Shown here: piece after piece, positions 1 through 64,000 of the stretch | Layout: each line of letters opens with the position of its first letter | How positions within the stretch are numbered: the first letter of the stretch is position 1 | Assembly (NCBI RefSeq): GCF_039536205.1 | Contig: NZ_BAAAYL010000001.1 | Span: 2,790,001-2,854,000 of the forward strand | Source of the DNA: Streptomyces sannanensis | GTDB taxonomy: Bacteria; Actinomycetota; Actinomycetes; Streptomycetales; Streptomycetaceae | Direction: 5' to 3' | Length of the DNA stretch: 64,000 bases | Made by a program: the position numbers and the translations under genes | Notes under the pieces: model-generated | Told to the model about the DNA's origin: nothing | What the model saw: only the letters and a program-made list of their open reading frames with translations | Database searches by the model: none

Positions 1-1
1 G

Positions 2-421
2 CTGGACGCGATGCGCAACGCGTGGATCGCCGACCTGCGCGGCGACGGAAAGTCCGAGGAGGCCGTGGCGAGGCGTGTCCGCCGCGGGGACGTACTGCGC
101 AACGCGCCGTATCTGGTGGTGCCGTGCCTGGTCATGGACGGCTCGCACACCTATCCCGACCCGCGCCGCAGCGCCGCCGAGCGCGAGATGTTCGTGGTGG
201 CCATGGGCGCCGGTGTGCAGAACTTCCTGGTCGCGCTGGCCGGTGAACGGCTGGGCTCGGCCTGGGTGTCGTCGACGATGTTCTGCCGGGACGTGGTGCG
301 CGACGCGCTGGACCTCCCGGAGGGCTGGGACCCGATGGGCGCGATCGCGGTGGGCCGCCCGGCGGCTCCCCCGGCCTCGCGGCCGGAACGGGACGCGGAG
401 GCGTTCGTAGAGGTGCGCTGA
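2..421 (+). CDS. fbiB: FbiB C-terminal nitroreductase-like domain (partial, 5' end missing)
   Basis: The frame is open from the window edge to a TGA at 419-421, giving about 139 residues of a C-terminal domain. The stretch with [14 protein letters not shown] and [17 protein letters not shown], then [17 protein letters not shown] text, matches the nitroreductase-fold C-terminal half of FbiB. In the known family the N-terminal half ligates glutamates to F420-0 and this half uses FMN to reduce the dehydro-F420 precursor. The N-terminal ligase domain lies outside the window. The next genes (glycosylase, sugar-nucleotide pyrophosphorylase) resemble the actinobacterial fbi neighbourhood. A stand-alone nitroreductase cannot be fully excluded without the missing part. 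Confidence 0.8.
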
Positions 422-460
422 TGCCGAAGGGGGCCACGCAGGGGGTGCTGTCCGGACCCG

Positions 461-528
461 GGGTTGCCGTTCTCCGCACGGCGGACCGGTGTGTCCGTCC
501 TCGAACTGCCCCAGCTGCCTCCCCCAGG
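461..528. repeat. Dispersed intergenic element, copy 1
   Basis: This lies in the gap between fbiB and the convergent glycosylase gene. It starts TTGCCGTTCTCCG, continues through GTGTCCGTCCTCGAACT and ends CTGCCTCCCCCAGG. A second copy, roughly three-quarters identical by eye, sits at 51620-51684, also between convergent genes. The last 20 bases belong to the wider CCCCCAG-type repeat family seen at 12.9, 23.9, 46.4 and 63.5 kb. Confidence 0.6.
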
Positions 529-561
529 CCAACCAGGACGGAGACCGGCGCACCGCGAGCG

Positions 562-1587
562 TCAGAGACGCCCGATGTCGCCTCGCGGCATCTTCGGCGC
601 GCGTCGAGGCGGCGTGCGGCCGCTGAGCAGGATCAGGCGGGCGGCACGGTGGCGTTGGCCCTCGTACGGCGCCAACAGTTCCAGCATCGCCGCGTCGTCG
701 GTGTCGCGGTCGCCCGTCAGCGCGTAGCCGATGATGCCGGGCAGATGAAGGTCGCCCACGGTCACCGCGTCAGCGGCGCCGTTGGAGCGCTGGAGAGTTT
801 CCGCCGACGTCCAGGGGCCGATGCCGGGAATCAGTTCGAGGCGGCGAGTGGCCTCGGCCAAGTCCATACCGGCCGCCTCCTCCAGTCGGCGGGCGACACG
901 CACCGCGCGCAGGATCGTGGCCGAGCGCTTGGAGTCGACGCCCGCACGGTGCCACTCCCAGGACGGGATGAGGGCCCAGGTACGGGCGTCCGGCATGACG
1001 TGCAGAAGGTCACCGGCAGGTCCGGGGGCGGGATCGCCGTACTTCCGTACGAGCAGCCGCCACGCCCGGTACGCCTCGTCGGTGGTGACCTTCTGCTCCA
1101 GGACCGACGGGATCAGTGACTCCAGGACCAGCCCGGTGCGGCAGAGGCGAAGCCCGGGCCGACGGCGCAGCGACTCGTGCACCAGGCGGTGGCACGGTGC
1201 GAAGGCGTCCGGGTCGTCCTGTGCACCCAGCAGCTCGGGGAGCCGGTCGAGGAGCCACTCCGCGCCCGGTCCCCAGGCCTCGGCCTCGGCCCGGCCGTCA
1301 CGCAGGGCGACCCGGAGCGTGCCGGGCCCGGCGGGCGTGAGGCCGGCCCGCCAGACCGAGCCGTCGGGTGCCGTACGGAACGTGGGGTCGGCGGGGCCGC
1401 GGCGCAGCGGCCCCAGGACGAGGCCGAGGTCGAGGGGACCGGGGGGCGTCCAGGTCCGGCTCCTGGACGCGTTCCCGGCCTGACGCGGAACCCCTGCGGG
1501 TACGTGCGTGTACCCGCCCCGCAGAGTCGTGCGAAGCGAGGCGGGGGTCCCCCCGGACGAGCTCTGAGGTGCGAAGCGGCCTGCCAC
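562..1587 (-). CDS. HhH-GPD DNA glycosylase (3-methyladenine/AlkA-like)
   Basis: Likely removes alkylated or damaged bases in base-excision repair. About 341 aa from a GTG start at 1587. The helix-hairpin-helix is visible as LELIPGIGPWTSAETLQRS, and the catalytic Asp is expected in the following TVGDLHLP segment. The frame stays open upstream to 1719, but that part is compositionally different and overlaps the next gene's 3' end, so I use the internal GTG beginning VAGRFAPQ. The N-terminal segment WTPPGPLDLGLVLGPLRRGPADPTF resembles the AlkA N-domain of actinobacterial proteins. It is convergent with fbiB. Substrate specificity cannot be told from sequence. Confidence 0.8.
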   Translation of the reverse strand: MAGRFAPQSSSGGTPASLRTTLRGGYTHVPAGVPRQAGNASRSRTWTPPGPLDLGLVLGPLRRGPADPTFRTAPDGSVWRAGLTPAGPGTLRVALRDGRAEAEAWGPGAEWLLDRLPELLGAQDDPDAFAPCHRLVHESLRRRPGLRLCRTGLVLESLIPSVLEQKVTTDEAYRAWRLLVRKYGDPAPGPAGDLLHVMPDARTWALIPSWEWHRAGVDSKRSATILRAVRVARRLEEAAGMDLAEATRRLELIPGIGPWTSAETLQRSNGAADAVTVGDLHLPGIIGYALTGDRDTDDAAMLELLAPYEGQRHRAARLILLSGRTPPRRAPKMPRGDIGRL

Positions 1588-1667
1588 GCCTCCGAGGCTA
1601 CGGGGTTCGGGGCACCCCCGTGGGCGCCCCGCCCCACCCCGGCCCCGGCACCGGGCCGGCTCGCCCG

Positions 1668-2786
1668 CTACTGGTCGGACGAGAAGCGCACCGCGCCCGG
1701 CGGGAGCATGGCGCCGCACCAGACGCGGATGCCGTCGCGGAGCTCGTTGTCCGGGCCCACCACCGCGCCGTCGCCGATCACCGCGCCTGTGAGGACCGTG
1801 CGCGCCCCGATCCGGGCCCCGGCACCGATGAGGGAGTCCGTGATCACCGCGCCGGCCTCGACGATCGCGCCGCCCAGGACCGTACTGCCGTCGATCCGCG
1901 CGCCGTCGCCGATGACGGCGCCCTCACCGACGACCGTGCCGCCGGAGAGCTTGGCGTCGGCGGCCACGGAGGCCGTCGGCAGGACCAGGCGGTCGCCGCA
2001 GCGGCCCGGTACGGCCGGGGACGGCGCGCGTCCCAGTACGAGGTCGGCGGAGCCGCGGACGAAGGCCTGCGGGGTGCCGAGGTCCAGCCAGTACGTGGAG
2101 TCGACCATGCCCTGGAGATGCGCGCCGGAGGCGAGCAGCTCGGGGAAGGTCTCGCGTTCGACGGATACGGGGCGGCCCGTCGGGATGCTGTCGATGACCG
2201 AGCGGCGGAAGACGTACGCGCCCGCGTTGATCTGGTCGGTGACGATCTCCTCGGGAGTCTGCGGCTTCTCGAGGAAGGCGGTGACCCGGCCGGTCGGATC
2301 GGTGGGGACGAGGCCGAAGGCGCGCGGGTCCTCGACGCGGGTGAGGTGGAGGGAGACGTCCGCGCCACTGGTCTCGTGCATGTCGACGAGCGCACGGATG
2401 TCGAGGCCGGTGAGGATGTCGCCGTTGAAGATCAGCACCGGGTCGTCGGGGCCCGAGTGCAGCCGGTCGGCGACATTGCGGATCGCCCCGCCGGTGCCGA
2501 GCGGCTCCCGCTCGGTCACGTACTCGATGTGCAGGCCCATCGAGGAACCGTCGCCGAAGTACGGTTCGAAGACCTCGGCGAGGTAGGAGGTGGCGAGCAC
2601 GATGTGCTCGACACCGGCCGCCCTCGCCCTGGCCAGTTGGTGAGTGAGGAACGGGACGCCCGCCGCGGGGACCATCGGCTTGGGGGTGTGCACCGTGAGC
2701 GGGCGCAGCCGGGTGCCCTTGCCTCCGACCAGGAGGATCGCCTCCGGCGATCGAGGCGGTTCAGACGGTTCAGTCCGTTCAGTCAA
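1668..2786 (-). CDS. Sugar-nucleotide pyrophosphorylase with left-handed beta-helix (mannose-1-P guanylyltransferase-like)
   Basis: Makes an NDP-sugar from a sugar 1-phosphate and an NTP; GDP-mannose is the most likely product by family, though glucose-1-P use is possible. 372 aa. The nucleotide-binding signature is LVGGKGTRLRPLT near residue 20, followed by TPKPMVP; the metal and sugar site includes FNGDILTGLD. From about residue 255 hexapeptide repeats (for example VVGEGAVIGDGARIDGSTVL) form a C-terminal beta-helix. The gene ends 80 bp before the glycosylase start, so the two may be co-transcribed. Nearby LCP, GT2, Ugd and GtrA genes suggest a cell-envelope polysaccharide role. Confidence 0.85.
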   Translation of the reverse strand: MTERTEPSEPPRSPEAILLVGGKGTRLRPLTVHTPKPMVPAAGVPFLTHQLARARAAGVEHIVLATSYLAEVFEPYFGDGSSMGLHIEYVTEREPLGTGGAIRNVADRLHSGPDDPVLIFNGDILTGLDIRALVDMHETSGADVSLHLTRVEDPRAFGLVPTDPTGRVTAFLEKPQTPEEIVTDQINAGAYVFRRSVIDSIPTGRPVSVERETFPELLASGAHLQGMVDSTYWLDLGTPQAFVRGSADLVLGRAPSPAVPGRCGDRLVLPTASVAADAKLSGGTVVGEGAVIGDGARIDGSTVLGGAIVEAGAVITDSLIGAGARIGARTVLTGAVIGDGAVVGPDNELRDGIRVWCGAMLPPGAVRFSSDQ

Positions 2787-2888
2787 CGTGTTGTCTCGCT
2801 TCCTGGTCGGGCCGGCCGGCTGGGGTAAACCCCCAGCGATGGCTGAGGGAGGGCGGCCAGTGTAGGCAGACTGTTCAGTAACTTTCGG

Positions 2889-4343
2889 TCAGCGACCCTG
2901 CAATCTGGCGGAATCGGTCCGGGTTTTGCCGAGCTGTTCGTAGAGGAGCTCCCCCGGACAAGCGGTGGCATACCCATCCTTGTGCCCGGAGATGACATTG
3001 AATTTGACGACTGCGCCCTTCGCGTACTTCCCCCCGGCCGACGTCAGGCTCGCCCTGCCTTCCGGATTTCCCCCGTGCAGACCGAGCTTCCAGGCCGTCA
3101 GTTCCGAGATGGCATCCACGGTCTCCTGGGACGGACTGGACGAACTGTGCGTTCCGAGGACCGCGATGCCCATGCTGTTGGAGTTGAAACCGAAGGTATG
3201 AGCGCCCATGACGGGCTCATCCACGCCTCCCGCGCGCCCTTCGTAGATGTTTCCGCACTTGTCGACGACGAAGTTGTAGCCGATGTCGCGCCAGCCCATG
3301 CTCACGACGTGGTAGCGGTAGATACTGCGAAGGACGGACGGTGCCTCCGCACATGTGTAGTCGTTGCCCGAGGCGGTGTGGTGGACGAAGGCCACCTTCA
3401 CCGAGTTGGTGTAGACGAAGCTCTGCGCGCGGAGCGTCTCGTCGGCTCCCCACCCCTTGCGTGTGATGATGCTCGGCCGCGGCCCGATGAACGGCCCGGT
3501 GGCCGGCTGCGCGCCGGGCGCCACTCCGGGACCGCCCCATGAGTCGAGCAGTTCGGCCTGTGTCCGGGCCTTGCTCGCCGCCGGAATCACGGTGGCACCG
3601 AGCGGTGCGAGCCGGGCGTTGACGGCGGAACTCGCCGCGTCCCCGGGCGAGAGCAGCGACGCCTTGGGCGTGTCGGCCGGCGCGCCACGGGCCGGCACAC
3701 TCCGGGCCGATATACCCTCGGCCGACGCACTCCCGGCCGATATACCCTCGGCCGACGCGCTCCCGGCCGGCGCGTCCTTGACAGGCGCGTCCTTGACCGG
3801 CTCGACGCCGGGGTCGACGAGGTCGAGGCGCAGCCCTTCGGGCAGCGGGTCACGGGCCACGGCCCGGCCCAGGCCGGCCGGCTGCGGGCGTACCCGCACC
3901 TCGACGGCGTCCGACGCGCCGACCCACAGCGGCGCCGTCCCGCCACGGATCGGCCGCGAGCTGCGCTCCGCGGGCCCGGGGTCTGCGGCGTCCTCGTGGG
4001 TGTGCGTCTCGACGGACTGCCAGCCCGACCAGGCGCCCGAGTCCATGGCCCGGGTACGCACCTGGACGGTGCCGTGGAGTTCGGCGTTCGCGTCGTCCCA
4101 GACCAGGCCGACCAGTGAGAACGGTCTGACTTCGCGGACGGGCAGGCCCACGCCCGGGACCATGGCCCGGTCGGAACCGGCGCCCAGCGATATCAATCGC
4201 AGCGACTGGGTGGAGCCGGAGGCGGGTTCTATCGCAGCCGGTCTGGCATCGGCCGCGGTGTAGCGGGCAGAGGCAGCGGCGATCGGGAGCACGAGAGAGG
4301 CGGTGCACGCGACGCCGATCGAGGATGCAAGTATGGCACGCAT
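2889..4343 (-). CDS. Secreted peptidoglycan recognition protein / N-acetylmuramoyl-L-alanine amidase
   Basis: Predicted to cleave the amide bond between MurNAc and the stem peptide outside the cell. About 484 aa. The start at 4343 gives a signal peptide (MRAILASSIGVACTASLVLP, then AAASA) and has AGGA eight bases upstream; an alternative ATG at 4361 is possible. The N-terminal half is a low-complexity secreted region containing a 30-bp duplication. The C-terminal PGRP/Amidase_2 domain has zinc ligands in VHHTASGNDY and in GHKDGYATACPG (His and Cys), plus GWRDIGYNFVVD and the EGRAGG loop. It is divergent from the TIGR03089 gene. Confidence 0.88.
   Translation of the reverse strand: MRAILASSIGVACTASLVLPIAAASARYTAADARPAAIEPASGSTQSLRLISLGAGSDRAMVPGVGLPVREVRPFSLVGLVWDDANAELHGTVQVRTRAMDSGAWSGWQSVETHTHEDAADPGPAERSSRPIRGGTAPLWVGASDAVEVRVRPQPAGLGRAVARDPLPEGLRLDLVDPGVEPVKDAPVKDAPAGSASAEGISAGSASAEGISARSVPARGAPADTPKASLLSPGDAASSAVNARLAPLGATVIPAASKARTQAELLDSWGGPGVAPGAQPATGPFIGPRPSIITRKGWGADETLRAQSFVYTNSVKVAFVHHTASGNDYTCAEAPSVLRSIYRYHVVSMGWRDIGYNFVVDKCGNIYEGRAGGVDEPVMGAHTFGFNSNSMGIAVLGTHSSSSPSQETVDAISELTAWKLGLHGGNPEGRASLTSAGGKYAKGAVVKFNVISGHKDGYATACPGELLYEQLGKTRTDSARLQGR
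3705..3764. repeat. Two tandem 30-bp units in the PGRP linker
   Basis: The unit is GGCCGATATACCCTCGGCCG plus ten more bases, at 3705-3734 and 3735-3764 with one difference. It encodes two copies of a ten-residue Ala/Ser/Gly/Glu/Ile block (SASAEGISAG-like) in the linker. A shorter direct repeat (GCGTCCTTGAC) follows at 3770-3796. Confidence 0.85.
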
Positions 4344-4458
4344 GCCTATGATCCTGGACATAATCAGATAAACCTGTCCATCGGGGAACTGACGCCGCAT
4401 CGGCCAATCCGGTGTACGTCCCGGAGTCGCACCCCCGCGGGCGCGGCGCCCCGCCGCG

Positions 4459-4464
4459 TACCCT
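4459..4464 (+). promoter_or_regulatory. -10 element TACCCT for a leaderless TIGR03089 mRNA
   Basis: TACCCT is followed by exactly 7 nt and then GTG at 4472. No Shine-Dalgarno sequence precedes this GTG, so the transcript probably starts at or next to the start codon. Confidence 0.6.
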
Positions 4465-4471
4465 TACCCGG

Positions 4472-5224
4472 GTGAACGCCAGCGACCGCACCCCCGCCGA
4501 CCTGCTGCGATCCGCGCTCGCCGCGGACCCGGCCCGCCCCCTGGTCACCTTCTACGACGACACCACCGGCGAACGCGTCGAGCTGTCGGTGGCCACCTTC
4601 GCCAATTGGGTGGCCAAGACCGCCAATCTGCTCCAGGACGACCTCGGCGCCACCCCCGGCGATCGGCTCGCCCTGCTGCTGCCCGCTCACTGGCAGAGCG
4701 CCGTCTGGCTGCTCGCCTGCTCCTCCGTGGGCGTCGTCGCGGACGTCCAGGGCGACCCGGCGGCCGCCGATCTCGTGGTGAGCGGCCCCGACACGCTGCC
4801 GGCGGCACAGGCCTGCACCGGCGAGCGGGTGGCTCTGGCGTTGCGCCCGCTGGGCGGGCGCTTCCCGCAGCCGCCGGCCGGATTCGCCGACTACGCCGTC
4901 GAGGTGCCGAGCCAGGGCGACCGTTTCACTCCGTACGCGCCGGTGGACCCGGACGCGCCCGCACTGGTCGTCGCGGGCCGGGAAATGACAGCCGCACAAG
5001 TGGTCGAACAGGCGCGCACCGACGCATCCGAGCTCGACCTGGGCCCCGGTTCGCGGCTGCTGTCGGGGCTGGCATACGACACCTGGCAGGGCCTGTCGTC
5101 AGGACTTTTCGCGCCGCTCGCCTCGGGCGGCTCGGTGGTGCTCTGCCGCCATCTGGACCGGCTCCCGCAAGAGGACCTGGACAAACGGATCGAAAGTGAA
5201 CGGGTCACTCACACCGCCCGGTAA
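4472..5224 (+). CDS. TIGR03089 family protein (truncated adenylate-forming enzyme-like)
   Basis: Function unknown. The 250-aa product resembles only the N-terminal part of AMP-binding acyl-CoA synthetases: a segment around DRLALLLPAHWQSAVWLLACSS and a late SSGLFAPLASGGSVVLCRHLD, but no visible P-loop-like TSGTTG or C-terminal lysine domain, so catalysis is doubtful. I use GTG 4472 rather than ATG 4412 because the first 20 codons look non-coding and a -10 hexamer lies just upstream. It is divergent from the PGRP gene and leads into the LCP cluster, so a cell-wall link is possible but unproven. Confidence 0.75.
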   Translation: MNASDRTPADLLRSALAADPARPLVTFYDDTTGERVELSVATFANWVAKTANLLQDDLGATPGDRLALLLPAHWQSAVWLLACSSVGVVADVQGDPAAADLVVSGPDTLPAAQACTGERVALALRPLGGRFPQPPAGFADYAVEVPSQGDRFTPYAPVDPDAPALVVAGREMTAAQVVEQARTDASELDLGPGSRLLSGLAYDTWQGLSSGLFAPLASGGSVVLCRHLDRLPQEDLDKRIESERVTHTAR

Positions 5225-5296
5225 TACCGCAAACGGCGCCGAGTCCATACATGATCGACGGTACGCACCGCCGACCCATGAAGGATGGACGCTGAC

Positions 5297-6466
5297 GTGA
5301 GCGACAGCGACGACACCGGCTCCACCGGAGGCGACACCTCCGGGGAGCCGCCGGCCAGGCGAGAACGGCACTGGCTGCGCCGGACCGCCCTGGGCGCCTC
5401 GGTCGTCGTACTCGCCGCAGCCGGCGCCGGCTGGTGGCTCTACCGCAAGCTCGACTCCAACATCACCACGGACACCAGCGCCGCGGGGGAGCTGTCACGG
5501 TACGAGAAGGAGCGTCCGCCCCCGGGCGCGCTGCACGCACGGAACATCCTTGTCATCGGCTCCGACTCGCGCGCGGGGCAGGACGATTCCGAGTACGGAC
5601 GCAACACGGGGACCCAGCGGTCCGACACCGTGATCCTGCTGCACCTGTCGACACGCCGGAAGAGTGTGACGGCGGTGTCCGTACCGCGCGACCTGATGGT
5701 GAGGATCCCCAGCTGCCGCAAGCCCGACGGCACCCGTACCCGGGAGCAACTCGCACAGTTCAACTGGTCTTTCATGTACGGCGGAGCGGCGTGCACGATC
5801 CGTACGGTCGAACGGCTGACCGGCATCCGCGTCGATCACCATGTCGTGATCGACTTCCTGGGCTTCAAGCGCATGGTCGACGCGGTGGACGGCGTCGAGA
5901 TCTGCCTCAAGAAGCCGGTCGACGACCCCGAGGCGCACCTCAGGCTGCCCGCGGGCAGACAGACCCTCAACGGCGAGCAGGCGCTCGGCTACGTACGGGC
6001 CCGCAAGTCCCTCGGCGACGGAAGCGACACCCAGCGCATGGACCGCCAGCAGCGGTTCCTCGGCTCACTGGTGTACAAGATGCAGAGCGACGGCGTCCTG
6101 CTCAACCCGGCACGGCTCTATCCCGTACTGGACGCGGCAACCAGGTCACTGACCACCGATCCCGGACTGGACTCACTGCGCGACCTCTACAACCTGGTGC
6201 GCGACATGCGGAGCATCCCCACGGAGCGGGTGCAGTTCCTGACGGTGCCGCGCCGGCCGTATCCGCAGGACCCGAACCGCGACGAACTCGTCCAGCCGGA
6301 CGCGGACAAACTCTTCGGTCGGCTGCGCGAGGACACGCCGGTGGCGGTGGCCCCGCCCCGGACCGTCGAACCCGTCAACGACAAACAGGGCGATCCGGAC
6401 ATGCCGAACACCGGCCCGACGCCCACCTTTCCCGGAATCAGCGCCGCCACGGGCACATGCAAGTAA
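5297..6466 (+). CDS. LytR-CpsA-Psr (LCP) family protein 1, short form
   Basis: LCP proteins transfer glycopolymers from a polyprenyl-phosphate carrier to peptidoglycan. 389 aa from GTG 5297, with AAGGA 11 nt upstream; ATG 5285 is in frame but overlaps that ribosome site. One N-terminal membrane anchor (about residues 30-48), then the extracellular LCP domain: NILVIGSDSRAG, SDTVILLHL, VSVPRDLMVRIP, QFNWSFMYGG and a late GYVRARKSLGDGSDTQRMDRQQRF. The Arg/Asp residues expected to bind pyrophosphate are present. No C-terminal LytR_C domain is seen; the tail is short and Pro/Thr-rich. First of five LCPs in 10 kb. Confidence 0.93.
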   Translation: MSDSDDTGSTGGDTSGEPPARRERHWLRRTALGASVVVLAAAGAGWWLYRKLDSNITTDTSAAGELSRYEKERPPPGALHARNILVIGSDSRAGQDDSEYGRNTGTQRSDTVILLHLSTRRKSVTAVSVPRDLMVRIPSCRKPDGTRTREQLAQFNWSFMYGGAACTIRTVERLTGIRVDHHVVIDFLGFKRMVDAVDGVEICLKKPVDDPEAHLRLPAGRQTLNGEQALGYVRARKSLGDGSDTQRMDRQQRFLGSLVYKMQSDGVLLNPARLYPVLDAATRSLTTDPGLDSLRDLYNLVRDMRSIPTERVQFLTVPRRPYPQDPNRDELVQPDADKLFGRLREDTPVAVAPPRTVEPVNDKQGDPDMPNTGPTPTFPGISAATGTCK

Positions 6467-6686
6467 AGCAATGCCAAAGGCACAGTCGGAAGTCGAGGTG
6501 GATTGCACAGTATGCCCGGTTGTAAGCACCGTGGAATTTGTCACGGACGTCGCTCAACACGGAACCGGGCAGATAGTGTGACGCGATCCGGCACTTCAGG
6601 CATCAGGCCGCGCCTGCCGGATCGAACGACCGAGCGCTTTAGGGGGAGGCGCCTCGCGTGGCACCCGACGGAGGACTGGAACAACC

Positions 6687-8402
6687 GTGGATGCGCAGAG
6701 CCGTGGGCAGGCGGACGGCATGGACCCCGCCGACCAGTGGGTACTCAACCCCGACACCGGCAATTACGAACTGCGACTGGACAGTTCCCCAGAGCAGCCG
6801 AAGGTAAACCGCCCCCGCAGTGCCTCCCGCTCCAGATCCGCCGCCCACGGCCGGAAAGCCGCCTCTGACCGGGTCCCCGGCCAGCGCGGCCGCCGTGGCG
6901 CGAACGCCTCCGACGACAGCGCCGGCGGCGCCGGGCGGCGCAAACGCAAGCAGCAGAAGAGCGGCAAGAAGAAGAAAGCGCTGGTGTGGACCGGCGGCGT
7001 CATGGCCTTCGTCCTGGTTGGCGGCTCGGCCTTCGCGTATTACTGGTACGAGCGCCTCAACGGCAACATCAGCACGATTGACGTCGGTGACGCGGCCAAC
7101 GGCAGCGCCATCAAGGACGGACCGATGAACATCCTGGTCATCGGCACCGACAAACGCACCGGCAAGGGCAACGAGGCCTACGGCGACAGGGACAACGCCA
7201 CCGGCCACGCCGACACGACGATCCTCTTCCATGTCTCCGAGGACCGCACCAACGCAACCGCGCTGAGCATCCCCCGCGACCTCAAGACCGAAATCCCGGA
7301 CTGCCCGACCAAGCAGCCGGACGGCTCGATCAAGGTCATCCCCGGTCAGTACACCAGGTTCAACGAATCCCTGGGCGTGAACGGCCGGGACCCGGGCTGC
7401 ACCATGCGCACGGTCAAAAAGCTGACGGGACTGGATGTCGACCACTTCATGATGGTCGACTTCAACGCGGTCAAGACGCTTTCCACGGCGGTCGGCGGCG
7501 TCACGGTGTGCCTGGAGCAGCCCATCAAGGACGAAAAGTCGAAGCTCGATCTGCCTTCTGGTGAATCCAAGGTCATGGGCGAGCAGGCGCTGTCATTCGT
7601 CCGTAACCGGCACGGTCTGAAGAACGAGAGCGACCTGGACCGGATCGAGATGCAGCAGCAGTTCCTCGCGTCGATGATGCGGCAGCTGAAGGAAGACTCG
7701 CTGGACAGTCCGACGAAAATGCTCGACATTGCCGACGCGGCCACCGACGCCCTCACCGTGGACAAGGCGATTGGAAGCGCCAACAAGCTGATCACCCTCG
7801 CCAAGGAACTCAGCAAGATCGATCTGAAAAACATCACCCTCATGACGGTGCCGGTGGTCGACAACCCCGATGAGCCCGTCGGCAGGAAGGCGACGGTCGT
7901 TCTGAATCCGGTCGAGGCCCCGCCGGTCTTCAGCATGCTGCAGAACGACGTCTCCTTCACCGAAGTGAAGAAGAAGGAGAAGGACACCAAGAACAAGCAG
8001 GCCGCTCTGCTCAACGGCCCGCGCGCCGACGCCTCGGCAGTCCGTGTCGAGGTCCTCAACGGCGGCGCCCTGGGCGGGTCCGCTCAGAAGGTCTTGGAGT
8101 GGCTGCAGCTCAACAAGGGCGTCCAGAAGTCCAGCAACGGCGGAAACGCCCCCAAGGACCTCGCCAAGACGACCTTGGAGTACGCGCCGAACCAGGCCGA
8201 CCAGGCCCGCGAGCTGGCGGACCTCATGGGCCTGCCCGCCACGGCGCTCAAGCCCGGTACCGCCGATGCCGCCGAGCTCACTCCGATGACGCTCACGCTC
8301 GGGGCGGACTTCAAGGGTGCCGGCGTGTCCATCGCTCCGCCGAAGAAAATACCGGACGTCAAGAAGTCTCATGCCAATGAGCAGAAGTGCGCCGGCAGCT
8401 GA
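6687..8402 (+). CDS. LCP family protein 2 with C-terminal LytR_C domain
   Basis: 571 aa, GTG start with GGAGGA 11 nt upstream. The first 90 residues are cytoplasmic and basic (RKRKQQKSGKKKKA), followed by one membrane segment (VMAFVLVGGSAFAYYWY). The LCP core shows MNILVIGTDKRTG, ADTTILFHV, SIPRDLKTEIP, RFNESLG and FVRNRHGLKNESDLDRIEMQQQF. A second domain after about residue 450 (VRVEVLNGGALGGSAQ onward) matches LytR_C. The 220-bp gap before it suggests its own promoter. Expected role is attachment of anionic or neutral polymers to the wall. Confidence 0.93.
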   Translation: MDAQSRGQADGMDPADQWVLNPDTGNYELRLDSSPEQPKVNRPRSASRSRSAAHGRKAASDRVPGQRGRRGANASDDSAGGAGRRKRKQQKSGKKKKALVWTGGVMAFVLVGGSAFAYYWYERLNGNISTIDVGDAANGSAIKDGPMNILVIGTDKRTGKGNEAYGDRDNATGHADTTILFHVSEDRTNATALSIPRDLKTEIPDCPTKQPDGSIKVIPGQYTRFNESLGVNGRDPGCTMRTVKKLTGLDVDHFMMVDFNAVKTLSTAVGGVTVCLEQPIKDEKSKLDLPSGESKVMGEQALSFVRNRHGLKNESDLDRIEMQQQFLASMMRQLKEDSLDSPTKMLDIADAATDALTVDKAIGSANKLITLAKELSKIDLKNITLMTVPVVDNPDEPVGRKATVVLNPVEAPPVFSMLQNDVSFTEVKKKEKDTKNKQAALLNGPRADASAVRVEVLNGGALGGSAQKVLEWLQLNKGVQKSSNGGNAPKDLAKTTLEYAPNQADQARELADLMGLPATALKPGTADAAELTPMTLTLGADFKGAGVSIAPPKKIPDVKKSHANEQKCAGS

Positions 8403-8457
8403 CGACACCCGGCCACCGGGCTGTACGAGTATCCGATTGATTTGACAGGGGGGACTG

Positions 8458-9990
8458 GTGGGACAGCGCACTGTGCGCGGGGAGGGCCCCGGCCGGCATC
8501 ACGGCAGACGCGGCAAGCGGCGCATACTGCGCTGGACCGCGCTGACCGTCTCGGTGCTGATACTCGGCACCGGCGGCGCCGGATACCTCTATTACGAACA
8601 CCTCAACGGCAACATCAAGAGGAAAAACCTCAACCTCGGCAACACGAAGATGGCCGATCACAAGGCCAACGCAGCCGGCCAGACCCCGCTGAACATCCTG
8701 CTCATCGGCTCGGACGCCCGGGACTCCGAGGAGAACAAGAAACTCGGCGGCGCGAAGAACACGTTCGACGGCCCGCCGCTGGCCGACGTGCAGATGCTCG
8801 TCCACCTCTCCGCGGACCGCAGCAACATGTCGGTCATCTCCATGCCCCGCGACACCATGCTGAAGATGCCCAAGTGCACCGCGGAGGACGGGACCGAATA
8901 CAAGGCCACCACGCGCAGGATCCAGACGAACGAGAGCCTGAGCCGCGGCGGCCCGGGCTGCACGGTGGCCACCTGGTACGAGCTCACGGGCATCACCATC
9001 GACCACTTCATGTTGGTCGACTTCGCGGGTGTGGTCTCGATGGCAGACGCGATCGGCGGTGTCCCCGTCTGCGTCAAGGAAAACGTCCACTCCCGCAACA
9101 GCAAGGGCCAGGGCTCCGGCCTCAAGCTGGAGAAAGGCACGACCTACGTCAAGGGCAAGCAGGCCCTGCAGTGGCTGAGGACCCGCTACGGCTTCGAGGA
9201 CGGCACCGACCTCGGCCGCACCCATGCGCAGCACATGTACATGAACTCGATGATCCGTGAACTGCGCAAGAACGCCAAGCTCACCAACCCGATCAAGCTG
9301 CGCAAGCTTGCCGAGGCGGCCACCGACACCCTCACCGTCGACGACAGAATCGACACGGTGAGCGATCTGCTCGGCCTGGGCGACGAGTTCAAGAAGGTCC
9401 CGACCGACCGGGTCACCATGACCACCATGCCGACGGTCCCCTACACGTACGACCGCAACCGGGTCGAGCCCACGCCCGGTGACGCCGAGAAGCTGTTCCG
9501 TTTGGTCCGCGAGGACATCCCGCTGGACGGCAAGGGCCTCAAGCAGAAGCCCAAGCCCCCGGAGTCCAAGGACCCGGTGGCGCCGACGGGAGAGATCGCC
9601 GTCACGGTGCAGAACGGCACGGGTGTCAACGGAGCGCTGGCCAAAGGCCGGTCCAGTGCGGTGGCCGGGGCACTCGGCGCGAAGGGTTTCTCCCTGGCCC
9701 GGTCCAGCAACCAGCTGACCCCGCAGGAGCGGACGACCGTCAGCTACCCCAGCGTCGGCCTCCAGGGTGACGCCGAGGCCGTCGCCAAGGCGCTGGGCAT
9801 TCCGGTCGGCGCGGTGAAGAAGTCCACCGGCGTCACGGGCATCACCGTGGTTGTGGGAGCCGACTGGCGCGAGGGCACCACGTACCCGGAGCAGCCGGCT
9901 GACGACAACAAGACACCCTCGACGGCGCGCCCTCTGAACGCCTCCGAAAAAGGGGCCTGCATGGATGTGCAGCGCGGCTTCACCTGGTAG
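8458..9990 (+). CDS. LCP family protein 3 with LytR_C domain
   Basis: 510 aa, starting at GTG 8458 after an AGGGGGG ribosome site. Basic N-terminus, one membrane segment (LTVSVLILGTGGAGYLYY) and an LCP core with LNILLIGSDARDS, SMPRDTMLKMP, QTNESLSRGGPGC and WLRTRYGFEDGTDLGRTHAQH. Where most LCPs have SDT before the MxxH strand this one has ADVQML, so the usual Ser/Thr pair is altered. The LytR_C domain begins near residue 380 (IAVTVQNGTGVNGALA). It follows LCP 2 by 55 bp and is probably in the same transcript. Confidence 0.92.
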   Translation: MGQRTVRGEGPGRHHGRRGKRRILRWTALTVSVLILGTGGAGYLYYEHLNGNIKRKNLNLGNTKMADHKANAAGQTPLNILLIGSDARDSEENKKLGGAKNTFDGPPLADVQMLVHLSADRSNMSVISMPRDTMLKMPKCTAEDGTEYKATTRRIQTNESLSRGGPGCTVATWYELTGITIDHFMLVDFAGVVSMADAIGGVPVCVKENVHSRNSKGQGSGLKLEKGTTYVKGKQALQWLRTRYGFEDGTDLGRTHAQHMYMNSMIRELRKNAKLTNPIKLRKLAEAATDTLTVDDRIDTVSDLLGLGDEFKKVPTDRVTMTTMPTVPYTYDRNRVEPTPGDAEKLFRLVREDIPLDGKGLKQKPKPPESKDPVAPTGEIAVTVQNGTGVNGALAKGRSSAVAGALGAKGFSLARSSNQLTPQERTTVSYPSVGLQGDAEAVAKALGIPVGAVKKSTGVTGITVVVGADWREGTTYPEQPADDNKTPSTARPLNASEKGACMDVQRGFTW

Positions 9991-10049
9991 TCCTCGAACG
10001 CCTTGACGGCCGTCGTCGTCCTCCCACGCGGCCTGCCCTGACGACGAGT

Positions 10050-10077
10050 ACGCCCCCAAGCAGCATGCTGGGGGCGT
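10050..10077. terminator. Hairpin terminator between LCP 3 and GT2
   Basis: ACGCCCCC and AGCA pair with TGCT and GGGGGCGT around a 3-base loop with one bulged A. It lies between convergent stop codons and could serve both genes. Confidence 0.7.
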
Positions 10078-10098
10078 CCCGGCTCACTGGCCGACGAA

Positions 10099-11127
10099 TC
10101 AGGCCGCCTGGCGCACGCTCGGTCGGCGGCTGGCGATGACCTTCTTCGCCAGCGAGCGCGGGCTGGTCAGGAAGCCGAAGCCCCAGGACATGTGCATCGT
10201 CGCCAGCGCCACCGGGATCTGCAGCCGTGCCTTCAGCGGCAGGCCCTCGCCGGCCGGGACCGAGCCCGCGGTGATCGCGGCCAGATAGCCGGCCGGGACG
10301 ACGAAGCCCAGCGGGGTGAGCGTCGCGCCCACCACCAGGCCCGCGGCGATCGCGCAGACGGCGGCCGGCGGGGCGAGGTAGCGGAGGTTGATGGAGCCCT
10401 GGTGGTAGCGGGCCACCACATGGCGCCAACGACCGTAGTCCTTGTACTGCTTGGCCAGCGCGCGCACGCTCGGCCGCGGGCGGTACGAGACCCTCAGCTC
10501 CGGCGAGAACCAGATCAGCCCGCCCGCCTCACGGATGCGGAAGTTCAGCTCCCAGTCCTGGGCGCGGATGAACTCCTCATTGTAGCCGCCCTGCTGCTCC
10601 AGCGCCTCGCGCCGGAAGACACCCAGATACACGGTTTCCGCGGCGCCCGCCTGGCCGCCCGTGTGGAAGGCGGCGTTGCCCACGCCGATCTTCGAGGTCA
10701 TGGCGGCGGCGACCGCGTGCTCCCAGTCGTTCTCGCCCTCGGCGTGCATGATGCCGCCGACGTTCTGCGCACCGGTCTCCTCCAGCAGGCGGACGGCGGT
10801 GGCGATGTAGTTCGGGGAGAGCATGCCGTGGCCGTCGACCCGCACCACGACCGGGTGACGGGACGCCTTGATCGCCGCGTTCAGTGCGGCGGGGGTGCGG
10901 CCGGTGGGGTTGGGCACGGTGTGCACCCGGCCCCAGGAATTCGATGCGGTCTCGCGCACCAGCTCGGCAGCGATCTCGTCGGTACGGTCCGTGGACGGGC
11001 CCAGTGCGATCACCACCTCCATCTCGCCCTCGTACTCCTGCTGGAGGATGGCGTGGACGGCACCACGGAGGTGTCGCTCCTCATTGAGGACCGGCATGAT
11101 CACGGACACGGCGGGGTGCTGGGGCAT
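10099..11127 (-). CDS. Family 2 glycosyltransferase, membrane-associated
   Basis: Transfers a sugar from a nucleotide donor, probably to a lipid-linked intermediate. 342 aa from ATG 11127 with GAGG 5 nt upstream; the longer frame to 11262 reads into the divergent gene's promoter region. The GT-A fold is shown by VSVIMPVLNEERHL, the Asp-containing RVDGHG metal site and RAQDWELNFRIREAGG (the ED/Q-W acceptor region). The last 90 residues hold two or three hydrophobic segments (AAVCAIAAGLVVGATLTPLG and neighbours). Location between LCP genes suggests synthesis of the polymer that the LCP proteins attach. Confidence 0.9.
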   Translation of the reverse strand: MPQHPAVSVIMPVLNEERHLRGAVHAILQQEYEGEMEVVIALGPSTDRTDEIAAELVRETASNSWGRVHTVPNPTGRTPAALNAAIKASRHPVVVRVDGHGMLSPNYIATAVRLLEETGAQNVGGIMHAEGENDWEHAVAAAMTSKIGVGNAAFHTGGQAGAAETVYLGVFRREALEQQGGYNEEFIRAQDWELNFRIREAGGLIWFSPELRVSYRPRPSVRALAKQYKDYGRWRHVVARYHQGSINLRYLAPPAAVCAIAAGLVVGATLTPLGFVVPAGYLAAITAGSVPAGEGLPLKARLQIPVALATMHMSWGFGFLTSPRSLAKKVIASRRPSVRQAA

Positions 11128-11291
11128 GGGACCTCGGGGTACGGGGGTCGCCCCCCGGCAGACAACAGTATCGTCGGCCACGTTACCGCGAACGGGGGAA
11201 CCGGACGCGCGCCCACCGGGCGCCGCGGAGTGGCGACGATCGTATGGACCTATGGTGCTCACGATCCCCCTGCCCCCGCGGAGGTGTACCC

Positions 11292-12755
11292 GTGCCCACG
11301 CCGCCCCGCCCGCGCCGCCATCCCGGTCGGTCCTCCCGCCCCCGGCACCGCGCCCCCCGCAGGAAGCGGACGGTGCGGCCCCACTGGGGTGCGCGGCTGG
11401 CGAAGACCCTCTCCGTACTCGTCCTGAGCGCGGGCGGGATCGGACATACCGTCCTGACGAGCCTGGACACCGGAATCGACCGGGTCGACCCCTTCAAGGA
11501 CATGAAGAACCGCCCCGAGGGGGGCCACGGCATGAATGTCCTGGTGGTCGGCACCGACGGCCGCGACAAGATCACGGATGCTCAGCGGCGTGCGTACCGG
11601 CTGGGTGGAGCGCCCTGCCACTGCACCGACACGGTCATGCTGGTGCACATCTCGGACCAGCGGGACCGCGCGACCATCGTGAGTCTGCCGCGCGACAGCT
11701 ACGCCGCGCTGCCCGAGCACACCGACCGGACCACCGGAAAGCACCACACGGCCCATGCGGTGAAGCTCAACGCCGTGTACGCCGAGGGCGGGCCGACGCT
11801 GACCGTACGCACTGTGGAACAGATGACCGGAGTGAAGATCGACCACTATCTGGAGGTCGACTTCACCAGCTTCATGAAGACGGTCGACGCGGTCGGCGGC
11901 GTAAAGATCTGCACCACCCACCGGATGAAGGACTCCTACACGGGCCTCGACCTGCCCGCCGGCACCCACCGGCTCGACGGCGGCCGGGCGCTTCAGTACG
12001 TACGCTCCCGGCACATCGACGCAGCGGCCGACCTCGGCCGGATGCAGCGCCAGCAGCGCTTCCTCGCCGCTCTCATCCAGAGCACGGCGAGCAGAGGCAT
12101 CCTGCTGAACCCCGTGAAGCTCCGCGAGGTCGCCTCGACCCTGCTGGACTCCGTCCGCGCCGACGAGGGCTTTGGCGCGGGCGAACTGCTCGCCCTCGGC
12201 CAGGCCATGCGCGGTTTCAGCGCCGCCTCGTCGGAGTTCACGACCGTGCCCACCGGAAAAACGGACTATGTGGTCAAGGGCATCGGCTCGACCGTGAAAT
12301 GGGACACCGCCAGGGCCGCGAGGCTCTTCCGGGCCCTGCGCGACGACAAGCCGCTCACCTCGCGGCCGTCGAAGTCGAAGGCCGGCACCCTCGTCGACGT
12401 CTCGCCGCAGCAGATCCGGGTCCAGGTCTACAACGGAACCCGGACGGACGGCCTGGGCAAGCGAGTCGACCTCGCGCTGCGCGCCACCGGTTTCCACACC
12501 ACCCGAACCCCGCTGACCAGCAACCGGCGCGAGCTGAAGCGCACCCTCGTCGAGTACGACCCGAGATGGGACCGTTCGGCGAAGTCCCTGGCGGCCGCGC
12601 TTCCCGGCTGTGCGCTGAAGGAGGTGAAGGGGCAGGGCGGCACCTTCAAGGTGACGGCGGGCAGCGAGTACAAGGGCGTCAATCCGGTGCGGGCCGCAGA
12701 CCCCCGTCAAGGAGAGTTCGGCGCGGTGACCGGCGACGAGGTCGTCTGCCCGTAA
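11292..12755 (+). CDS. LCP family protein 4 with LytR_C domain
   Basis: 487 aa. GTG 11292 is chosen because GGAGG lies 8 nt upstream; the frame open from 11244 adds 16 unlikely residues. A basic 45-residue N-terminus precedes a weak membrane segment (LSVLVLSAGGIGHTVLTSL). The LCP core shows MNVLVVGTDGRDK, CTDTVMLVHI, SLPRDSYAALP, KLNAVYAEGGP, then YVRSRHIDAAADLGRMQRQQRF. LytR_C starts near residue 375 (IRVQVYNGTRTDGLG). It is divergent from the GT2 gene across 164 bp, an arrangement suited to shared control. Confidence 0.92.
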   Translation: MPTPPRPRRHPGRSSRPRHRAPRRKRTVRPHWGARLAKTLSVLVLSAGGIGHTVLTSLDTGIDRVDPFKDMKNRPEGGHGMNVLVVGTDGRDKITDAQRRAYRLGGAPCHCTDTVMLVHISDQRDRATIVSLPRDSYAALPEHTDRTTGKHHTAHAVKLNAVYAEGGPTLTVRTVEQMTGVKIDHYLEVDFTSFMKTVDAVGGVKICTTHRMKDSYTGLDLPAGTHRLDGGRALQYVRSRHIDAAADLGRMQRQQRFLAALIQSTASRGILLNPVKLREVASTLLDSVRADEGFGAGELLALGQAMRGFSAASSEFTTVPTGKTDYVVKGIGSTVKWDTARAARLFRALRDDKPLTSRPSKSKAGTLVDVSPQQIRVQVYNGTRTDGLGKRVDLALRATGFHTTRTPLTSNRRELKRTLVEYDPRWDRSAKSLAAALPGCALKEVKGQGGTFKVTAGSEYKGVNPVRAADPRQGEFGAVTGDEVVCP

Positions 12756-12900
12756 CCGTGTGCCCGGCGGTTCCTGGTGCCGCGACCGGCAACGTTTACC
12801 CGTCAAGGAGCAGCGTCAGGTGCGTGCGGTCGCGAGGCGACCGAAGACCCTCCTGGCAACGCTACTCGGGTTTTCGGCCAACGCGGCGAGCGTGCGTGCC

Positions 12901-12930
12901 TGGGGGCACCCCCAGGGGTAGCCGGGGGAG
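12901..12930. repeat. CCCCCAG-family intergenic palindrome
   Basis: TGGGGGCACCCCCAGGGGTA followed by GCCGGGGGAG is a member of the dispersed palindrome family. It lies between the LCP 4 stop and the convergent thioesterase stop and may form a termination hairpin. Confidence 0.55.
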
Positions 12931-12964
12931 CGTCGCGACGGGGCAAACGTTGCCGGGAGGGGCA

Positions 12965-13489
12965 CTAGTCCTCGAAGCCCTCGGCGGCACGCTGCTCCCG
13001 CAGCTCCCTGATCGCACGCCGCCGGGCCAGCCGGTGCGTACGCCGGATCTGCGCCTCCTGGTAGCGGCGGTGGTCGCGGTCGGTCTCCGGGATCACCGGC
13101 GGTACGGTCCGGGGCTTGCCGTCACCGTCGACCGCGGTGAACACCAGATACGCGCTGCCCACCTGGGTCGCCGGCGTGGACTCGTTCCAGCGCTCGGCCA
13201 GGACCCGTACCCCGATCTCCATCGAGGTACGGCCCGTCCAGTTCACTTGCGCCTTCACATGAAGCAGGTCACCGACCCTGACCGGCTCCAGGAAGGCCAT
13301 CTCGTCCATCGACGCGGTGACCGCGGGCCCGCCGGAGTGCCGGCCGGCGACCGCGCCCGCAGCGTCGTCGACCAACTTCATGATCACGCCGCCGTGCACG
13401 GTGCCCAGCAGATTGGTGTCGTGCGCGGTCATGATGTGCGAGAGCGTGGTGCGGGAGGCCGAGGTCGGCTTGCCCGGGAGATCTGTCAT
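12965..13489 (-). CDS. Acyl-CoA thioesterase, hotdog fold
   Basis: Hydrolyses acyl-CoA to free acid and CoA. 174 aa from ATG 13489 (MTDLPGKP); ATG 13501 is an alternative. The hotdog signature is NLLGTVHGGVIMKLVDDAAG, where the His-Gly-Gly and the Asp/Glu of the helix belong to the active site of YciA/TesB-like cytosolic thioesterases. The C-terminal tail is strongly basic and probably forms a helix. It is convergent with LCP 4 and divergent from LCP 5. No direct wall role is evident. Confidence 0.85.
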   Translation of the reverse strand: MTDLPGKPTSASRTTLSHIMTAHDTNLLGTVHGGVIMKLVDDAAGAVAGRHSGGPAVTASMDEMAFLEPVRVGDLLHVKAQVNWTGRTSMEIGVRVLAERWNESTPATQVGSAYLVFTAVDGDGKPRTVPPVIPETDRDHRRYQEAQIRRTHRLARRRAIRELREQRAAEGFED

Positions 13490-13608
13490 GCTCTCCACCA
13501 TATGCGGCGGCATGTGCCTGGAACATTGCATCAGGACGGCAACAGCCGTGATCCCGTTCACCCCCCCGGCCTGTCGGAATGTCGGAGGGGGCCTGCACAC
13601 TGGTCCGC

Positions 13609-14919
13609 ATGAATGATTGGCCCGAGGGATGGACCGAGGACAACCGTGGGGACGGGTACGGAGGCGGCAGCGCAGACGCGCAGCCGGAAGGCGCCCGGGT
13701 CATGCGGCATGTGCAGCGCGGCCAGGTCCCACGGCCGGCCGGTGCGCCGCCGCGCCGGGCCTCCGTTCCGCCGCAGCCTCAGGGGTACGACGCCGGTGGA
13801 TACGCGGAGGCGCCCGGCGGTCCGTACAACGGCGCGTACGACAGCGGCTACAACACCGGCCAGGTCTACGGCACCCCGTCCGGCCACGGCGGAGGTCACG
13901 GTGGCGGTCCCTCCGCCCGGCCCCCGCGCACCGGCCCCGCCCCCGACTGGCGCCGCCGTCTGAAGATCGGCACGATCGCCCTGGTCGTCGTCTTCCTCGG
14001 CGTCTCCATCGGCACGTACTTCTGGGCCGACTCCAAGCTGCGCCGCGAGGTCGACCTGTCCAAGGTCATCGACCGGCCGGAGGAGGGCAAGGGCACGAAC
14101 TATCTGATCGTCGGCTCGGACAGCCGTGAAGGCATGTCCGCCGAGGAGAAGAAGAAGCTGCACACCGGCTCCGCCAAGGGCAAGCGGACCGACTCGATGA
14201 TGATCCTGCACACCGGCGACAACGGCTCGACCCTGATATCGCTGCCACGCGACTCCTGGGTCACCATCCCGTCCTTCCGCGGCTCCGATTCCGGAAAGAT
14301 GTACGACTCAAGGGGCGGCTCCAAGCTGAACGCCGCCTACGCCATGGACGGCCCCGAGTTGCTGGTCCGCACCGTCGAGTACAACACCGGCCTGCACATC
14401 GACCACTACGTCGAGATCGGCTTCGCCGGCTTCGCCAACATCGTGGACGCGCTCGGCGGTGTCGAGCTCGACATCCCCAAGGCCTTCAAGGACAAGAACT
14501 CGGGTGCCGACTTCCAGGCCGGCAAGCAGACCCTGAACGGCGAACAGTCCCTGGCCTTCGTCCGTACCCGCTACGCCTTCGCGGGCAGTGACCTGGACCG
14601 TACGAAGAACCAGCAGAAGTTCCTCGCTGCCCTGGCTGACCAGGCCGCCACCCCCGGCACGGTCCTCAACCCCTTCAAGTTCTACCCGGTGATGGGTGCC
14701 GGGCTCGACACGCTGATCGTCGACAAGGACATGGGCCTGTTCGATCTGGCCGACATGTTCTGGGCGATGAAGGGCGTCACCGGCGGCGACGGAAAGTCGA
14801 TGAACATGCCGATCGCGGGCAGCGCGCCGCAGGGCTCCCTCAAGTGGGACATGCCGAAGGTGAAGGAGCTGGTGAAGGAGCTGCAGAACGACGAGAAGGT
14901 CACGGTCAGCGGCAACTGA
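13609..14919 (+). CDS. LCP family protein 5, short form with Gly/Tyr-rich N-terminus
   Basis: 436 aa from ATG 13609 (MNDWPEGW). No ribosome site is close; CACACT lies 7 nt upstream, a weak match to a leaderless -10. The first 120 residues are cytoplasmic, Gly/Pro/Tyr-rich and disordered, then one membrane segment (IGTIALVVVFLGVSIGTYFW). The LCP core has NYLIVGSDSREG, TDSMMILHT, SLPRDSWVTIP, KLNAAYAMDGP and FVRTRYAFAGSDLDRTKNQQKF. No LytR_C domain. Followed by two hairpins. Confidence 0.93.
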   Translation: MNDWPEGWTEDNRGDGYGGGSADAQPEGARVMRHVQRGQVPRPAGAPPRRASVPPQPQGYDAGGYAEAPGGPYNGAYDSGYNTGQVYGTPSGHGGGHGGGPSARPPRTGPAPDWRRRLKIGTIALVVVFLGVSIGTYFWADSKLRREVDLSKVIDRPEEGKGTNYLIVGSDSREGMSAEEKKKLHTGSAKGKRTDSMMILHTGDNGSTLISLPRDSWVTIPSFRGSDSGKMYDSRGGSKLNAAYAMDGPELLVRTVEYNTGLHIDHYVEIGFAGFANIVDALGGVELDIPKAFKDKNSGADFQAGKQTLNGEQSLAFVRTRYAFAGSDLDRTKNQQKFLAALADQAATPGTVLNPFKFYPVMGAGLDTLIVDKDMGLFDLADMFWAMKGVTGGDGKSMNMPIAGSAPQGSLKWDMPKVKELVKELQNDEKVTVSGN

Positions 14920-14933
14920 CCCCGCTCACGGGC

Positions 14934-14969
14934 AAGGGCCCCGCCGGTGGTAACGCCGACGGGGCCCTT
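14934..14969 (+). terminator. Hairpin after LCP 5
   Basis: AAGGGCCCCGCCG pairs with CGACGGGGCCCTT a few bases downstream of the LCP 5 stop. The stem is GC-rich and ends in CTTC rather than a long T tract, as is usual here. Confidence 0.75.
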
Positions 14970-15044
14970 CGCTGTCGTGTTCGGCGCAGTACGAAGCCGT
15001 CGGAGGCCGGACCGCCCGGTCCGAAGACGATCCCCCAGCCACCA

Positions 15045-15072
15045 CGAAGGGCGCCCCGAAAGGCGCCCTTCG
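15045..15072. terminator. Perfect 11-bp hairpin between convergent LCP 5 and acyl-CoA dehydrogenase
   Basis: CGAAGGGCGCC pairs perfectly with GGCGCCCTTCG around CCGAAA. The position 20 bp from the dehydrogenase stop points to a terminator for the minus-strand gene, possibly bidirectional. Confidence 0.8.
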
Positions 15073-15091
15073 ACTGCACAGCCCGTATGCG

Positions 15092-16249
15092 TTACGGCAA
15101 GTTACGCGCCATCACAATCCGCTGGACCTGGTTCGTGCCTTCGTAGATTTGCGTGATCTTGGCGTCGCGCATCATGCGCTCGACCGGATAGTCGCGGGTG
15201 TAGCCGTAGCCGCCGAGGAGCTGGACCGCGTCCGTGGTGATCTCCATGGCGACGTCGGAGGCGAAGCACTTGGCGGCGGCACCGAAGAAGGTGAGGTCGC
15301 CGTCGACGCGCTCGGACTTGGCGGCTGCCGAGTAGGTCAGCTGGCGGGCGGCCTCCAGCTTCATGGCCATGTCGGCGAGCATGAACTGGATGCCCTGGAA
15401 GTCGGCGATGGCCTTGCCGAACTGCTTGCGCTCCTGGACGTAGCCCTTGGCGTAGTCGAGGGCGCCCTGCGCGATGCCGAGGGCCTGGGCCGCGATGGTG
15501 ATGCGGGTGTGGTCCAGGGTCTTCATCGCGGTCGCGAAGCCGGTGCCCTCCTCGCCGATCATGCGGTCGGCGGGGATGCGGACGTTGTCGAGGTAGACCT
15601 CGCGGGTCGGGGAGCCCTTGATGCCGAGCTTCTTCTCCGGGGCACCGAAGGAGACACCCTCGTCGGACTTCTCGACGACGAAGGCGGAGATGCCCTTGGA
15701 GCGCTTCTCCGGGTCGGTGACGGCCATGACCGTGTAGTACTCGGAGACGCCGGCGTTGGTGATCCAGCGCTTCACGCCGTTGAGGATGTAGTGGTCGCCG
15801 TCGCGGACCGCCTTGGTCTTCATACCGGCGGCGTCGGAACCGGCGTCCGGCTCGGAGAGGCAGTACGAGAACATCACGTTGCCCGCGGCGAGCGGGGCGA
15901 GGTACCGCTGCTTCAGTTCCTCGGAGCCGGAGAGGATCACCGGGAGCGAGCCGAGCTTGTTGACGGCCGGGATCAGGGAGGAGGAGGCGCAGACACGGGC
16001 CACCTCCTCGATCACGATCACGGTGGCGAGGGCGTCCGCGCCGGCGCCGCCGTAGTTCTCCGGGACATGGACGGCGTGCAGGTCGGAGGCGACCAGGGCA
16101 TCCAGGGCCTCCTGCGGGAAGCGGCTCTCCTCGTCCACCTCTGCGGCGAACGGCGCGATCTTCGCCTCGGCGAGGGAGCGGACCGTATCGCGGAGCATCT
16201 CGTGCTCTTCGGACGGGCGGTACAGATCGAAGTCGGCCGATCCTGCCAA
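15092..16249 (-). CDS. Acyl-CoA dehydrogenase
   Basis: FAD enzyme that introduces the alpha-beta double bond in acyl-CoA during fatty acid or branched-chain catabolism. 385 aa, TTG start at 16249 with GGGGAG about 10 nt upstream. Family landmarks: CLSEPDAGSD, the YILNGVKRWITNAG flavin segment, ERKQFGKAIADFQGIQFMLADM, and near the C-terminus the catalytic base region QIYEGTNQVQRIVMAR. LLGGYGYTRDYPVERMMRD is the second acyl-CoA dehydrogenase signature. Chain-length preference cannot be assigned. Confidence 0.93.
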   Translation of the reverse strand: MAGSADFDLYRPSEEHEMLRDTVRSLAEAKIAPFAAEVDEESRFPQEALDALVASDLHAVHVPENYGGAGADALATVIVIEEVARVCASSSLIPAVNKLGSLPVILSGSEELKQRYLAPLAAGNVMFSYCLSEPDAGSDAAGMKTKAVRDGDHYILNGVKRWITNAGVSEYYTVMAVTDPEKRSKGISAFVVEKSDEGVSFGAPEKKLGIKGSPTREVYLDNVRIPADRMIGEEGTGFATAMKTLDHTRITIAAQALGIAQGALDYAKGYVQERKQFGKAIADFQGIQFMLADMAMKLEAARQLTYSAAAKSERVDGDLTFFGAAAKCFASDVAMEITTDAVQLLGGYGYTRDYPVERMMRDAKITQIYEGTNQVQRIVMARNLP

Positions 16250-16270
16250 GGCGTCTCACTCCCCAAGGGT

Positions 16271-16299
16271 GTTAACTACCGTTAAGTAGCCCAATTTTA
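16271..16299 (-). promoter_or_regulatory. Candidate promoter and operator of the acyl-CoA dehydrogenase gene
   Basis: Reading on the minus strand, TAAAAT at 16299-16294 is a good -10. Downstream in the presumed leader is the direct repeat GTTAACTACC / GTTAAGTAG (16271-16289, plus strand). An inverted repeat CGGCC-ggt-CGGCCG lies just upstream of the -10 at 16302-16315. These are plausible sites for a fatty-acid-responsive repressor, but no regulator is identified. Confidence 0.4.
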
Positions 16300-16393
16300 G
16301 TCGGCCGGTCGGCCGAAGGCATACGTGAGCTTGATGACAACGGCGGAAGCGTGCCCCTCGGGCGGCCCGGTTATGCTCGGGCGCGCAGTCCCG

Positions 16394-16465
16394 CCCTCCC
16401 GTCACCCGACCACCCCCCTCGACGACGGCGCTGCGCGCCGGCCCCATATTCCACAGGAGCACCAC
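16394..16465 (+). promoter_or_regulatory. 5' leader of ugd, nearly identical to the thiolase leader
   Basis: The 47 bases 16394-16440 (CCCTCCCGTCACCCGACCAC onward, ending CGCTGCGCGCCG) recur almost unchanged at 42670-42716 before the thiolase gene. Both are followed by TTCCACA, a GGAGC ribosome site and the start codon. A hairpin GGCGC-TGC-GCGCC is present. TATGCT about 15 bp upstream could be the -10, putting the element in the 5' UTR. Confidence 0.6.
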
Positions 16466-17809
16466 ATGGCCCTCAAGATCACCGTGATCGGCACCGGCTA
16501 CCTCGGCGCGACGCACGCCGCAGCCATGGCCGAGCTGGGGTTCGAGGTGCTGGGGCTCGATGTCGTTCCGGAGAAGATCGAGCTGCTGGCGTCGGGCCGG
16601 GTCCCGATGTACGAGCCGGGGCTCGAGGAGCTGCTGCGCAAGCATGTGGCCGGCCTCGAGGGATCGACGGGGCGGCTGCGCTTCACGACGTCCTGGGAGG
16701 AGGTCGGCGAGTTCGGCGATGTGCACTTCGTGTGCGTGAACACTCCGCAGAAGCACGGCGAGTACGCCTGCGACATGTCGTTCGTCGACGCGGCTTTCGA
16801 ATCGCTGGCCCCGCGGCTGAAGCGGCCCGCGCTGGTCGTCGGCAAGTCCACCGTTCCGGTGGGCAGCGCGGCGCGGCTGGCCGGGCGGCTGGCGGAGCTG
16901 GCGCCGGCGGGTGCGGACGCGGAGCTCGCCTGGAACCCGGAGTTCCTGCGCGAGGGTTTCGCCGTGCGGGACACGCTGCACCCGGACCGGATCGTGGTCG
17001 GGGTCGAGAGCGAGCGGGCCGAGAAGCTGCTGCGCGAGGTGTACGCGACCCCGGTCGGGGAAGGGTCGCCGTTCGTGGTGACGGACTTCCCGACCGCCGA
17101 GCTGGTGAAGACCGCCGCGAACTCCTTCCTGGCGACGAAGATCTCGTTCATCAACGCCATGGCGGAGGTATGCGAGGCCGCCGACGGCGATGTGGTGAAG
17201 CTGGCCGAGGCGATCGGGCACGACGAGCGCATCGGGAAGAAGTTCCTGCGGGCCGGGGTCGGTTTCGGCGGCGGCTGCCTGCCGAAGGACATCCGGGCCT
17301 TCATGGCGCGGGCCGGTGAGCTGGGGGCCGACCAGGCGCTGACCTTCCTGCGGGAGGTCGACTCAATCAACATGCGGCGCCGCGGGCACATGGTGGAGCT
17401 GGCCCGCGAGGCCGTGGGCGGCGACTCCTTCCTGGGCAAGCGGGTGGCCGTGCTGGGCGCGACCTTCAAGCCGGACTCGGACGACGTACGGGACTCGCCG
17501 GCGCTGAATGTCGCCGGACAGATCCATCTGCAGGGCGGCCAGGTCACGGTCTACGACCCGAAGGGTATGGAGAACGCCCGCCGTCTCTTCCCGACGCTCG
17601 GGTACGCCCCGACCGCGCTGGACGCGGTGCGGGGCGCGGATGTCGTGCTGCATCTGACGGAGTGGCAGGAGTTCCGTGAGCTCGACCCGGCAGAGCTGGG
17701 TGCGGTGGCGGGCCGGCGGGTCGTGCTCGACGGCCGCAACGCGCTGGACCCGTCGCGCTGGCGCGAGGCCGGCTGGACGTACCGGGCGATGGGCCGTCCG
17801 CAGGCGTAG
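16466..17809 (+). CDS. ugd: UDP-glucose 6-dehydrogenase
   Basis: Oxidises UDP-glucose to UDP-glucuronate with two NAD+. 447 aa from ATG 16466, AGGAG 6 nt upstream. The Rossmann motif is VIGTGYLGATHAAAMAELG at the N-terminus. The central domain has VVGKSTVPVG and WNPEFLREGFAVRDTLHPDRIV. The catalytic Cys lies in GVGFGGGCLPKDIRAF. The C-terminal UDP-binding domain starts at AVLGATFKPDSDDVRDSPAL. Nearby LCP, GT2 and GtrA genes make a uronic-acid-containing wall polymer a reasonable destination. Confidence 0.93.
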   Translation: MALKITVIGTGYLGATHAAAMAELGFEVLGLDVVPEKIELLASGRVPMYEPGLEELLRKHVAGLEGSTGRLRFTTSWEEVGEFGDVHFVCVNTPQKHGEYACDMSFVDAAFESLAPRLKRPALVVGKSTVPVGSAARLAGRLAELAPAGADAELAWNPEFLREGFAVRDTLHPDRIVVGVESERAEKLLREVYATPVGEGSPFVVTDFPTAELVKTAANSFLATKISFINAMAEVCEAADGDVVKLAEAIGHDERIGKKFLRAGVGFGGGCLPKDIRAFMARAGELGADQALTFLREVDSINMRRRGHMVELAREAVGGDSFLGKRVAVLGATFKPDSDDVRDSPALNVAGQIHLQGGQVTVYDPKGMENARRLFPTLGYAPTALDAVRGADVVLHLTEWQEFRELDPAELGAVAGRRVVLDGRNALDPSRWREAGWTYRAMGRPQA

Positions 17810-17839
17810 CGCCGGCACGGGGGTGCCGCCCTGCGCGCC

Positions 17840-18202
17840 TCAGCAGGCGCAGAGGCAGAACGGGTGGCCCGCCGGGTCGGCGTAGACGCGCCAGGCGCGG
17901 GCGCGGTCGCCCGTGTCCAGGGGCTTGGCGCCGAGCGCCAGCACCTTGGCCTCGGCCGCGTCCAGGTCCTCGACGGTCAGGTCGAGGTGGAACTGCTGCG
18001 AGGCGTCCGGCGCGGGCCACTTCGGCGGTACGTGGCCGGGGGCGGCCTGGAAGGCGAGGGGCGTGCCGCCGTGTCCCCTGAGCTCGACCCACCCTTCACC
18101 GTCCGCCTCGGTCTGCCCGCCCAGCAGCTCCGCATAGAAGGTGGCGAGCGCGGCAGGGTCGGGACAGTCCACTACGACGGTGCCCAGTGCGGCGATGGCC
18201 AT
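17840..18202 (-). CDS. VOC (glyoxalase/bleomycin-resistance fold) family protein
   Basis: 120 aa, ATG with GGAGG upstream (GGAGGATGCACC). Two beta-alpha-beta-beta-beta modules are visible: VVVDCPDPAALATFYAELLGG at the start and HLDLTVEDLDAAEAKVLALGA in the second half, ending VYADPAGHPFCLC, typical of the VOC superfamily. Metal ligands would be His in FHLDL and others not certain. The function is unassigned. It shares a 115-bp divergent region full of GTTACC/GGTAAC motifs with the CGNR regulator gene. Confidence 0.85.
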   Translation of the reverse strand: MAIAALGTVVVDCPDPAALATFYAELLGGQTEADGEGWVELRGHGGTPLAFQAAPGHVPPKWPAPDASQQFHLDLTVEDLDAAEAKVLALGAKPLDTGDRARAWRVYADPAGHPFCLCAC

Positions 18203-18227
18203 GGTGCATCCTCCTCGATGCGCGAGA

Positions 18228-18310
18228 GTTACCGGTATTTCAAGTTAACCAGTAACCGTTACCGTATGCACCCCAATTGGCGGTAACAGCGCAAGTGTTC
18301 GGGGTAACGT
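18228..18310. promoter_or_regulatory. Cluster of GTTACC/GGTAAC half-sites between VOC and CGNR genes
   Basis: Within 81 bp are GTTACC (18228-18233), TTAACC (18245-18250), GTAACC (18252-18257), GTTACC (18258-18263), GGTAAC (18282-18287) and GGTAAC (18303-18308). GTAAC-C-GTTAC at 18252-18262 is a perfect palindrome. The -10 of the CGNR gene, TAACGT at 18305-18310, 7 nt before the ATG, overlaps the last site, which fits repression or autoregulation. Confidence 0.5.
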
Positions 18311-18317
18311 CGCAACC

Positions 18318-18845
18318 ATGAATGACAGGGCGCCCGCACCCGGAGGCCTCTCGCTGGTTGAGGACCTGGTCAACACGTTGAGCATCGAGACCGGCGTCGA
18401 CGCCCTCGACACACCGGAGGGCCGGGCCGCGTTCGGGCTCGCCGAGCAGGATGTCGCCGCGGCGCGCGAACTGCGCGAGGCGCTGCGTGCCGCGTGTCTG
18501 GCGCATGCGGGGCACCGTGTGGCCGGGCGCTCCACGGCCGCCCTCGAACGGCTTCTCGCGGACGCCCCGCTGCTTCTCTCCGTCGACGGGGAGGGTGCCG
18601 CCATGCTCCGGCCCGCCGATCCGTCCGCCCTCGTCTCACGGGTCGCCGCCGCGATCGCCGTGGCGACGACCGACGGGACCTGGCTGCGGCTCAAGGCCTG
18701 CGAGGCGGAGGACTGCCACTGGGCGTACTACGACCGAAGCCCGGCCGGCCGCAGCCGCTGGTGCACCATGGCGGTCTGCGGCAGCCGGGCAAAGATGCGG
18801 GCGTACCGGTCCCGGCGTTCCGACGCCGCCCCCCGCAAGGCGTGA
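18318..18845 (+). CDS. CGNR zinc-finger / ABATE domain putative transcription regulator
   Basis: 175 aa, ATG 18318 with no ribosome site but TAACGT 7 nt upstream, so probably leaderless. The N-terminal ABATE-like helical domain (LVEDLVNTLSIETGVDALDTPEGRAAF) precedes a C-terminal zinc finger with two Cys pairs: KACEAEDC and WCTMAVCGSR. The family's final CGNR motif reads CGSR here. Divergent from the VOC gene, and the shared motif cluster suggests it controls both. Ligand unknown. Confidence 0.8.
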   Translation: MNDRAPAPGGLSLVEDLVNTLSIETGVDALDTPEGRAAFGLAEQDVAAARELREALRAACLAHAGHRVAGRSTAALERLLADAPLLLSVDGEGAAMLRPADPSALVSRVAAAIAVATTDGTWLRLKACEAEDCHWAYYDRSPAGRSRWCTMAVCGSRAKMRAYRSRRSDAAPRKA

Positions 18846-18868
18846 GTGTCGCCGAAGGGCGTGGGGAG

Positions 18869-18948
18869 GCGCCCCCAGGACATCGCGCCCCCAGGACATC
18901 GCGCCCCCAGGACATCGCGCCCCCAGGACATCGCGCCCCCAGGACATC
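18869..18948. repeat. 16-bp tandem repeat, five perfect copies
   Basis: GCGCCCCCAGGACATC is repeated five times without a mismatch and followed by a partial sixth (GCGCCCCCGG). It starts 23 bp after the CGNR stop. A second small array, GACGGCCGGG three times, follows at about 18978-19008, just before the dipeptidase stop. Confidence 0.95.
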
Positions 18949-19009
18949 GCGCCCCCGGCCTCCCGGCCGGGAGGCCGGTGACGGCCGGGGACGGCCGGGG
19001 ACGGCCGGG

Positions 19010-20203
19010 TCAGGCGTCCAGGTCACCGATCGTCGCATTGGACGGGGCGTGGCGGGACTGGAGGTCCCGGGCGACGGCTTCGGCGTCGCGGAGAGCGCGG
19101 ACCCCGTTCTCCCAGGTCAGTTTGGCGAGGTCAGAGCGCGACCAGCCGCGGGTGAGGAGTTCCGCGACGAGGTTCGGGTAACCCGCGACGTCCTCCAGGC
19201 CTGCCGGGGTGAAGGCCGTGCCGTCGTAGTCGCCACCGATGCCGATGTGGTCGATGCCGGCGACCTCGCGCATGTGGTCGAGGTGGTCGGCGACCGTGGC
19301 GGCAGTGGCCATGGGGCGCGGGGTGGCCTCCTCGAAGGCCCGCTGGACGGCCAGGCCCGCCTCGCTGAGGTCGAGGGGGTGGAATCCGTGCGCACGCATG
19401 TTGTCGTCGGCCGCCCGGGTCCAGGCGACGGCCTCCGGGAGGACGAACTTGGGTACGAAGGTCGCCATGGCGACGCCCCCGTTCGCCGGGAGCTTCTCCA
19501 GGACGTCGTCGGGGATGTTGCGGGGGTGGTCACAGACCGCCCGCGACGAGGAGTGGGAGAAGACGACCGGGGCCTTGGAGGTGGCCAGCGCGTCGCGCAT
19601 GGTCGTGGCCGCCACGTGCGAGAGGTCCACCAGCATGCCGGTGCGGTTCATTTCCCGTACGACCTCGCGGCCGAAGGCCGTCAGGCCGCCTGCCCGTTCG
19701 ACATCTGTGGCCGAGTCGGCCCAGTCGTTGTTGTCGTTGTGGGTCAGGGTCATGTACCGGACGCCCAGCGCGTGCAGCGCGCGCAGCGTGGCCAGCGAGT
19801 TGTTGATGGAGTGGCCGCCCTCGGCGCCCATGAGGGAGGCGATGCGTCCCTCGGCCCGCGCCGCCTCCATGTCGTCCGCGGTGAAGGCACGGACCAGGTC
19901 GCCCGGGTAGCGGGCGAGCAGCTGCCCGACGCAGTCGATCTGCTCCAGCGTGGCGCTGACGGCCTCGTCGCCGGCCAGGTCGGAGGGGACGTACACGGAC
20001 CAGAACTGGGCACCGACGCCACCCGAACGCAGGCGGGGGATGTCGGTGTGCAGGACAGCGCTCTGGTCGGAGGCGATGTCGCGGCGCGACAGGTCGTAAC
20101 GGACCTGTTCGCGCAGCGCCCACGGCAGGTCGTTGTGTCCGTCGACGACGGGGTGCTCGGCGAGCAGCTCCCGGGCCTCGGCGAGGCGCTCCGCCGCGCT
20201 CAC
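19010..20203 (-). CDS. Membrane-dipeptidase-type zinc dipeptidase (peptidase M19)
   Basis: Hydrolyses dipeptides using a binuclear zinc site. 397 aa. Metal ligands are visible: HxD in [10 protein letters not shown] (residue about 21), Glu in [10 protein letters not shown], His in [11 protein letters not shown] and His in [27 protein letters not shown] is also conserved. The GTG start overlaps the purE stop by four bases (GTGA), so translation is probably coupled to purE although the function is unrelated to purines. No signal peptide is seen, so it is likely cytosolic. Confidence 0.9.
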
Positions 20204-20727
20204 TGGGCGAATCCGAAGGAGTTGGAGCCCTCGACCTTCTGGCGCAGGCGCTTGCCCTTCTCGGTGGCCTGGTCGTTCAGCTCCTGCTGGAACTCGCGCA
20301 TCCGGTTCAGGAGGTCGCTGTCGTGCGCGGCGAGGACACGGGCCGCCAGCAGGCCGGCGTTGCGGGCACCGCCCACCGAGACCGTGGCGACGGGCACGCC
20401 GGCCGGCATCTGGACGATGGAGAGGAGCGAGTCCATGCCGTCGAGGTACTTCAGCGGCACGGGGACGCCGATCACCGGCAGCGGGGTCACGGAGGCGAGC
20501 ATGCCCGGGAGGTGGGCGGCGCCGCCGGCGCCCGCGATGATCGCCTTGAGGCCGCGCTCGGCGGCGGCCTCACCGTACGCGATCATCTCGCGGGGCATCC
20601 GGTGCGCGGAGACGACGTCGACCTCGTACGGGATCTCGAACTCGTCCAGGGCCTGGGCCGCTGCCTCCATGACGGGCCAGTCGGAGTCCGAGCCCATCAC
20701 GATGCCGACGAGAGGTGCGGTGCTCAT
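20200..20727 (-). CDS. purE: N5-carboxyaminoimidazole ribonucleotide mutase
   Basis: Converts N5-CAIR to CAIR in purine synthesis. 175 aa. Conserved [10 protein letters not shown] at the N-terminus, VSAHRMP and [14 protein letters not shown] identify class I PurE. The C-terminus is about ten residues longer than many homologues ([13 protein letters not shown]). ATG overlaps the purK stop (ATGA), and its own stop overlaps the dipeptidase start, so the three genes form one translationally coupled operon. Confidence 0.95.
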
Positions 20728-21863
20728 TCGGTGATCGTTCCCCTGAGGTAGTCGGCGGCATGGCGGGCGCGCTCGCGCACATCGTCCAGGTCGTCGCCGT
20801 AGGTGTTGACGTGGCCGACCTTACGGCCGGGCTTCACATCCTTGCCGTACATGTGGATTTTGAGCTGCGGGTCGCGGGCCATGCAGTGCAGGTACCCCTG
20901 GTACATGTCGGGGTAGTCGCCGCCCAGGACGTTCGCCATGACCGTCCACTTCACGCGGGGGCGCGGATCACCGAGCGGCAGATCGAGCACGGCCCGCACA
21001 TGGTTGGCGAACTGGGACGTCATCGCGCCGTCCTGGGTCCAGTGCCCGGAGTTGTGGGGGCGCATGGCGAGCTCGTTGACCAGGATGCGGCCGTCGGCCG
21101 TCTCGAACAGCTCGACCGCCAGATGGCCGACCACGCCGAGCTCCTCGGCGATGCGCAGCGCCAACTCCTGGGCCTGGCCCGCGAGCTCCTCGGGGAGATT
21201 CGGCGCGGGGGCTATCACGGTGTCGCAGACGCCGTTGACCTGCTGCGATTCCACGACCGGGTAGGACACGGCCTGGCCGGAAGGGGAGCGCACCACATTG
21301 GCGGCGAGCTCGCGCACGAAGTCGACCTTCTCCTCGGCGAGGACGGGGACTCCGGCGCGGAACGGCTCGGCGGCCTCGTCCTCGGAGCGTACGACCCACA
21401 CGCCCTTGCCGTCGTAGCCACCGCGCACCGTCTTGAGGATCACGGGGAATCCCCCGGCCTCGGCGGCGAAGGCCACCGCGTCCGCGGGATCGCTGACGAT
21501 CCGGTGGCGCGGGCAGGGTACGCCGATCGCGTCGAGCCTGGCGCGCATCACACCCTTGTCATGGGCGTGCACCAATGCGTCGGGCCCGGGGCGCACGGGG
21601 ATGCCGTCCGCTTCCAGGGCCCGCAGATGCTCGGTCGGTACGTGCTCGTGGTCGAAAGTGATCACATCGCAGCCACGCGCGAACTCACGCAGCGTGTCCA
21701 GGTCGCGATAGTCGCCGACGACGACATCGTTGACCACCTGGGCCGCGGAGTCCTGTGGGGTGTCACTGAGAAGCTTGAATCTGATGCCGAGGGGGATACC
21801 CGCCTCGTGGGTCATGCGGGCGAGCTGACCGCCGCCGACCATGCCTACAACCGGGAACGTCAC
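20724..21863 (-). CDS. purK: N5-carboxyaminoimidazole ribonucleotide synthetase
   Basis: ATP-grasp enzyme that carboxylates AIR with bicarbonate. 379 aa from GTG 21863 ([17 protein letters not shown]). The frame runs 21 codons further upstream but lacks family similarity there. ATP-grasp features include [38 protein letters not shown] and VNTYGDD near the end. TACCCT lies 6 nt before the GTG and no ribosome site is seen, so the operon mRNA is probably leaderless. Confidence 0.94.
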
Positions 21864-21869
21864 ACCACC

Positions 21870-21875
21870 AGGGTA
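21870..21875 (-). promoter_or_regulatory. -10 element TACCCT for leaderless purK
   Basis: On the minus strand TACCCT, then GGTGGT (6 nt), then the GTG start. Confidence 0.5.
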
Positions 21876-21930
21876 TCCGCAGCTCCGAACCGCCTCGGGG
21901 CGTCTACCGGCACCGGACCCGGTCACCGCT

Positions 21931-21936
21931 TAGCAT
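21931..21936 (+). promoter_or_regulatory. -10 element TAGCAT for leaderless GtrA gene
   Basis: TAGCAT is followed by 7 nt and ATG 21944. It also contains the upstream in-frame ATG at 21935, which is therefore unlikely to be the start. The purK promoter lies 56 bp away in divergent orientation. Confidence 0.6.
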
Positions 21937-21943
21937 GACCCGC

Positions 21944-22441
21944 ATGAGCGAACGGGGTTCACTGCGCGGACGGCTCCAACGACTCGCCCGCGAGGCCGCC
22001 AAGTTCGGCACAGTGGGCGCCTTCGGCTTCGTCGTCAACTTCCTCGTGTTCAACCTGTGCATGCACGTTCTCGGCCTCGCCGTGCTGCGCTCCGGGATCT
22101 TCGCCACCGTCGTCGCCATCGGCACGAACTACCTCGGCAACCGTTACTGGACGTACCGGGAGAGCGACAAGAACCGGCGGGCCCGCGAGCTCACGCTCTT
22201 CCTGTTCTTCAGTGGCATCGGCCTGGTGATCGAGAACGGCATCCTGGCGCTCTCCCACTACGGCTTCGGCTTCACCTCGACCATCGCCGACAACATCGCG
22301 AAGAACGTCGTGGGCCTCGGCATCGGCACGGTCTTCCGGTTCTGGTCGTACCGCAGCTGGGTGTTCGAGAAGACCGCGGTGCAGACCGCGGAGTCGTTCC
22401 TCGCGGATCCGTCCCGGTCCCGGCAGAGTTCCAGACACTGA
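21944..22441 (+). CDS. GtrA family membrane protein
   Basis: Small four-helix membrane protein of the family thought to move or anchor polyprenyl-linked sugars. 165 aa. Hydrophobic segments: FGTVGAFGFVVNFLVFNLCM, LRSGIFATVVAIGTNYLGNRYW, LFLFFSGIGLVIENGILAL and IAKNVVGLGIGTVFRFWSY. The NYLGNRYWTY motif and FRFWSYRSWVF near the end are typical of GtrA. Context with GT2, LCP and Ugd genes within 12 kb fits envelope glycan work. Confidence 0.9.
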   Translation: MSERGSLRGRLQRLAREAAKFGTVGAFGFVVNFLVFNLCMHVLGLAVLRSGIFATVVAIGTNYLGNRYWTYRESDKNRRARELTLFLFFSGIGLVIENGILALSHYGFGFTSTIADNIAKNVVGLGIGTVFRFWSYRSWVFEKTAVQTAESFLADPSRSRQSSRH

Positions 22442-22453
22442 GGGCTCAGCCGG

Positions 22454-23728
22454 TCACCGGATCGTCGCCGGGGGCTGCTCCCGCGTCCTTCTGCCCTGCG
22501 CCTCCCGGCTCAGGAACAGCGCGAAGACCGGCGGCTGCTGCTGGAGCATCTCCAGCCGGCCCCCGTCCGCCTCCGACAGGTCACGGGCCACCGCCAGACC
22601 GATGCCGGTGGAGTTGCGGCCGCTGATGGTCCGCTCGAAGATCCGCGCCCCCAGCTCGTGCGGTACGCCGGGCCCCTCGTCGGTGACCTCGACGACGGTC
22701 TGGTTGCCGGTGACCCGGGTGCGCAGCGCGACCGTGCCGCGGCCGTGCATCAGCGAGTTCTCGATGAGTGCGGCGAGCACCTGGGCGACCGCGCCCGGGG
22801 TGCCGACCGCCTGCAGCCCCTTCTTCCCGGACTGCACGATGGCGCGCCCTGCGCTGCGGGCGACCGGGCGCCACTCGTCCACCTGCTGCTGGACCACCTC
22901 GTCGAGGTCGAAGGCGACGGCCGAGCCGGAGCGCGGGTCACGCGCGTTCGTCAGCAGCCGTTCCACGACGTCGGTGAGCCGCTCGACCTGGGTGAGCGCC
23001 ACCGTCGCCTCCTCCTTGACCGTGTCCAGGTCGTCGGTGGCGGAGATCTCCTCCAGTCGCATCGACAGCGCGGTCAGCGGCGTACGCAGCTGGTGCGAGG
23101 CGTCCGCGGCCAGCCGGCGCTCGGCGGTGAGCATCCGGCCGATCCGCTCGGCGGAGGCGTCGAGGACATCCGCGACCCGGTCCAGCTCGGGCACTCCGTA
23201 CCGCTTGTGGCGCGGGCGCGGGTCGCCGGAGCCGAGCCGCTCGGCGGTCTCGGCGAGGTCGGTGAGCGGGGAGGCGAGCTTGTTCGCCTGTCGTACGGCC
23301 AGCAGTACGGCCGCGATGACGGCGAGCAGCGCCACTGCGCCGATGATCAGCATCGTGCGGCCGACCTCGGCGGTGACGGTCGAGCGGGACTCCTCGACGG
23401 TGACCGACTCGCCGCCTTCACCGTGGGCCGTCCCCCGGATGACCCCGCCCTCGGGCCGTACGCCGACCTCGATGGGCTTCCGGCCGGGGATCTCGATCCG
23501 GGCGTAACGGTTGGGGTCTATCTGCTGGGCCAGCACGTCCCGGTTGATCCGCTCCTCGCCGAGCAGCCGGCTCTCGACCGAGCTGATCAGGCGCAGCGCC
23601 TCGGAGTCCACGCTCTCCTGGGCGGTGCTGCTGATCGTGCGGGTCTCGACGATGACCAGCGACACGCCGAAGACGGCGACGACGACGAGCACCACGGCGA
23701 GTGTGGAGTTGATCAGACGGCGGCGCAA
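22454..23728 (-). CDS. Sensor histidine kinase (HAMP, HisKA, HATPase)
   Basis: 424 aa, TTG start with GGAGG 5 nt upstream. Two membrane segments (residues about 7-28 and 125-147) flank an extracellular sensor of about 95 residues. HAMP follows, then the phosphorylated His in ADASHQLRTPLTALS, the N box IENSLMHGRG, G1 box DEGPGVP and G2 box STGIGLAVARDL. Partner is the response regulator upstream (24087-24764), although 358 bp of repeat-bearing sequence separates them. Signal unknown. Confidence 0.92.
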   Translation of the reverse strand: MRRRLINSTLAVVLVVVAVFGVSLVIVETRTISSTAQESVDSEALRLISSVESRLLGEERINRDVLAQQIDPNRYARIEIPGRKPIEVGVRPEGGVIRGTAHGEGGESVTVEESRSTVTAEVGRTMLIIGAVALLAVIAAVLLAVRQANKLASPLTDLAETAERLGSGDPRPRHKRYGVPELDRVADVLDASAERIGRMLTAERRLAADASHQLRTPLTALSMRLEEISATDDLDTVKEEATVALTQVERLTDVVERLLTNARDPRSGSAVAFDLDEVVQQQVDEWRPVARSAGRAIVQSGKKGLQAVGTPGAVAQVLAALIENSLMHGRGTVALRTRVTGNQTVVEVTDEGPGVPHELGARIFERTISGRNSTGIGLAVARDLSEADGGRLEMLQQQPPVFALFLSREAQGRRTREQPPATIR

Positions 23729-24086
23729 TGTGCCCTCCGGGCAGGGTGGAACAGGTGCGGGGCGCCCAGGCGGGCAGGGGGTGTCTGACGGATCTCCGCG
23801 GCGTCGCGACGCCTGGCACCGCGACTCCCCGTAGCCCTCCGGGCACGGGAGGTGCCCCCGTCGTTGTCGTCGGTCGCCGATGTCCCCCAGCTACCTCCCC
23901 CAGCTACCGCTGGGGGTGCCCCCAGAGGTGCCCCCACCGCATGCGGTGCCCGCCGCGGAGCGGCTGATGTCACCGCAGCCGCTTCGCGGCGGGCCCTCCT
24001 CCGCCTTGCGATCGCAGGCACCACCGGGACACCAGCCGCTCCGCGGCGGGCGCTCCTTCCCCCACGGCGACCCATTCAGACACCCT
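23729..24086. repeat. 358-bp gap between response regulator and kinase, filled with palindromic repeats
   Basis: Contains a CCCCCAGCTACC-family element (23884-23936, with CAGCTACCGCTG at its heart) and a strong hairpin whose arms GCCCGCCGCGGAGCGGCTG (23948-23966) and CAGCCGCTTCGCGGCGGGC (23976-23994) differ at one base pair. A further copy of the second arm is at 24033-24051. No credible gene. The hairpin may attenuate kinase expression relative to the regulator. Confidence 0.75.
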
Positions 24087-24764
24087 CTAACTCTTCTCGA
24101 AGCGGAAGCCGACACCCCGGACGGTGGCGATGTAGCGCGGGTTGGCCGCGTCGTCGCCGAGCTTCTTGCGCAACCAGGAGATGTGCATGTCGAGGGTCTT
24201 CGTGGACGACCACCAGGTCGTGTCCCAGACCTCCCGCATCAGCTGATCGCGGGTGACGACCCGGCCGGCGTCCCGGACCAGTACCCGGAGCAGGTCGAAC
24301 TCCTTGGCGGTGAGCTGGAGCTCCTCGTCGCCCATCCAGGCGCGGTGCGACTCGACGTCGATCCGCACCCCGTGGGTGGCGGGCTGCGGGCTCGGCTCCC
24401 CGGCGCCGCGCCGCAGCAACGCCCGTACCCGGGCGAGCAGTTCGGCGAGCCGGAAGGGCTTGGTGACGTAGTCGTCGGCCCCCGCGTCCAGGCCGACGAC
24501 CGTGTCCACCTCGTCGGCGCGCGCGGTCAGGACGAGGATCGGCACGCCGTGGCCGTCCGCCCGCAGCCGCCGCGCCACTTCGAGTCCGTCCATGCCGGGC
24601 AGTCCCAGGTCGAGCACGACCAGGTCGACCCCACCCTGCAGTCCGGCGTCCAGAGCGCTTGGGCCGTCCTCACGGACCTCGACCTCGTAGCCCTCCCGAC
24701 GGAGGGCGCGGGCCAGCGGCTCCGAGATGGACGCGTCGTCCTCTGCGAGCAGTACACGGGTCAT
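24087..24764 (-). CDS. OmpR/PhoB-type response regulator
   Basis: 225 aa. The receiver domain has the acidic pair AEDD at residues 7-10, the phosphoacceptor Asp in LVVLDLGLPGMDG (about residue 51), Thr in VLTARAD and Lys in YVTKPF. The winged-helix output domain runs from about residue 130 (LTAKEFDLLRVLVRDAG, then TLDMHISWLRKKLG and VRGVGFRFE). ATG 24764 has no ribosome site but TACCAT 6 nt upstream, suggesting a leaderless transcript. Upstream of its cognate kinase. Confidence 0.94.
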   Translation of the reverse strand: MTRVLLAEDDASISEPLARALRREGYEVEVREDGPSALDAGLQGGVDLVVLDLGLPGMDGLEVARRLRADGHGVPILVLTARADEVDTVVGLDAGADDYVTKPFRLAELLARVRALLRRGAGEPSPQPATHGVRIDVESHRAWMGDEELQLTAKEFDLLRVLVRDAGRVVTRDQLMREVWDTTWWSSTKTLDMHISWLRKKLGDDAANPRYIATVRGVGFRFEKS

Positions 24765-25227
24765 GGAGTGATGGTAGTCCGCTCGGGCTACGGATCGTGA
24801 GGTGATCCACAGGGCCTGCGGGTCCGAGGCGAAGATCTATAAATCACCTTCGAATATGGTCCGCTGGTTCCATTTGACGCCTGTGATCCATCTCTCAAGT
24901 CCTTCCATATCCGGCACTGTCCTGTCGTATGGTGGCGAGCACGCCTGTAGCACTACTCGGGGGCCTTTGGCTGAACTATCCGGCCGGGGGTCTCCTTCTG
25001 CGTATGTCCGGCTCCGGCCGGCCGTCCGACAGTGAATGACCTGTGGGCCGGGCTTCGCGCGCCAGCGGCGCATGAGGCGTGGATCCCGGTGCGGACTGTC
25101 CCTTCGTCTCTCTCAGGAGCCGGACCCCTCTGGCGTGGGGGCGGGACACCTCGCCGCCGGTGCCGGCCTCCCTCACCGGGCAAACGCTCACGAGGCGTGC
25201 GGCCCGCCAGCACTCAAGGATCGACCA
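24765..25227. other. 463-bp gap upstream of the POT transporter; no gene recognised
   Basis: TACCAT at 24771-24776 (minus strand) is the leaderless -10 of the response regulator. The first 170 bp are unusually AT-rich for this window (for example 24836-24860). I see no RNA family, no convincing ORF and no clear -35/-10 pair for the transporter, although the length suggests regulated expression. Confidence 0.5.
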
Positions 25228-26748
<1,521 letters not shown>

Positions 26749-26767
26749 CGCAGCTCACGCACCGACG

Positions 26768-26800
26768 AGGGCCGCCGCACCCAGGGGGTGCGGCGGCCCT
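26768..26800 (+). terminator. Terminator of the POT transporter gene
   Basis: AGGGCCGCCGCACCC pairs perfectly with GGGTGCGGCGGCCCT, followed by TCGCTCTTGT. Confidence 0.85.
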
Positions 26801-26854
26801 TCGCTCTTGTCCACGGGCGGCGCCACGTGGGTACGCCGGCCGAGAGAACCCGCG

Positions 26855-27322
26855 CTACGCGGGCGCGGCGAGCTCCGCCCAGACCGTCTTGCCGGGCACA
26901 CCCGGCCGCCGTACGACCCCCCAGTCCAGGCACAGTCGCTGCACGATGAACATGCCGTGCCCGCCGGGCCGCCCCGCCCGGTGCGGGGTGCGCGGCGCCG
27001 GCTGGCCCGCGCCGCGGTCGGTGACCTCCAGCCGGAGCACCTTGGCGTCGCAGGTGAGGCGCAGCTCCTCCGGGCCCTCCGCGTGCAGACAGGCGTTGGT
27101 GACCAGCTCCGAGACGACCAGCAGGACATCCTCGGCGGCGGCCCTGCGGTCGGCGGTCGCCGCGGGCAGCCAGCCCCATTGGTGCAGCGACTGCCGGGTG
27201 AAGTCACGGGCGAGCGGAACGATGCCCTCGGCTTCGCTCAGCGTGAGGACGCGGTGCCGGTCGGCGTACGACCCCGCTCCCCCCAGGTCGTCGCCCGGCG
27301 GATGCTGCCGGGTGGTGCTCAT
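26855..27322 (-). CDS. prsI: Anti-sigma factor, RsbW-like ATPase-fold protein (PrsI-like)
   Basis: 155 aa. HATPase_c_2 fold with the N box SELVTNACLHAEGPEELRL, the DRGAGQPAPRTP loop and GGHGMFIVQRLCLDWGV. Proteins of this type sequester a sigma factor and phosphorylate an anti-anti-sigma partner. The gene lies 134 bp downstream of a STAS gene and near a SigB-type sigma gene, as in the SigI/ArsI/PrsI partner-switching locus known from S. coelicolor. The symbol is assigned from that layout, not from sequence alignment. Confidence 0.75.
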   Translation of the reverse strand: MSTTRQHPPGDDLGGAGSYADRHRVLTLSEAEGIVPLARDFTRQSLHQWGWLPAATADRRAAAEDVLLVVSELVTNACLHAEGPEELRLTCDAKVLRLEVTDRGAGQPAPRTPHRAGRPGGHGMFIVQRLCLDWGVVRRPGVPGKTVWAELAAPA

Positions 27323-27456
27323 CAGCGCTTCACCTCACCGATTCACCGGTTGTCGATACGGATTCCGTCTGGCCGCGGATTCTGGGGTCGCCTGCCCGGC
27401 CTGATCGTGACGACACTTTCCCGCCCCTGTGATCTGTCACGGGCGGGGGGCGGCGG

Positions 27457-27828
27457 TCAGCCGTCGGACAGTGCCGTTTCGAGCGAGTCGTGCACGGTGA
27501 AGACCGCGCCCGCTCCGGTGATCTCGAAGACCCTGGCCACCATGGGCAGCATCCCGGCCAGATGAACCCCGCCCCCGGCCGCCTCGGCGCGCAGCCGGGC
27601 CCCGAGCAGCACATTGAGTCCGGTGGAGTCGCAGAACTCCAGCCCGGAACAGTCCACGACCAGGCGCGTACGGCCCTGTTCGACCGCGTCCTCCAGCGGA
27701 ACCCTGAGCAGATCCGCGCTGCTGTGGTCGAGCTCACCCACCGGGGCCACGATCTCGCTCCGCCCCTCGGTGCGAACGGTGACCCGGAGTCGGCCCCGGT
27801 TCACACTGCCGACCGTTCCGCGGTCCAT
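27457..27828 (-). CDS. arsI: Anti-anti-sigma factor, STAS domain (ArsI-like)
   Basis: 123 aa, ATG with GAGG 6 nt upstream. The STAS phosphorylation loop is LEFCDSTGLNVLLGA, the Ser being the target of the anti-sigma kinase; RLVVDCSGLEF and VHLAGMLPMVARVFEITG are the flanking strands and helix. Expected to release the sigma factor when unphosphorylated. Divergent from the sigma gene across 229 bp, a likely shared regulatory region. Confidence 0.8.
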   Translation of the reverse strand: MDRGTVGSVNRGRLRVTVRTEGRSEIVAPVGELDHSSADLLRVPLEDAVEQGRTRLVVDCSGLEFCDSTGLNVLLGARLRAEAAGGGVHLAGMLPMVARVFEITGAGAVFTVHDSLETALSDG

Positions 27829-28057
27829 GCCGCCCCTCTTCGCCGTTCCGTCGCTGCCACTGCCGTCGTTGACGCGTGAAGAACATTACGCCTTCGCAGC
27901 GACGCTCGGCACCCAAACTCCCATATAAATGCGACATATATGGACATTCGTCACTTGCAACTGCCCATGGGGAGCGGGTAGGCGTAGTAGGGACAACTCT
28001 TCACACGGCCGGCTTCGGAGGCGCCGCACACCGCGAACGACACGATGGAGGAGATCC

Positions 28058-28939
28058 ATGTCACCCCGGCTCGGCGAATCGCACCCTGCGACGTCGGCAA
28101 CGCACCACCCCGAAATCAACGCGGGCCTCGAAGGACTTGAGGGTCTTCCCGAGATCCCCCCGTACGACCAGGTGGGCGCTCTGGACGCCAGGGCCCTGTC
28201 GAAGACGCTCTTCGGACGCCTCGACTCCCTGGAAGAGGGCACACACGAATACGCGTACGTCCGCAACACGCTGGTCGAACTCAACCTGGCCCTGGTGAAG
28301 TTCGCCGCCGCGCGCTTCCGCTCCCGCAGCGAGCCGATGGAGGACATCGTCCAGGTCGGCACCATCGGCCTGATCAAGGCGATCGACCGCTTCGACCTGA
28401 GCAGGGGCGTCGAGTTCCCGACCTTCGCGATGCCGACCATCATCGGCGAGATCAAGCGCTTCTTCCGCGACACCTCCTGGTCCGTGCGTGTCCCGCGACG
28501 GCTCCAGGAACTGCGCCTGGACCTCGCCAGGGCCGGGGACGACCTCGCCCAGCGGCTCGACCGCGCCCCCACCGTGGGCGAACTCGCGGCAGAGCTCGGC
28601 ATTCCCGAGGACGAGGTCGTCCAGGGCATGGCGGCGAGCAACGCGTACACCGCGAGTTCCCTCGACGCCCAGCCCGAGGAGGACGACACCGAGGGCGCGC
28701 TGGCGGACCGTATCGGCTACGAGGACCATGGACTCGAAGGCATCGAATACGTCGAGTCGTTGAAGCCGCTGATCGCCGGACTCCCCGCCCGGGAGCGGAA
28801 GATCCTCTCACTGCGGTTCTTCGCCGGGATGACCCAGTCGGAGATCGGCGAGGAGCTCGGCATCTCGCAGATGCATGTCTCACGGCTGCTGTCACGCACA
28901 CTGCGCAGGCTGCGCAAAGGCCTGACCACGGAGGACTGA
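28058..28939 (+). CDS. sigI: SigB/SigF-type RNA polymerase sigma factor (SigI-like)
   Basis: 293 aa from ATG 28058 behind the strong ribosome site GGAGGAG. Region 2 is clear: EDIVQVGTIGLIKAIDRFD and SRGVEFPTFAMPTIIGEIKRFF, followed by RDTSWSVRVPRRLQEL; region 3 has PTVGELAAELGIPEDEV; region 4 is LPARERKILSLRFFAGMTQSEIGEELGISQMHVSRLL. Family members direct stress and developmental genes and are controlled by partner switching, consistent with the divergent arsI/prsI genes. The AT-rich stretch around 27920-27955 may hold its promoter. Confidence 0.9.
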   Translation: MSPRLGESHPATSATHHPEINAGLEGLEGLPEIPPYDQVGALDARALSKTLFGRLDSLEEGTHEYAYVRNTLVELNLALVKFAAARFRSRSEPMEDIVQVGTIGLIKAIDRFDLSRGVEFPTFAMPTIIGEIKRFFRDTSWSVRVPRRLQELRLDLARAGDDLAQRLDRAPTVGELAAELGIPEDEVVQGMAASNAYTASSLDAQPEEDDTEGALADRIGYEDHGLEGIEYVESLKPLIAGLPARERKILSLRFFAGMTQSEIGEELGISQMHVSRLLSRTLRRLRKGLTTED

Positions 28940-28942
28940 ACG

Positions 28943-28987
28943 CGGCGCTCCGGCGACGGCGGCCGACCGGCGCTCGTCGGAGCGCCG
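28943..28987. terminator. Hairpin between convergent sigI and hutI
   Basis: CGGCGCTCCG (28943-28952) pairs with CGGAGCGCCG (28978-28987). Starts 4 bp after the sigma stop and lies 18 bp from the hutI stop. Confidence 0.65.
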
Positions 28988-29004
28988 TAGCCACCGCCTC
29001 CACG

Positions 29005-30255
29005 TCATCGGGCGATGCGCTCGCCGCGCCGCCAGACCTCGGTGACCAGGGGCACACCCGGGCGGTACGCCAGGTGGACATGGCTCGGGGCGTCGAGCAG
29101 GGCCAGGTCGGCGCGGGCGCCCGGGCCGACACGGCCGATGTCGGTACGGCGCAGGGCCGCCGCGCCGCCGGCCGTGGCGGACCAGACCGCCTCGTCCGGC
29201 GTCATCCGCATGTCCCGTACGGCAAGGGCGACGCAGAACGGCATCGAGGATGTGAAGGACGACCCCGGGTTGCAGTCCGTGGACAGCGCGACCGTCACCC
29301 CCGCATCGAGCAGGCGGCGTGCGTCCGGCCACTCGGCCCGCGTCGAGAACTCCGCGCCGGGGAGAAGCGTGGCGACCGTGCGGCTGTTCGCGAGCGCGTC
29401 CACGTCCTCCTGGGTCAGATGGGTGCAATGGTCGGCGGACGCCGCGTCGAGCTCGACGGCGAGCTGCACGCCCGGGCCGTAGCCGAGCTGGTTGGCGTGC
29501 ACCCGGGGGTGCAGGCCCTTCGCCTTGCCGGCGGTGAGGATGGCGCGCGCCTGGTCGCCGTCGAAGGCGCCCTTCTCGCAGAACACGTCGACCCAGCGGG
29601 CGTGCGGTGCGCACGCGTCCAGCATGTCGCCGGTGACGAGCTCCACGTACGCCGCCGGGTCGTCGGCGTAGTCGGGCGACACGATGTGCGCGCCGAGGTA
29701 CGTCACCTCGTCGGTGTGCCGCGCGGCGATGCGCAGGGCGCGGGCCTCGTCGTGGGTGGTGAGCCCGTAGCCGGACTTGGTCTCGAAGGTGGTGGTTCCC
29801 TGACGGAGCGCCTCGTCGAGATAGCGCAGGAGGTTGGCCTCCAGCTCCTCGTCGGACGCGGCACGGGTGGCGGCGACGGTGGTCCGGATACCACCGGCGG
29901 TGTAACTCCGGCCCGACATCCGGGCGTTGAACTCCTGGGTACGGTCGCCGGCGAAGACGAGGTGCGAGTGCGAGTCCACGAAACCGGGGATGACGGCCCG
30001 GCCCTCGGCGTCGACCCGATTGTCAGTGGCGGGTGCTTTGCTTGATTCACCGACCCAGACGATGCGGTCGCCGTCGATGACGACGGCCGCGTCCTGGATC
30101 AGGCCGAGAGGGGTTCCGTCACCGAGGGAGGGGTCGTTGGTGACCAGACTGGCGATGTTGACGATGGCGGTGGTGACCGTCGCCACAGGGCTGTTCGTGC
30201 TCGTGGGGGTGGAGGTCGCCGGGGGGTTGTTCATTGCCGCGGGGCCGGTGTTCAT
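29005..30255 (-). CDS. hutI: Imidazolonepropionase
   Basis: Opens the ring of imidazolone-5-propionate to formimino-glutamate in histidine degradation. 416 aa from ATG 30255; GAAGGAG lies about 10 nt upstream, and the much longer open frame is antisense to hutF. Amidohydrolase metal site in [60 protein letters not shown] and [14 protein letters not shown] are conserved HutI blocks. The 40-residue Thr/Asn/Pro-rich N-terminus is atypical; ATG 30234 is an alternative. Last gene of the hut operon here. Confidence 0.92.
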
Positions 30256-30272
30256 GATGAGAGGTCTCTCCT

Positions 30273-31610
30273 TCAGCCGCGCAGGGCGGCGATCGAGTCC
30301 GCGAGGGCCCGGGGTACGTCCGGTACGAGCTGGTGGACCCCGTCTCGTACGACATGGCGGCCACCCACGATCGTGTGCCGGATGTCTGACGCCGACGCTG
30401 CGAATACCGCCGTCTCGGCTGCCAGACGCGGCAGGGGTCCCGCTGTCCTGACCGATTCCAACGCGATCGTCGTCAGATCGGCGAGCGCGCCCGCCTGGAT
30501 CCGGCCCGCCTCGTCCCAGCCCAGGGCCGCGTGGCCGTCGGCCGTGGCGGCGCGGAGCAGGGCGTTCGCGGTCCAGTGCCCGCGGGTGCGGGTGCGCAGG
30601 CGTTCGTCCAGTTCCATCGCCCGGGCCTCTTCGAGCAGGTCGATCACCGCATGGCTGTCGCTGCCCAGCGAGAGCGGCGAGCCCGCGCGCTGAAGGGCGA
30701 CGGCGGGGCCGATGCCATCGGCCAGGTCGCGTTCCGTGGTGGGGCACATGCATGTGCCCGTGGTGGTACCACCCAGCAGCGCGATGTCCTCGTCGGTGAG
30801 GTGGGTGTTGTGCACACCCGTGGTGCGCGGGCCCAGCACCCCGTGGTCGGCGAGCAGCCGGGTGGGGGTGACCCCGTGCGCGGCGAGGCAGGCGTCGTTC
30901 TCCGCTGTCTGTTCGGAGAGGTGGACGTGGAGCGGGACACGGCGGGCCTCGGCCCACCGCGCCACCGTGGACAGCTGATCCGCGGGCACGGCCCGTACGG
31001 AGTGGATGGCCGCGCCGATACGGGCGTGCTCACGGTCCTTGAGGAGCGACGCGCGCTCCGCCCAGGCCTCGGCGGTGCCGTCGGAGAAGCGCAGCTGGTG
31101 CTGGTTCGGGGCTTCCCCGAAGCCGGAGGAGAGGTACGCCGTGTCGAGCAGCGTGATCCGGATGCCCGCGTCGGCGGCGGCCGCGATCAGCGCCTCGCCC
31201 ATGGCGTTGGGATCGGCGTAGGGGGCGCCGCCGGGCGCGTGGTGGAGGTAGTGGAACTCACCGACGGAGGTGATCCCGGCGAGGGCCATCTCGGCGTACA
31301 CCGCTCTGGCGAGCGCGTGGTACGCGTCCGGCGTCAGCCGGGAGGCGACCTGGTACATCACCTCGCGCCAGGTCCAGAAAGTACCGCTGCCCACCTGGAC
31401 GGTGCCGCGCAGGGCGCGGTGGAAGGCATGGCTGTGGGCATTGGAGAGACCGGGGATCGTCAGTCCGCGCAGGACCTCCGCGCCGGGCGGCGGGGCCTCC
31501 ACCCCGGTGCGGATCGCCGTGATACGGCCGTCGGCCACATCGAGGGCCACGCCCGGCTCGACCCGGTCGCCGAGCCAGGCGTGCTCCAGCCAGTACGTCG
31601 TCACCTGCAC
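30273..31610 (-). CDS. hutF: Formimidoylglutamate deiminase
   Basis: Releases ammonia from N-formimino-glutamate to give N-formyl-glutamate. 445 aa. Metal ligands: HxH in [24 protein letters not shown], the GVHNTHLT His and Asp in [13 protein letters not shown]. Start is GTG 31610 (GAAGGG 5 nt upstream); GTG 31604 would give a four-base GTGA overlap with the upstream gene and is almost equally plausible. Its presence means this strain uses the formylglutamate branch of histidine catabolism. Confidence 0.92.
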
Positions 31611-32875
31611 GCCAGCCCTTCCAGTACGTCGGCGAGTGCGAGGACCCCGGCGACACAGTCGTCCTCGGCCGCGAATTCGGCCGGGGAGTGCGAGACGCCC
31701 GTGGGGTTGCGTACGAACAGCATGGCGGTCGGGATCGACCCGGAGAGAATTCCGGCGTCGTGTCCCGCGCCCGTACCGAGGACGGGAACCTGCCCGCCCA
31801 GGATCTTGGCGAGTTCGTCGCGCAGGGCGTGCTCGAACTCCACGACCGGGGTGAACGACTCGCGTACGACCGTCAGATCCACGCCGTCGCGCTCGGCCCG
31901 CTCCTTCGCGGCCTGCTCGATCGCGGCGACGACCGTGTCCAGCGTGGACTGGTCGGCGGCCCGGGAGTCCAGCCAGCCGCGGACGAGGGAGGGGATGGCG
32001 TTGACGCCGTTGGGCTCGACGGCCACCTTGCCGAAGGTGGCCAGGGCGCCCGCGAGTTCGGCCTCACGGCGGGCGGCGAGGACCGTCTCGGCGTAGGTGA
32101 GCATCGGGTCGCGCCGGTCCGCCAGCCGGGTCGTACCGGCGTGGTTGGCCTCGCCCGCGAAGTCGAAGCGCCAGCGGCCGTGCGGCCAGATGGCACTCGC
32201 GATGCCGACCGCGTCCCCGGACAGGTCGAGGGCTCGCCCCTGCTCGACGTGGACCTCGACGAACGCACCGATGCGGGCGAGACGTTCGGGGTCCGGGCCG
32301 AGGGCGGAGGGGTCGTACCCGGCCTTCTCCATCGCCTGCGGCAGGCTGATCCCGTCGGCGTCACGCAGCCGGTGCGCGGCCTCGACGGTCAGCTGCCCGG
32401 CGGTGAGCCGTGAGCCGACACAGGCGAGGCCGAAGCGGGCACCTTCCTCGTCGCCGAAGTTGGTGATCGCGAGCGGTCTGGTGAACGCCACTCCCCTGCG
32501 CCGGAGTTCGTCGAGCGCGGCAAAGGAGGACACGACGCCGAGGGGGCCGTCGAAGGCCCCGCCGTCCGGTACGGAGTCCAGGTGGGAGCCGGTGACCACG
32601 GCGTCCCCGGCGGCGACGTCTTCATATGTCGCAGCACCGAGCCAGGCCCACTGGTTTCCGTTGTGGTCGACCTCGTAGGTCAGTCCGCGGGCCTCGGCCT
32701 GCGTGCGGAACCAGTCCCGGCACTCGACGTCGGCGCCGGTCCAGGCGTAGCGGCGATACCCGCCGCTGTCCGCGTTGCGCCCGATGGGGCGCAGATCGGC
32801 CCACATCTCGTGGAACGAGGGCGCGGCCCCCACCGGGGCGGCACCGTTCCGGTACCGCCCGTCGTGACTCGTCAC
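31601..32875 (-). CDS. M20 zinc amidohydrolase (allantoate/N-carbamoyl amino acid hydrolase type), candidate N-formylglutamate deformylase
   Basis: 424 aa. Binuclear metal motifs: [26 protein letters not shown], and [21 protein letters not shown] lies near the C-terminus. By family it cleaves ureido or amide bonds of small N-substituted amino acids. The GTG start overlaps the hutU stop by four bases and its stop overlaps the hutF start, so it is embedded in the hut operon. As hutF makes N-formyl-glutamate and no HutG is seen, the simplest inference is that this enzyme removes the formyl group. Confidence 0.85.
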
Positions 32876-34536
32876 GCCTGCTCGCCCTCCCGCATGGGGA
32901 CGCGGACGCCGCGCTCCGTGGCGACCTCGTCGGCGCGGTCGTAGCCCGCGTCGACGTGGCGGATGACGCCCATGCCCGGGTCGTTCGTCAGGACGCGGCG
33001 GATCTTCTCACCGGCGAGCTTCGTGCCGTCCGCCACGGTGACCTGGCCGGCGTGGATGGAGCGGCCCATGCCGACGCCGCCGCCGTGGTGGATGGAGACC
33101 CAGGACGCGCCCGAGGCCACGTTGACCATGGCGTTGAGCAGCGGCCAGTCGGCGATCGCGTCGGAGCCGTCGAGCATGGCCTCGGTCTCGCGGTACGGGG
33201 AGGCGACGGAGCCGCAGTCGAGGTGGTCGCGGCCGATGGCCAGCGGCGCCGCCAACTCGCCCGAGGCGACCATGTCGTTGAAGCGCTCGCCGGCCTTGTC
33301 GCGCTCGCCGTAGCCGAGCCAGCAGATACGGGCCGGGAGGCCCTGGAAGTGGACGCGTTCGCCGGCCATCTTGATCCAGCGGGCGAGGGACTCGTTCTCC
33401 GGGAAGAGGTCGAGGATGGCCTTGTCGGTCCTGGCGATGTCGGCGGGGTCGCCGGACAGGGCGGCCCAGCGGAAGGGGCCCTTGCCCTCGCAGAAGAGCG
33501 GGCGGATGTAGGCCGGTACGAAGCCGGGGAAGGCGAACGCCCGGTCGTACCCGGCGAGCTGGGCCTCACCGCGGATGGAGTTGCCGTAGTCGAAGACCTC
33601 GGCGCCGGCGTCCATGAAGCCGACCATGGCCTCGACATGACGCGCCATCGACTCACGGGCGCGCTGGGTGAAGTCGGCGGGCTTCTCGGCCGCGTAGGAC
33701 TGCATGTCGTCGAAGTCGACGCCGATCGGCAGGTACGACAGCGGGTCGTGGGCCGACGTCTGGTCGGTCACGATGTCGATGGGGGCGTTCATCGCGAGCA
33801 GCTGCGGCACCAGTTCGGCGGCGTTGCCGAGGACGCCGATGGACAGCGGCTTGCGTGCGTCGCGGGCCTCGACGGCGAGCTGGAGGGCGTGGTCCAGCGA
33901 GTCGGCCTTCACGTCGAGGTAGCGGTGCTCGATGCGGCGCTCGATGGCGCGCGGGTCGCAGTCGATGCAGATGGCGACGCCGTCGTTCATCGTGACGGCC
34001 AGCGGCTGAGCGCCGCCCATGCCGCCGAGGCCGGCGGTCAGGGTGATCGTCCCGGCGAGGGTGCCGCTGAACTTCTTTGCGGCGACGGCGGCGAAGGTCT
34101 CGTACGTGCCCTGGAGGATGCCCTGGGTGCCGATGTAGATCCAGGAACCGGCGGTCATCTGGCCGTACATGGTGAGGCCGAGGGCCTCGAGGCGCCGGAA
34201 CTCCTCCCAGTTGGCCCAGTCACCGACGAGGTTGGAGTTGGCGATCAGAACACGCGGCGCCCACTCGTGCGTCTGCATGACGCCGACGGGACGGCCGGAC
34301 TGGACGAGCATCGTCTCGTCCTGCTTGAGGGTCTTCAGCGTGCGCACCATCGCGTCGAAGGAACGCCAGTCGCGGGCGGCCTTGCCGGTGCCGCCGTAGA
34401 CGACGAGTTTGTCGGGGTGCTCGGCGACCTCGGGGTCGAGGTTGTTCTGGAGCATGCGGAGGGCGGCTTCCTGCTGCCATCCCAGGGCGCTCAGCTCCGT
34501 ACCGCGCGGTGCCCGTACCGGCCGGGGTCCTGACAT
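32872..34536 (-). CDS. hutU: Urocanate hydratase
   Basis: Converts urocanate to imidazolone-propionate using tightly bound NAD+. 554 aa from ATG 34536 with GGAGG 7 nt upstream. Diagnostic blocks: [38 protein letters not shown] for NAD and the catalytic Cys in [27 protein letters not shown] near the C-terminus. First gene of the hut operon hutU-M20-hutF-hutI; hutH (histidine ammonia-lyase) is not in the window. Divergent from the PLP decarboxylase gene. Confidence 0.95.
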
Positions 34537-34582
34537 GGTCTGCCTCCTCGACAAAACGCCATTGCAGTGGATATTCACATCC

Positions 34583-34606
34583 TGACGTTCTGAATAGAAC
34601 TAGTCA
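34583..34606. promoter_or_regulatory. Palindromic operator candidate in the hutU promoter region
   Basis: TGAC-GTTCT-GAAT-AGAAC-TA-GTCA: the inner arms GTTCT/AGAAC are perfect and the outer TGAC/GTCA pair with a 2-bp offset. It is the only clear dyad in the 120-bp divergent region between hutU and the decarboxylase-like gene, 47 bp from the hutU start. Confidence 0.5.
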
Positions 34607-34656
34607 ATCCCCGGGTGCCTCCACACGTCCGACCGGCGGATGATTGGCTGAATGCC

Positions 34657-36015
34657 ATGGCATCGGACACAGGAAATGAATCCGCAGCACGCCGCGACCA
34701 GGCCGTGACGGCCGCCTTGGAGGAGGGCCTCGCCGGCCCCGGCTCACCGATCACCGCATTGCTCGACGTCACGGGCATCCGGGGCTCCGCCACCGCCCTG
34801 CGCGCCGCGTTCGAGGCAGTCGTACCGGCCGGGACACCCGTACTGCACGCCTTCGCCGTGAAAGCGTCACCGCTCGTGCCCGTACTGCGGCTGCTGTACG
34901 AGGAGGGGCTCGGCGCCGAGGTCGCCAGCCCCGGTGAGCTGGCGCTGGCCCGCGCCGCCGGGATACGCCCCGAGCGAACCGTGCTCGACTCCCCCGCCAA
35001 GACCGGCACGGAGCTGCGCGAGGCCCTCGGCCTCGGCATCGCCGTCAACGCCGACAACCCGCAGGAGCTGGCCCGCCTCGACGCGCTCGTGCATGCCGCG
35101 CCGACCTCCTCGCCGATCGGCCTGCGCGTGAACCCGCAGATCGGCGCCGGCTCCATCGGCGCGCTGTCCACGGCCACCGCCACCTCAAAGTTCGGCGTGG
35201 CACTGCGCGACGAGGGTGCCCGCGACTGGGTCGTGCGGGCGTATCTGGACCGGCCGTGGCTGACCCGGCTGCACACCCACTCCGGCTCGCAGGGCCTGCC
35301 CCTGGAGCTGCTGGCCTCCGGCGTCCGGGCGGCGTACGAACTGGCCGAGGAGATCAACGGCGCGGCGGGCCGGCGGCAGATCGACACGATCGACATCGGC
35401 GGCGGACTCCCGGTCAACTTCGCCTCCGACGCACAGACCCCGAGCTACGCCGACTACGCCCGCCTCCTCGCCCGCGAGGTCCCCGGGCTGCTCGACGGCC
35501 GCTACGGCCTGGTCACCGAGTTCGGCCGGTCGCTGCTGGCCAAGCACGGCCTGGTGCTGGCCCGTGTCGAGTACACCAAGACCGCCGGAGGCCGCCCCAT
35601 CGCGGTGACGCACGCAGGCGTCCAGATCGCCGCCCGTACCGTCTACGCCCCCGCCTCCTGGCCGCTGCGCATCGCCGCGTACGACGCGAAGGGCCGCCCG
35701 AAGGCAGGCCCGGACGTGGCCCAGGACGTGGCGGGGCCGGCCTGCTTCGCGGGCGACCTGCTCGCCGAGAACCGGCCGCTGCCGCTGCTGGAGCCGGGCG
35801 ACTGGGTGGCGGTGCTGGACACCGGGGCGTACTACTTCGCCCACCATTACGCGTACAACAGCCTGGCCAGGCCCGGCGTCCACGGCTTCACGGCCGGCAC
35901 GGAGGGGGTGCGCTTCCGGACCGTACGCGCCCCGCAGTCCGTCGAAGAGATCGTCGCGGAGTCGGGCGGCAGCACTCCGGACGCCCTGCTCGGCATGGGC
36001 GGCGGCCAGGAGTAG
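34657..36015 (+). CDS. PLP-dependent decarboxylase, diaminopimelate decarboxylase (LysA) family
   Basis: About 452 aa from ATG 34657; GTG 34615 is also in frame and neither has a clear ribosome site. Fold III PLP enzyme: the Schiff-base Lys is in HAFAVKASPLVPVLR, HTHSGSQG and DIGGGLPVNF hold the phosphate, VTEFGRSLLA is the Arg region and GPACFAGDLLAE replaces the Cys-Glu active-site segment of LysA. The sequence is divergent enough that the substrate may not be meso-diaminopimelate. Divergent from hutU. Confidence 0.8.
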   Translation: MASDTGNESAARRDQAVTAALEEGLAGPGSPITALLDVTGIRGSATALRAAFEAVVPAGTPVLHAFAVKASPLVPVLRLLYEEGLGAEVASPGELALARAAGIRPERTVLDSPAKTGTELREALGLGIAVNADNPQELARLDALVHAAPTSSPIGLRVNPQIGAGSIGALSTATATSKFGVALRDEGARDWVVRAYLDRPWLTRLHTHSGSQGLPLELLASGVRAAYELAEEINGAAGRRQIDTIDIGGGLPVNFASDAQTPSYADYARLLAREVPGLLDGRYGLVTEFGRSLLAKHGLVLARVEYTKTAGGRPIAVTHAGVQIAARTVYAPASWPLRIAAYDAKGRPKAGPDVAQDVAGPACFAGDLLAENRPLPLLEPGDWVAVLDTGAYYFAHHYAYNSLARPGVHGFTAGTEGVRFRTVRAPQSVEEIVAESGGSTPDALLGMGGGQE

Positions 36016-36171
36016 CGGGCCCGCTGAACCGGGGGGCGGACCTTAGCGGAACGCGCGCATGTACCGCTGGAAATTGCCAGAACTTCCACCGGTCGCCTGC
36101 ACCGTGCGTAACTTCGACGTCACCGATGTGCGGAAGAAGCACCCGCACACCACGGTGGAGGGGAGTTCCGC

Positions 36172-36567
36172 GTGCCCGGAATCGACGAGTGTCTCCTGGA
36201 AGCCATGCTTCTGCCCGGCGCGCGCGGCGCCGCAGTGGTCGACTGGACCAGCGGACTCGCGCTCGGCACCGTGGGAGACCCTCCCGGCCAGGACCACGAG
36301 ACCGCCGCCGCCGAGACCGCCGAGCTGGCTCGCATGGCGGCGGAGTACCCCACCTTCGCCCCCGAGGACACCGCGGACACCGCCAAGGGGCCGACGGTCG
36401 AGGACGTCATTCTCACGAACCGCAGCGGCTACCACCTGCTGCGGTTCGTGGAGACGACCTTCGACAGCTGTGTCTTCCTGCATCTGTGGCTCGACCGCGA
36501 GGAGGGCAATCTCGCGCTCGCCCGGATCCGGCTGGGCTCCATAGCCGAACGGCTGGTGCTGGGATGA
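36172..36567 (+). CDS. Roadblock/LC7-like small protein A
   Basis: 131 aa, GTG start with GGAGGGGAG upstream. Function unknown. The N-terminal GARGAAVVDWTSGLALGTVG matches the start of protein C in the same cassette (GVIGAALVDYTSGMALGTIG), and the later EDVILTNRSGYHLLRFVETTFDSCVFLHLWLD has the strand pattern of roadblock/LC7 domains. A 36-residue acidic, Ala-rich insert (EYPTFAPEDTADTAKG) lies between. Its stop overlaps the DUF4388 start (ATGA). Confidence 0.75.
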   Translation: MPGIDECLLEAMLLPGARGAAVVDWTSGLALGTVGDPPGQDHETAAAETAELARMAAEYPTFAPEDTADTAKGPTVEDVILTNRSGYHLLRFVETTFDSCVFLHLWLDREEGNLALARIRLGSIAERLVLG

Positions 36568-37325
36568 CCATCTCGCCGATGCTGGCAAGACTCGCGGCGG
36601 AGCAGGCCACCGGCGCGCTGCTCCGGGACCGGGGCACCCTCTACCTCGCGGACGGCCAGGTCGTGCATGCCGAAAGCCCCGCGGCCCCCGGCATCGACGT
36701 CCTTCTCACCGCCGGCGGCCGGCTGCCCGCGGAAGGCTGGCGGGACGCCCTGGACCAGGCCGGCCCCTTCGGCCGGGTGGGCCGCTACCTGGTCGACAGC
36801 GGGCGGGTCTCCGGAGGCGAGCTGGAGATCTGTCATCTGGGCGCGCTGTACGACGCCGCGTTCTTCGTGCTGGCACCCAGCAGCGGCCCCACCCGCTTCC
36901 GTTACGGAGTGGCCCACTGGATCGGGACCGTACGCCCCGTGCCCGCCGAGGCCGTCGCGCGCGAGACGCTGCGCCGCCGGCTGCTGCTGGACCGGCTCTG
37001 GGCCCACCCGGAGACCGACACCACACCCGTGGTGCGGACACCCCGGGCGCTCGACATCCCCGTCGCCCCCCGGCAGCGTGACGTGCTCGACCTCGCGGAC
37101 GGCGTGCGCACGCCGGGGGACATCGCCCGGGTGCTGGGCCGTCCGGCGTTCCACACCCTGGTCGACGTACGACGTCTCGCGGCCGCCGGAATCGTCGAGA
37201 CACCCCGCCCGCGCGCGCGGGCCTCGCCACCTCCGGCCGCCCCCGTCCTGTTCGCGGAGACCCCGGCCGATCCGGACATCGCCCTGCTCCGCCGGGTTCG
37301 TGACGCCCTGGAGGCAACGCTGTGA
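36564..37325 (+). CDS. DUF4388 (PatA N-terminal-like) domain protein
   Basis: 253 aa. The start of the protein, ATGALLRDRGTLYLADGQVVHAES, matches the DUF4388/PatA-N pattern in which a small fold is followed by further helices; later RQRDVLDLADGVRTPGDIARVL with LVDVRRLAAAGIVETP looks like a winged-helix segment. It overlaps the genes on both sides by four bases, so it is made together with the roadblock-like proteins. In other bacteria DUF4388 proteins occur with roadblock and MglA-type GTPase systems; no GTPase gene is adjacent here. Confidence 0.7.
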   Translation: MTISPMLARLAAEQATGALLRDRGTLYLADGQVVHAESPAAPGIDVLLTAGGRLPAEGWRDALDQAGPFGRVGRYLVDSGRVSGGELEICHLGALYDAAFFVLAPSSGPTRFRYGVAHWIGTVRPVPAEAVARETLRRRLLLDRLWAHPETDTTPVVRTPRALDIPVAPRQRDVLDLADGVRTPGDIARVLGRPAFHTLVDVRRLAAAGIVETPRPRARASPPPAAPVLFAETPADPDIALLRRVRDALEATL

Positions 37326-37759
37326 TTCGCGCGCTCAGGCAGCGCGCCGAGAGGAGACAGCTGATGACGGCGAGCGCCGAAGTGCTCGACGAACTGCGCC
37401 GGCTGAGAGCCCGGCTGCCCCAGCTGACCGGAACCCTCACGGCCAGTGTCGACGGTCTCGTGGTCGCCCAGGACACGGCGGACGTGGAGGCGGAGAGCGT
37501 CGCCGCGCTCACCGCCGCCGCCCTCGGGGTGGCGCTCCGGCTGACGGAGGCCACCAGGCAGGGGGGCTTCCGCGAGCTGCTGGTGCGCGGCGATCAGGGC
37601 TATGTGGCGACGTACGCGGCGGGCTCCTCCGCCGTACTCACCGTCCTCGCGGAACCGCGCATCAATGTGGGCCGGCTGCATCTGGAAGCCCGCCGGTCCG
37701 GAGCGCGCATCGGCGAACTCGTCGACGGCGCGCTCGAACGCTCCGACCAGAACACCTGA
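37322..37759 (+). CDS. Roadblock/LC7-like small protein B
   Basis: 145 aa from GTG 37322, which overlaps the DUF4388 stop (GTGA). ATG 37364, with AGGAG 7 nt upstream, is a serious alternative and would trim 14 basic residues. Roadblock pattern: LTGTLTASVDGLVVAQD, VAALTAAALGVALRLTEAT, then [28 protein letters not shown]. Closer in outline to classical MglB/roadblock proteins than A and C. Role unknown; likely a regulatory dimer. Confidence 0.75.
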   Translation: MIRALRQRAERRQLMTASAEVLDELRRLRARLPQLTGTLTASVDGLVVAQDTADVEAESVAALTAAALGVALRLTEATRQGGFRELLVRGDQGYVATYAAGSSAVLTVLAEPRINVGRLHLEARRSGARIGELVDGALERSDQNT

Positions 37760-37788
37760 ACCCTCAGGCGAAAGGAAGTACAGCTCCC

Positions 37789-38163
37789 ATGGCCAACACC
37801 GAAACCTCGCTCAAGGAAGCGATGACCGCGATCGAGGGCGTCATCGGCGCTGCCCTCGTCGACTACACCAGCGGCATGGCCCTCGGCACCATAGGCGGCG
37901 GCAAGCACCTCGACCTCACGGTGGCCGCCGCGGGCAACACCGACGTGGTACGGGCGAAGCTGCGCACCATGGAGCAGCTGAACCTCAAGGAGGAGATCGA
38001 GGACATCCTGATCACCCTTGGCACCCAGTACCACCTGATCCGGCTGCTCAAGGGGCGCGGCGGCAACGGGCTCTTCCTCTACATCGCCCTCGACTCGGGC
38101 CGGGCCAACCTGGCGATGGCCCGGCACCAGCTGAAGAAGATCGAGGCCGAGCTGGAGGTCTGA
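37789..38163 (+). CDS. Roadblock/LC7-like small protein C
   Basis: 124 aa, ATG with AAGGA 12 nt upstream. Sequence outline: SLKEAMTAIEGVIGAALVDYTS at the N-terminus, a helix VRAKLRTMEQLNLKEEIEDI and strands YHLIRLLKGRGGNGLFLYIAL followed by ANLAMARHQLKKIEAEL. It is a clear paralogue of protein A but without the acidic insert. Last gene of the cassette, followed by a perfect terminator. Confidence 0.8.
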   Translation: MANTETSLKEAMTAIEGVIGAALVDYTSGMALGTIGGGKHLDLTVAAAGNTDVVRAKLRTMEQLNLKEEIEDILITLGTQYHLIRLLKGRGGNGLFLYIALDSGRANLAMARHQLKKIEAELEV

Positions 38164-38174
38164 CCAGCTCCTGA

Positions 38175-38212
38175 CATCGGGCGCCGCACCACATCCGGTG
38201 CGGCGCCCGATG
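38175..38212 (+). terminator. Perfect 16-bp hairpin after the roadblock cassette
   Basis: CATCGGGCGCCGCACC pairs with GGTGCGGCGCCCGATG around a six-base loop. It lies between convergent genes. Confidence 0.88.
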
Positions 38213-38220
38213 CCTGTGCG

Positions 38221-39057
38221 TCACTCGACGAACAGCCCTCGCGCGGAGGCCTGCGCGTCGAACTCCTCGAGCCGTGCCTGCGCATCCGGCAGGTCGTCGC
38301 ACATCGCCTCCAGCAGCACCCGGCCCAGCAGCATCGGCGCACACGCCGTGTCGAAGGCGAGGCCGGTGCCCACGGCGGCCGGGATCAGCAGGTCACTGTG
38401 CCCGGCCACCGGCGCGAACGCGGAATCCGCGACCGTCACCACGGTGAGGCCCTTCTCGCGCGCGTAGGCCAAGGCGTCGACCACCTCGCGTGGATGGCGT
38501 GGCAACGCGAAGCACAGCAGCGCGCTCGCACCGGCGCGCTGCGCCGCGTCGATGCGATCGGCGAGCATCGTGCCGCCCTCGTCGAGCAGCCGGACGTCCG
38601 GATGTACCTTCGCCGCGAAGTATGCGAAGCCCCGGGCCTGCGAGGACGCGGCGCGCAGTCCCAGGACGGGCAGCGGCCGGGAGGCGGCCAGCAGCCGGCC
38701 CGCCCGCTGGACCGGAGCGGGATCGGCGAGCAGGCCGGCCAGATGCCGAAGGTTCTCGATCTCGGCGTGCACGGCCTGCTGGTACTCGTTGTACGAGGGG
38801 TCGACGGCGGCCGGCGTGGCGGGCCCGACCTCGCGCAGGTGCCTGCGGAGCGCAGGGTAGCCGTCGAAGCCGAGCGCCACCGCGAACCGGGTGACGGAAG
38901 GCTGGCTCACCCCGGCGAGTTCGGCCAGCTCCACGCTGGACAGGAACGGCGCATCGGCGGCCTGGCGGACCATGCAGTGCGCGATACGCCGCTGGGTCGG
39001 AGTGAGCCGGTGTCCCTCGAACAGCTGCTGCAGTCGCGCCGCCGGGCTGTCGCTCAT
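38221..39057 (-). CDS. MurR/RpiR family transcription regulator with SIS domain
   Basis: 278 aa from ATG 39057, GGGGGA 4 nt upstream. N-terminal helix-turn-helix (residues about 10-80: RLTPTQRRIAHCMV, SSVELAELAGVSQPSVTRFAVALGFDGYPALRRHL) and a C-terminal SIS sugar-phosphate-binding domain (PVLGLRAASSQARGFAYFAAK, LLDEGGTMLADRI, ALLCFALPRHPREVVDALAYAREKGLTVVTVADS). Such proteins sense phosphosugars. The target genes are not obvious; the nearest are the roadblock cassette and the small membrane protein. Confidence 0.9.
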   Translation of the reverse strand: MSDSPAARLQQLFEGHRLTPTQRRIAHCMVRQAADAPFLSSVELAELAGVSQPSVTRFAVALGFDGYPALRRHLREVGPATPAAVDPSYNEYQQAVHAEIENLRHLAGLLADPAPVQRAGRLLAASRPLPVLGLRAASSQARGFAYFAAKVHPDVRLLDEGGTMLADRIDAAQRAGASALLCFALPRHPREVVDALAYAREKGLTVVTVADSAFAPVAGHSDLLIPAAVGTGLAFDTACAPMLLGRVLLEAMCDDLPDAQARLEEFDAQASARGLFVE

Positions 39058-39219
39058 ACCGTCCCCCAATTCAGTCACGAAGAGCTCTGCATAAGCATAT
39101 GCAGTGGCGTCGCCTTCCCCCGCGAGCCCGGCATGATCGGCCGGACAGGACCTGAGGGTCGCCTTCTCCCGAAGGAAAAAAGGGGGGATATCCCCACTGT
39201 GGTGGACGCCTTCGGTCCC

Positions 39220-39225
39220 TACCGT
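39220..39225 (+). promoter_or_regulatory. -10 element TACCGT for a leaderless small membrane protein gene
   Basis: TACCGT, then GAAAACC (7 nt), then ATG 39233. The in-frame GTG at 39224 would begin inside the hexamer and is unlikely to be used. Confidence 0.55.
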
Positions 39226-39232
39226 GAAAACC

Positions 39233-39652
39233 ATGGAAGCCAGCGACACAGAGCTCAAGAAGGAACTCGCCGCCACCCTGCACGCCCGCAGGGAGCTGGG
39301 GGTCGAGTACGACGCCGCGCTCGTCGAGTCGTTCCTGGAGAAGGTCGAGCAGCGCCTCGACGGCACGGTCGACCGCCGGGTGCGGCGTCAGCTCGCCGAA
39401 CAGCAGACGGCCGTTGCCAGAGGCGGCCGTCCGGCGCGCTCCGAGGAGAGCTTCGGGGAGCGGTTCGGCCTGGCGATGGTCTCGCTCGTCCTCGCCATCC
39501 CGCTGTCGGCGATAGCCGTGGCCCAGGCGGGCTTTTTCGGTCTGGTGGTCGCCTGGGCGGGCATTTTCGGCGTCAACGTGGTCCACTCCTCCCGCCCCTG
39601 GCCATGGATACGCGGCAGGGGACGGAAGAAGTCCTTGGACTGGGAGGACTGA
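39233..39652 (+). CDS. Small membrane protein of unknown function
   Basis: 139 aa. The first 60 residues are charged and probably helical (ELKKELAATLHARRELG, FLEKVEQRLDGTVDRRVRRQL), then two hydrophobic segments (FGLAMVSLVLAIPLSAIAVAQ and FFGLVVAWAGIFGVNVVHS) and a short basic tail WPWIRGRGRKKSLDWED. The type is widespread in Streptomyces but has no known role. Divergent from the RpiR regulator, 175 bp apart. Confidence 0.75.
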   Translation: MEASDTELKKELAATLHARRELGVEYDAALVESFLEKVEQRLDGTVDRRVRRQLAEQQTAVARGGRPARSEESFGERFGLAMVSLVLAIPLSAIAVAQAGFFGLVVAWAGIFGVNVVHSSRPWPWIRGRGRKKSLDWED

Positions 39653-39919
39653 AGAAATAGCGCGGGGACCGCCGCACCCCCGGCGAGCCGGGGGGCGGGA
39701 CGACGGCGGTCCCCGCGAGGGACACGGACCTGGTCGAAGCCTGGTCTCCGCGTCCGGGCGCCCAGGGAGGTCCGGGAGCCGCTCCGGAAGTCCATGGCGC
39801 CGTTGGTGGCGCCGGCGGTGCCTGTCCTGCCCCGCCGACAGCCCCCAATGTGCCCGACGCGTGTTAAGCGGGTGCTGCCGCCATGTGTCGCGCTCGTACC
39901 GTTTTCGCGAAGCTCCCGG

Positions 39920-41305
39920 CTACTTGCCGCCCTTGGCGAGGAACGCCAGCAGGTCCTGACGGCTCACCACGCCCGTCGGCTTGCCCTCGACCAGCACGAT
40001 CGCCGCGTCGGCCTTGCCCAGTACGTCCATCAGGTCCTCCACCGGCTCGCCGGAGCCCACCTGCGGCAGCGGGGCACTCATATGGTCCTCCAGCGGGTCG
40101 TCCAGCGAGGCCCGCTTGGTGAACAGCGCATCGAGCAGCTCACGCTCGACGACCGAGCCGACGACCTCCGCGGCCATCACATCGGGGTGGCCGGCGCCCG
40201 GCTTGACGATCGGCATCTGCGAGACGCCGTATTCGCGCAGCACGTCGATCGCCTGGCCGACCGTCTCGTCCGGGTGCATGTGCACGAGCGAGGGCAGGCC
40301 GTGCTCCTTGTGGCCGAGGACATCGGCGACACTCGCGGACGGGCCGGCCTCCTCCAGGAAGCCGTAATCGGCCATCCACTCGTCGTTGAAGATCTTCGAC
40401 AGGTAGCCGCGGCCGCTGTCCGGCAGCAGGACGACCACGATGTCGTCCGGGCCGAGGTCCTTGGCCACCTCGAGCGCGGCGACGACCGCCATGCCGCAGG
40501 AGCCGCCGACCAGCAGGCCCTCCTCCTTGGCGAGGCGGCGGGTCATCTGGAAGGAGTCCTTGTCCGACACGGCGACGATCCGGTCGGTGACCGTGCGGTC
40601 GTAGGCGGTGGGCCAGAAGTCCTCGCCGACGCCCTCGACGAGGTACGGGCGTCCGGAGCCGCCGGAGTAGACCGAGCCCTCCGGGTCCGCGCCGATGATC
40701 TGCACCTTGCCGTCGCTGACCTCCTTGAGGTAGCGGCCGGTGCCGGAAATGGTGCCGCCGGTGCCGACGCCGGCGACGAAATGGGTGATCCTGCCGTCCG
40801 TCTGCTCCCACAGCTCGGGGCCGGTCGAGTGATAGTGGGACAACGGATTGTTCGGGTTGCTGTACTGGTCCGGCTTCCATGCGCCGGGGGTCTCACGGAC
40901 CAGCCGGTCGGAAACGTTGTAGTACGAGTCCGGGTGTTCCGGAGCCACAGCCGTCGGGCAGACCACGACCTCCGCGCCGTACGCCCGCAGCACGTTGATC
41001 TTGTCGGTGGAAACCTTGTCGGGGCAGACGAAGATGCACTTGTAGCCCTTCTGCTGCGCCACGATCGCCAGGCCCACACCCGTGTTGCCGCTGGTCGGCT
41101 CCACGATCGTGCCGCCCGGCTTGAGCTCCCCGCTCTCCTCGGCGGCCTCGATCATGCGCAGGGCGATGCGGTCCTTGACCGACCCGCCGGGATTGAAGTA
41201 CTCGACCTTGGCCAGGACCGTCGCCTGGATGCCCTCGGTCACGTTGTTGAGCCTCACCAGCGGGGTGTCGCCGACAAGACTGATCATCGAATCGTGGATT
41301 TGCAC
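39920..41305 (-). CDS. cbs: Cystathionine beta-synthase
   Basis: PLP enzyme joining serine and homocysteine. 461 aa from GTG 41305 with GGAG 8 nt upstream. N-terminal fold II catalytic domain: PLP Lys in YFNPGGSVKDRIALRM, the EPTSGNTGVGLAI loop, and GVGTGGTISGTGRYLKEV. Two CBS domains follow from about residue 330 (LVHMHPDETVGQAIDVLREYGVSQMPIV and LMDVLGKADAAIVLVEGKPTGVVSRQDLLAF), so regulation by an adenosyl ligand is likely. A cysteine synthase is less likely because those lack CBS domains. Confidence 0.92.
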   Translation of the reverse strand: MQIHDSMISLVGDTPLVRLNNVTEGIQATVLAKVEYFNPGGSVKDRIALRMIEAAEESGELKPGGTIVEPTSGNTGVGLAIVAQQKGYKCIFVCPDKVSTDKINVLRAYGAEVVVCPTAVAPEHPDSYYNVSDRLVRETPGAWKPDQYSNPNNPLSHYHSTGPELWEQTDGRITHFVAGVGTGGTISGTGRYLKEVSDGKVQIIGADPEGSVYSGGSGRPYLVEGVGEDFWPTAYDRTVTDRIVAVSDKDSFQMTRRLAKEEGLLVGGSCGMAVVAALEVAKDLGPDDIVVVLLPDSGRGYLSKIFNDEWMADYGFLEEAGPSASVADVLGHKEHGLPSLVHMHPDETVGQAIDVLREYGVSQMPIVKPGAGHPDVMAAEVVGSVVERELLDALFTKRASLDDPLEDHMSAPLPQVGSGEPVEDLMDVLGKADAAIVLVEGKPTGVVSRQDLLAFLAKGGK

Positions 41306-41446
41306 CGTGTTCTCCGGGGTCTCCGTGTTGATGCCGCCAGCGTATGCGGGCGGCCGTGAAAGGTTCACCTCCTCGCCGGATTGTCGGGATTGAGCCGTAC
41401 CCGCTACCGGGCAGTTAGGTGGTGAGTCGGCTACGAGGAGGTGGCG

Positions 41447-42466
41447 GTGTCCAGGGCGAGGGTGGCGCGACGAATCGCCGCGGGCGCGGCATACGGCGGC
41501 GGCGGCATCGGACTGCTCGGCGCGGCGGCGGTGGGCCTGCTGCTGGCCGAGGTCCAGCTGGCGCGGCGCGCGGTGGGCAACGGACTCACCGATCCGCCGT
41601 GCGCGGACGGTCTGTACGGGACGGCCTTCGCGGGCGGAGCGAATCCGCTGCGGCTGGGCATGCTGGGCGACTCGACGGCGGCCGGGCAGGGGGTGCACCG
41701 GGTGGGTCAGACGCCGGGAGCGCTGCTCGCCTCGGGGCTCGCGGCGGTCGCCGAGCGGCCGGTGGACCTGCACACCGTGGCGCTGCCCGGGGCGAGGTCC
41801 GACGATCTGGAACGCCAGGTGACCCTCCTGCTGGCGGACGCGTCACGCACCCCCGACGTGTGCGTGATCATGATCGGCGCGAACGACGTCACCCACCGGA
41901 TGCCGCCGACGCAGTCGGTGCGGTATCTGTCGGAGGCGGTACGGCGGCTGCGCGCGGCGGGGGCCGAGGTGGTCGTCGGCACCTGTCCCGACCTGGGCAC
42001 GATCGAACCGGTGTACCAGCCGCTGCGCTGGCTGGCGCGGCGGGTCAGCAGGCAGCTGGCCGCCGCGCAGACCATCGGATCCGTCGAGCAGGGGGGCCGT
42101 ACGGTGTCCCTGGGCGACCTGCTGGGCCCGGAATTCGCGGCGAACCCGCGGGAATTGTTCGGCCCGGACAACTACCACCCCTCGGCGGAGGGCTACGCCA
42201 CGGCGGCGATGGCGGTCCTGCCCACCTTGTGCGCGGCGCTCGCACTGTGGCCGGAGACGGACCGGCTGGACGCCTCCCGCGACGAGGACCTGCTGCCGGT
42301 GGCCAAGGCGGCCGCGGAGGCAGCGGAGGAGGCGGGCACGGAGGTCACGGGTGCGCGTGCGCCGTGGGCTCTGCTCAAGCACCGGCGGCGCCGCCGCCTC
42401 CCCGCGGAGCCGGTCCCCCCGGCCCCCGCGCCCGCCCCGGCCCCGGCGGCCCACCGCGACGCGTAA
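41447..42466 (+). CDS. SGNH/GDSL hydrolase, exported or membrane-anchored
   Basis: Esterase or lipase-like enzyme. 339 aa from GTG 41447, 5 nt after AGGAGG; GTG 41441 overlaps the ribosome site. N-terminal hydrophobic segment (AYGGGGIGLLGAAAVGLLLAEV) acts as signal or anchor. Catalytic blocks: block I LGMLGDSTAAGQG (Ser), block III IGANDVTH (Asn), block V DNYHPSAEGYATAA (Asp and His). The C-terminus is Pro/Ala-rich. It is divergent from the cbs gene and precedes the thiolase gene by 270 bp. Confidence 0.88.
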   Translation: MSRARVARRIAAGAAYGGGGIGLLGAAAVGLLLAEVQLARRAVGNGLTDPPCADGLYGTAFAGGANPLRLGMLGDSTAAGQGVHRVGQTPGALLASGLAAVAERPVDLHTVALPGARSDDLERQVTLLLADASRTPDVCVIMIGANDVTHRMPPTQSVRYLSEAVRRLRAAGAEVVVGTCPDLGTIEPVYQPLRWLARRVSRQLAAAQTIGSVEQGGRTVSLGDLLGPEFAANPRELFGPDNYHPSAEGYATAAMAVLPTLCAALALWPETDRLDASRDEDLLPVAKAAAEAAEEAGTEVTGARAPWALLKHRRRRRLPAEPVPPAPAPAPAPAAHRDA

Positions 42467-42669
42467 CCGGGCCAGTCGTCCTCCGGGCGGGCGCCGGGTG
42501 CGGGCCGGTGGTCCGGTTCGGCGCCGCCCCGCGCTGAGCGCAGCCCCCCATCGGGAATAGACACCCTGCAGGCTGAGCGTTTGCTTAGAAAAGAGGTCTG
42601 TATCACACGGCGCCGGCCGTGACCGCAAACCGTACGGGCAGGTAACTTCACCTCGAGCCCTGCCCTCAT

Positions 42670-42737
42670 CCCTCCCGTCGCCCGACCACCACCCCTCAAC
42701 GAGGCGCTGCGCGCCGCACCTTCCACATGGAGCCGTG
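42670..42737 (+). promoter_or_regulatory. 5' leader of thiolase gene, nearly identical to the ugd leader
   Basis: 42670-42716 matches 16394-16440 at all but about five positions (two are one-base indels) and continues into TTCCACAtGGAGC. TAACTT at 42642-42647 could be the -10. GGCGCTGCGCGCC can form a hairpin in the leader. Confidence 0.6.
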
Positions 42738-43958
42738 ATGCCCGAAGCCGTGATCGTCTCTGCCGCCCGCTCCCCCATCGGCCGCGCGTTCAAGGGGTCG
42801 CTGAAGGATGTGCGCCCGGACGACCTGACCGCGACCATCATCCAGGCCGCGCTCGCGAAGATCCCGGAGCTGGACCCGCGCGAGATCGACGACCTGATGC
42901 TCGGCTGCGGTATGCCGGGCGGTGAGCAGGGCCACAACCTGGGCCGTATCGTCGCCGTGCAGATGGGGATGGACCACCTCCCCGGCTGCACGATCACCCG
43001 TTACTGCTCCTCGTCGCTGCAGACCTCCCGTATGGCGATGCACGCCATCAAGGCCGGTGAGGGCGATGTCTTCATCTCCGCCGGCGTCGAGACGGTGTCC
43101 CGGTCCGGGAAGGGCACCAGCGACGGCCTGCCGGACACGCACAACCCGCTCTTCGCCGAAGCCGAGGCCCGTACCGCCGCCGTCGCGCAGAGCGAGGGCT
43201 CCGACTGGCACGACCCGCGCGAGGACGGCCTTGTCCCGGACGCGTACATCGCGATGGGGCAGACCGCGGAGAACCTGGCCCGGTTCAAGGGCATCACACG
43301 CCAGGAGATGGACGAGTTCGGCGTACGGTCCCAGAACCTCGCCGAGGAGGCCATCAAGAAGGGCTTCTGGGAGCGCGAGATCACCCCGGTGACGCTGCCG
43401 GACGGCACGGTCGTCAGCAAGGACGACGGCCCGCGCGCCGGCGTCACGATGGAGGGCGTCCAGGGCCTGAAGCCGGTCTTCCGCCCCGACGGCCTGGTCA
43501 CCGCCGGTAACTGCTGCCCGCTCAACGACGGCGCCGCGGCCCTCGTCATCATGTCCGACACCAAGGCCCGCGAGCTGGGCCTGACCCCGCTGGCCCGGAT
43601 CGTCTCGACGGGCGTCTCCGCCCTGTCCCCGGAGATCATGGGTTACGGACCGGTGGAGGCCAGCAAGCAGGCGCTGCGGCGGGCCGGACTGACCATCGAC
43701 GACATCGACCTGGTCGAGATCAACGAGGCGTTCGCCGCGCAGGTCATCCCGTCCTACCGGGACCTGGGAATCGACATCGACAAGCTGAACGTCAACGGCG
43801 GTGCGATCGCCGTGGGCCACCCCTTCGGCATGACCGGCGCGCGCATCACCACCACGCTGATCAACAGCCTCCAGTTCCACGACAAGCAGTTCGGACTGGA
43901 GACGATGTGCGTCGGCGGCGGCCAGGGCATGGCGATGGTCATCGAGCGGCTGAGCTGA
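42738..43958 (+). CDS. Acetyl-CoA C-acyltransferase (thiolase)
   Basis: Thiolytic cleavage of 3-ketoacyl-CoA, or the reverse condensation. 406 aa from ATG 42738, GGAG 5 nt upstream. Nucleophilic Cys in [14 protein letters not shown], the [17 protein letters not shown] active-site His, and the second Cys in [19 protein letters not shown] text near the C-terminus; NEAFAAQV is also conserved. FadA-type by length and motif spacing. The final codons (GAGCGGCTGAGC TGA) are the start of the first unit of the 100-bp tandem array. Confidence 0.92.
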
Positions 43959-44535
43959 GCTGCAACGGAGGGTAGGGGTCGCCCGAGGAACGAGGGCGGC
44001 ACCTGCCCGCAGCGGAAGCGAAGCGCAGCGCGACAGACAAAACGAGCGGCTGAGCTGAGCTGCAACGGAGGGTAGGGGTCGCCCGAGGAACGAGGGCGGC
44101 ACCTGCCCGCAGCGGAAGCGAAGCGCAGCGCGACAGACAAAACGAGCGGCTGAGCTGAGCTGCAACGGAGGGTAGGGGTCGCCCGAGGAACGAGGGCGGC
44201 ACCTGCCCGCAGCGGAAGCGAAGCGCAGCGCGACAGACAAAACGAGCGGCTGAGCTGAGCTGCAACGGAGGGTAGGGGTCGCCCGAGGAACGAGGGCGGC
44301 ACCTGCCCGCAGCGGAAGCGAAGCGCAGCGCGACAGACAAAACGAGCGGCTGAGCTGAGCTGCAACGGAGGGTAGGGGTCGCCCGAGGAACGAGGGCGGC
44401 ACCTGCCCGCAGCGGAAGCGAAGCGCAGCGCGACAGACAAAACGAGCGGCTGAGCTGAGCTGCAACGGAGGGTAGGGGTCGCCCGAGGAACGAGGGCGGC
44501 ACCTGCCCGCAGCGGAAGCGAAGCGCAGCGCGACC
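43943..44535. repeat. 100-bp perfect tandem repeat, 5.9 copies, beginning inside the thiolase gene end
   Basis: Units begin at 43943, 44043, 44143, 44243, 44343 and 44443 with CGAGCGGCTGAGCTGAGCTG, and the sixth stops short at 44535. I see no difference between copies after the first unit's start, apart from the last truncated end. Every unit carries the last codons and the TGA of the thiolase gene, so the array was made by copying from the gene's end outward. The minus strand is open in all frames through the array because 300 bp equals 100 codons; I do not regard these as genes. Confidence 0.97.
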
Positions 44536-44570
44536 ACTTCAATCCCATCGCGCCCCAGTCGTGACCAAAT

Positions 44571-44603
44571 CTCCCCCAGGATGTGACCTATCTCCTGGGG
44601 GAG
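44571..44603. terminator. Hairpin downstream of the 100-bp array
   Basis: CTCCCCCAGGA pairs perfectly with TCCTGGGGGAG. It probably ends transcripts that cross the array. GTGACC occurs just before and inside the hairpin (44561 and 44583). The remaining stretch to 44763 holds no gene I can recognise. Confidence 0.6.
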
Positions 44604-44763
44604 CACCATTCCCGCAGGTCACAAGCAGTCAAGGTTAAAAACGAGGTCCAAAGTCCTGTCCATTCGGTGACGTAATGCACTGACAAGAGGAGCGGGTCCG
44701 CTCCAAGCTGATGTAGACAGTCGTGGGACCGTCGGGGGTAGGACTGAAACCGGGAGTACGTCA

Positions 44764-45573
44764 GTGAGTGCGATGCCTCTTGCCCTGCTGCTGACCACGG
44801 CCGCTGCCACGGCCGTGGGCGCTGCCGCCCTGCATGCCGCTCATGGGCTGCGCAAGCAGGTCACCGCCCTCCGCGTCGAGCTCGCCGCCGCGAACGAGGG
44901 CCGCAGCGCCACCGTCCCAGCGCAGTCCCGGCACACCCCCGCCGCCGATATACGTGCTGCCGTCGCCGAGGCGCTCGCCGAGGAGCGGGAGCGCGAACTG
45001 GCCGAGGCACGCGCCTTCTGGGCCGCACAGGAGGCCCGCGACGCCGCCGACGCCCCCTCACCGCTGGGCGGTCTGGCGGGACTCGGCGACGACGCCGCCT
45101 TCTTCCTGCCCCGTCAGACGGACTTCACCGGCCTGGAGGCCGACGCGCTGGAGGCGGCCCTGGACGCGACCGAGACGTTCGACCCCTTCCCGGACGACTC
45201 CCCCGAACTGGCCGCGGCCCGCCGCCGCCATCCCTCGCACCCCGACTTCGTCCCCGTCCAGACGCCGGTCGTGACCGACCACGAGCGCACCCTGGCCCGC
45301 CTGGAAGAGCTCGCCGAGGCCGGCACGACGCTCATCGACGTGCGTCCCGGACCGCTCGGCACCCTCGATGTGTATGTCTTCGAGGACGGTACGACGCTCT
45401 GTATGACCCCCGGCCACCGCGAGACCGCGGAACGGCTCGCCGATTCGCTCCGCGCGGGCGACGCCCCGGCGCTGCTCGGAGGTTCCAGGGTTTCCGGTTC
45501 GTACGCGCTGACCTTCCTCTGCGGCGACGAGACCATCTTCGTCCTCGCCGACCGCGTGATCACGTCTCTCTAA
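44764..45573 (+). CDS. Conserved hypothetical protein with N-terminal membrane segment
   Basis: 269 aa, GTG with GGGAG 7 nt upstream. N-terminal hydrophobic stretch (PLALLLTTAAATAVGAAALHA) then a coiled-coil-like acidic region (VAEALAEERERELAEARAFW). The C-terminal half, with TLIDVRPGPLGTLDVYVFEDGTTLCMTPG and LTFLCGDETIFVLADRV, looks like a small beta-rich domain. No known family recognised. Stop overlaps the stop of the convergent gene by three bases. Confidence 0.7.
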   Translation: MSAMPLALLLTTAAATAVGAAALHAAHGLRKQVTALRVELAAANEGRSATVPAQSRHTPAADIRAAVAEALAEERERELAEARAFWAAQEARDAADAPSPLGGLAGLGDDAAFFLPRQTDFTGLEADALEAALDATETFDPFPDDSPELAAARRRHPSHPDFVPVQTPVVTDHERTLARLEELAEAGTTLIDVRPGPLGTLDVYVFEDGTTLCMTPGHRETAERLADSLRAGDAPALLGGSRVSGSYALTFLCGDETIFVLADRVITSL

Positions 45574-45896
45574 CGCAGCGCCCGGGCCTCCGCCTCCTCG
45601 ACCAGCCTCACGGCCTCGTCCAGTTCTCCGGACGGGGCCGTTTCCCGCGCGCGCAGCGCCAGCGCCAAGTCATGACCCGCCACCGCGAGTTGGTCGGCGA
45701 CCGCGAAGAGCCCGGCGTCGGGCATGGTGCGCTGCGGGCCTTCCGGGGTCTCCAGGCGCTGCGCGCGCAGCGCCAGTTCCCGGGCGAGGGCGAGGCCTTC
45801 CGCCGCGGCGCCGACGCGCAGCCGGCTCTCGGGCGCCGCCCGCAGGCGGTCGGCGAAACGGTCCACGGCAGCGGTCAGAGGAGTCACGTCAAGCAC
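45570..45896 (-). CDS. Small helical hypothetical protein
   Basis: 108 aa from GTG 45896, without a clear ribosome site; TAGGGT lies 4 nt upstream, too close for a standard leaderless start but suggestive. The sequence is Ala/Leu/Arg/Glu-rich and probably all helical (LALARELALRAQRLETP, FAVADQLAVAGHDLALALRA). Overlaps the convergent gene's stop. No family recognised. Confidence 0.55.
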   Translation of the reverse strand: MLDVTPLTAAVDRFADRLRAAPESRLRVGAAAEGLALARELALRAQRLETPEGPQRTMPDAGLFAVADQLAVAGHDLALALRARETAPSGELDEAVRLVEEAEARALR

Positions 45897-45978
45897 GACG
45901 CGACCCTACGCGCCCGGTCCGGAGTGTTGCCAATACGCGAACGCTCAGGCACGGTGGCGTGAAGGACCTTCCCCCGAG

Positions 45979-46060
45979 CTCTCGGCTTCTCCTCCACTCT
46001 CGGCTTCCAAGCTCTCGGCTTCTCCCCGAACTCTCGGCTTCTCCCCCAAGCTCTCGGCTC
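45979..46060. repeat. CTCTCGGCTTC direct repeats, five copies
   Basis: Copies at 45979, 45997, 46012, 46031 and 46051 with spacing of 15 to 20 bp. The last flows into a hairpin-like CTCTCGGCTCTGCTCGAGCG. The same core, CTCTCGGCTTCGCTCGAG, forms the terminator-like hairpin in the rpfA leader at 59606-59636 (opposite strand). CATGAGC also repeats four times at 46084-46145. Confidence 0.75.
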
Positions 46061-46180
46061 TGCTCGAGCGCGGGGGGGGATCCCATGAGCGGGTGGACAC
46101 CATGAGCAGAGGGCCCATGAGCGGGGGGAGGGGACACCATGAGCAGGGGGAACCCCACGCAATGCGTTCCGGAGGCGCCG

Positions 46181-46411
46181 ATGTCCCAAGTCTTCTCCGA
46201 AGAGACCCATCGCAATCTGCTCTCCCGCATCCCTCATTGCACCGGCCGTGAAGTGTCCGAGTGGCTACGCACCGTCGAAGAAGGCCCCGCTCTGCTGCGT
46301 TTCGAGGAGAAGGTCAGCTGGCTCCGGAGCGAGTACGACCTCGCCTACGGCCACGCGAAAGCGATCGTCCATGAGTACGACCTGAGGCGGGCGGCGCGCC
46401 GCCTGCTCTAG
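46181..46411 (+). CDS. DUF4287 domain protein
   Basis: 76 aa from ATG 46181 with GGAGG 5 nt upstream. Whole protein matches the DUF4287 outline: HRNLLSRIPHCTGREVSEWLRTV, then KVSWLRSEYDLAYGHAKAIVHEY. Function unknown. The stop TAG ends exactly where the palindromic element begins, so the element may have replaced or extended the terminator. Confidence 0.75.
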   Translation: MSQVFSEETHRNLLSRIPHCTGREVSEWLRTVEEGPALLRFEEKVSWLRSEYDLAYGHAKAIVHEYDLRRAARRLL

Positions 46412-46533
46412 TGCTGTGGACGGAAAGCTTCACCGGCTCGCGACGCTCCCCCAGCTACCTCCCCCAGCTACCGCTGGGGGAGGTAGCTGGGGGAGCCGCG
46501 AAGCTTCCCGGCAGACCTTTCCGTCCACAGCGC
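46411..46533. mobile_element. 123-bp palindromic element (MITE-like)
   Basis: Outer arms GTGCTGTGGACGGAAAG (46411-46427) and CTTTCCGTCCACAGCGC (46517-46533) match at 16 of 17 positions. Inner arms of 23 bp (CTCCCCCAGCTACCTCCCCC plus AGC, 46446-46468) and (46473-46495) are perfect inverted copies around TACC. No transposase or clear target duplication. Could be a non-autonomous insertion or a giant terminator. Confidence 0.6.
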
Positions 46534-46558
46534 TTGACGTACGACCCCGACCGATGGC

Positions 46559-46595
46559 GAAGGGCCCGCCCGGAACGCTTCCGGACGGGCCCTTC
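46559..46595 (-). terminator. Hairpin terminator of the Bax-inhibitor-like gene
   Basis: GAAGGGCCCG and CCGGAA pair with TTCCGG and CGGGCCCTTC, 20 bp beyond the stop on the minus strand. Confidence 0.7.
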
Positions 46596-46614
46596 ATACG
46601 AGTCGCTACGGGCG

Positions 46615-47493
46615 TCAGTCGTCGCCCTGCAGGAGCTGCACCAGGCGCAGCATCTCCATGTAGATCCACACCAGCGTCATGGTGAGGCCGAAGGCCGCCA
46701 GCCAGGACTCCTCACGCGGAGCGCCGTACGCCACACCGTCCTCGACCTGCTTGAAGTCGAGGGCCAGGAAGCAGGCACCGAGCACCACACCGACGATGCC
46801 GAAGAGGATGCCGAGGCCGCCGCTGCGCAGGCCCAGACCGTCGCCGCCGGCGAAGACCGCGACCAGCATGTTCACCAGCATCAGCAGCATGAAGCCGATC
46901 GCGGCCGCCATCACGAAGCCGTAGAAGCGGCGGGTCACCCGGATGAGCCGGGTCTTGTACGCGATGAGGACACCGGCGAAGACCGCCATCGTGCCCAGAA
47001 CCGCCTGGGGTACCGCGCCCGGAGCGACGTAGGTGCTGACGACGCTCGACACCACGCCGAGGAAGACACCCTCGAAGGCCGCGTACGCCAGGATCAGCGC
47101 GGGCGAGGCCTTGCGCTTGAAGGACTGCACGAGCCCCAGAACGAACGCCACCAGGCCGGCGCCGACGGCAACGGCGTACGACTTGCCGAGGTTCGCCGGG
47201 TCGACCGGCAGCAGCCACCAGGCCGCGATGGCACCGAGCACGACGGTGCCCAGCGTCACGGCCGTGCGGGCGACGACATCATCCATCGTCATGGCGCCGG
47301 TGCGGGCGGGTGCCTGCGCCGGGGCGCCCACGGAGACGTCCTGGGCGTACGGGTTGGTCGCGTACGGGTTGGTCGCGTACGGGTTCGTTCCTGCGGCGGG
47401 GCCCCCGGCCTGTGGCGCGGCGTCGAAGCCCGCATAGCCGCTGTTGTCGCGGCTGAACCCTCGTCGCGAGAAGACCGGGTTGCTGCTCCTCAT
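46615..47493 (-). CDS. Bax inhibitor-1/YccA family membrane protein
   Basis: 292 aa from ATG 47493 with GGAGGAG 3-8 nt upstream. About seven hydrophobic segments after residue 75 (for example AVTLGTVVLGAIAAWWLL, VGAGLVAFVLGLVQ, MLLMLVNMLVAVFAGGDGLG). The last segment region DFKQVEDGVAYGAPREESWLAAFGL is typical for the family, which conducts or regulates calcium. The N-terminal tail contains NPYAT-NPYAT-NPYAQ, encoded by three 15-bp units at 47345-47389, an in-frame microrepeat. Confidence 0.85.
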   Translation of the reverse strand: MRSSNPVFSRRGFSRDNSGYAGFDAAPQAGGPAAGTNPYATNPYATNPYAQDVSVGAPAQAPARTGAMTMDDVVARTAVTLGTVVLGAIAAWWLLPVDPANLGKSYAVAVGAGLVAFVLGLVQSFKRKASPALILAYAAFEGVFLGVVSSVVSTYVAPGAVPQAVLGTMAVFAGVLIAYKTRLIRVTRRFYGFVMAAAIGFMLLMLVNMLVAVFAGGDGLGLRSGGLGILFGIVGVVLGACFLALDFKQVEDGVAYGAPREESWLAAFGLTMTLVWIYMEMLRLVQLLQGDD

Positions 47494-47600
47494 TTCACTC
47501 CTCCATGGCCACCGTGCGCGGCCTTGGAGCAATGGTAATGCGGACGCAAAAAAACCACCCTCGTGCTTGGGGAGGATCTTTCCCGCCAGCCCGAGGGGAG

Positions 47601-47683
47601 TGCCCGGAACCGGACTCGAACCGGTACGCCCCCGAGGGGCAGCGAGGTTTAAGCTCGCCGTGTCTGCTTTCCACCATCCGGGC
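47601..47683 (-). tRNA. bldA: tRNA-Leu (UAA), bldA
   Basis: On the minus strand the acceptor stem GCCCGGA/TCCGGGC (7 bp) closes an 83-nt molecule with discriminator A; CCA is not encoded. The anticodon stem GCGAG/CTCGC holds loop CTTAAAC, so the anticodon is TAA, which reads UUA. A long variable arm (TGCCCCTCGGGGGCG) and GGTTCGAGTCC T-arm fit a leucine tRNA. In Streptomyces this tRNA is bldA, needed for TTA-containing regulatory and antibiotic genes. Confidence 0.95.
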
Positions 47684-47712
47684 AACGCGCGCGGCTCCGC
47701 GTTCGCATCCCG

Positions 47713-47718
47713 ACCCTA
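47713..47718 (-). promoter_or_regulatory. Candidate -10 (TAGGGT) of bldA
   Basis: TAGGGT lies 30 nt before the tRNA 5' end on the minus strand, allowing a short 5' leader. No good -35 is visible. The rest of 47719-48056 holds an AT-rich patch (47760-47775) and no gene I can support. Confidence 0.4.
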
Positions 47719-48056
47719 TCCATAGACGTCCCCCCCGAACAGCGGAACGACAGCTCGATGTTGTCTTATTTTATTGACGCTTGAGTGACCGTCAGGTCCG
47801 GTCACACCGCTGAGGCACATGCCGGAGGCGTCTGTCGGGCGGCTCGGCGCTCGCACCAAAATGACGGAAACTCGCCCACCCGGCCACGGCCTTGCGCGGG
47901 AAAGGCCTCAGGGACGCCGTCATACCCAGGGATGAGCGGCGGTGACGGCCGTCCGACTCAAGACGGCCCCGAGAACGGGCACGGGGGCTGACGATCCGTG
48001 CTCGGCGAGCCGCCAGGATGGAACCGTCCCGAACGACCGTCCGACAGGAGTGACCT

Positions 48057-48827
48057 GTGACCACCATCTCCACCGCTTCCCGCGCCACTGCGGTGGCCGC
48101 CCGTGCCGTTGAGCTGAGCAAGGTCTACGGGCAGGGCGAAACCCAGGTGGTCGCTCTGGACCGGGTCAGCGTGGACTTCGTGCAGGGCGAGTTCACCGCG
48201 ATCATGGGCCCCTCCGGCTCCGGCAAGTCGACGCTGATGCACTGCGTCGCCGGTCTGGACAACTTCAGCAGCGGCTCCGTACGCATCGGCGACACCGAGC
48301 TCGGCTCGCTCAAGGACAAGCAGCTCACCCAGCTGCGCCGGGACAAGATCGGCTTCATCTTCCAGGCGTTCAACCTGCTGCCGACGCTGACGGCGCTGGA
48401 GAACATCACCCTCCCCATGGACATCGCGGGCCGCAAGCCCGACAAGCAGTGGCTCAACAACGTGATCGACATGGTGGGCCTGTCCGACCGCCTCAGCCAC
48501 CGCCCGTCCCAGCTCTCCGGCGGCCAGCAGCAGCGCGTGGCGGTGGCCCGTGCCCTGGCCGGACGCCCGGACATCATCTTCGGTGACGAGCCGACCGGAA
48601 ACCTCGACTCGCGGTCGGGCGCCGAGGTGCTGGGCTTCCTTCGTAATTCCGTACGAGAGATGGGCCAGACCGTCGTCATGGTGACGCACGACCCGGTGGC
48701 CGCCTCCTACGCCGACCGTGTGATCTTCCTTGCGGACGGACGGATCGTCGACGAGATGCTGAGCCCGACGGCCGACAGGGTGCTCGACCGGATGAAGGAC
48801 TTCGACGCGAAGGGCCGCACGAGCTGA
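48057..48827 (+). CDS. ABC transporter ATP-binding protein (MacB/LolD type)
   Basis: 256 aa, GTG after AGGAG. Walker A GPSGSGKSTLMH, Q-loop FIFQAFNLLPTLTAL, signature LSGGQQQRVAVARALAG, Walker B IIFGDEPTGNLDSRSG and the switch His in MVTHDPVAASYADR. Subfamily features match the MacB/FtsE group that works with a FtsX-like permease, which is the next gene. Probably energises extrusion of a lipoprotein, peptide or cell-envelope substrate. Confidence 0.94.
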   Translation: MTTISTASRATAVAARAVELSKVYGQGETQVVALDRVSVDFVQGEFTAIMGPSGSGKSTLMHCVAGLDNFSSGSVRIGDTELGSLKDKQLTQLRRDKIGFIFQAFNLLPTLTALENITLPMDIAGRKPDKQWLNNVIDMVGLSDRLSHRPSQLSGGQQQRVAVARALAGRPDIIFGDEPTGNLDSRSGAEVLGFLRNSVREMGQTVVMVTHDPVAASYADRVIFLADGRIVDEMLSPTADRVLDRMKDFDAKGRTS

Positions 48828-49013
48828 GGCGGCTGCCGCCTGCGGCATCCCGCTGAAGGGCTACCGCCCGCCCCCTCCGGGCTCCGGCCCCGGGCACGCC
48901 CCGGGGCCGTGACGCCCCCTCCGTACTTCCGACGCCCCCCATGTCCGGTCCCGGGCAGGGTCTCCCCTGCCTGCCCGCCATGTCTCCGGGCCTCTCCCTC
49001 ACCAGGACAGGAA

Positions 49014-51530
49014 ATGTTCCGAACCGCCCTGCGCAATGTGCTGGCGCACAAGGCCAGGCTGCTGATGACCGTGCTCGCCGTCATGCTCGGCGTGGCCTTC
49101 GTCTCCGGCACCCTCGTCTTCACCGACACCCTCGGCAACGCCTTCCGCAATCAGTCGGCCAAGAGCTACGACGATGTCGCGGTGGCCGTCACCTCGCACT
49201 ACAACGAGAACGACCCCGAGGACCAGCCCGGTCTGAACCAGCAGATGCTCGACAGGATCTCCCGCCTGGACGGCGTCGCCGCTGTGACCGGCCGTGTGGA
49301 CGGCTTCGCCGGGGTCGCCGACCAGGACGGCAAGCTGATCGGCAACGGCTGGTCCAACACGGGCGCCAACTTCGCGCCCGGCAAGGACGGCAAGGACTCC
49401 CAGTACGACTTCACCGACGGATCCGGACCGGCCGCGGACGACCAGATCGCCCTCGACAAGGAGACCGCCACCAAGGGCAAGTACCAGGTCGGTGACCGGG
49501 TGCGGGTCGCCACCAACGGCCCGGTGAAGGAGTACACCCTCTCCGGTGTCTTCACCACCGAGGACGGCGCGGTGAACGCCGGCGGCAGCCTGGTGCTGTT
49601 CCGGACCCCGGTCGCGCAGCAGATGTTCCTCAAGCCCGGCTTTTACCAGAGCTTCTCCGTCACCGCCACCCCCGGCACCGACGACGCGAAGATCCTCGCC
49701 GAGGTGAAGCCGCTGCTGCCGGACAACGCCGAGGCGAAGACCGGCCAGGACCTGGCCGATGAGCAGGCCGCGGACATCGAGAGCGGCCTCGGTGCCCTCA
49801 ACCAGGTGCTGCTGGCCTTCGCCGCCATAGCGCTCTTCGTCGGTGTCTTCCTCATCTCCAACACCTTCACCATGCTGGTCGCCCAGCGCACCAAGGAGCT
49901 CGCGCTGATGCGCGCAGTCGGTGCCTCTCGCCGCCAGATCACCCGCTCGGTCCTCACCGAGGCCATGGTCGTCGGCGTCGTCGCCTCCATGGTCGGCTTC
50001 GTCCTCGGCCTCGGGCTCGCGATCGGACTGCGTTCGGCGATGGGCTCGTTCGGCGCGAAGATGCCCGACGGTCCGCTGGTCGTCTCGTCCACGCCGGTCA
50101 TCGCCTCCCTGGCCGTCGGCGTACTGGTCACCGTGCTGGCCGCGTGGCTGCCCGGCCGCCGGGCCGCGAAGATCCCGCCGGTGGCGGCGATGAGCAGCGT
50201 CCACGCGGTGGCGACCACCAAGTCGCTGGTCCTGCGCAACACCATCGGCGGCATCATCACCCTGCTCGGCCTGGCCGGGATTCTCGGTGGCGCGGCGGTC
50301 GGCGCCGACTCCGGCCGACTGCTCATCGGCGCGGGCGCGTTCTTCGCCCTGATCGGCGTGATCGTGCTGATCCCGCTGCTGTCCCGGCCTGCCGTCGCGG
50401 TCGTACGCCCACTGCTGTCCCGGGTGTTCAGCGTCTCCGGCAAGCTGGCGAGCCAGAACGCGGTCCGCAACCCGCGCCGCACCGGCGCCACGGCATCCGC
50501 ACTGGCCATCGGGCTGACCCTGGTCACCGGTCTCTCGGTGCTCGGTGTGACCGTGGGCTCCGCGCTGGACAAGTCGATCACGGACAACATCAAGGCCGAC
50601 TACATGCTCAGCATGCCCAGCGGTGACGGGCTCGACCCGTCCGCGCTGGCCGCACTGGAGAAGGCCAAGGGTGTCACCGCGGTCTCGCCGCAGCAGTCCT
50701 CGTACTTCGAACTCAAGGGGGAGACGAGGCCGGTCTCCGGCGTCACCCCCGGTGACATCGAGAAGGTCCTCACCCTCGAGACCGCGTCCGGTTCGCTGGA
50801 CACCCTCGGCAAGGGACAGATCGCGGTCGCCGAGAAGATGGCGAAGAAGCAGGGCTGGAAGGTCGGCGACACGCTGCCGGTCACCTACCCGGACCAGAAG
50901 AAGGCCGAGCTCACGGTCGGCGCGGTCTTCAAGGACAACGAGTTCGTCGCGCCGGTGCTGGCCGACCGCGAGCTGCTGGCGCCGCATGAGGTCAAGCCGT
51001 ACATCCCGCAGATCTTCGTGAAGACGACGGGCGACGAGCAGGACCTGGTCAACGCGCTCGGCCGGAACCCGGCGATCGCCGTGATGGACCAGCAGGACAT
51101 CCGCAACACCTTCGGCGGCATGATCAACCAGCTGCTGAACATCATGTACGGACTGCTGGCGATGGCTCTGATCATCGCGGTGCTCGGTGTCATCAACACC
51201 CTGGCCATGTCCGTCTTCGAGCGGCGACAGGAGATCGGCATGCTGCGGGCGATCGGTCTGGACCGCCGCAGGGTGAAGCGCATGATCCGTCTGGAGGCCG
51301 TGGTCATCGCGGTCTTCGGCGCGGTGGTCGGTATCGCGCTGGGTTCCTTCCTCGCCTGGGCGATCGGCGAGACGTTCAAGAGCTCGATCCCGGGGTACGC
51401 GCTGGTCATCCCCTGGGACCGGATCGGCATCTTCCTGCTGCTGTCCGGGCTGGTGGGCATCCTGGCCGCGCTGTGGCCGGCCAGGAGCGCCGCACGGCTG
51501 AACATGCTGGCGGCCATCAAGGCCGAGTAG
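49014..51530 (+). CDS. FtsX/MacB-type ABC transporter permease
   Basis: 838 aa from ATG 49014 with AGGACAGGA upstream. One N-terminal helix (LLMTVLAVMLGVAFVSGTLVF), an extracellular MacB-PCD domain, then FtsX permease segments around residues 265-430, a second set around 440-480, another extracellular domain and a final FtsX block (LLAMALIIAVLGVINTLAMSVFERRQEIGMLRAIGLDRRRV). Duplicated layout is typical of actinobacterial ABC3 permeases. Pairs with the ATPase 186 bp upstream. Confidence 0.92.
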   Translation: MFRTALRNVLAHKARLLMTVLAVMLGVAFVSGTLVFTDTLGNAFRNQSAKSYDDVAVAVTSHYNENDPEDQPGLNQQMLDRISRLDGVAAVTGRVDGFAGVADQDGKLIGNGWSNTGANFAPGKDGKDSQYDFTDGSGPAADDQIALDKETATKGKYQVGDRVRVATNGPVKEYTLSGVFTTEDGAVNAGGSLVLFRTPVAQQMFLKPGFYQSFSVTATPGTDDAKILAEVKPLLPDNAEAKTGQDLADEQAADIESGLGALNQVLLAFAAIALFVGVFLISNTFTMLVAQRTKELALMRAVGASRRQITRSVLTEAMVVGVVASMVGFVLGLGLAIGLRSAMGSFGAKMPDGPLVVSSTPVIASLAVGVLVTVLAAWLPGRRAAKIPPVAAMSSVHAVATTKSLVLRNTIGGIITLLGLAGILGGAAVGADSGRLLIGAGAFFALIGVIVLIPLLSRPAVAVVRPLLSRVFSVSGKLASQNAVRNPRRTGATASALAIGLTLVTGLSVLGVTVGSALDKSITDNIKADYMLSMPSGDGLDPSALAALEKAKGVTAVSPQQSSYFELKGETRPVSGVTPGDIEKVLTLETASGSLDTLGKGQIAVAEKMAKKQGWKVGDTLPVTYPDQKKAELTVGAVFKDNEFVAPVLADRELLAPHEVKPYIPQIFVKTTGDEQDLVNALGRNPAIAVMDQQDIRNTFGGMINQLLNIMYGLLAMALIIAVLGVINTLAMSVFERRQEIGMLRAIGLDRRRVKRMIRLEAVVIAVFGAVVGIALGSFLAWAIGETFKSSIPGYALVIPWDRIGIFLLLSGLVGILAALWPARSAARLNMLAAIKAE

Positions 51531-51550
51531 CCTCACAGGCTCATCCCGCA

Positions 51551-51592
51551 GGGGCCCGGCCCCGCGACCTCGTGTCGCGGGCCGGGCCCTTC
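51551..51592. terminator. Large GC-rich hairpin after the ABC permease
   Basis: GGGCCCGGCC-CCGCGAC pairs with GTCGCGG-GCCGGGCCC around CTCGT, starting about 20 bp after the stop. Confidence 0.8.
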
Positions 51593-51613
51593 GGCTTCCC
51601 TCTGACGGGGGCC

Positions 51614-51709
51614 TGGGGAGTTGCCGTTCTCCGTCGGGTCGGCCGGAGTGTCCGCCCTCGAACTCCTCGGCTACCTCCCCCAGGGTGCTCCCAGAGGTGC
51701 CCCCAGGGA
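51614..51709. repeat. Dispersed intergenic element, copy 2
   Basis: TTGCCGTTCTCCG at 51621 and GTGTCCGCCCTCGAACT follow the order seen at 461-528, ending in CTACCTCCCCCAGG and a CCCAGAGGTGCCCCCAGG tail that resembles the copies at 23.9 and 63.5 kb. It overlaps the last codons and stop (TAG, 51673-51671) of the cyclopropane synthase gene. Confidence 0.6.
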
Positions 51710-53131
51710 CGGGCTGGATGTGGTGCCGCCGTCTTCGAGGCCGGACGAGCCGGATGCGGTTCCGGCGGGCTTCGCCTCGGGTCGACCGGACGCCGTGCCG
51801 CCTGGCGCGGTGGTGGTGCCGTGGGTATTCCAGGTGCGGGAGCGCAGCGGCATGCCGGAGGTGCCGTCCTCGGGTGGGCGGACCGCGAGGATCTGGTTGA
51901 CGCCGATCCTGCCGCGTTCGAAGGAGACCGCGCACGCCGCCATGTAGAGGCGCCAGACGCGGGCACGGCCGGGGCCCGTGAGGCGGGCCGCGCGGGGCCA
52001 GGCGGCCTCCAGGTTGGCGACCCAGCCGCGCAGGGTCAGGGCGTAGTGCTCGCGGATCGCCTCGACGTCCCGGGCCTCGAAGCCCGCCTCCTCCAGCAGC
52101 GAGAGCGTCCGGCCCAGGGGGGCCAGCTCGCCGTCGGGGAAGACGTAGGCGTCGATGAAGTCGTCCACCCGGTAGGCCGCTTCGTCCCGCTCCGGGCGGC
52201 GGGCGATCTGGTGGTTGAGCAGCCGGCCGCCCGGCCTGAGAAGGGTGTAGAGCTTGTCGGCGTACTCCCGGTAGCGCTCCGTGCCGACGTGTTCGGCCAT
52301 GCCGATGGAGGCAATCGCGTCGTACGGGCCGTCCCTGACGTCGCGGTAGTCCTGGACGCGGATCTCGATCCGGTCGGTCAGGCCCTCCTCGGCGATGCGC
52401 TTGCGGGCGTACGCGGCCTGCTCGACGGACAGCGTGATGCCGACGACCCGGGCACCGTACTCGCGGGCCGCGTGCAGGGCCATGGAGCCCCAGCCGCAGC
52501 CGACGTCGAGCAGCCGGTCGCCCTCCTCGAGAGCGAGCTTGCGGCAGATCAGGTCGAGCTTGTCGCGCTGGGCGTCCTCCAGGGTGCTGCCCTCGTCCCA
52601 GTAGGCGCAGGAGTAGACCATGGAGGGGCCGAGGACCAGCTCGTAGAACTCGTTGCCCACGTCGTAGTGGTGACTGATGGCCTGCCGGTCGCGATGCCTG
52701 GTGTGGAGTCGGCCGGTGCGTCGCCGGACCTCCTCGGGAGGCGGGGCGGGCGGCAGCCCGGGGCCCGCCAGTCGCACCAGCTCGCGTACGGCGGCACGCA
52801 GCCGCGGGTCGGTCATGGCGTGGATCGCGCCCCGCGCCTCGGAGCCGGGGCCGGGGCGGGGGCCGCGCTCCCAGAGCAGCCCCGCGAGCGGGTCCAGCAG
52901 CGCGTAGAGGTCGCCCTCGACATCGAGCTCGCCGGCCACCCAGGCGCGGGCGAGACCGAGTTCACCGGGCTTCCACAGCAGCCGCCGCAGGGCGCGGCGG
53001 TCACGGACGACCAGAGTGGCGGCGCCGGGAGGGCCGCACTCGCTGCCGTCCCAGGCGCGGACGCGGACCGGAAGCGGGGCCCCCAGCAGTTCCTCGGCGA
53101 GAGTGGTGAGCCGCGTTGCGGCATCGGCCAT
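51671..53131 (-). CDS. Cyclopropane-fatty-acyl-phospholipid synthase family methyltransferase
   Basis: Adds a methylene or methyl group from SAM to unsaturated fatty acyl chains of membrane lipids. 486 aa from ATG 53131 with GGAGG 8 nt upstream. SAM-binding motif I is LLDVGCGWGSMALHAA; other conserved blocks are SHHYDVGNEFYELVLGPSMVYSCAYW, GITLSVEQAAYARKR and FIDAYVFPDGELAPL. The last 50 residues (Thr/Gly/Ser/Pro-rich) are not part of the family and are encoded in the dispersed intergenic element, which also supplies the stop. Confidence 0.9.
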   Translation of the reverse strand: MADAATRLTTLAEELLGAPLPVRVRAWDGSECGPPGAATLVVRDRRALRRLLWKPGELGLARAWVAGELDVEGDLYALLDPLAGLLWERGPRPGPGSEARGAIHAMTDPRLRAAVRELVRLAGPGLPPAPPPEEVRRRTGRLHTRHRDRQAISHHYDVGNEFYELVLGPSMVYSCAYWDEGSTLEDAQRDKLDLICRKLALEEGDRLLDVGCGWGSMALHAAREYGARVVGITLSVEQAAYARKRIAEEGLTDRIEIRVQDYRDVRDGPYDAIASIGMAEHVGTERYREYADKLYTLLRPGGRLLNHQIARRPERDEAAYRVDDFIDAYVFPDGELAPLGRTLSLLEEAGFEARDVEAIREHYALTLRGWVANLEAAWPRAARLTGPGRARVWRLYMAACAVSFERGRIGVNQILAVRPPEDGTSGMPLRSRTWNTHGTTTAPGGTASGRPEAKPAGTASGSSGLEDGGTTSSPSLGAPLGAPWGR

Positions 53132-53304
53132 GGCGCACACCTCCGTGACGGTGTATCCCAGAAATGTCCCTCACCACGTAAACACGACTGTGCGTGGATG
53201 CAGTCCCAACACCGCGTAAGAATGGGGCAAAAGTGGCACGTGGGCCAGAGTTGTGCGCTCCCGGTGCCGCCGGTCGGGGTACCGCGCGGCGGCGCGGGCA
53301 AAAG

Positions 53305-53344
53305 GAAGGGGCCGCCTGCACCACGGATCGCAGGCGGCCCCTTC
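53305..53344 (-). terminator. Hairpin terminator of ndh
   Basis: GAAGGGGCCGCCTGC pairs perfectly with GCAGGCGGCCCCTTC about 17 bp beyond the ndh stop on the minus strand. Confidence 0.82.
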
Positions 53345-53360
53345 GGGGTACGACAGCCGG

Positions 53361-54746
53361 TCAGGAGGCCTTGGCCTTCTCCGACTTCTCGGCCTTGGCG
53401 GCCGGCGCGGGAGCCGGCTTGGCGGCCTCGTAGAACTCCTCGCGCGGGGTCTCCAGGGCACCCAGGGAGACGACCTCACGCTTCAGGATCATCGCCAGGG
53501 TCCAGTCGGCGAAGACACGGATCTTGCGGTTCCAGGTCGGCACGGCCAGACCGTGGTAGCCACGGTGCATGTACCAGGCGAGACGGCCCTTGAGCTTGAT
53601 CTTCATCTTGCCCATGACGATCATCGCGACGCCCTTGTGCAGGCCGAGACCGGCGACCGCACCCTTGTTGGCGTGGCTGTACTCCTTCTGCGGGAAGCCC
53701 CGCATACCGGAGATGACGTTGTCGCCGAGGACCTTGGCCTGACGCAGCGCGTGCTGGGCGTTCGGCGGGCACCAGGCGTTCTCGACACCGGCCCTGCGCG
53801 AGGCCATGTCCGGGACCTGGGCGTTGTCACCCGCGGCCCAGATGTAGTCGGTGCCCTTGACCTGGAGGGTCGGCTCGGCGTCCACGTGACCGCGCGGGCC
53901 GAGCGGCAGGCCGAAGCGGGCCAGCGCCGGGTTGGGCTTCACGCCGGCGGTCCACACGATGGTGTTGGAGTCGACCTCGAGGCCGTTCTTCAGCACCACG
54001 TGGCCGTCCACGCAGGAGTCCATGGAAGTGGAGAGGTAGACCTCGATACCGCGGCCCTCGAGGTGCTCCTTGCCCCACTTGCCGAGCTGCGGGCCGACCT
54101 CGGGGAGGATCTTGTCCGCGGCGTCGACCAGGATGAAGCGCATGTCCTCGCGCTTCACGTTCGTGTAGTACTTCGCGGCGTCGCGGGCCATGTCCTCGAC
54201 CTCGCCGATGGTCTCCGCGCCGGCGAAGCCGCCGCCCACGAAGACGAACGTGAGCGCCTTGCGGCGGACGTTCTCGTCGGTCGTCGAATCAGCCTTGTCG
54301 AGCTGCTCGAGGACGTGGTTCCGCAGGCCGATGGCCTCCTCGACGCCCTTCATGCCGATGCCCTGCTCGGCGAGGCCGGGGATCGGGAAGGTACGGGAGA
54401 CGGCGCCGAGCGCGACCACCAGGTAGTCGAAGGGCAGCTCGTAGGCCTCGCCGACGAGCGGCGCGACGGTGGCGACCTTGCGGTCCTGGTCGATGCTGGT
54501 GACCCGGCCGGTGAGGACCTCGGCTCCGGGCAGCACGCGTCGCAGCGGGACGACGACGTGCCGGGGCGAGATGCTGCCGGCGGCGGCTTCGGGAAGGAAC
54601 GGCTGGTACGTCATGTACGAGCGCGGGTCGACGACCGTGACGGTCGCCTCACTGTGACGCATCTTCTTCAGGACGCGCCGAGCTGCGTACAGGCCTACGT
54701 ACCCGCCGCCTACTACGAGGATCCTGGGACGCTCCGTGGTGCTCAT
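53361..54746 (-). CDS. ndh: Type II NADH dehydrogenase
   Basis: Non-proton-pumping NADH:quinone oxidoreductase. 461 aa from ATG 54746. FAD motif ILVVGGGYVGLYAARRVLKK, second nucleotide motif FVFVGGGFAGAETIGE, and DYIWAAGDNAQVPD. The C-terminus has a hydrophobic/amphipathic stretch (WYMHRGYHGLAVPTWNRKIRVFADW) for membrane attachment and an Ala/Pro/Lys-rich tail. GATACT lies 7 nt upstream with no ribosome site, suggesting a leaderless transcript. The open frame continues to 55037 but has no family similarity there. Confidence 0.92.
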   Translation of the reverse strand: MSTTERPRILVVGGGYVGLYAARRVLKKMRHSEATVTVVDPRSYMTYQPFLPEAAAGSISPRHVVVPLRRVLPGAEVLTGRVTSIDQDRKVATVAPLVGEAYELPFDYLVVALGAVSRTFPIPGLAEQGIGMKGVEEAIGLRNHVLEQLDKADSTTDENVRRKALTFVFVGGGFAGAETIGEVEDMARDAAKYYTNVKREDMRFILVDAADKILPEVGPQLGKWGKEHLEGRGIEVYLSTSMDSCVDGHVVLKNGLEVDSNTIVWTAGVKPNPALARFGLPLGPRGHVDAEPTLQVKGTDYIWAAGDNAQVPDMASRRAGVENAWCPPNAQHALRQAKVLGDNVISGMRGFPQKEYSHANKGAVAGLGLHKGVAMIVMGKMKIKLKGRLAWYMHRGYHGLAVPTWNRKIRVFADWTLAMILKREVVSLGALETPREEFYEAAKPAPAPAAKAEKSEKAKAS

Positions 54747-54753
54747 GCCATCG

Positions 54754-54759
54754 AGTATC
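54754..54759 (-). promoter_or_regulatory. -10-like GATACT for leaderless ndh
   Basis: Minus strand GATACT, then CGATGGC (7 nt), then ATG. The first base departs from TANNNT. Confidence 0.4.
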
Positions 54760-55156
54760 CACCCCCCTCCGAGGGGGTGCTCGTGAGCCCCTTCACAAGG
54801 CGTTCGGACCCCTCTGCTACACTCCGCCGCCCACGTGACGGAGATCATGGTGCCGAACGGGAACCGCGGTACCGGTGGACCCTTGCCAATGGCGCTTGAG
54901 CTGGCCCCATGGCCCGTTCCGGAGTGGGTCACGGGAAGCCGCTCCGCCCGCCGTCGCCACGTTCGAGAGTGTCCGGAATGCGGACGACAGCGGTCAGTTG
55001 GGCACTTAAGGGGGGTCGAAGGCCCCTTCGGCGGCACTTTTGGAGGCCAGCTAGGCCCTTTTCCTTGTGAAGTAATTCACGAACATTTTCCGCGGTGTGC
55101 CTGCCGGGGGCCCGTAAAGGCCCCATAAGGACACCTGGGCCCCCGTCGAGGGCCCG
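54760..55156. other. About 400-bp gap between ndh and ppx; possible small gene or RNA
   Basis: On the plus strand TACACT at 54818-54823 precedes a GTG-started 97-codon frame (54835-55128) that contains CPECGRQ and CRGP; its composition is weak and I do not call it. Hairpins CGAAGG-CC-CCTTCG (about 55017-55030) and a GGGCCC-rich tail (55103-55150) may end ppx transcripts. Confidence 0.35.
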
Positions 55157-56122
55157 TCAGGCGATCGACCAGGCGATGCCATCGAGGATGTCGTGCTCGC
55201 TCACGACCACCTCCCGGGCCCCGATCCGCTCCATGATCGCGAGCAGTACGAGCGCGCCGGCCCCGATGACGTCCACCCGGCCCGGGTGCATCACGGAGAT
55301 CGCCGCACGCTCGGCGTGGGTGGAGGCCAGCAGCCTCCCGGTGACCTCGGCGACGGTCTCGTAGGAGATACGGGCGTGGTGGATCGCCTCGGAGTCATAC
55401 TCGTCGAGCCCCAGCGCGATCGCCGCCACCGTGGTGACCGAACCGGCCAGGCCGACCAGGGTGTGCGCCTCACGCAGCGGCACCGTCCGCTCGGCCAGGT
55501 CCAGCGCGGCGTCGACGTCGGCGCGGATCGCGGCGATCTGCTCGGGGGACGGCGGGTCGGCGACCACTCCGTCGCTCACGAGATGACGCTCCGTCATGCG
55601 GACGCACCCGACGTCCACCGAACGCGCGGCCCGCACGTGCTCCTCGCCGACCACGAACTCCGTGGAACCGCCGCCGATGTCGACGACCAGGAACGGCCGC
55701 GTCAGATCGGGCCGCCCTGCCAGCTCCTTGGTGGCGCCGATGAAGGAGAACTCGGCCTCCCGGTCACCACTGATCACCTCCGGCTCGACGCCGAGGATGT
55801 CCATGACCCCACGGACGAACTCGTCCCGGTTCTCGGCGTCGCGCGAAGCGGAGGTCGCCACGAAGCGGATCCTCCCCCTGCCCTCGGCGGGGGGATCCCC
55901 GACGCCGAGCCCCTTGATGACGGCGGCGTACTCGCGGCAGGCCGCGAAGGTGCGGGCGAGCGCCTCGGGCGCCAGCCGACCGGTGCGGTCCACGTCCTGG
56001 CCGAGCCGGACGATCTGCATCCGGCGGTCGAGGTCGGTGATCTTCCCGGTCGTCGGGTCGGCGTCGGCGACGAGGAGGCGGATGGAGTTCGTACCGCAGT
56101 CGATGGCGGCGACCCGGGTCAT
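55157..56122 (-). CDS. ppx: Ppx/GppA family exopolyphosphatase
   Basis: Hydrolyses polyphosphate or pppGpp. 321 aa from ATG 56122. ASKHA fold: phosphate loop 1 VAAIDCGTNSIRLLVAD, catalytic region RFVATSASRDAENRD, SGDREAEFSFIGA, phosphate loop 2 LVVDIGGGSTEFVVG, and GLAGSVTTVAAIALG. This is the short actinobacterial Ppx lacking a C-terminal HD domain. ATG overlaps the DUF501 stop (ATGA), so it is translated with DUF501. Confidence 0.93.
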   Translation of the reverse strand: MTRVAAIDCGTNSIRLLVADADPTTGKITDLDRRMQIVRLGQDVDRTGRLAPEALARTFAACREYAAVIKGLGVGDPPAEGRGRIRFVATSASRDAENRDEFVRGVMDILGVEPEVISGDREAEFSFIGATKELAGRPDLTRPFLVVDIGGGSTEFVVGEEHVRAARSVDVGCVRMTERHLVSDGVVADPPSPEQIAAIRADVDAALDLAERTVPLREAHTLVGLAGSVTTVAAIALGLDEYDSEAIHHARISYETVAEVTGRLLASTHAERAAISVMHPGRVDVIGAGALVLLAIMERIGAREVVVSEHDILDGIAWSIA

Positions 56123-56670
56123 TCGCCGTCCTCCTTCTTGTCGACGTGCTTGTCGACGCACGGGCTGACGCAGGGCCCCTTGGCCCACCACTCGGGGAGC
56201 ATCGCGATCGCCTCGTCGCCCAGCGGGTTCACGCCGGGGCCGGCGGCCAGCGAGTGTCCGACCAGGACGTGCAGGCACTTCACCCGGTCCGGCATGCCTC
56301 CCGCGCTCGGGAAGCCCTCCAGCACCTCGATCTCGTCCCGGCGCCGGATGTAGTCCTCGTGCGCGGCACGGTAGGCCGCGGCCAGCTCCGGGTCGGTCTG
56401 CAGGCGGGCGGTCATCTCCTTCATGACGCCCTCCGCCTCCAGCGTGCCGATCGCCGAGGCGGCCCGCGGACAGGTCAGGTAGTAGAGCGTGGGGAACGGC
56501 GTGCCATCCTCCAGGCGGGGGGCCGTCTCGACCACATCCGGCTGCCCGCAGGGACAGCGGTGCGCGATGGCGCGCAGGCCGCGCGGAGGGCGGCCCAGCT
56601 GCTCCTTGAACGCGGCGATGTCCGCGTCGGTCGGCGGGGTGTGCGGGGTCGGCGGGGGTGCGGCTTCCAT
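56119..56670 (-). CDS. DUF501 family protein
   Basis: 183 aa, ATG with GAAGG 5 nt upstream. Cysteine-rich blocks AHRCPCGQPDVVETAPRLEDG, PTLYYLTCPRA and DRVKCLHVLVGHSLAAGPGVNPLGDEA mark DUF501, whose role is unknown but which is consistently found beside FtsB/DivIC, enolase and Ppx genes. A metal site from the Cys and His residues is possible. The C-terminal tail GPCVSPCVDKHVDKKED adds two further Cys. Confidence 0.88.
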   Translation of the reverse strand: MEAAPPPTPHTPPTDADIAAFKEQLGRPPRGLRAIAHRCPCGQPDVVETAPRLEDGTPFPTLYYLTCPRAASAIGTLEAEGVMKEMTARLQTDPELAAAYRAAHEDYIRRRDEIEVLEGFPSAGGMPDRVKCLHVLVGHSLAAGPGVNPLGDEAIAMLPEWWAKGPCVSPCVDKHVDKKEDGE

Positions 56671-56690
56671 GCGTGCCTTCGTGTCAGTAG

Positions 56691-57176
56691 TTACTGCTTG
56701 CTGCTGCCTGCCGGACGGTCGGCCTTGTCGACGCCGTCCCAGAGGTTCGAATACCAGGGGCGGTCCGCCGCGCCCCGGTCGGTGCGGCGCCCGTCGGCCG
56801 CGTCCGGGCCGGCGACCGTGTAACCGGTCTCGCCGGGGAGGACGTAGTGCAGATGCTCACGGGCCAGCCGCCGGATGTAGGCGGGGTCCTGGAGGCGGGC
56901 CTTCTCGTCCCGCAGCTTCTCGACCTTCTCGCGTTCCTGTTCCGCCAGCCGCTCCTGCTCGGCGATCTCGGCGCGCTGCGACACGTACTGCCGCATCGGG
57001 TACGCCAGGGCGACGACCAGGGTGCAGACCACCAGGGCGAGCAGTGCCGCGCGGCCGGTCAGCCGGGAGCGCCGGGCCTGACGCCGGTTCTGCGAGCGGT
57101 AGACGCGGGCGGCGGTCTGCTCACCGAACAGTCGCAGCCTGGTCGCGGTGGAGAACCGGTCCCGGTTCCCGGCCAT
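56691..57176 (-). CDS. FtsB/DivIC family septum formation initiator
   Basis: 161 aa, ATG with GGGGAGG 6 nt upstream. Short basic cytoplasmic N-terminus, one membrane segment (LTGRAALLALVVCTLVVALAY), then a coiled coil (RAEIAEQERLAEQEREKVEKL) and the conserved DPAYIRRLAREHLHYVLPGE end of the domain. The last 45 residues are hydrophilic. Acts with FtsL/FtsQ-type proteins in sporulation septation. Lies between enolase and DUF501, the standard actinobacterial order. Confidence 0.9.
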   Translation of the reverse strand: MAGNRDRFSTATRLRLFGEQTAARVYRSQNRRQARRSRLTGRAALLALVVCTLVVALAYPMRQYVSQRAEIAEQERLAEQEREKVEKLRDEKARLQDPAYIRRLAREHLHYVLPGETGYTVAGPDAADGRRTDRGAADRPWYSNLWDGVDKADRPAGSSKQ

Positions 57177-57283
57177 GGCTCGCCTCCCCTGTTACGTACG
57201 TACGTCCCCGGACACGGTACGGGACCGCGACCGGGGACGTACGTATCTGGCGGGCTGTCAGCCCGGCTCAGCCCGGTTGCTCC

Positions 57284-58771
<1,488 letters not shown>

Positions 58772-58862
58772 CTAACCGGCTCACGCTCATCGGCCTGCCC
58801 GTGCCCGCCTCCTGGGACGAAAAGATGCCCAAAGGCAGGCAATTCAGGTCAAGCGGAAAGAA

Positions 58863-58906
58863 GCCCCGGTCCGGAACGTACAGGGGAATACGTACCGGAC
58901 CGGGGC
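58863..58906 (-). terminator. Hairpin terminator of rpfA
   Basis: GCCCCGGTCCGG (58863-58874) pairs with CCGGACCGGGGC (58895-58906), 18 bp beyond the rpfA stop. Confidence 0.78.
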
Positions 58907-58924
58907 GATCGGGGGTCTTCAGGC

Positions 58925-59566
<642 letters not shown>

Positions 59567-59605
59567 CTACGAGGTGAGCTGTCGGGTTCGGGCCAATGGG
59601 GTATC

Positions 59606-59636
59606 CCCTGCTCGAGCGAAGCCGAGAGCAGGGGAA
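59606..59636 (-). terminator. Terminator-like hairpin in the rpfA leader (riboswitch expression platform)
   Basis: On the minus strand CCCCTGCTCTCGGCTTCGCTCGAGCAGGGG forms a strong stem between the riboswitch and the start codon. It is the likely on/off element. Its CTCTCGGCTTC core is shared with the repeat at 46 kb. Confidence 0.65.
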
Positions 59637-59639
59637 AAG

Positions 59640-59815
59640 TGCCCGGTCGCGCGTTCTGGCGCACGACTTCACCCCAAGCCGGTCCCGGTCGTCCCTGCGG
59701 AGTCGTCACAGACGTCCGCCAACGACCGGTTCTGGCACTTACCTTGGGTCCCCCGCTCCTGCCTTCGGCGCGTCAGCGTCGAGTGTGCCCGGCGGCCGCC
59801 GGCAGGATTCGGCGT
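59640..59815 (-). promoter_or_regulatory. c-di-AMP (ydaO/yuaA) riboswitch upstream of rpfA
   Basis: Minus-strand reading gives the conserved pieces in order: GCCGAATCCTGCCGG (59813-59799), GGCAGGAGCGGGGGACCCAAG, GCCAGAACC and GGCTTGGGGTGAAGTCGTG, matching the ydaO pattern of pseudo-symmetric stems around GGGGGACCCA and GGGGTGAA. Control of rpfA by this riboswitch class is known from Streptomyces. High c-di-AMP is expected to turn the gene off. Confidence 0.88.
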
Positions 59816-59942
59816 GCGGTCGTCGGGGCCCGCGGTGGCGAGCGGTTACGACCGTAAACACACATCTCCGCGGCATACAAAGCCGATCAGGGGCAAAGAG
59901 ACTCATGTCTCACTTGCACGGAATCGGACAAACTACCGCGAA

Positions 59943-60911
59943 CTACTGCTCGTCCTGAGTCGATTCCCCTACCGGAGCGGGGACTTTCACAGAGCCTTCG
60001 TTTGCAGTTGCACTCTCGCCGAAAACGAGGCTCTGACCAGGCTTGATGAGGTCGGGGTCGGTACCGATGACCCCCTGGTTCGCCTTGTAGAGCGCGTGCC
60101 AACCACCGGGCACCTTCCGCTCGTCGGCGATGTCCCAGAGATTGTCGCCGGGCAGAACGGTGTAACCGTCGGCCTCGACTGCCGCACCATGCGCCGATCC
60201 GTCACCCCGTGAGGCATGACGGCCACTTTCACGCTCACCGTCCGTATTGCCCGCCTCTGCGTCGGATGCACCCTCCTTGGCAGGCTTGCCACGGTGCTTG
60301 CCCGTGCTCGCGTCGGGGGCGGGAGTCGCGGCACCGTCCATGGCGCCCTCGGCCACGTCCGAGGAGGGCTCGTCGAAGGAGGCGGAGCTGTCGTCCGACC
60401 CCCCGAAGGACGGCGCGGCCGACGTCGCCGAGTCCTTGGCCGGTTTCTCGCCCTTGCTCTTGCCCTTGGCCTTGCCCTTGCCCTTGCCGGGTGAGTCGTC
60501 CGCGCGCGCACCCGGGTCGACGTCCGCGGCGGCACCACCCGCGGTCAGCCCGGCGCTCACCGAGCAGGTGGCCCAGGCCTGCGGGCCCTGGTCGGCGAGG
60601 ACCTTCTCCGCGACGGCGATCTGCTGGGCGCGGCTGGCGAGGTCGGCGCGCGGCGCGTACGCGGTGCCGCCGTACGCCTCCCAGGTCTCCTGGGTGAACT
60701 GGAGCCCGCCGTACTGACCGTTGCCGAAGTCGGCACTCCATACACGGCCGCTCTCACAGTCGGCGACACGGTCCCAGGTGGCCGTGTCCGCGGCGCTCGC
60801 GCTGGTCGCGGCGAGCAGCGGCATGGCCAGGGCCGAGCCGGTCACACCGGCGGCGACGACAAGGGCGGGAGCCTGACGGGGGCGGCGGTGCCGACCGTTC
60901 CCGGAACGCAT
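59943..60911 (-). CDS. rpfB: Resuscitation-promoting factor with long linker and LysM domain
   Basis: 322 aa from ATG 60911, AAGG 9 nt upstream. Signal peptide followed by the Rpf domain (DTATWDRVADCESGRVWSADFG and QYGGLQFTQETWEAYGG) with catalytic Glu in CESG. A highly charged 120-residue linker (GKGKGKAKGKSKGEKPAKD, then Ser/Asp/Glu-rich) separates it from a C-terminal LysM-like unit (YTVLPGDNLWDIADERKVPGG). No riboswitch lies upstream, unlike rpfA. Confidence 0.88.
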   Translation of the reverse strand: MRSGNGRHRRPRQAPALVVAAGVTGSALAMPLLAATSASAADTATWDRVADCESGRVWSADFGNGQYGGLQFTQETWEAYGGTAYAPRADLASRAQQIAVAEKVLADQGPQAWATCSVSAGLTAGGAAADVDPGARADDSPGKGKGKAKGKSKGEKPAKDSATSAAPSFGGSDDSSASFDEPSSDVAEGAMDGAATPAPDASTGKHRGKPAKEGASDAEAGNTDGERESGRHASRGDGSAHGAAVEADGYTVLPGDNLWDIADERKVPGGWHALYKANQGVIGTDPDLIKPGQSLVFGESATANEGSVKVPAPVGESTQDEQ

Positions 60912-61019
60912 GCGGTAGGCCTTTCGCGTGACTGCTGAGACTGACCGTGAACGTAGCGGCATTCGAACGTAAGTCACAAGTCGATGCAGTGAGGATCACG
61001 CGAAAGTCACAGCTTTGAC

Positions 61020-61035
61020 TGTGAGTCAGCTCACG
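61020..61035. promoter_or_regulatory. Candidate Crp site upstream of rpfB
   Basis: TGTGA-GTCAGC-TCACG matches the palindrome TGTGA-N6-TCACA at nine of ten positions. It lies 110 bp before the rpfB start and overlaps the P450 stop. Crp is known to bind rpf-region promoters in Streptomyces. Confidence 0.4.
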
Positions 61036-62309
61036 CTCGTGCTGGAGGCCGATTTCCGCTCGGGGGTGAACGTCACGGGCAGAGTGCGCAATCCACGCAT
61101 GATGAGCCCGCCCCGCCATCGCAATTCGGATGGATCCACCGCAAGTCGCAGATCGGGCAACCGGGTCAGCAGTGTCGCGAGTGCGGTCTGTCCCTCCAGC
61201 CGCGCCAACGGTGCACCCAGGCAGTAGTGAATGCCGTGTCCGTAGCCGAGGTGCTGGTTGTCACGCCGGGCCAGATCGAGGATGTCCGGATCCGTGAACC
61301 TCTCCGGATCCCGGTCCGCGGCCGCGAGTACGACCAGTACGGGGTCGCCCGCCGCGATGCGCTGCCCGCCGAGGGTCAGCGGCTCGGTCGCGAACCGCCA
61401 TGTCGCCAGTTCGACGGGCCCGTCGTACCGCAGCAGTTCCTCCACCGCGGTCTCCAGGAGGTCCGTCCTCCCCTCCGCGAGGGAGCCCTGGAGCAGCTCG
61501 CGCTGCCCCGGGTTGCGCAGCAGCGCGTACACGCCGTTGCCGATGAGATTGACCGTGGTCTCGAAGCCCGCGAAGAGGAGGATGAAGGCCATCGCCGCGG
61601 CCTCGTTCTCCGTCAGGTGTTCGCCGTGGTCGCCGGCCCGGATCAGACCCGAGATCAGGTCCTCCCCCGGCTCCTCCCGCTTCCGGTGAATCAGTTCGGC
61701 GAGGTATCCCCGCATCTTCTTCACCGACCTGGCCACCCCGCCCCGGGGTCCGCCACCGTGGCGGATCATCATCCCGGCCCAGTCCCGGAAGTCGTCCTGG
61801 TCCTCGCGCGGGACGCCGAGCATGTCGCAGATCGCATAGATGGGGAGCGGGAAGGCGATCTCATGGATCAGATCCGCCTCGCCCTTCGCGGCGAAGCCGT
61901 CGATCAGCCGGTCCGTCAGTTCCTGCACACGCGGCGCGAACTCCGCCACCCGGCGCGGTGTGAACGCCTTCGACACCAGTCGCCGCAGCCGGGTGTGGTC
62001 CGGCGGGTCGATGTTGAGCAGATGCGTCATCAGCTCCGCCTTGCGCTCGCCGGGAATCCCCGTCTTCCCCTTGGCGTGCGCCGGTTCGTCGTGGTGCGCG
62101 GGATTCTTGCTGAGCCGCTGATCGGCGAGCGCCTGCCGGGCGTCGGCGTACCGCGTCACCAGCCACGCCTCGACCCCGCTGGGCAGTGCCGTCCTGTGGA
62201 CGGGCGAGTGCTCGCGCAGCCAGGCGTAGGCCGGGTACGGATCGGAGGCGAACTCCCAGGTGAACAGCTCGGGCGGCGTCGATTCCGACGGAAACTTCTG
62301 ATCGTGCAC
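61026..62309 (-). CDS. Cytochrome P450
   Basis: Heme monooxygenase, bacterial class I. 427 aa from GTG 62309 (VHDQKFPSESTPPEL), chosen because TACGGT lies 7 nt upstream. I-helix AFILLFAGFETTVNLIGN, ExxR-type ELLRYDGPVELATWRF, and heme-binding HLGYGHGIHYCLGAPLARLEG with the Cys ligand. Tyr replaces the usual Phe seven residues before the Cys. No ferredoxin partner is adjacent, and the substrate is unknown. Confidence 0.92.
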   Translation of the reverse strand: MHDQKFPSESTPPELFTWEFASDPYPAYAWLREHSPVHRTALPSGVEAWLVTRYADARQALADQRLSKNPAHHDEPAHAKGKTGIPGERKAELMTHLLNIDPPDHTRLRRLVSKAFTPRRVAEFAPRVQELTDRLIDGFAAKGEADLIHEIAFPLPIYAICDMLGVPREDQDDFRDWAGMMIRHGGGPRGGVARSVKKMRGYLAELIHRKREEPGEDLISGLIRAGDHGEHLTENEAAAMAFILLFAGFETTVNLIGNGVYALLRNPGQRELLQGSLAEGRTDLLETAVEELLRYDGPVELATWRFATEPLTLGGQRIAAGDPVLVVLAAADRDPERFTDPDILDLARRDNQHLGYGHGIHYCLGAPLARLEGQTALATLLTRLPDLRLAVDPSELRWRGGLIMRGLRTLPVTFTPERKSASSTSVS

Positions 62310-62316
62310 GCCGACG

Positions 62317-62322
62317 ACCGTA
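62317..62322 (-). promoter_or_regulatory. -10 element TACGGT for leaderless P450 gene
   Basis: Minus strand TACGGT, CGTCGGC (7 nt), GTG 62309. Confidence 0.5.
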
Positions 62323-62426
62323 TCCGGCGCCCTCCGCACGCCTTCGGGCGACGTGCCTTTCATCACAGACAAGCCCGGTATGGGAAGCGCGCCGCCTCCG
62401 TCCCGCGCTCCGGAGCCACGGGCAGG

Positions 62427-63401
62427 TCAGGCGCCCACACCCTCAGCCGCACGGATCGCATCCCGGTACGCCCGGCCCGCGGCGCGCAGGGCGGACTCCG
62501 GGTCCACCCCCTCACCCTGCGCGCGCACCGCGAGAGCGAGCAGTTCATAGCCGATGCCCTCGCCGGCCGGAAGCGCGACGTCCAGGCCGGACTGCGCGAC
62601 CCGGCTCGCCAGCTTGGCGACCAGCGCGAGACCGGGCTGGCCCAGCGGCACACCGTCCGTCACCGACTCACGCTGCTTCTCCACCGCCTTCGTACGCAGC
62701 CAGTGCTCCTTGACCTCCTCCGGGGTCTCGGCGGTGTCGTCGCCGAAGACATGGGGGTGGCGGTGGATCAGCTTCTCCACGATCGTGCCCGCCACGTCGT
62801 CGATCGAGAACGGCTCCTCCGGGTCCTCCTCCGCGATCCTGGCGTGGAAGACCACCTGGAGCAGCACATCGCCGAGCTCCTCACGCAGCTCGTCCCGGTC
62901 GCCGTCCTCGATCGCCTCGACGAGCTCGTACGCCTCCTCGATGCCGTACTTGGCGAGCCCCTTGTGGGTCTGCTGCGACGACCAGGGGCATTCGTCCCGG
63001 ATCCTGTCCATCACCTGGACCAGGTCGAGCAGCCTCGCGCCGGGCAGGTCGTACGAACCGGGCAGCAGCTCCAGGTCCGGCATCCGCACCCGTCCCGACC
63101 CGGCCATCCTGGCCAGCCCGTCCGTCAGTTCCCGGTCGCCCTCCCCGGACGGCAGGACGACGACCGTTGCGCCGTCCGCGCACAGGTCCACCAGCTCCTG
63201 CGCGGTGGGCCGCGCATGCTCGACGGTGACCCCCGCCTCCCGCAGATACGGCAGCTGCGGGTGTTCGGCATCGGCACACAGCACGCGGTCGGCGGCGTGC
63301 AGGGTCCGCCAGGCAGGCCAGGACAGCAGTCCGGGCGCCACCCGGTGGCTTGCGGTGAGCAGGATGATACGGCCGGTGGCCTGGGAGTCTTCGCGGGTCA
63401 C
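62427..63401 (-). CDS. mazG: MazG nucleotide pyrophosphohydrolase
   Basis: Hydrolyses (deoxy)nucleoside triphosphates to monophosphates. 324 aa from GTG 63401. The MazG core with metal-binding acidic residues is GIEEAYELVEAIEDGDRDELREELGDVLLQVVFHARIAEED, followed by HRHPHVFGDD. The N-terminal 110 residues, beginning IILLTASHRVAPGLLSW, look like a decayed tetrapyrrole-methylase-type domain, as in other actinobacterial MazG proteins. TAAAAT lies 7 nt before the GTG; the frame upstream to 63464 is not conserved. Confidence 0.92.
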   Translation of the reverse strand: MTREDSQATGRIILLTASHRVAPGLLSWPAWRTLHAADRVLCADAEHPQLPYLREAGVTVEHARPTAQELVDLCADGATVVVLPSGEGDRELTDGLARMAGSGRVRMPDLELLPGSYDLPGARLLDLVQVMDRIRDECPWSSQQTHKGLAKYGIEEAYELVEAIEDGDRDELREELGDVLLQVVFHARIAEEDPEEPFSIDDVAGTIVEKLIHRHPHVFGDDTAETPEEVKEHWLRTKAVEKQRESVTDGVPLGQPGLALVAKLASRVAQSGLDVALPAGEGIGYELLALAVRAQGEGVDPESALRAAGRAYRDAIRAAEGVGA

Positions 63402-63408
63402 CGCCCCA

Positions 63409-63414
63409 ATTTTA
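63409..63414 (-). promoter_or_regulatory. -10 element TAAAAT for leaderless mazG
   Basis: Minus strand TAAAAT, TGGGGCG (7 nt), GTG 63401. This is the best hexamer of the leaderless set. Confidence 0.65.
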
Positions 63415-63543
63415 GGGCTCGGTTCTCCCCCGGGCTTCGTCCCGGGCCCCACAGGGGCGCTCAAGGCTGTGCCGACGGTCGACCACCTGGCGGAGCCGCA
63501 TATCGATGCAGCCTCGGTCCCTCCTTCGTCGGGACCTCCGCGC

Positions 63544-63609
63544 TCCCCCAGCTACCTCCCCCAGCTACCGCTGGGGGTGCCCCCAGGGGGACCCCCAGAG
63601 GTGTCCCCA
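63544..63609. repeat. CCCCCAGCTACC-family palindrome between mazG and the SurA-like gene
   Basis: CCCCCAGCTACCTCCCCCAG and CTACCGCTGGGGGTGCCCCC, followed by AGGGGGACCCCCAGAGGTGT, very close to the copy at 23884-23936. Confidence 0.8.
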
Positions 63610-63680
63610 CTCCCTTTCACCGTGCCGATATGCGCCTCCGGCGCGTGGAGCCTCGCCCCTTTCGTCTCACGCGCCACTCA

Positions 63681-64000
63681 TCAGCCGGAGACGCGTGCTC
63701 CCCCGGGGCCGGCGGCCTGGCTGACCTGGGTGACCCAGGGGGTCCGGTAGTCGCCGAGCCTGACGTTCACGTCGTCCCAGGAGCCGTAGCGCGGATTCAC
63801 GCTGATGTGCAGCTCCTTGGACGCGGCGCTCAGGGCCGTACCGATCTTCTGCTCGGCCTGCGGGCTGCCCAGTTCGGTGCCGAGAGCGGCTGCCAGCTTC
63901 GTCACGAGGATCTGGGTGCGTACCGCCTGCTCGATCTGGCCGGGGGCCAGGGCGTTCCCCTGCAGGAGGCGCGCGGCGAACGCCTGCTCGCCTCCCGACT
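63681..64000 (-). CDS. SurA N-terminal domain-like lipoprotein (partial, N-terminus outside window)
   Basis: The frame is open to the window edge, giving the last 105 or so residues. Segments EQAFAARLLQGNALAPGQIEQAVRTQILVTKLAAALG and ISVNPRYGSWDDVNVRLGDYRTPWV resemble the C-terminal half of actinobacterial SurA-N-type secreted lipoproteins. Expected role is extracytoplasmic protein folding. The signal peptide and lipobox are not visible, so the assignment is moderate. Confidence 0.7.
   Translation of the reverse strand, partial: SGGEQAFAARLLQGNALAPGQIEQAVRTQILVTKLAAALGTELGSPQAEQKIGTALSAASKELHISVNPRYGSWDDVNVRLGDYRTPWVTQVSQAAGPGGARVSG

Follow-up and report, generated by a model that had tools for sequence, protein, structure and literature searches.

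The array at the 3' end of a thiolase gene

The window analysed here is a 64,000-nucleotide stretch of the Streptomyces sannanensis genome, on a 7.4 Mb contig of a five-contig assembly. Its plus strand carries a thiolase gene (acetyl-CoA C-acetyltransferase, 42738-43958; NF005890, 799.5 bits against a cut-off of 580) with its stop codon at 43956-43958. Overlapping the end of this gene on the same strand is a tandem array at 43943-44534, which Tandem Repeats Finder reports as 592 bp with a period of 100, 5.9 copies, 100% matches, 0% indels and a score of 1184. Direct reading resolves the array into five full 100-bp units and one of 92 nt, whose identity is far beyond chance. The initial annotation had described a perfect 100-bp array at 43943-44535 with the thiolase stop codon in every unit; its start, its six units (the last partial) and their perfect identity are confirmed, and its end lies one base earlier, at 44534.

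As the thiolase reading frame ends at 43958, every unit opens with the last five thiolase codons, including the stop (GAG CGG CTG AGC TGA). We divide the first unit into a target sequence and an element proper, both on the plus strand. The target, CGAGCGGCTG (43943-43952), is native coding sequence of the thiolase end, as judged from the native ends of element-free loci and from a clean 9-bp duplication at lipA. The element proper (43953-44042), defined by sequence, folding and a covariance model, runs AGCTGAG...GCGAC and closes with the linker AGACAAAA. The target recurs at 44043, 44143, 44243, 44343 and 44443, and the right edge of the array has no target copy.

The next gene is an ORF of 269 amino acids (44764-45573, plus strand) with no NCBIfam family, which is the right-hand neighbour in related loci as well. 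A separate perfect 11-bp hairpin, CTCCCCCAGGA/TCCTGGGGGAG, stands between the array and this gene (44571-44603). Within 44571-44680 this hairpin overlaps the arms TGTGACCT/AGGTCACA, which are followed by GTGACGTAATGCACTGACA. Similar sequence precedes the next gene in most loci read, with the element present or absent, and could be an operator or promoter region.

Rfam detected nothing at the array, either in a scan of the window at the gathering threshold or in one of 43900-44640 at E <= 1; the sole match in the window at the gathering threshold is a c-di-AMP riboswitch (RF00379, 59549-59780, minus strand, 58.8 bits). The window also contains another dispersed repeat, GC-rich and palindrome-like, with CTCCCCCAGCTAC in three copies (23883-23936, 46447-46500 and 63544-63597), a 24-bp tandem array (57283-57436; 6.4 copies, 87% matches) and a perfect 16-bp tandem array (18869-18956; 5.5 copies).

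A family of inserted elements in Streptomyces

The array is one locus of a family of ~90-nt structured elements almost confined to Streptomyces. By DNA search and covariance model, the S. sannanensis genome holds the element at four sites: the thiolase gene, lipA, a histidine-kinase ORF and one further ORF, the last three being the outcome of a genome search for further copies such as the initial annotation had proposed. DNA search found two diverged 122-bp units at the lipA end and a diverged, antisense, in-frame array of 4.1 x 105 bp in the kinase ORF. Covariance model R1 (built from 19 copies; 25 pairs, 14 with two-sided changes) found the fourth site, a single antisense copy at the 3' end of its ORF. 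The kinase array (L009, 3671-4096) adds about 140 residues to the ORF.

We surveyed 392 Streptomyces genomes, scoring the ten best candidates per genome under strict filters, and obtained element matches in 81 at E <= 0.001; the 311 genomes with no match indicate that the element is dispensable. Sites were counted by a hand tally of model matches and locus classification that includes degenerate copies. The thiolase 3' end is occupied in 67 genomes and the lipA 3' end in 16, with copies at both in 10. Minor sites are lipB (2), cobN (2), pstA, before pstB (3), trpB (1), the kinase (1), the further ORF (1) and one elsewhere (L129). Two element sites are antisense to their gene.

In an order-level sample, 30 of 147 genomes match, all of them Streptomyces (one of five genera), and in a class-level sample three of 148 do, in two of 81 genera. 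One of these (G601) belongs to another family, and its thiolase locus carries a diverged element at the same stop codon followed by a second target copy (L183, 1501-1593). For this copy we considered an independent insertion, horizontal transfer or a very old site. The element was absent from the thiolase ends of 15 further other-family genomes (one with only ~40 nt past the stop). In another-family locus (L213), 12 bp of the thiolase end are repeated once. An exact pattern search of named genomes returned 75 stretches, for example from S. anulatus, S. lydicus, S. virginiae, S. xanthophaeus and Streptantibioticus rubrisoli. The thiolase end directly precedes the match in 69 by a strict motif and in three more by eye, and the remaining three matches are preceded by an earlier unit. 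Plasmid and phage collections, searched in distant mode, gave no match to the element. The family is apparently undescribed; a literature search, with subscription journals mostly outside its reach, found no description of such a family in Streptomyces.

Filled and empty sites, compared between species, point to insertion with duplication of a short target. The cleanest pair is at lipA, where the duplicated target is the 9-bp GAGAAGCGC: the empty site in L392 reads GAGAAGCGC directly followed by GGCGCGGTGGAC (also given as GAGAAGCGC followed by GGCGCGGTGGACAACGCC), and the filled site in L081 reads GAGAAGCGC-element-GAGAAGCGCGGCGCGGTGGAC (also given as GAGAAGCGC-element-GAGAAGCGCGGCGCGGTGGACAACGCC). 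In the filled gene the new stop codon comes from the element, and the old LipA tail remains downstream as a fossil. Copies in lipB and cobN are flanked by direct repeats of similar length with mismatches, their empty sites coming from other species, and the trpB copy has a similar, imperfect repeat, judged solely by comparing the sequences on either side of it. The pstA insertion is evident and an empty site is known, with a direct repeat that is not clearly delimited. A motif search of 14 relatives found no empty site for the kinase.

At the thiolase gene the target repeat overlaps the element sequence, the six native bases after CGAGCGGCTG being equal to the element start. The repeated target is CGAGCGGCTG, which is why each unit repeats the thiolase end, and the tandem unit is thus target copy, element and linker. 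We rejected a 16-18 bp target duplication at this gene because the other sites suggest a target of ~10 bp and the AGCTGA that follows coincides with the element start. All 101 genomes of our first sample had a thiolase match. We read 28 thiolase loci that gave no element match there: all have a native end (GA[GA]CG[GC]CT.., stop), beyond which no element can be recognised, and in two of the genomes concerned (G051 and G094) the element is present at lipA. Going beyond the initial annotation, these comparisons identify the unit, at the level of sequence, as an insertion element with dispersed copies, whose duplicated target is what appears as the repeated gene end.

Slippage that simply duplicated the thiolase end and its spacer, without insertion of any element, would agree with the mostly homogeneous arrays within genomes and with L164, an element-free thiolase locus whose gene end is triplicated. 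This explanation is very improbable: the same structured sequence occurs at lipA, lipB, cobN, pstA, trpB and the kinase, empty sites are known at lipA, lipB, cobN and pstA, and the dispersed copies already contradict slippage alone. The L164 repeat itself comprises the last 17 bp of the gene, including the stop, three times in tandem with small differences, and reflects either slippage confined to the gene end or a scar left by a lost element.

Copy number varies widely at the inserted thiolase site. Among the 67 occupied genomes, 44 have one copy, 18 two and two three, with one genome each at four, five and six. The orthologous site therefore holds 1 to 6 copies in the 392 genomes, and it holds 11 in Streptomyces sp. 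JH14. Copy number at one locus thus differs among relatives, as in a VNTR or minisatellite, here across species; the variation that the initial annotation thought possible between strains is seen between species. Unit length ranges from 92 to 126 bp across genomes (100 in S. sannanensis). Tandem Repeats Finder called arrays at 31 of 33 loci, 30 of them with 92-100% unit matches and one (G266) with 75%, in keeping with the recent or homogenised expansion first proposed for S. sannanensis. Arrays inside ORFs (cobN of two species and the kinase) have 105-bp units, equal to 35 codons; at 3' ends the unit length can fall in any phase. All five loci checked with the element inside an ORF (lipB L048 and L133, cobN L125 and L138, kinase L009) stay open through the element in the gene's frame.

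Perfectly identical units, in a genome whose count is read from the assembly alone, could also reflect an assembly artefact that inflates copy number. We regard this as extremely improbable, as arrays at the same place in other genomes argue against it: G174 (4.7 x 100 bp) and G170 (4.2 x 100 bp) are each one-contig assemblies, and in the JH14 array (11.2 x 99 bp, with a target copy at its end) the first two units differ from the others by one base. An artefact would also leave the relatives with one or two copies unexplained.

RNA structure and constraint

The element together with a target copy folds as a long imperfect RNA hairpin, and the stop codons of the thiolase and of most lipA loci sit within its 5' arm. 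Plus-strand RNA of the unit folds at -48.9 kcal/mol (z -4.0), and the opposite strand at -36.6 kcal/mol (z -1.25).

We examined covariation separately at the two main sites. The thiolase set covers 63 of 67 loci (four with weak copies were left out), with 95 matches at E <= 1e-6 and 78 distinct copies; the lipA set has 23 copies from 16 loci. At each site taken alone, 13 of the 25 pairs show two-sided changes, a number that none of 500 shuffles reached in either set (shuffle means 5.6 at the thiolase and 6.5 at lipA); the rows behind these counts hold multiple copies from single arrays, and relatedness among rows can lift the counts above shuffles even without structure. Further pair types at lipA number 22, against 18.1 in shuffles, a value reached by five of 500. 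Paired cells make up 96.3% at the thiolase and 94.9% at lipA, falling to 35-46% and 27-46% when slid, for copies found by similarity or model and aligned to the model, a procedure that favours conserved, paired copies. Cells that depart from the commonest pair yet still pair number 132 of 203 (thiolase) and 67 of 96 (lipA), where cells count copies and not events. G-U cells exceed A-C cells, the counterpart of G-U on the opposite strand, by 172 to 25 at the thiolase and 55 to 9 at lipA; we read this excess, much of it supplied by a few mostly-U-G columns, as folding biased towards one strand.

The foot of the stem involves the target itself. At lipA, cobN and pstA the left target copy pairs with the right end of the element to form the outermost part of the stem, and the two covary. 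The lipA feet pair GAGAAG with GCTCGACC, GAGCAG with GCGCGACC and GACAAG with GCTGGCCC, and one column pair is C-G in 12, A-U in 9 and unpaired in 2 of the 23 copies. At cobN, CGCGGC pairs with GCGCGC and CGGGGC with GCCCGC, and at pstA GGAC pairs with GTCC. Exceptions are a lipA locus (L102) with AAG against GCCCGACC, the trpB copy, which has no paired foot, and the L132 copy, which fits at most partly. In another lipA locus (L095) the left target copy has CAG, which its stem partner matches, and the right copy is still AAG, a pattern such as a compensatory change in place would leave. One could go further and picture a mobile hairpin with a target-matched right arm, whose insertion is guided by, or copies, the target through a folded RNA or ssDNA intermediate and whose product is a copy-number-variable 3'-end RNA device; we hold this to be doubtful.

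A transcription terminator or attenuator, in which the hairpins end thiolase transcription, would account for hairpins that are stable, rich in GC and placed right at the stop codon, and for the strong fold of 43930-44625 (z -9.1 against 20 shuffles). But the region 43800-44900 holds 0 terminator-like sites with a T run, and on this ground we rejected an intrinsic terminator, which would have a U run behind its stem. Another hairpin stands downstream of the array, and the pstA and trpB copies directly precede pstB and a gene that we take to be trpA, in apparent operons. Termination is accordingly an unlikely role for the hairpins.

Copies group together by site, so that each main site resembles an ancient insertion passed on where it stands. 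We built a tree with a single copy from each of 81 loci (G601, 16 lipA loci, 10 others and 54 of the 67 thiolase loci, the 13 with weak copies being left out). It needs seven site changes for eight sites, the minimum, although it rests on 79 alignment columns and most of its forks are weakly supported. On a thiolase gene tree of 47 rows (19 with the element, 28 without), presence is clustered, with nine changes, three of them forced by starred branches; one of 500 shuffles is as low. Such a pattern would fit a history of rare gains and frequent losses. Among 18 other thiolase loci that BLAST found in the first sample of 101 genomes, six (L025, L026 and L029-L032) are degenerate or rearranged.

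The thiolase element is conserved above synonymous sites, beside a spacer that is near random. Mean identity is 0.884 for the element, a value biased upward because copies were detected by similarity, 0.815 for third codon positions (from the last 80 thiolase codons), 0.614 for the adjoining 40-nt spacer and 0.591 for the shuffled spacer, over all 210 pairs of 21 thiolase loci, taken from 54 because a right target copy follows within one unit (the other 33 were set aside).

The element could nonetheless be a purely selfish or inert palindromic repeat, its hairpin persisting for mobility or through overwriting by between-strain recombination. Its patchy presence, its frequent degeneration and absence, the passenger copies that keep the frame of cobN, lipB and the kinase and a resemblance to the palindromic elements of Rickettsia all speak for such a repeat, to which we give a modest chance. 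Less easily fitted to it are the compensatory changes among same-site copies that cluster together, lipA L095 included, and conservation above synonymous sites next to a near-random spacer.

Interpretation and related repeats

The reading we favour, at a probability of roughly 0.6, is that the array is a multiplied mobile palindromic element which, at the thiolase and lipA genes, would have been kept for the hairpin that it forms around the stop codon at the 3' end of the mRNA. The short element sits between ~9-bp direct copies of its target, cleanly so at lipA; its main sites look like old insertions handed down in place, and tandem units would arise by slippage or unequal recombination between the flanking direct repeats. 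Thiolase and lipA copies may be kept because the transcript forms a ~90-nt stem-loop with the stop codon in its 5' arm. Such a stem-loop would most likely act as a 3'-end mRNA structure that blocks 3'-to-5' decay, slows terminating ribosomes or both, in the manner of REP hairpins near stop codons in E. coli. Copies inside ORFs (lipB, cobN and the histidine kinase) would be passengers that preserve the reading frame and are tolerated. Ribosome stalling and lowered translation are reported for REP hairpins located within 15 nt of a stop (as cited in PMC12306157), and the hairpin here lies, by position, within 15 nt of its upstream stop. The action on the transcript's 3' end suggested at the outset thus gains indirect support, from compensatory pair changes, folding strand bias and conservation above synonymous sites.

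The element sits at the stop codons of housekeeping genes (thiolase, lipA, pstA and trpB) in an industrially central genus. In S. avermitilis a U-rich motif was found in only about 25% of transcript ends (PMC8780764). Natural strains with 0 to 11 hairpins behind one gene make the effects of 3' hairpins on mRNA decay and terminating ribosomes directly testable in a high-GC bacterium where U-rich terminators are the minority. Target duplications may, more generally, seed minisatellites, and an inserted element may turn into a maintained RNA structure.

By kind, the family is closest to the RPE, REP and BOX elements and differs from each; it also shares features with MITEs. Like MITEs it is short, non-coding and flanked by target duplications, clean at lipA (9 bp, GAGAAGCGC) and imperfect at lipB, cobN and trpB. 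Unlike MITEs it has, by eye, no terminal inverted repeat at both extremes: the outer pairs of the stem use the duplicated left target copy, and the right arm ends before the variable linker, several nucleotides short of the right target copy.

Rickettsia palindromic elements are ~150 bp long and inserted in metabolic genes, in frame within ORFs (PMC10969869). The Streptomyces element resembles them, by description and not by sequence, as a short palindromic element in metabolic genes that is inserted in frame at lipB, cobN and the kinase. It differs in that its copies lie mostly at gene 3' ends, are often tandem and show compensatory change at one site. REPs are high-copy repeats of 20-40 bp with a GTAG or CGTC tag (PMC3733652). 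As in the REP/BIME repeats of enterobacteria, the Streptomyces hairpins lie downstream of stop codons, but the element is ~90 nt long, occupies four sites in S. sannanensis, has no conserved tag and also occurs inside ORFs. Its size, low copy number and lack of a conserved tag led us to reject REP membership. Pneumococcal BOX elements are likewise dispersed and contain an internal module that is repeated in tandem a variable number of times. The Streptomyces family shares this variable tandem number; in contrast to BOX, the repeated unit is the whole element together with its target copy.
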